Positions 1-8,895 of a stretch of DNA of 8,895 bases are shown in pieces. The stretch covers positions 1-8,895 of the forward strand of contig JAIRLG010000072.1 of the NCBI GenBank assembly GCA_031259625.1. Reading direction: 5' to 3'. The number at the start of each line of letters is the position of its first letter. Position 1 is the first letter of the stretch. Origin of the DNA: Puniceicoccales bacterium. Its GTDB lineage: Bacteria; Verrucomicrobiota; Verrucomicrobiae; Opitutales; LL51. Below the pieces are notes generated by a model that worked only from the letters and a program-made list of their open reading frames with translations, did no database searches and was not told the DNA's origin. A program made the translations under genes and the position numbers.

Positions 1-570
1 TGGACCTGGAAAATACGGCACTCTTCTAGCACAGAGGATTTGAGCCGGCGGCGGAGGCGCTATCGCTGCAGCTGTTCTCCGTGAATCAGATCGACGAGTG
101 AGGATTTTCCAATGATCACGGCACTGTTGTGTCGTTCTACCATACCCATTTCCCCTCATGTTCTGTGAAACTGCTTTCCAAGGGATAAAATCTCCAATTT
201 TACACCAGTCTACACATTCTGCAAGCTGCTGATCTTCAGCGTCTGTCCACCCGAGGTGCGGCACATGATGTTCTTTGCGCCATCGCAATCCAGGATTCGA
301 CTTTTTCAAAACACAATTCCAGCGCTTACGGCATGCCTCTGCCGTTCGCACAGGTTCTAATCCAAGCTCTCCCCGCACTTGATTAACCGCATCGGCGCAA
401 TCCTGCCAACAGATATCCAGATTCTCTTGGCGTACTCTAACAAACTCAACTACCACTGCGTCTTCCCAATCTTTCCAAGATTTGCTATGCCCTGCATTTA
501 AAGTGCCACCCACAGCTAGGGTGCCGAACAGACAACTGAGCACCGCCAGACGAATTTTCCCACTCCTCAT
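1..570 (-). CDS. Two-repeat Myb/SANT-like protein with hydrophobic N-terminus (3' end outside window)
   Basis: The frame is open from an ATG at 570 (a second ATG lies at 573) to the window edge, 190 codons without a stop, so the C-terminus is missing. GGGAGGA ends directly before the two ATGs; the spacing is short but better for 570. Residues 2-7 are basic and 8-26 are hydrophobic, like a signal peptide. Residues about 31-88 and 106-157 read as two Myb/SANT repeats. The first has W32/W35, W55 and W84 with the RTAEACRKRW signature. The second has GWTDAEDQQL, W131 and GRTTQQCRDHW, close to the third-helix consensus of eukaryotic Myb proteins. A basic tail (RRSDSRR) and a proline run follow. Two such repeats normally bind DNA. 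A secretion signal on a DNA-binding protein is odd, and the gene is AT-richer than its neighbours. Function is inferred only: a secreted nuclear-acting effector or a transferred gene is possible, as is an ordinary regulator whose hydrophobic segment is misleading. Confidence 0.8.
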   Translation of the reverse strand, partial: MRSGKIRLAVLSCLFGTLAVGGTLNAGHSKSWKDWEDAVVVEFVRVRQENLDICWQDCADAVNQVRGELGLEPVRTAEACRKRWNCVLKKSNPGLRWRKEHHVPHLGWTDAEDQQLAECVDWCKIGDFIPWKAVSQNMRGNGYGRTTQQCRDHWKILTRRSDSRRTAAAIAPPPPAQILCARRVPYFPGP

Positions 571-586
571 CATTCCTCCCTGAAAT

Positions 587-601
587 GAGGCACAGTGCCT
601 C
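587..601 (-). promoter_or_regulatory. Leader hairpin before the Myb-like gene
   Basis: GAGGCA and TGCCTC form a perfect 6-bp stem around a 3-base loop. It lies between the predicted transcription start and the GGGAGGA ribosome site of the Myb-like gene, so it would sit in a leader of about 35-40 nt and could affect translation or mRNA stability. No regulator is identifiable. Confidence 0.4.
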
Positions 602-610
602 GGTTCTGCT

Positions 611-639
611 ATATTATGGCTCTTCGGCCCATGGGGCAA
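611..639 (-). promoter_or_regulatory. Candidate sigma70-type promoter of the Myb-like gene
   Basis: On the minus strand TTGCCC (634-639) and TAATAT (611-616) are separated by exactly 17 bases, each matching four of six consensus positions. The spacer starts inside a CCCATGGG palindrome that could be an operator. The site lies in the 97-base gap after the folate operon, so the gene probably has its own transcription unit, although read-through from folK-folA is possible since both are on the same strand. Confidence 0.45.
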
Positions 640-667
640 GAAAATTCCGCTCTACACGCTATAAGGT

Positions 668-1693
668 CTATTCTCCAAGGCGTCGGTAGTGCCAGATGGT
701 GCCGTGGGGACTGCGGCTGAGGCAGCGTACGTCGGGAAAGCATTTCCACCAGGAAAGGTCGAGGAACTGGTCGCAGTGGTAATCCGCCGCTACCTGCGTC
801 AGATAGATATCCGAGCAGAGGGGGAGGAATTGCGCATAAACTTCTCCGCCGCCGCAGATCCAAATGCGCTTCGGCGTCTGGACATCCCGCAGCTCTTCCG
901 GATGATGGAAGACCAGGGCTTTGGGAAAACGGCCGCAGGAGGACGTATTCCGGCTCAGAATCCACAGCTCGCGCTCGGCCGGAGCGAAGGCAGGTGGCAG
1001 GGATTCCGCGGTTCTGCGCCCCAGGCACAGGATGCCGCCGCGGGTCTGCTCGCGAAAAAAGGAACGGTCTTCGGGTATGTCCCAGGGAATCCTTCCTCCG
1101 CGCGCCAGGCCCTGCCGCTTATCCACCCCTACGATTCCCCTGAGGACGAGTCCCTGTGCCTCCAATTCCTCGTAACTCAGGGGAGCAGGCTGGGGGAGGG
1201 AAATGCCCTTAAGGGGGCCGACACGGCGCATGGCACCGGAGGGATCTTCGGCCTCGCAGCGCCGCAGCCAGAAGGGGAGATTTTTCCCTCCGGGATTGAA
1301 CAGCGGGGCGATTTCCAGAAGGGGTTTCAGGACAAATGCCCGTTGATGCCAATGGGGATGCGGCACCAGCAGATGCGGAGAGCGGTGATGCCCGTGGCCC
1401 CAGAAGAGGAGGTCGATGTCGATGTTCCGGGCAGCCCAGAAGCCATCCTTCCTCTTGCCGAGCCGCTGCTCGATGGCCTGGATGCAGGAGAAAAACTCTG
1501 AGAGGGGCATGGAGACCTCGAGTCCCAGGGCGAGGTTCAGGAAGGGCGGTTGCCGGACACGGCCCCAGGGCTCCGTCTCCCAGAGACTGGAAAGGGCGAA
1601 AAGGCCGAAACGCTCCTGCAGAAGCCCTACGGCTTCCCGGAGCTGGGCCTCCCGGTCGCCCAGATTAGTCCCGAGCGAGAGGTAAGCACGCAT
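668..1693 (-). CDS. folK-folA: Bifunctional HPPK-DHFR (pyrophosphokinase fused to dihydrofolate reductase)
   Basis: A 341-residue fusion of two folate enzymes. Residues 1-160 are 6-hydroxymethyl-7,8-dihydropterin pyrophosphokinase, which uses ATP to activate the pterin for DHPS: LSLGTNLGDR at the start, QPPFLNLAL at 48-56, RNIDIDLLF with the two metal-binding aspartates D92 and D94, and VPHPHWHQRAFVLKPL near 110-125. After a short linker, residues 185-341 are dihydrofolate reductase, which makes tetrahydrofolate with NADPH: GIVGVDKRQG, IPWDIPEDR with the likely catalytic acid D209, LGRRTAESLP, and ICGGGEVYAQFLP at 279-291. Both halves have normal domain length. The ATG at 1693 lies inside the end of folB (29-nt overlap), as expected for translational coupling. 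Chlamydia instead fuses HPPK to DHPS. Both domains look intact, and the identification is secure from the motifs. Confidence 0.93.
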   Translation of the reverse strand: MRAYLSLGTNLGDREAQLREAVGLLQERFGLFALSSLWETEPWGRVRQPPFLNLALGLEVSMPLSEFFSCIQAIEQRLGKRKDGFWAARNIDIDLLFWGHGHHRSPHLLVPHPHWHQRAFVLKPLLEIAPLFNPGGKNLPFWLRRCEAEDPSGAMRRVGPLKGISLPQPAPLSYEELEAQGLVLRGIVGVDKRQGLARGGRIPWDIPEDRSFFREQTRGGILCLGRRTAESLPPAFAPAERELWILSRNTSSCGRFPKALVFHHPEELRDVQTPKRIWICGGGEVYAQFLPLCSDIYLTQVAADYHCDQFLDLSWWKCFPDVRCLSRSPHGTIWHYRRLGE

Positions 1694-2057
1694 CAGGACG
1701 TCGTCTTTCCAGGGAAAAGCCGACCGAGCGGTAGGATTTCCCCTCCCACGCCAGCGGCCGCTTGCTCAGCTCCAGACGAATTTCCCTCACGGTGGGGAAG
1801 GCTCGGAAAAGCTCCATCACCAGATGGGACGCCAGGGTCTCGATGAGATGGAAGCTCTTCGCGTGGATTTCTTTGTCCAGGAGGCGCTCCACCGCATTGT
1901 GATCCACCGCCTCCGCCAGCTCATCCGCCGCGATGGCCCGGGCGAAATCACCGCGAAGTTCGACGGAGAGCTCAAACGTCTGGGGGATCCGACGCTCAAA
2001 ATCCTCGACGCCGTGCCGCGCCTCATAGGAAAGCCCTCGCAGGAATAAACTATCCAT
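1665..2057 (-). CDS. folB: Dihydroneopterin aldolase
   Basis: A 130-residue cytosolic enzyme that cleaves 7,8-dihydroneopterin to 6-hydroxymethyl-7,8-dihydropterin and glycolaldehyde, the step before HPPK. It has the FolB pattern from end to end: MDSLFLRGLSYEARHGV at the start, E21 in DFERRIPQTF in the position of the substrate-binding glutamate, the DHNAV segment at 52-56, and LSKRPLAW with K99 in the place of the catalytic lysine. Family members are usually about 115-125 residues; the extra length is a charged C-terminal tail. The ATG at 2057 overlaps the folP stop by 8 nt (ATGGATAG), and the 3' end overlaps folK-folA by 29 nt. A longer upstream frame exists but would lie inside folP and has no FolB similarity, so 2057 is chosen. 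Confidence 0.92.
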   Translation of the reverse strand: MDSLFLRGLSYEARHGVEDFERRIPQTFELSVELRGDFARAIAADELAEAVDHNAVERLLDKEIHAKSFHLIETLASHLVMELFRAFPTVREIRLELSKRPLAWEGKSYRSVGFSLERRRPDACLPLARD

Positions 2058-2835
2058 AGATCTCGCGCACGGCCCGGAGGCAATCCCGATGGGGCCGGAC
2101 ATCGTGGACGCGGAAGTAGCGGCAGCCCTGCCGGTAGGCCATGACCGCCAGCGCCAGGCTGAGATCCAGCCGCCGCTCCGGTTCCGCATCCGAACACCAG
2201 CGCCTCAGGAAGGATTTTTTGGAAATCGCCAGCATCCAGGGATGGTTCCAACGCCGGATGAAATACCCCTGCCGGCGGAGCAGAAGCTTGACCTCCTCGT
2301 CCGAAGTGCCGAAGCCGATGCCGAGGTCGAAGAGGACGCGTTCGGCGGGGATCTTCCTCGAAGCCAGCTGCTCGGCACAGCGCTCGAAAAACAGGACTCT
2401 CCGCCGCTCGGGCGAGAGATCCTCGGCCTCCTCGTCCGTACGGCCGTTGTACATCAGGACCCAATGCCCCTGGAGAATTTCCGGTGAACTCGTCAGCTCC
2501 AGGGCCTCGCGAACACCGCCCTGGAAGTTGATCATCGCCGCTCCGGCGTCCAGAGCCAATGGAATCAGTTCCCGCTTCCGCGTATCGACCGAGAACGGGA
2601 TGCGCTCCCGCCGCAGGCCCTCGATGACCGGGGCGATGCGCTCCCATTCCTCCCGCACACCTACGGCCGTAAAGCCCGGGCGGGTCGATTCGCCCCCCAC
2701 ATCGATGTAGGCGGCTCCCTCCGCCCGCATCCGGCGCGCGTGCTCCAGGGCCCGGTCCGGCGTAGCGTAAAGACCGCCGTCCGAGAAGGAATCCGGTGTG
2801 AGGTTCAGAACGCCGACGAGAATCGCCTCTTCCAT
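2050..2835 (-). CDS. folP: Dihydropteroate synthase
   Basis: A 261-residue TIM-barrel enzyme that joins 4-aminobenzoate to the activated pterin; it is the sulfonamide target. Motifs in order: VGVLNLTPDSFSDGG (7-21), DVGGESTRPG (45-54), FSVDTRK (81-87), MINFQGG (101-107), LFDLGIGFG (168-176), ISKKSF (204-209) and FRVHDV (241-246). The usual ligand residues N11, D84, N103, D170, K207, R242 and H244 are present. Several motifs deviate from consensus: INFQGG for INDxSGG, MYNGR for MHMxG, DLGIGFG for DPGIGFG, SKK for SRK. So it is a divergent but probably active enzyme. The ATG at 2835 is preferred because AAGGGGG lies 8 bases before it and the protein then starts at the normal family position; in-frame starts at 2853 and 2907 give extra residues without family similarity. 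It is first gene of the folP-folB-folKA operon. Confidence 0.93.
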   Translation of the reverse strand: MEEAILVGVLNLTPDSFSDGGLYATPDRALEHARRMRAEGAAYIDVGGESTRPGFTAVGVREEWERIAPVIEGLRRERIPFSVDTRKRELIPLALDAGAAMINFQGGVREALELTSSPEILQGHWVLMYNGRTDEEAEDLSPERRRVLFFERCAEQLASRKIPAERVLFDLGIGFGTSDEEVKLLLRRQGYFIRRWNHPWMLAISKKSFLRRWCSDAEPERRLDLSLALAVMAYRQGCRYFRVHDVRPHRDCLRAVREIYG

Positions 2836-2861
2836 CGATTTTCCCCCTTTCATCGATTTTC
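2826..2861 (-). repeat. 18-bp tandem duplication over the folP start
   Basis: On the minus strand GAAAATCGATGAAAGGGG is followed directly by GAAAATCGATGGAAGAGG, 16 of 18 bases identical. Each copy holds an in-frame ATG (2853 and 2835), and the purine-rich 3' part of the first copy provides the ribosome site for the second. The duplication therefore created either an alternative start or a better ribosome site. Confidence 0.8.
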
Positions 2862-3053
2862 TCAGACTCCTGTCCTTCCTAGACGGATCATCGCCAACTC
2901 CTCGCATTTCTGGAAGCCTTGGGTATCCTTACAAGCAAATAATCAGAGAAGGATCCGAACCTAAACCTGAACAAAGCCTCAGGCTGAACAGGAAAAAAAT
3001 GCGGACGATGGAAGGATAATTGAGGCGGGCCGAGAAGATGAGGAACGGGGGGT
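2862..3053. other. Intergenic stretch upstream of folP with no clear gene
   Basis: I find no credible coding region here. An imperfect dyad lies at 2966-2992 (CCTG...AGCCTcAGGCT...CAGG) beside a run of seven A. The folP promoter must be here or further upstream, but no convincing -35/-10 pair with good spacing was found. Confidence 0.5.
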
Positions 3054-3168
3054 GGGCGATGGCCCCCTGGCGGAGCCAGGGGGCTGTTTCCCTGAAATGG
3101 AGATTCATTTCAGGGAAACAGCCGGGTCGGAGAACGGCCGGAGGCCGTTCTCCGACGGGCCATCGCCC
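3054..3168. repeat. Cloverleaf (four-way junction) palindromic element 1
   Basis: GGGCGATGGCCC (3054-3065) pairs perfectly with 3157-3168, closing three hairpins: CCTGGC/GCCAGG (3066-3080, loop GGA; extendable to 9 bp if the outer stem yields), an 18-bp stem at 3082-3099/3106-3123 with a 6-base loop, and a 14-bp stem at 3126-3139/3143-3156 with loop GGA. Almost every base is paired, and GC runs at the junction would let the branch point migrate. It lies between the candidate effector gene and folP, both minus strand. It could act as RNA (transcript end, stabiliser) or as extruded DNA. It shares architecture but not sequence with the other three elements in this window. Confidence 0.85.
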
Positions 3169-3207
3169 CAAAAACCCCAAACGAAGCTCCCCCAAACAAT
3201 TTCCCCA

Positions 3208-3297
3208 ATCTTCAGCGCAGAATTCATCCTCCGCACAAAAATAATTCTCAGTGCGAAGTTAATCTTCAGGGCAAAAGTAATCCTCAGCGCGGCTTCG
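3208..3297. repeat. 18-bp tandem array, five degenerate copies
   Basis: Units start at 3208, 3226, 3244, 3262 and 3280, all exactly 18 bp: for example ATCTTCAGCGCAGAATTC, ATCTTCAGGGCAAAAGTA, ATCCTCAGCGCGGCTTCG. The consensus is about ATCCTCAGCGCAAAAGTA. The last copy overlaps the final codons of the candidate effector gene (stop at 3284), so the array may have grown from that gene's 3' end. One reading frame on the minus strand is an open hexapeptide repeat (ALKINF-like), but it has no start signal and is not called a gene. One unit closely resembles a unit of the array near 8825. Confidence 0.8.
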
Positions 3298-3958
3298 ACA
3301 CATCATCGCCGATCCGGGAGCGATTCGCCACTTTAGGCATACTCTTATAAAAACCTTCCACATGGCCGAGGCCCCGGAGCTCCCTCGTCCGGCGGAAAAA
3401 CTCCCTCCGCTTCTGGGCCGTCTGGTGCCGGGGCGAGACCCCGACATCGAAGTCCGTCGTGACGCGATTTTTATGGGTGGCCGCCAGGGTCGTCTGCAAG
3501 GCTCCTCCCTGGGCCTTCGAAATTTCACTCACGCCCTCCTCCGATTTCAGGGCATCGGTCCGGAAGCCAAATCCGAGGACCCCTCCCATCATCGTCCTCA
3601 GCATCTCCATCGCAGCGGCCGTCCTCTTATCCGCCTCCTGCTCGAAGCGCGACTCACTGCCGCTCACATCGCGGTAGTCCGGAATCCCATCGCCGTCGGT
3701 GTCCAGAAAAACCCCCTCCCGCTCCATCTGGCCGACGCTGCGGGTCGACTCCTCCTCATGCTTCTCGACGACGCTCAAATCCATCCTCGCCTCCACCACC
3801 TCCGCCAGCGGAGAGCCCGGCAGATCGCCATGGGACTGCAGCAGCTCCGCCAGGGAGCTGATCGGATTCTCCAGCTCCCTCGGCCCACCGGAGAGGCCGA
3901 CCGTCTCTTGCACCGATCCCGTCGAGGCTGAGCCCAAGGCATAGGGGAAGTCCGACAT
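3284..3958 (-). CDS. Candidate type III secretion substrate with DTDGDG motif (unrecognised family)
   Basis: A 224-residue protein that I do not recognise as a named family. Seen directly: no signal peptide; a Ser/Gly-rich, acidic N-terminal half; FLDTDGDGIPDYRD at 84-97, which fits the DxDxDG calcium loop of thrombospondin type 3 and similar repeats, present once; a Met/Gly-rich amphipathic stretch at 114-132 (MEMLRTMMGGVLGFGF); and a basic C-terminal part from about 160, including KRREFFRRTRELRG. The ATG at 3958 is 6 nt after the chaperone stop (TGA-AAAAAG-ATG), so the two are almost certainly co-translated. In type III systems a CesT-class chaperone is often encoded directly before its cargo, and an unstructured Ser-rich N-terminus suits a secreted protein. 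That role is inference; a structural or regulatory secretion component is an alternative. Confidence 0.75.
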   Translation of the reverse strand: MSDFPYALGSASTGSVQETVGLSGGPRELENPISSLAELLQSHGDLPGSPLAEVVEARMDLSVVEKHEEESTRSVGQMEREGVFLDTDGDGIPDYRDVSGSESRFEQEADKRTAAAMEMLRTMMGGVLGFGFRTDALKSEEGVSEISKAQGGALQTTLAATHKNRVTTDFDVGVSPRHQTAQKRREFFRRTRELRGLGHVEGFYKSMPKVANRSRIGDDVSKPR

Positions 3959-3964
3959 CTTTTT

Positions 3965-4456
3965 TCAAATCCGAACCCGAAGCCGGCTCGCCTTGGCCAG
4001 GTCATTGCGGCGGCTCGCCCCGATGCCCTTGGCGAAGGAGTTCGACTTGAGGAAATTGTCCAGCATCCGGTAGACTTTTTCGGCCGAGGCGGTGAAGTGG
4101 ACGATCAGGTTGAAGAGCAGCGATTCGTCCAGGAGCTCGACGGGGAAGGAGTAGGACATGACGATGAGATTTTTCACCTCGTCGAGGCCGACGAAGGCGT
4201 GCTGCGTCAGGAGCCCGTGTAGGTTGAGGCTCAGGAGGAACTGGAAAAAGGTCTCGCGCCCCTCGCAGGGCAGTTCCATCAGCGGGCAGTAGATGTAGAG
4301 CATGTCGTGATTCTCCAGCACCTCTAAAATGTAGTGCCGCTGCGAGCCGTTGTCCCGAAACCGACAAGTGGTGCCCTCGCCGTCGAATTTCAGCCCAATC
4401 CCCAGGCGCTTCGAAACCCCCTCCAGCAGTAAATTCACCCGTTCCCTACGATCCAT
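3965..4456 (-). CDS. CesT/Tir-like type III secretion chaperone
   Basis: A 163-residue small protein with the layout of class I secretion chaperones: an N-terminal helix (RERVNLLLEGVSKRLG), a short beta region (LKFDGEGTTCRF; HYILEVLENHDMLYIYCPL), then the helical part FFQFLLSLNLHGLLTQHAFVGLDEVKNL and FPVELLDESLLFNLIVHFTASAEKVYRML. Such chaperones dimerise in the cytosol, bind the N-terminal region of an effector and deliver it to the secretion ATPase. Length matches the family (about 130-170). I choose ATG 4456; the frame also opens at a TTG at 4468 that lies in repeat sequence. The usual chaperones are acidic, but this one has a basic C-terminal tail (152-163), which is somewhat unusual. A YbjN-like fold is the main alternative. 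The next gene, 6 nt downstream, is the likely cargo. Confidence 0.75.
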   Translation of the reverse strand: MDRRERVNLLLEGVSKRLGIGLKFDGEGTTCRFRDNGSQRHYILEVLENHDMLYIYCPLMELPCEGRETFFQFLLSLNLHGLLTQHAFVGLDEVKNLIVMSYSFPVELLDESLLFNLIVHFTASAEKVYRMLDNFLKSNSFAKGIGASRRNDLAKASRLRVRI

Positions 4457-4486
4457 AAACCCAATCAACCCTTTCCAGCAGTAAGT

Positions 4487-4561
4487 TCACCTGTTCCCTA
4501 ACGATCCACAAACCCAGCCAGCCTTCTCCAGCAACCAATTCACCCGTTCCCTACGATCCAT
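4487..4561 (-). CDS. Possible upstream ORF 2 (24 residues) in the chaperone leader
   Basis: ATG 4561 reads MDRRERVN, identical to the first eight residues of the chaperone, then continues WLLEKAGWVCGS and stops at TGA 4487. It is in the chaperone frame, 105 nt upstream, with 30 nt between its stop and the chaperone ATG. It may be a dead duplicate or a short leader peptide. No strong ribosome site precedes it. Confidence 0.3.
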   Translation of the reverse strand: MDRRERVNWLLEKAGWVCGSLGNR

Positions 4562-4591
4562 AAGCCTAGCCAACCTTTTCCAGCAGTAAAT

Positions 4592-4660
4592 TCACCTGTT
4601 CCCTAACGATCCACGAATCCAGCCAGCCTTCTCCAACAGTAAATTCACCCTGTTTCCCAT
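4592..4660 (-). CDS. Possible upstream ORF 1 (22 residues) in the chaperone leader
   Basis: ATG 4660 begins MGNRVNLLLEKAGW and ends at TGA 4592, 30 nt before upstream ORF 2. GGAG lies 6 nt before the ATG, a better ribosome site than that of the chaperone itself, and it is the first ATG of the predicted transcript. It may be the original start region left behind by the duplications, or a translated leader that controls the chaperone. Confidence 0.35.
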   Translation of the reverse strand: MGNRVNLLLEKAGWIRGSLGNR

Positions 4661-4678
4661 AATAAGCTCCGTCGGTCT

Positions 4679-4706
4679 TTTATAGAAATTTCATCCGGAT
4701 TGCCAA
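4679..4706 (-). promoter_or_regulatory. Sigma70-type promoter of the chaperone-substrate operon
   Basis: On the minus strand TTGGCA (4701-4706) and TATAAA (4679-4684) are 16 bases apart; each matches five of six consensus positions. Transcription would start near 4672, giving a leader of about 215 nt that contains the whole repeat array. The site lies in the gap shared with the divergent mutY gene, for which no comparable promoter was found. Confidence 0.6.
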
Positions 4707-4735
4707 ACCTAAAGTTTTTCGCGCCATGAAGTCCC

Positions 4736-5851
4736 ATGCCGTCCCCCCATCTGTCCCCAAAGGCGATCCTCTTTCTCCGGCGGGCGGTGATCGATTTCTA
4801 CGTCCACCGGGCCCGTCCCCTGCCCTGGCGCCAGGAGCGCTCCGTCTACCACACCCTCGTCTCGGAGATGATGCTCCAGCAGACCCAGGTCAAAACGGTC
4901 GTGCCCTATTTCCAGCGATGGATCCGGCGCTTTCCGGACCTGGAAAGCCTGGCCCGGGCCGAGGAGGCGGAGGTTCTGGGCCTGTGGGAGGGACTGGGCT
5001 ACTACCGGCGGGCCTCGGCGCTCCGCGAAATCGCCCGGATCATTCGACGGCAAGGGCAGGTGCCTCAAACGGTCGACGACTGGGGAAAACTTCCCGGCAT
5101 CGGCCGCTACACGGCGGCGGCCATCGCCAGCTTTGCCCAAAATGTACCGGTGGCCGTCATGGATGGAAATATTCTCCGCGTACTGCTGCGCTTTGGCGAT
5201 GTCCGGCGTCCCTTCGACGGCCGGGCCCAGGCCCTGAGTTATCTCCGCCCCCTGGCCGAGCGCTGCCTCGATCCCCAACGGCATGCCCTCTACAACGAAG
5301 GACTCATGGAGCTCGGCGCATTGGTCTGTCTGCCCCAGCATCCGCAGTGCCCGCTCTGCCCCCTACGTCCCCACTGTCGGGCCCATCGCCACGCGACAGC
5401 CGAGCACATCCCGCGGTTCAAAGTCTCCAGCTCCAGAAAAGCCCTTAGGGCCCGCGGACTCTTTTTCCGGCACGGCCGGCTCCTCCTCTCGCCCATGGGC
5501 CCGTCGACCAAGCCCACGGCCCTCATCTGGGAATTTCCGGAAATCCCAAACCCACTTTCCCCAAATCTCCCCCCGCCCATCTTTACGGGCCGGCGAAGCA
5601 TCGGCCTTACCCGGTTCACGGAAAACTTCTATATTCTGGAAGCCGACGAAAAAATCTCCTCCGGCGGTCGCTGGTTCTCGGCGGCGGAACTGGAGTGCAT
5701 CCCCCTCTCGGGCCCCCACCGCCGCTGGCTGCCCAGGCTCTGGGAAATCGTGCAGAAGGAAAGGGTTTTGTCGGAAAGGGCCTCGTCGGCCCCGGCGTCA
5801 AAGGAAAGGGTTTCACCGGCCCCGGCGCTGTCTTTGCAGAACGGCCCATGA
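4736..5851 (+). CDS. mutY: A/G-specific adenine DNA glycosylase
   Basis: A 371-residue base-excision repair enzyme that removes adenine opposite 8-oxoguanine. Seen: RPLPWRQ near 27-33, SEMMLQQTQV with catalytic E44, the helix-hairpin-helix LPGIGRYTA (119-127), VMDGN with D143, and the iron-sulfur ligands C198, C205, C208 and C214 (C-x6-C-x2-C-x5-C). A C-terminal NUDIX-like domain (about 235-340) is present. In it, RFTEN (293-297) stands where the family usually has an F-S/T-H loop that reads 8-oxoguanine, so the histidine appears replaced by glutamate. The last 30 residues (KERVLSERASSAPAS...) are low complexity and come from a 15-bp tandem repeat and cloverleaf element 2, which supplies residues 364-371 and the stop. 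Start 4736 fits the family; ATG 4726 is in another frame. There is no clear ribosome site. Confidence 0.94.
   Translation: MPSPHLSPKAILFLRRAVIDFYVHRARPLPWRQERSVYHTLVSEMMLQQTQVKTVVPYFQRWIRRFPDLESLARAEEAEVLGLWEGLGYYRRASALREIARIIRRQGQVPQTVDDWGKLPGIGRYTAAAIASFAQNVPVAVMDGNILRVLLRFGDVRRPFDGRAQALSYLRPLAERCLDPQRHALYNEGLMELGALVCLPQHPQCPLCPLRPHCRAHRHATAEHIPRFKVSSSRKALRARGLFFRHGRLLLSPMGPSTKPTALIWEFPEIPNPLSPNLPPPIFTGRRSIGLTRFTENFYILEADEKISSGGRWFSAAELECIPLSGPHRRWLPRLWEIVQKERVLSERASSAPASKERVSPAPALSLQNGP
5758..5832 (+). repeat. 15-bp tandem array at the 3' end of mutY
   Basis: Five units of exactly 15 bp: GGAAAGGGTTTTGTC, GGAAAGGGCCTCGTC, GGCCCCGGCGTCAAA, GGAAAGGGTTTCACC, GGCCCCGGCGCTGTC. Two subtypes (GGAAAGGG and GGCCCCGGCG) alternate irregularly. 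The unit is five codons, so it lengthens MutY in frame. The last unit is also the left arm of the outer stem of cloverleaf element 2. Confidence 0.75.
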
Positions 5852-5923
5852 AAAGGGCCTTTTCATGGGCCGCTCTGATGCCCGCTCCGCGGGCCGATTC
5901 CTCCGGAATCCAAAGACAGCGCC
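5824..5923. repeat. Cloverleaf palindromic element 2 (overlaps mutY stop)
   Basis: GGCGCTGTCTTTG (5824-5836) pairs over 13 bp with 5911-5923. Inside are three hairpins laid end to end: A at 5837-5877, a 19-bp stem with one A-C mismatch and loop GGC; B at 5880-5894, GCCCGC/GCGGGC with loop TCC; C at 5896-5910, GATTCC/GGAATC with loop TCC. Only three bases of the junction are unpaired. It belongs to the same sequence family as the element at 8392-8488. It contains the mutY stop codon and would form a strong structure at the end of that mRNA; lacking a T-run directly after it, it is not a classic terminator. Confidence 0.9.
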
Positions 5924-6088
5924 TAACCCCGCCCACCCACCCCAAAATTTCTCAACTCGGCCCTTACGGCATAGAACTTAGTCTTTTGCAAGACTCACTC
6001 TTTTTCCGGTGCCATTTTGGAGTTTCCCCTAAAATCCTTTACGCCGTAAGACTTGCGCTTTTCCCCGCTTTTCCTCTTGGGATTTTCC
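5924..6088. other. Convergent intergenic region between mutY and lpxB
   Basis: No gene is seen. Read on the minus strand the stretch looks like a decayed array with a period of about 18-20 bases (TTTTAGGGAAAATCCC, ATTTTAGGGGAAACTCC, AGTCTTACGGCGTAAAG), resembling the array near 8800. CTTACGGC (5963-5970) and GCCGTAAG (6043-6050) form an 8-bp inverted repeat. The array reading is tentative. Confidence 0.4.
5980..6005 (+). terminator. Weak candidate intrinsic terminator after mutY
   Basis: AGTCTT and AAGACT form a 6-bp stem with a 4-base loop, followed after five bases by TTTTT. The stem is AT-rich and the T-run is displaced, so the call is weak; the cloverleaf just upstream may do the work instead. 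Confidence 0.25.
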
Positions 6089-7267
6089 CTAAAACTTCTC
6101 CTCCAGTGAAGTGAGGAGCCACTCCGTCACCGTCAGGTCCGGCTGCACGCCGAGGAGGGCCTTCAGGGCCTCGGCATCCCGCTGCGCCCGTTCGATTCTC
6201 TGGGGATCCCGCAGGCATTGCGCAAGCTCCTCACCCAGGACGGAGGGCTTGGCCTCGCCCTGGATGTACTCCGGCACCGCTTTTCGCCCCAGCAGAATAT
6301 TGGCCATGCCGATGTGGGGGATCTTGACCCAGTGCCGGGCCAGGAAGTAGCTCAGGGGATGGAGCCTGTGGGTGATGACCCCCGGGATACCGGCCAGGGC
6401 ACACCGGAGGGACAGGGTGCCGGAGACCATCAGGCCGGCCGCGCAGGGAAGATTTTGGTCCGAGACGGGAACGAATCGCAGGGATGGCTGCAGGTCTTCG
6501 TATTTCGAAAACATTTCCTGTAATTCCCTAAACACCCCCTCGTCGGCATACGGCACCGCCGCCGAGAGTTGGGGGAATTGGGGACGCAGGCGCCGGAAGG
6601 TTTCCAGCATCAGCGGGAAGAGCCGGAGGACGGTGGCCACACGGCTGCCGGGCAGCAGGAGCAGCGCCCCCCGGGGATCGTACGACAGGGCCGGAGAGGT
6701 TCCGGCGCCCAACAGAGGATGGCCGACGAAGGAGACCCGCAGCGGGGTGTCGGCGAAAAAATCCTTCTCAAAGGGAAAGATAACCGCCAGATGGTCGAGC
6801 CAGCGGGCCATCCCCAGGCGGCGCTTCGCCTTCCAGGCCCAGATCTGCGGGCTGATGTAGTAGTAGAGCGCCACCTCGCCGCCGCCCTTCCGGCTTAAAC
6901 CCCTTTGGAAAAGCCCCTGGGCCAATCGCAGGTTGAAGCCCGGGTAATCCACCAAACAGACCGTACGCGGCCTGTAAGTGGCCACCCAGTCGATGACCGC
7001 CGCGAGCAATCGCCGGAACAGGCGGAGATTCCTCAAAACCTCGCACAGGCCCACGACGGCGTGCTGGGTCAGGTCATAGAGCAGATGCGCCCCGGCCGCC
7101 CGGAGATTTTTCCCGCCGAAGGCGTAGACCGACACCCGGGGATTTTCCCGGAATAAACCCTCCACCATACGGGCCGCATGCTCATCCCCCGAGGCCTCTC
7201 CGGCGACGATCAGGAAATCGGGCCGGGGCCCCGCCGGGGCCAGAGGGGCCTCCTGAAGCCCCTTCAT
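6089..7267 (-). CDS. lpxB: Lipid-A-disaccharide synthase
   Basis: A 392-residue GT-B glycosyltransferase (family GT19), a peripheral inner-membrane enzyme that joins UDP-2,3-diacylglucosamine and lipid X into the lipid A disaccharide. Seen: IVAGEASGDEHAARM (20-34), LVDYPGFNLRLA (105-116), YYISPQIWAWKAKRR (136-150), IFPFEKDF (163-170), FVGHPLL (180-186), LLLLPGSR (202-209), SGTLSLR (282-288), and MANILLGRKAVPEYIQ (321-336). Length is normal. Two positions in the UDP-binding half differ from the usual pattern: LPGSRxxE reads LPGSRVAT, and SGTxxLE reads SGTLSLR with arginine for glutamate. The ATG overlaps the ychF stop as ATGA, so the two are translationally coupled. Identity is secure; whether activity is normal is less certain. 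Confidence 0.93.
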   Translation of the reverse strand: MKGLQEAPLAPAGPRPDFLIVAGEASGDEHAARMVEGLFRENPRVSVYAFGGKNLRAAGAHLLYDLTQHAVVGLCEVLRNLRLFRRLLAAVIDWVATYRPRTVCLVDYPGFNLRLAQGLFQRGLSRKGGGEVALYYYISPQIWAWKAKRRLGMARWLDHLAVIFPFEKDFFADTPLRVSFVGHPLLGAGTSPALSYDPRGALLLLPGSRVATVLRLFPLMLETFRRLRPQFPQLSAAVPYADEGVFRELQEMFSKYEDLQPSLRFVPVSDQNLPCAAGLMVSGTLSLRCALAGIPGVITHRLHPLSYFLARHWVKIPHIGMANILLGRKAVPEYIQGEAKPSVLGEELAQCLRDPQRIERAQRDAEALKALLGVQPDLTVTEWLLTSLEEKF

Positions 7268-8367
7268 ACGTTGAAGCGGAAGACCAGGACATCGCCGTCC
7301 TGCACCTCGTAATCCCTGCCCTCCAGGCGGTAGGTGCCCTGCTCCCGGGCCCGGGCCACCGAGCCGGCCCTCCTCAAATCCTCGTAGCCGATCACCTCGG
7401 CCCGGATAAATCCCCGCTCGAAATCGCCGTGGATGAGGCCGGCGCAGGCCGGCGCCTTCATCCCCCGCCTAAAGGTCCAGGCATGTACCTCCTTCTCGCC
7501 AGCCGTGAAGTAGGAGGCCAGGCCCAGCAGGGCATAGCTCTTCTGGATCAACTGGGCCACGCCGCTGTCCCGCACCCCGATTTCCTCCAGATAGGCCCGG
7601 GCATCCTCCGGGGACAGGGCGATGAGCTCCTGCTCGATGCGGGCGCTCACGACACAGATCTCCCCCTCGGCCTGCTCCCGAAGATGCTGCTCCACCCGGG
7701 CCACATGGGGATTGGCCGAGGGATTTTTTAAATCCCCTTCGGCCACGTTGCAGGCGAAGAGCATCGGCTTCGAGCTCAGGAGGTGGAAATCTTCTGCCCG
7801 GGCCCGCTCCTCGGCGGACAGCGCTGAGGCCCCGATGGGCTTCCCCCGATCCAGCTGGGCACAGATTTTTTCCAGCAATCCCACCTGCTCCAGCGCCCCC
7901 TTCTCGCCGCTGCGGGCCCTCTTGCGCCCCCTCTCCAGCTGACCCTCCACCGATTGCAGGTCCGCCAGCAGCAGCTCCGTCCGGATGATCTCGATGTCCC
8001 GCAGCGGATCCACCGCCCCCATCGTGTGGACGATGTCCTCATCCTCGAAGCAGCGGACGACCTGCAGGATGGCATCCATCTCGCGGATGTGGGCCAGGAA
8101 TTGGTTGCCGAGTCCCTCGCCCCGGGAGGCCCCGGCCACCAGACCGGCGATGTCGACGAACTCGATGACGGCCGGCACCACCTTGTCCGTCTTGACCATT
8201 TCCCTGAGGGGCTCCAGACGCCCGTCCGGCACCGCCACCCTACCCACGTTCGGCTCAATGGTGCAGAAGGGATAATTTTCCGCCGCGGCTTTGTGCGTCC
8301 GCGTCAGGGCATTGAAGAGCGTGCTCTTCCCCACATTGGGCAATCCGACAATCCCCACTCGCAGCAT
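7264..8367 (-). CDS. ychF: Ribosome-binding ATPase YchF (Obg-family)
   Basis: A 367-residue P-loop protein of the Obg family that prefers ATP over GTP and associates with ribosomes; roles in stress responses and translation are reported for homologues. Seen: P-loop GLPNVGKST (8-16), [17 protein letters not shown] (72-88) for switch II, a coiled-coil region around 130-200 ([21 protein letters not shown]), CNVAE (206-210) in the base-recognition position, and a C-terminal TGS domain from about 283 ([17 protein letters not shown] to the end). Length fits the family (about 363). ATG 8367 is chosen because [16 protein letters not shown] begins exactly where homologues begin; the frame stays open upstream to 8496, but that stretch is cloverleaf element 3. 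The ribosome site is weak. The first gene of a ychF-lpxB pair. Confidence 0.96.
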
Positions 8368-8391
8368 AATTCGACCGTTTTCAGGCATCCG

Positions 8392-8488
8392 CCGCTGTCT
8401 TTGCAGGGGCCCAAGAAAGGCGGCCGCCTTCCTTGGGCCCCTGGGGCCCGCTGCGCGGGCCGATTCCTCCGGAATCCAAAGACAGCGG
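8392..8488. repeat. Cloverleaf palindromic element 3 (same family as element 2)
   Basis: CCGCTGTCTTTG (8392-8403) pairs over 12 bp with 8477-8488. Hairpins: A at 8404-8443 (CAGGGGCCCAAG/CTTGGGCCCCTG, then an A-C mismatch and a GC-rich tip); B at 8445-8461 (GGCCCGC/GCGGGCC, loop TGC); C at 8462-8476, identical to hairpin C of element 2. A single base, 8444, is unpaired at the junction. Versus element 2, hairpin A has a different sequence but keeps the CAG/CTG base and an internal A-C mismatch, and the outermost pair changes from G-C to C-G. It lies 25 bases before the ychF start, so it would be in or just upstream of the leader. Confidence 0.9.
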
Positions 8489-8571
8489 AAAACCAAACGC
8501 CTGAATCCCCCGAAGGCTAAGAAAGCGACCCTGGGGTCAAGGGCGAAAGGGAAGCGCCTCCACCCGGTGTT
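8489..8571. other. Spacer between cloverleaf elements 3 and 4
   Basis: No gene is seen. GACCCTGGGGTC near 8527-8538 can form a 5-bp hairpin. Nothing else is supportable. Confidence 0.4.
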
Positions 8572-8681
8572 TGGGGCCGCCTTTGGGCCCTACGGGCCCT
8601 GGCGCCCGCGCCTGCGGCGCGGGCGCCGCGTGAGGGGAAGGGTAAGGAACTTTCCCTTCCCCTCACGCAAAGGCGGCCCCA
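8572..8681. repeat. Cloverleaf palindromic element 4
   Basis: TGGGGCCGCCTTTG (8572-8585) pairs over 14 bp with 8668-8681. It encloses GGCCC/GGGCC (8586-8598, loop TAC), a 12-bp stem at 8601-8612/8616-8627 (GGCGCCCGCGCC, loop TGC), and a 15-bp stem at 8628-8642/8654-8668 (GCGTGAGGGGAAGGG) whose 11-base loop can itself pair AAG/CTT around GAA. Architecture equals that of the other elements, while the sequence is distinct except for the CTTTG/CAAAG inner end of the outer stem, shared with elements 2 and 3. Confidence 0.87.
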
Positions 8682-8696
8682 CTAGGCGACAAACCC

Positions 8697-8881
8697 ACTC
8701 GGGCCAAAACAACGCATTAGGGCCAAAAGACCCTTTTGGCGCAAACCCTCAGAGACCTCTCCTAGAGACCAAAAGTCCCCTCAAGAACCCAAAGTCCCCT
8801 TAGGGGCAAAAAATCCCCTTCAGGGCCAAAAGCACCGTTAGGGACAACCCTTCAGGAACCAAAGCTTCCCCAAGGACAAAA
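8697..8881. repeat. Degenerate 18-20 bp tandem array to the right edge
   Basis: A core close to GGGCCAAAA recurs at 8701, 8720, 8738 (GGCGCAAA), 8766 (GAGACCAAAA), 8785, 8803, 8823, 8841, 8855 and 8874, mostly 18-20 bases apart. The consensus is about TTAGGGCCAAAAGTCCCC. No open frame spans it with a start signal. The unit CTTCAGGGCCAAAAGCA near 8819-8835 differs only slightly from CTTCAGGGCAAAAGTA in the array at 3208-3297. The array may continue beyond the window. Confidence 0.7.
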
Positions 8882-8895
8882 CAGTATTTTGCCGT

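Follow-up and report, generated by a model that had tools for sequence, protein, structure and literature searches.

What kind of DNA adopts the same cloverleaf-like shape four times on one short bacterial contig, and how did it come to be there? The window analysed here, an 8,895-nucleotide stretch of a Puniceicoccales contig, carries four such elements (E1–E4). The initial annotation had described them, at 3054-3168, 5824-5923, 8392-8488 and 8572-8681, as an outer stem enclosing exactly three hairpins, with few or no unpaired junction bases and mostly three-base loops. Folding at the exact coordinates agreed with this description. On both strands, with DNA as well as RNA parameters, the minimum-energy structure was a 12-13 bp outer stem plus three hairpins; 3, 3, 1 and 1 junction bases were unpaired in E1, E2, E3 and E4, respectively, and the short hairpins had three-base loops. 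Fold z-scores ranged from -7.2 to -12.6 against 200 dinucleotide shuffles, and in each of the 16 folds 0/200 shuffles were equally stable.

E1 (3054..3168, plus strand) belongs to a GATGGCC subfamily and has an outer stem at 3054-3065/3157-3168 around hairpins at 3066-3080 (6 bp, loop GGA), 3082-3123 (19 bp) and 3126-3156 (14 bp, loop GGA). It occurs at the same place in two related genomes, G001 (L122:4398-4552, a BLAST match that includes flank) and G004 (L140:5198-5319). E2 (5824..5923, minus strand), of the CTGTCTTTG type, has its outer stem at 5824-5836/5911-5923, a long hairpin at 5837-5877 and two 6-bp hairpins (5880-5894 and 5896-5910) whose minus-strand loops are GGA; the mutY frame reaches into it with its 3′ end and stop codon, and the G004 orthologue of E2 is at L140:2781-2883. 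E3 (8392..8488, minus strand), likewise of the CTGTCTTTG type, sits 24 bases upstream of the ychF start codon, with an outer stem at 8392-8403/8477-8488, a long hairpin at 8404-8443 and hairpins of 7 bp (8445-8461) and 6 bp (8462-8476, minus-strand loop GGA); changes in its G004 orthologue (L140:308-406) are compensated. E4 (8572..8681, plus strand), of the GCCGCCTTTG type, combines an outer stem at 8572-8584/8669-8681 with hairpins at 8585-8599 (6 bp), 8601-8627 (12 bp) and 8628-8668 (long). Eleven relatives of E4 were found in G001 (one truncated by a contig end) and two in G004, all with unrelated flanks. The earlier view that sequence differs between the elements is only partly right: E2 and E3 have most of their sequence in common, and R1, a covariance model built from E2/E3-type elements, recovered E4 and missed E1 at E <= 10. 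R1 scored E2 at 95.8 bits and E3 at 89.9 bits, both being among its own sequences, and E4, which lies outside the model, at 63.8 bits. As judged from sequence, E2, E3 and E4 are one family and E1 is another subtype.

Comparison with four related MAGs of one family (G001–G004, 0.8-0.9 Mb each, incomplete, with 7 loci consisting of N throughout) indicated how common the shape is. In 322,746 bp of G001 a junction scanner, which requires good stems and is thereby biased toward intact copies, detected 95 junctions with three hairpins, in addition to the four of the window, against 1 in a single dinucleotide shuffle of the same DNA; a second, unshuffled batch of 446,011 bp from other contigs gave 124 more (219 in total for G001). 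Parts of G002–G004 (492,227 bp) yielded 70, and a single shuffle of that DNA none. The 1.25 Mb scanned thus held 289 elements besides the four in the window, and the chance folding that the initial annotation had set against its own reading did not account for them; the same scanner found none in 100 kb of E. coli K-12. Junctions with branch numbers other than three were at chance level. No junction with four or more arms was present in real DNA in the G001–G004 scan and the window, and 1 of 115 two-arm junctions was an arm-loss derivative. Elements of the family measure about 75-125 bp, and the outer stem is most often of 12-14 bp, as counted in G001; the three hairpins are usually 6-7, 6-8 and 13-20 bp.

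The range of the family is narrow. Covariance models were run against 103 genomes from the order and 387 from the phylum, and their matches, including the further copies anticipated earlier, were confined to this one family; the runs scored at most 39 candidates per genome for the order and 10 for the phylum under strict filters, so weak distant relatives could escape. The 99 other genomes of the order sampled gave no match to the main-type model. An exact 19-mer of E2 had no match in viral contigs, nor did E2 in the plasmids and phages searched, and no four-arm element in Puniceicoccales or other bacteria was described in the titles and abstract openings searched, which cover few subscription journals. 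E1–E4 are probably members of a lineage-specific family of non-autonomous dispersed DNA elements whose unit is the folded four-way junction. An artefact of metagenomic assembly or binning is extremely unlikely: G001 is a MAG, as the other three probably are, and the contigs of G001 are short, some terminating within elements, but the window and all four genomes share one architecture, found at orthologous positions although the sequences there have diverged, and compensated stem changes are hard to make by misassembly.

Pairing within the elements bears on whether they act as DNA or RNA. We aligned 45 elements (A1), a non-random sample comprising 36 of 39 chosen for regular arm lengths and 9 added by hand from G002 and G003. 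The covariation score was 0.541, whereas shuffling gave 0.170 and sliding the structure no more than 0.176, and 26 of 34 pairs of the stems had double-sided changes. G.T pairs made up 134/12,677 pairs in the elements (1.1%; 167/12,588 with RNA parameters) and 152/1,349 (11.3%) in 56 tRNAs from the same loci, a comparison in which the scanner's preference for well-paired copies pulls the element figure down and the tRNA reference comes from predicted folding. Few G.T pairs together with double-sided changes point to action as DNA, and the pairing is retained with the signature of DNA, not RNA. The same three-hairpin form persists in four genomes, in line with the earlier proposal that shape is kept, and arm sequence has evidently been largely turned over while the four-armed fold was preserved.

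These data weigh against a structured RNA, one of the roles first considered. That the elements are structured RNAs or transcription terminators, whether 3′ end structures or bidirectional terminators, is very improbable. The folds are very stable as RNA too, and the elements are mostly intergenic, at about half the density between divergent genes (21 in 36.5 kb, versus 142 in 118 kb of other gaps of at least 80 bp). Besides the ten-fold deficit of G.T pairs relative to tRNAs, however, no T-run lies 3′ on either strand (for oriented elements, T 7-12% at the first five 3′ positions and A 5-10% at the first five 5′ positions), the three weak Rfam matches in the window are all far under the gathering score, and loop polarity is mixed.

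Several observations point to movement. Copies lie mostly between unrelated flanks, and some elements are located inside called genes or inside other elements. Presence and absence differ between relatives, and comparison of orthologous loci, as had been suggested, revealed empty sites, such as L058:3509 versus L150:3434, compatible with either gain or loss. One copy brought about 55 bp of one flank along to another locus. The flanks of 281 elements were compared for matches of 2-9 bases, at three offsets, such as a target duplication would leave; the counts stayed within the range of 200 re-pairings, the two highest cells being k=4 at offset 2 (4 versus 1.1) and k=6 at offset 1 (1 versus 0.0). 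As far as these comparisons indicate, with close pairs that share ancestry and are not independent events, the elements have reached new sites, for the most part as copies of the whole unit out to the ends of the outer stem, and without target duplication. All five nested insertions (5/5) lay at the tip of a hairpin of the host element, so hairpin tips of existing elements themselves serve as insertion sites. As a general rule, insertion into pre-existing hairpins was weak at most outside the nested cases: z was -1.7 for 40-base flanks and -3.6 for 25-base flanks including nested cases, with no such signal in G004 alone.

Positional conservation raises the alternative that the elements are host-functional DNA structures, kept in place by selection for a part in chromosome organisation, recombination or relief of supercoiling. 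Between two genomes, 36 element pairs fall in corresponding gaps; 22 of these pairs are clearly similar and carry paired changes, and nearly all of the 300 model matches listed in G001 are full length. We nevertheless regard this as improbable, given the variable presence between relatives, a density that ranges three-fold among the family's genomes (0.29 to 0.09 per kb), the insertions within other elements and some called genes, and the absence of main-type matches from the other 99 genomes sampled in the order.

As for an enzyme that might move them, the initial annotation had suggested a non-autonomous mobile element moved by a transposase acting on folded single strands; the mobility is supported, the RAYT-like or other HUH enzyme is not. 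Y1_Tnp (PF01797) had no match in three of the four family genomes and seven in the fourth, all with stop codons, so that no intact RAYT/IS200 gene was found. RVT_1 (reverse transcriptase) and Transposase_20 (IS110) had no match in any of the four, and DDE_Tnp_1 had none in G004 despite its 48 elements in 262,418 non-N bases; none of these four transposase-type families was common to all four MAGs. Orphan end pairs in these incomplete genomes numbered 32, one at 1152 bp and 31 at 76-203 bp, and none of the latter enclosed a gene in the way a larger element with matching ends would. We consider it doubtful that the elements are non-autonomous transposons of a dedicated, unrecognised transposase (HUH-like, junction-resolving or other) working on the folded four-way structure and needing every one of its four arms. 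These search results and a loop polarity that marks neither strand count against it; the retention of three arms, a loop chemistry suited to stable folded DNA and the lack of target duplication favour it. IS200/IS605-type single-strand transposition also proceeds without target duplication. Most close copies are sharp-ended at the outer stem, a transposase-like trait that counts against a view without an enzyme.

Known repeat families resemble these elements in part. Bacterial MITEs and small repeats (Correia/NEMIS, ERIC, RPE; PMC2229807, PMC10969869) are likewise about 100 bp long, high in copy number and intergenic, with terminal inverted repeats (here the outer stem), a stable fold and no gene of their own. 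The present elements differ in that they lack target duplications and no parent IS was found for them; their terminal stem encloses three hairpins where those repeats form a single long stem-loop, and their shape is kept while sequence turns over. REP/BIME sequences with RAYT, which also occur in the PVC superphylum (Opitutus terrae), share the short GC-rich hairpins and many intergenic copies, but are single hairpins in which G.T pairs are often observed (PMC3733652). Here the units are four-way composites with few G.T pairs, no intact RAYT was found, and no conserved tag of the REP tetranucleotide kind lay beside the element (no flank position above 0.26 bits in 281 elements). Mitochondrial GC clusters, double-hairpin and repetitive hairpin elements (PMC4478555, PMC2800124) are also dispersed palindromes with an unsettled mechanism of spread, merging and putative co-conversion of flanks; in contrast, ours come from bacterial records, have a fixed four-way architecture and lack flanking repeats such as the AG or ACT of yeast GC clusters.

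The loops suggest a different route. Of 668 triloops, 504 were GNA or TNC, mostly C(GNA)G or its complement; GNA loops belong to a class of extra-stable DNA minihairpins (PMC4686876), and TNC is the complement. Among 45 pairs that do not overlap and whose stems are 95% identical or more, triloop polarity flipped in 17 of 79 comparisons, and 10 of the 17 were exact reverse complements (4.8 expected on redrawing), including in 6-8 bp arms. Loops thus change polarity while stems remain alike. Exactness was only about twice the redraw expectation, and loop exchange between copies is possible. A candidate rule that GNA loops always lie on one strand, drawn from the window (8/8 C-G-closed GNA loops on E1 plus and E2, E3 and E4 minus), failed on the large set, where arm A by arm B polarity was 71 RR, 56 YY, 46 RY and 24 YR, the remainder being unclassed.

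In the favoured account, DNA synthesis that switches strands between the two arms of a hairpin would keep the arms perfect and invert loops, so that arm sequences would drift as pairs. A bolder and less probable reading is a self-spreading DNA shape, which would be copied and dispersed for its fold alone by host replication and repair with no dedicated enzyme, its architecture of exactly three arms of set sizes being inherited and tolerated via SbcCD loss. In yeast, template switching homogenises arms and inverts spacers, for example from ttc to gaa between perfect arms (PMC8604942), and these shared marks lend support by analogy to strand-switch copying. That process mutates unrelated inverted repeats, and its inversions are described only for arms longer than 9 bp, whereas a whole repeat family is affected here and exact flips extend to shorter arms. 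In the favoured account, new copies would form when DNA is copied, by template switch or break repair, at opened hairpin tips or at forks that have stalled or broken. Spread would then not depend on one of the tested transposase families, and a diverged or unrecognised structure-specific enzyme may also act; retention of exactly three arms, which passive template switching leaves unexplained, hints at recognition of the whole shape. Little hairpin character at non-nested insertion sites counts against the favoured account. SbcD was not found in any of the four family genomes (0/4), and, more speculatively, absence of SbcCD may make the elements tolerable.

In this naturally occurring family it seems to be the secondary structure of the DNA, rather more than its sequence, that is conserved and spreads. 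Hundreds of copies carry clean comparative signatures (few wobble pairs, loop flips and tip-nested insertions), and no main bacterial hairpin nuclease was found in the organisms of the four-genome series. The spread of palindromic repeats without a known enzyme, a long-standing question, thereby becomes directly testable. Two minor features of the surroundings were also recorded: arm C k-mers were shared with other sites in excess, in a count that left undetected elements unmasked, and flanks of the 281 elements were G/T-rich on the left and A/C-rich on the right.

The four-way DNA hairpin elements are a real, lineage-specific and dispersed family. The outer stem with three hairpins described in the initial annotation is the minimum fold of all four stretches, E1 (3054..3168), E2 (5824..5923), E3 (8392..8488) and E4 (8572..8681), on both strands and as both DNA and RNA, with stability z-scores of -7.2 to -12.6 and 0 of 200 dinucleotide shuffles per fold equally stable. 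ARAGORN predicted no tRNA, and Rfam gave three weak matches only, all far under the gathering score. The possibility that such folds are common by chance was examined with a scanner that looked in DNA folds for junctions having an outer stem of at least 8 bp, simple hairpins of at least 5 bp as branches and at most 6 unpaired junction bases. Contigs C1-C40 of the related metagenome-assembled genome G001, together with the window, held 99 three-hairpin and 34 two-hairpin junctions and none with more, versus 1 and 27, plus one with five hairpins, in one dinucleotide shuffle of the same sequences. The remaining fetched G001 contigs, an unshuffled set, gave 124, 45 and none. Three- and two-hairpin counts were 48/16, 11/9 and 11/11 in the relatives G004, G002 and G003, and 0/32, with one four-hairpin junction, in one shuffle of their loci; E. 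coli K-12 (100 kb) gave 0/12 and three outgroup regions (43 kb) 0/3. Judged by the shuffle, E. coli and outgroup counts, two-hairpin junctions are as frequent as chance would give, and three-hairpin junctions exceed it. Of the 115 two-hairpin junctions, only one resembled the family.

A 23-mer of the E2/E3 type, searched in a collection of one genome per species (84,980 species), occurred only in the MAG JAITKE01 (Puniceicoccales Pcl387_bin38), with six exact matches at five loci. This whole genome is G001, whose family in that collection comprises four genomes, G001-G004. R1, a covariance model built from E2/E3-type elements, was run on 103 genomes of the order and matched precisely these four, with at least 39 matches each; of 387 genomes drawn across the phylum it matched one, G001. 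Because R1 is blind to E1, this search covers the main type only. Densities per kb of non-N sequence were 0.29 in G001, 0.18 in G004, 0.10 in G002 and 0.09 in G003.

Anatomy was compared in 293 elements (219 from G001, 48 from G004, 11 each from G002 and G003, and 4 from the window), each turned, where possible, so that the longest hairpin was not first. The longest hairpin took the last position in 258, the middle position in 34 and the first in 1. In 263 elements the first hairpin was 6-7 bp, and 270 had at most three unpaired junction bases. Among 668 three-base loops, 504 were GNA or TNC, 81 AAA or TTT and 83 other, with C-G closing 613 of the 665 tallied. DNA minihairpins with GNA loops are described as extraordinarily stable (PMC4686876). 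The outer stems fall into subfamilies: TGTCTTTG (61), CGCCTTT (45), TGGCTTT (38), CCCGGGA (24), TGCCTTT (23), CGGCTTT (23), GATGGCC (22, the subtype of E1) and other (57). Some arm loops are G-rich, such as GGGAGGGTGGGTGGA, and could form G-quadruplexes (L039:10228 and 12872, L037:3138, L088:2349, L094:2571). One subfamily, 77 bp long and built of three short arms, sits at the same place inside a called gene at L083:2097-2173 (G001) and L151:6481-6557 (G004), and is comparable to the Rickettsia palindromic elements found within genes.

Pairing was retained while sequence changed. Across 45 aligned elements, double-sided changes occurred at 26 of 34 pairs, 96.7% of cells paired versus 77.4% after shuffling, and the covariation score was 0.541 versus 0.170 shuffled and at most 0.176 for slid structures. 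Of 36 element pairs occupying matching gaps, 22 aligned well (identity >0.6, coverage >0.8); in these, 759 stem cells were unchanged Watson-Crick pairs and 2 unchanged G.T; double-sided changes led to Watson-Crick in 59, mismatch in 9 and G.T in 3, single-sided changes to mismatch in 45, G.T in 28 and Watson-Crick in 9, and 55 cells were gapped. G.T pairs made up 134 of 12,677 (1.1%) in the DNA fold and 1.3% in the RNA fold, a scarcity to which the scanner's preference for good stems adds, versus 152 of 1,349 (11.3%) in the folds predicted for 56 tRNAs from the same loci. Since the opposite strand carries a C.A mismatch wherever one strand has a G.T wobble, this scarcity suggests that both strands are kept folded, and points to DNA as the molecule whose fold is kept.

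The elements, as judged from sequence comparisons, move. E4-type copies agree within the element but differ in their flanks. Among 260 close G001 pairs, with stem identity of at least 93%, fewer than 6 net matches were found in the left flank of 228 and in the right flank of 215, versus 334 and 337 of 339 random pairs; 25 close pairs had at least 14 net matches on the left or right, in many cases on just one of the two. One G001 copy of E2, at L080:2935, brought along about 55 bp of mutY-lpxB flank, and G004 is element-free at that locus. Empty orthologous sites, which the initial annotation proposed looking for, were present, most clearly at L058:3509 versus L150:3434, and would reflect either gain or loss; most others were untidy, and further sites were filled in both genomes compared. 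Flank comparison revealed no target duplication. Nested cases, reached via outer-stem end pairs without a detected element, carried the guest at a host hairpin tip in 5 of 5: arm C in L058, L094 (guest taken from the fold rather than from the detection list) and L103, arm B in L132 and arm A in L138. Four extra candidates (L110, L055, L089, L044) came from the flank list, a route biased toward tips. At L132:9589-9813, host arm B seems to occur twice, with a perfect inverted copy of it surrounding the guest, as though the tip had opened and then been copied. Flank complementarity over all genomes, nested cases included, gave z of -3.6 (25-base) and -1.7 (40-base), and 12 of 281 elements had flanks forming a perfect stem of 7 bp or more, versus 5.0 expected; G004 alone gave +2.0 and +0.4. 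Beyond the nested cases, flanks have little complementarity.

Loops also change polarity. The stems of L042:374 and L039:6234 are identical, with long-arm loops GAA versus TTC and second-arm loops TTC versus TCC, and orthologous elements flip too (L036:5214 TGC, L150:6986 GCA). Among pairs whose stems are at least 95% identical, a non-overlapping set of 45 yielded 79 comparable triloops, of which 17 had opposite polarity, 10 of these being exact reverse complements versus 4.8 expected on redraw from the opposite pool; all 263 such pairs gave 71 of 484 flipped, 28 exact versus 19.9 expected. Exchange between copies is a possible source of the loop differences; the excess of exact reverse complements favours inversion, and the loop differences indicate that the cell acts on the hairpins. 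Template switching at short inverted repeats is described as homogenising arms and inverting spacers (PMC8604942). Switching between arms would be a single process behind near-perfect arms, few intermediates and loop inversion.

The suggested RAYT or other HUH transposase found no support: Y1_Tnp had no match in G001, G002 or G004, and its seven matches in G003 carry stop codons, as decayed IS200-type genes. RVT_1 and Transposase_20 gave no match in any of the four family genomes, DDE_Tnp_1 matched 1, 9, 3 and 0 times in G001-G004, and an extended version sharing the ends was not seen among outer-stem end pairs. RuvC was found in all four; SbcD was found in none of them, versus matches in 13 of 14 control genomes (above cut-off in 8). 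SbcCD is reported to break a palindrome in E. coli (a study cited in PMC7999016). From the outcome of these searches, we infer spread by strand switching with tip or fork repair, or else by an unrecognised enzyme. In its way of working the family resembles mitochondrial palindromes, whose mechanism is unsettled, and template-switch inverted repeats. It is not a REP family, with no conserved tag beside the elements and no intact RAYT gene in the four genomes, and not a classical MITE, with no target duplication and no parent seen among 32 orphan end pairs, one of which, 1152 bp apart, is gene-sized.

The window carries folK-folA, folB, folP, two unknown ORFs, mutY, lpxB and ychF, and its LpxB shares 86% and 82% identity with proteins from MAGs labelled 'Puniceicoccales bacterium'. 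E1 occupies the gap between folP and the gene after it, E2 makes up the end of mutY (5824-5851 being the last codons and stop of its frame), and ychF lies 24 bases downstream of E3. The 219 G001 elements occupy tandem gaps (106), convergent gaps (36), divergent gaps (21, about half the density), positions mostly inside called genes (11) and contig edges (45). T is scarce in the 3' flank on either strand, and the gap distribution fits promoter avoidance better than termination. ORFs 3284-3958 and 3965-4468 have no NCBIfam match and are both kept in G004. A tandem repeat at 4421-4650, with 52-53-base spacing and its first 20 bases in five copies, spans the start of ORF 3965-4468 and the region upstream of that start, and a loose array of GGGCCAAAA-like repeats (8701-8879) adjoins E4.
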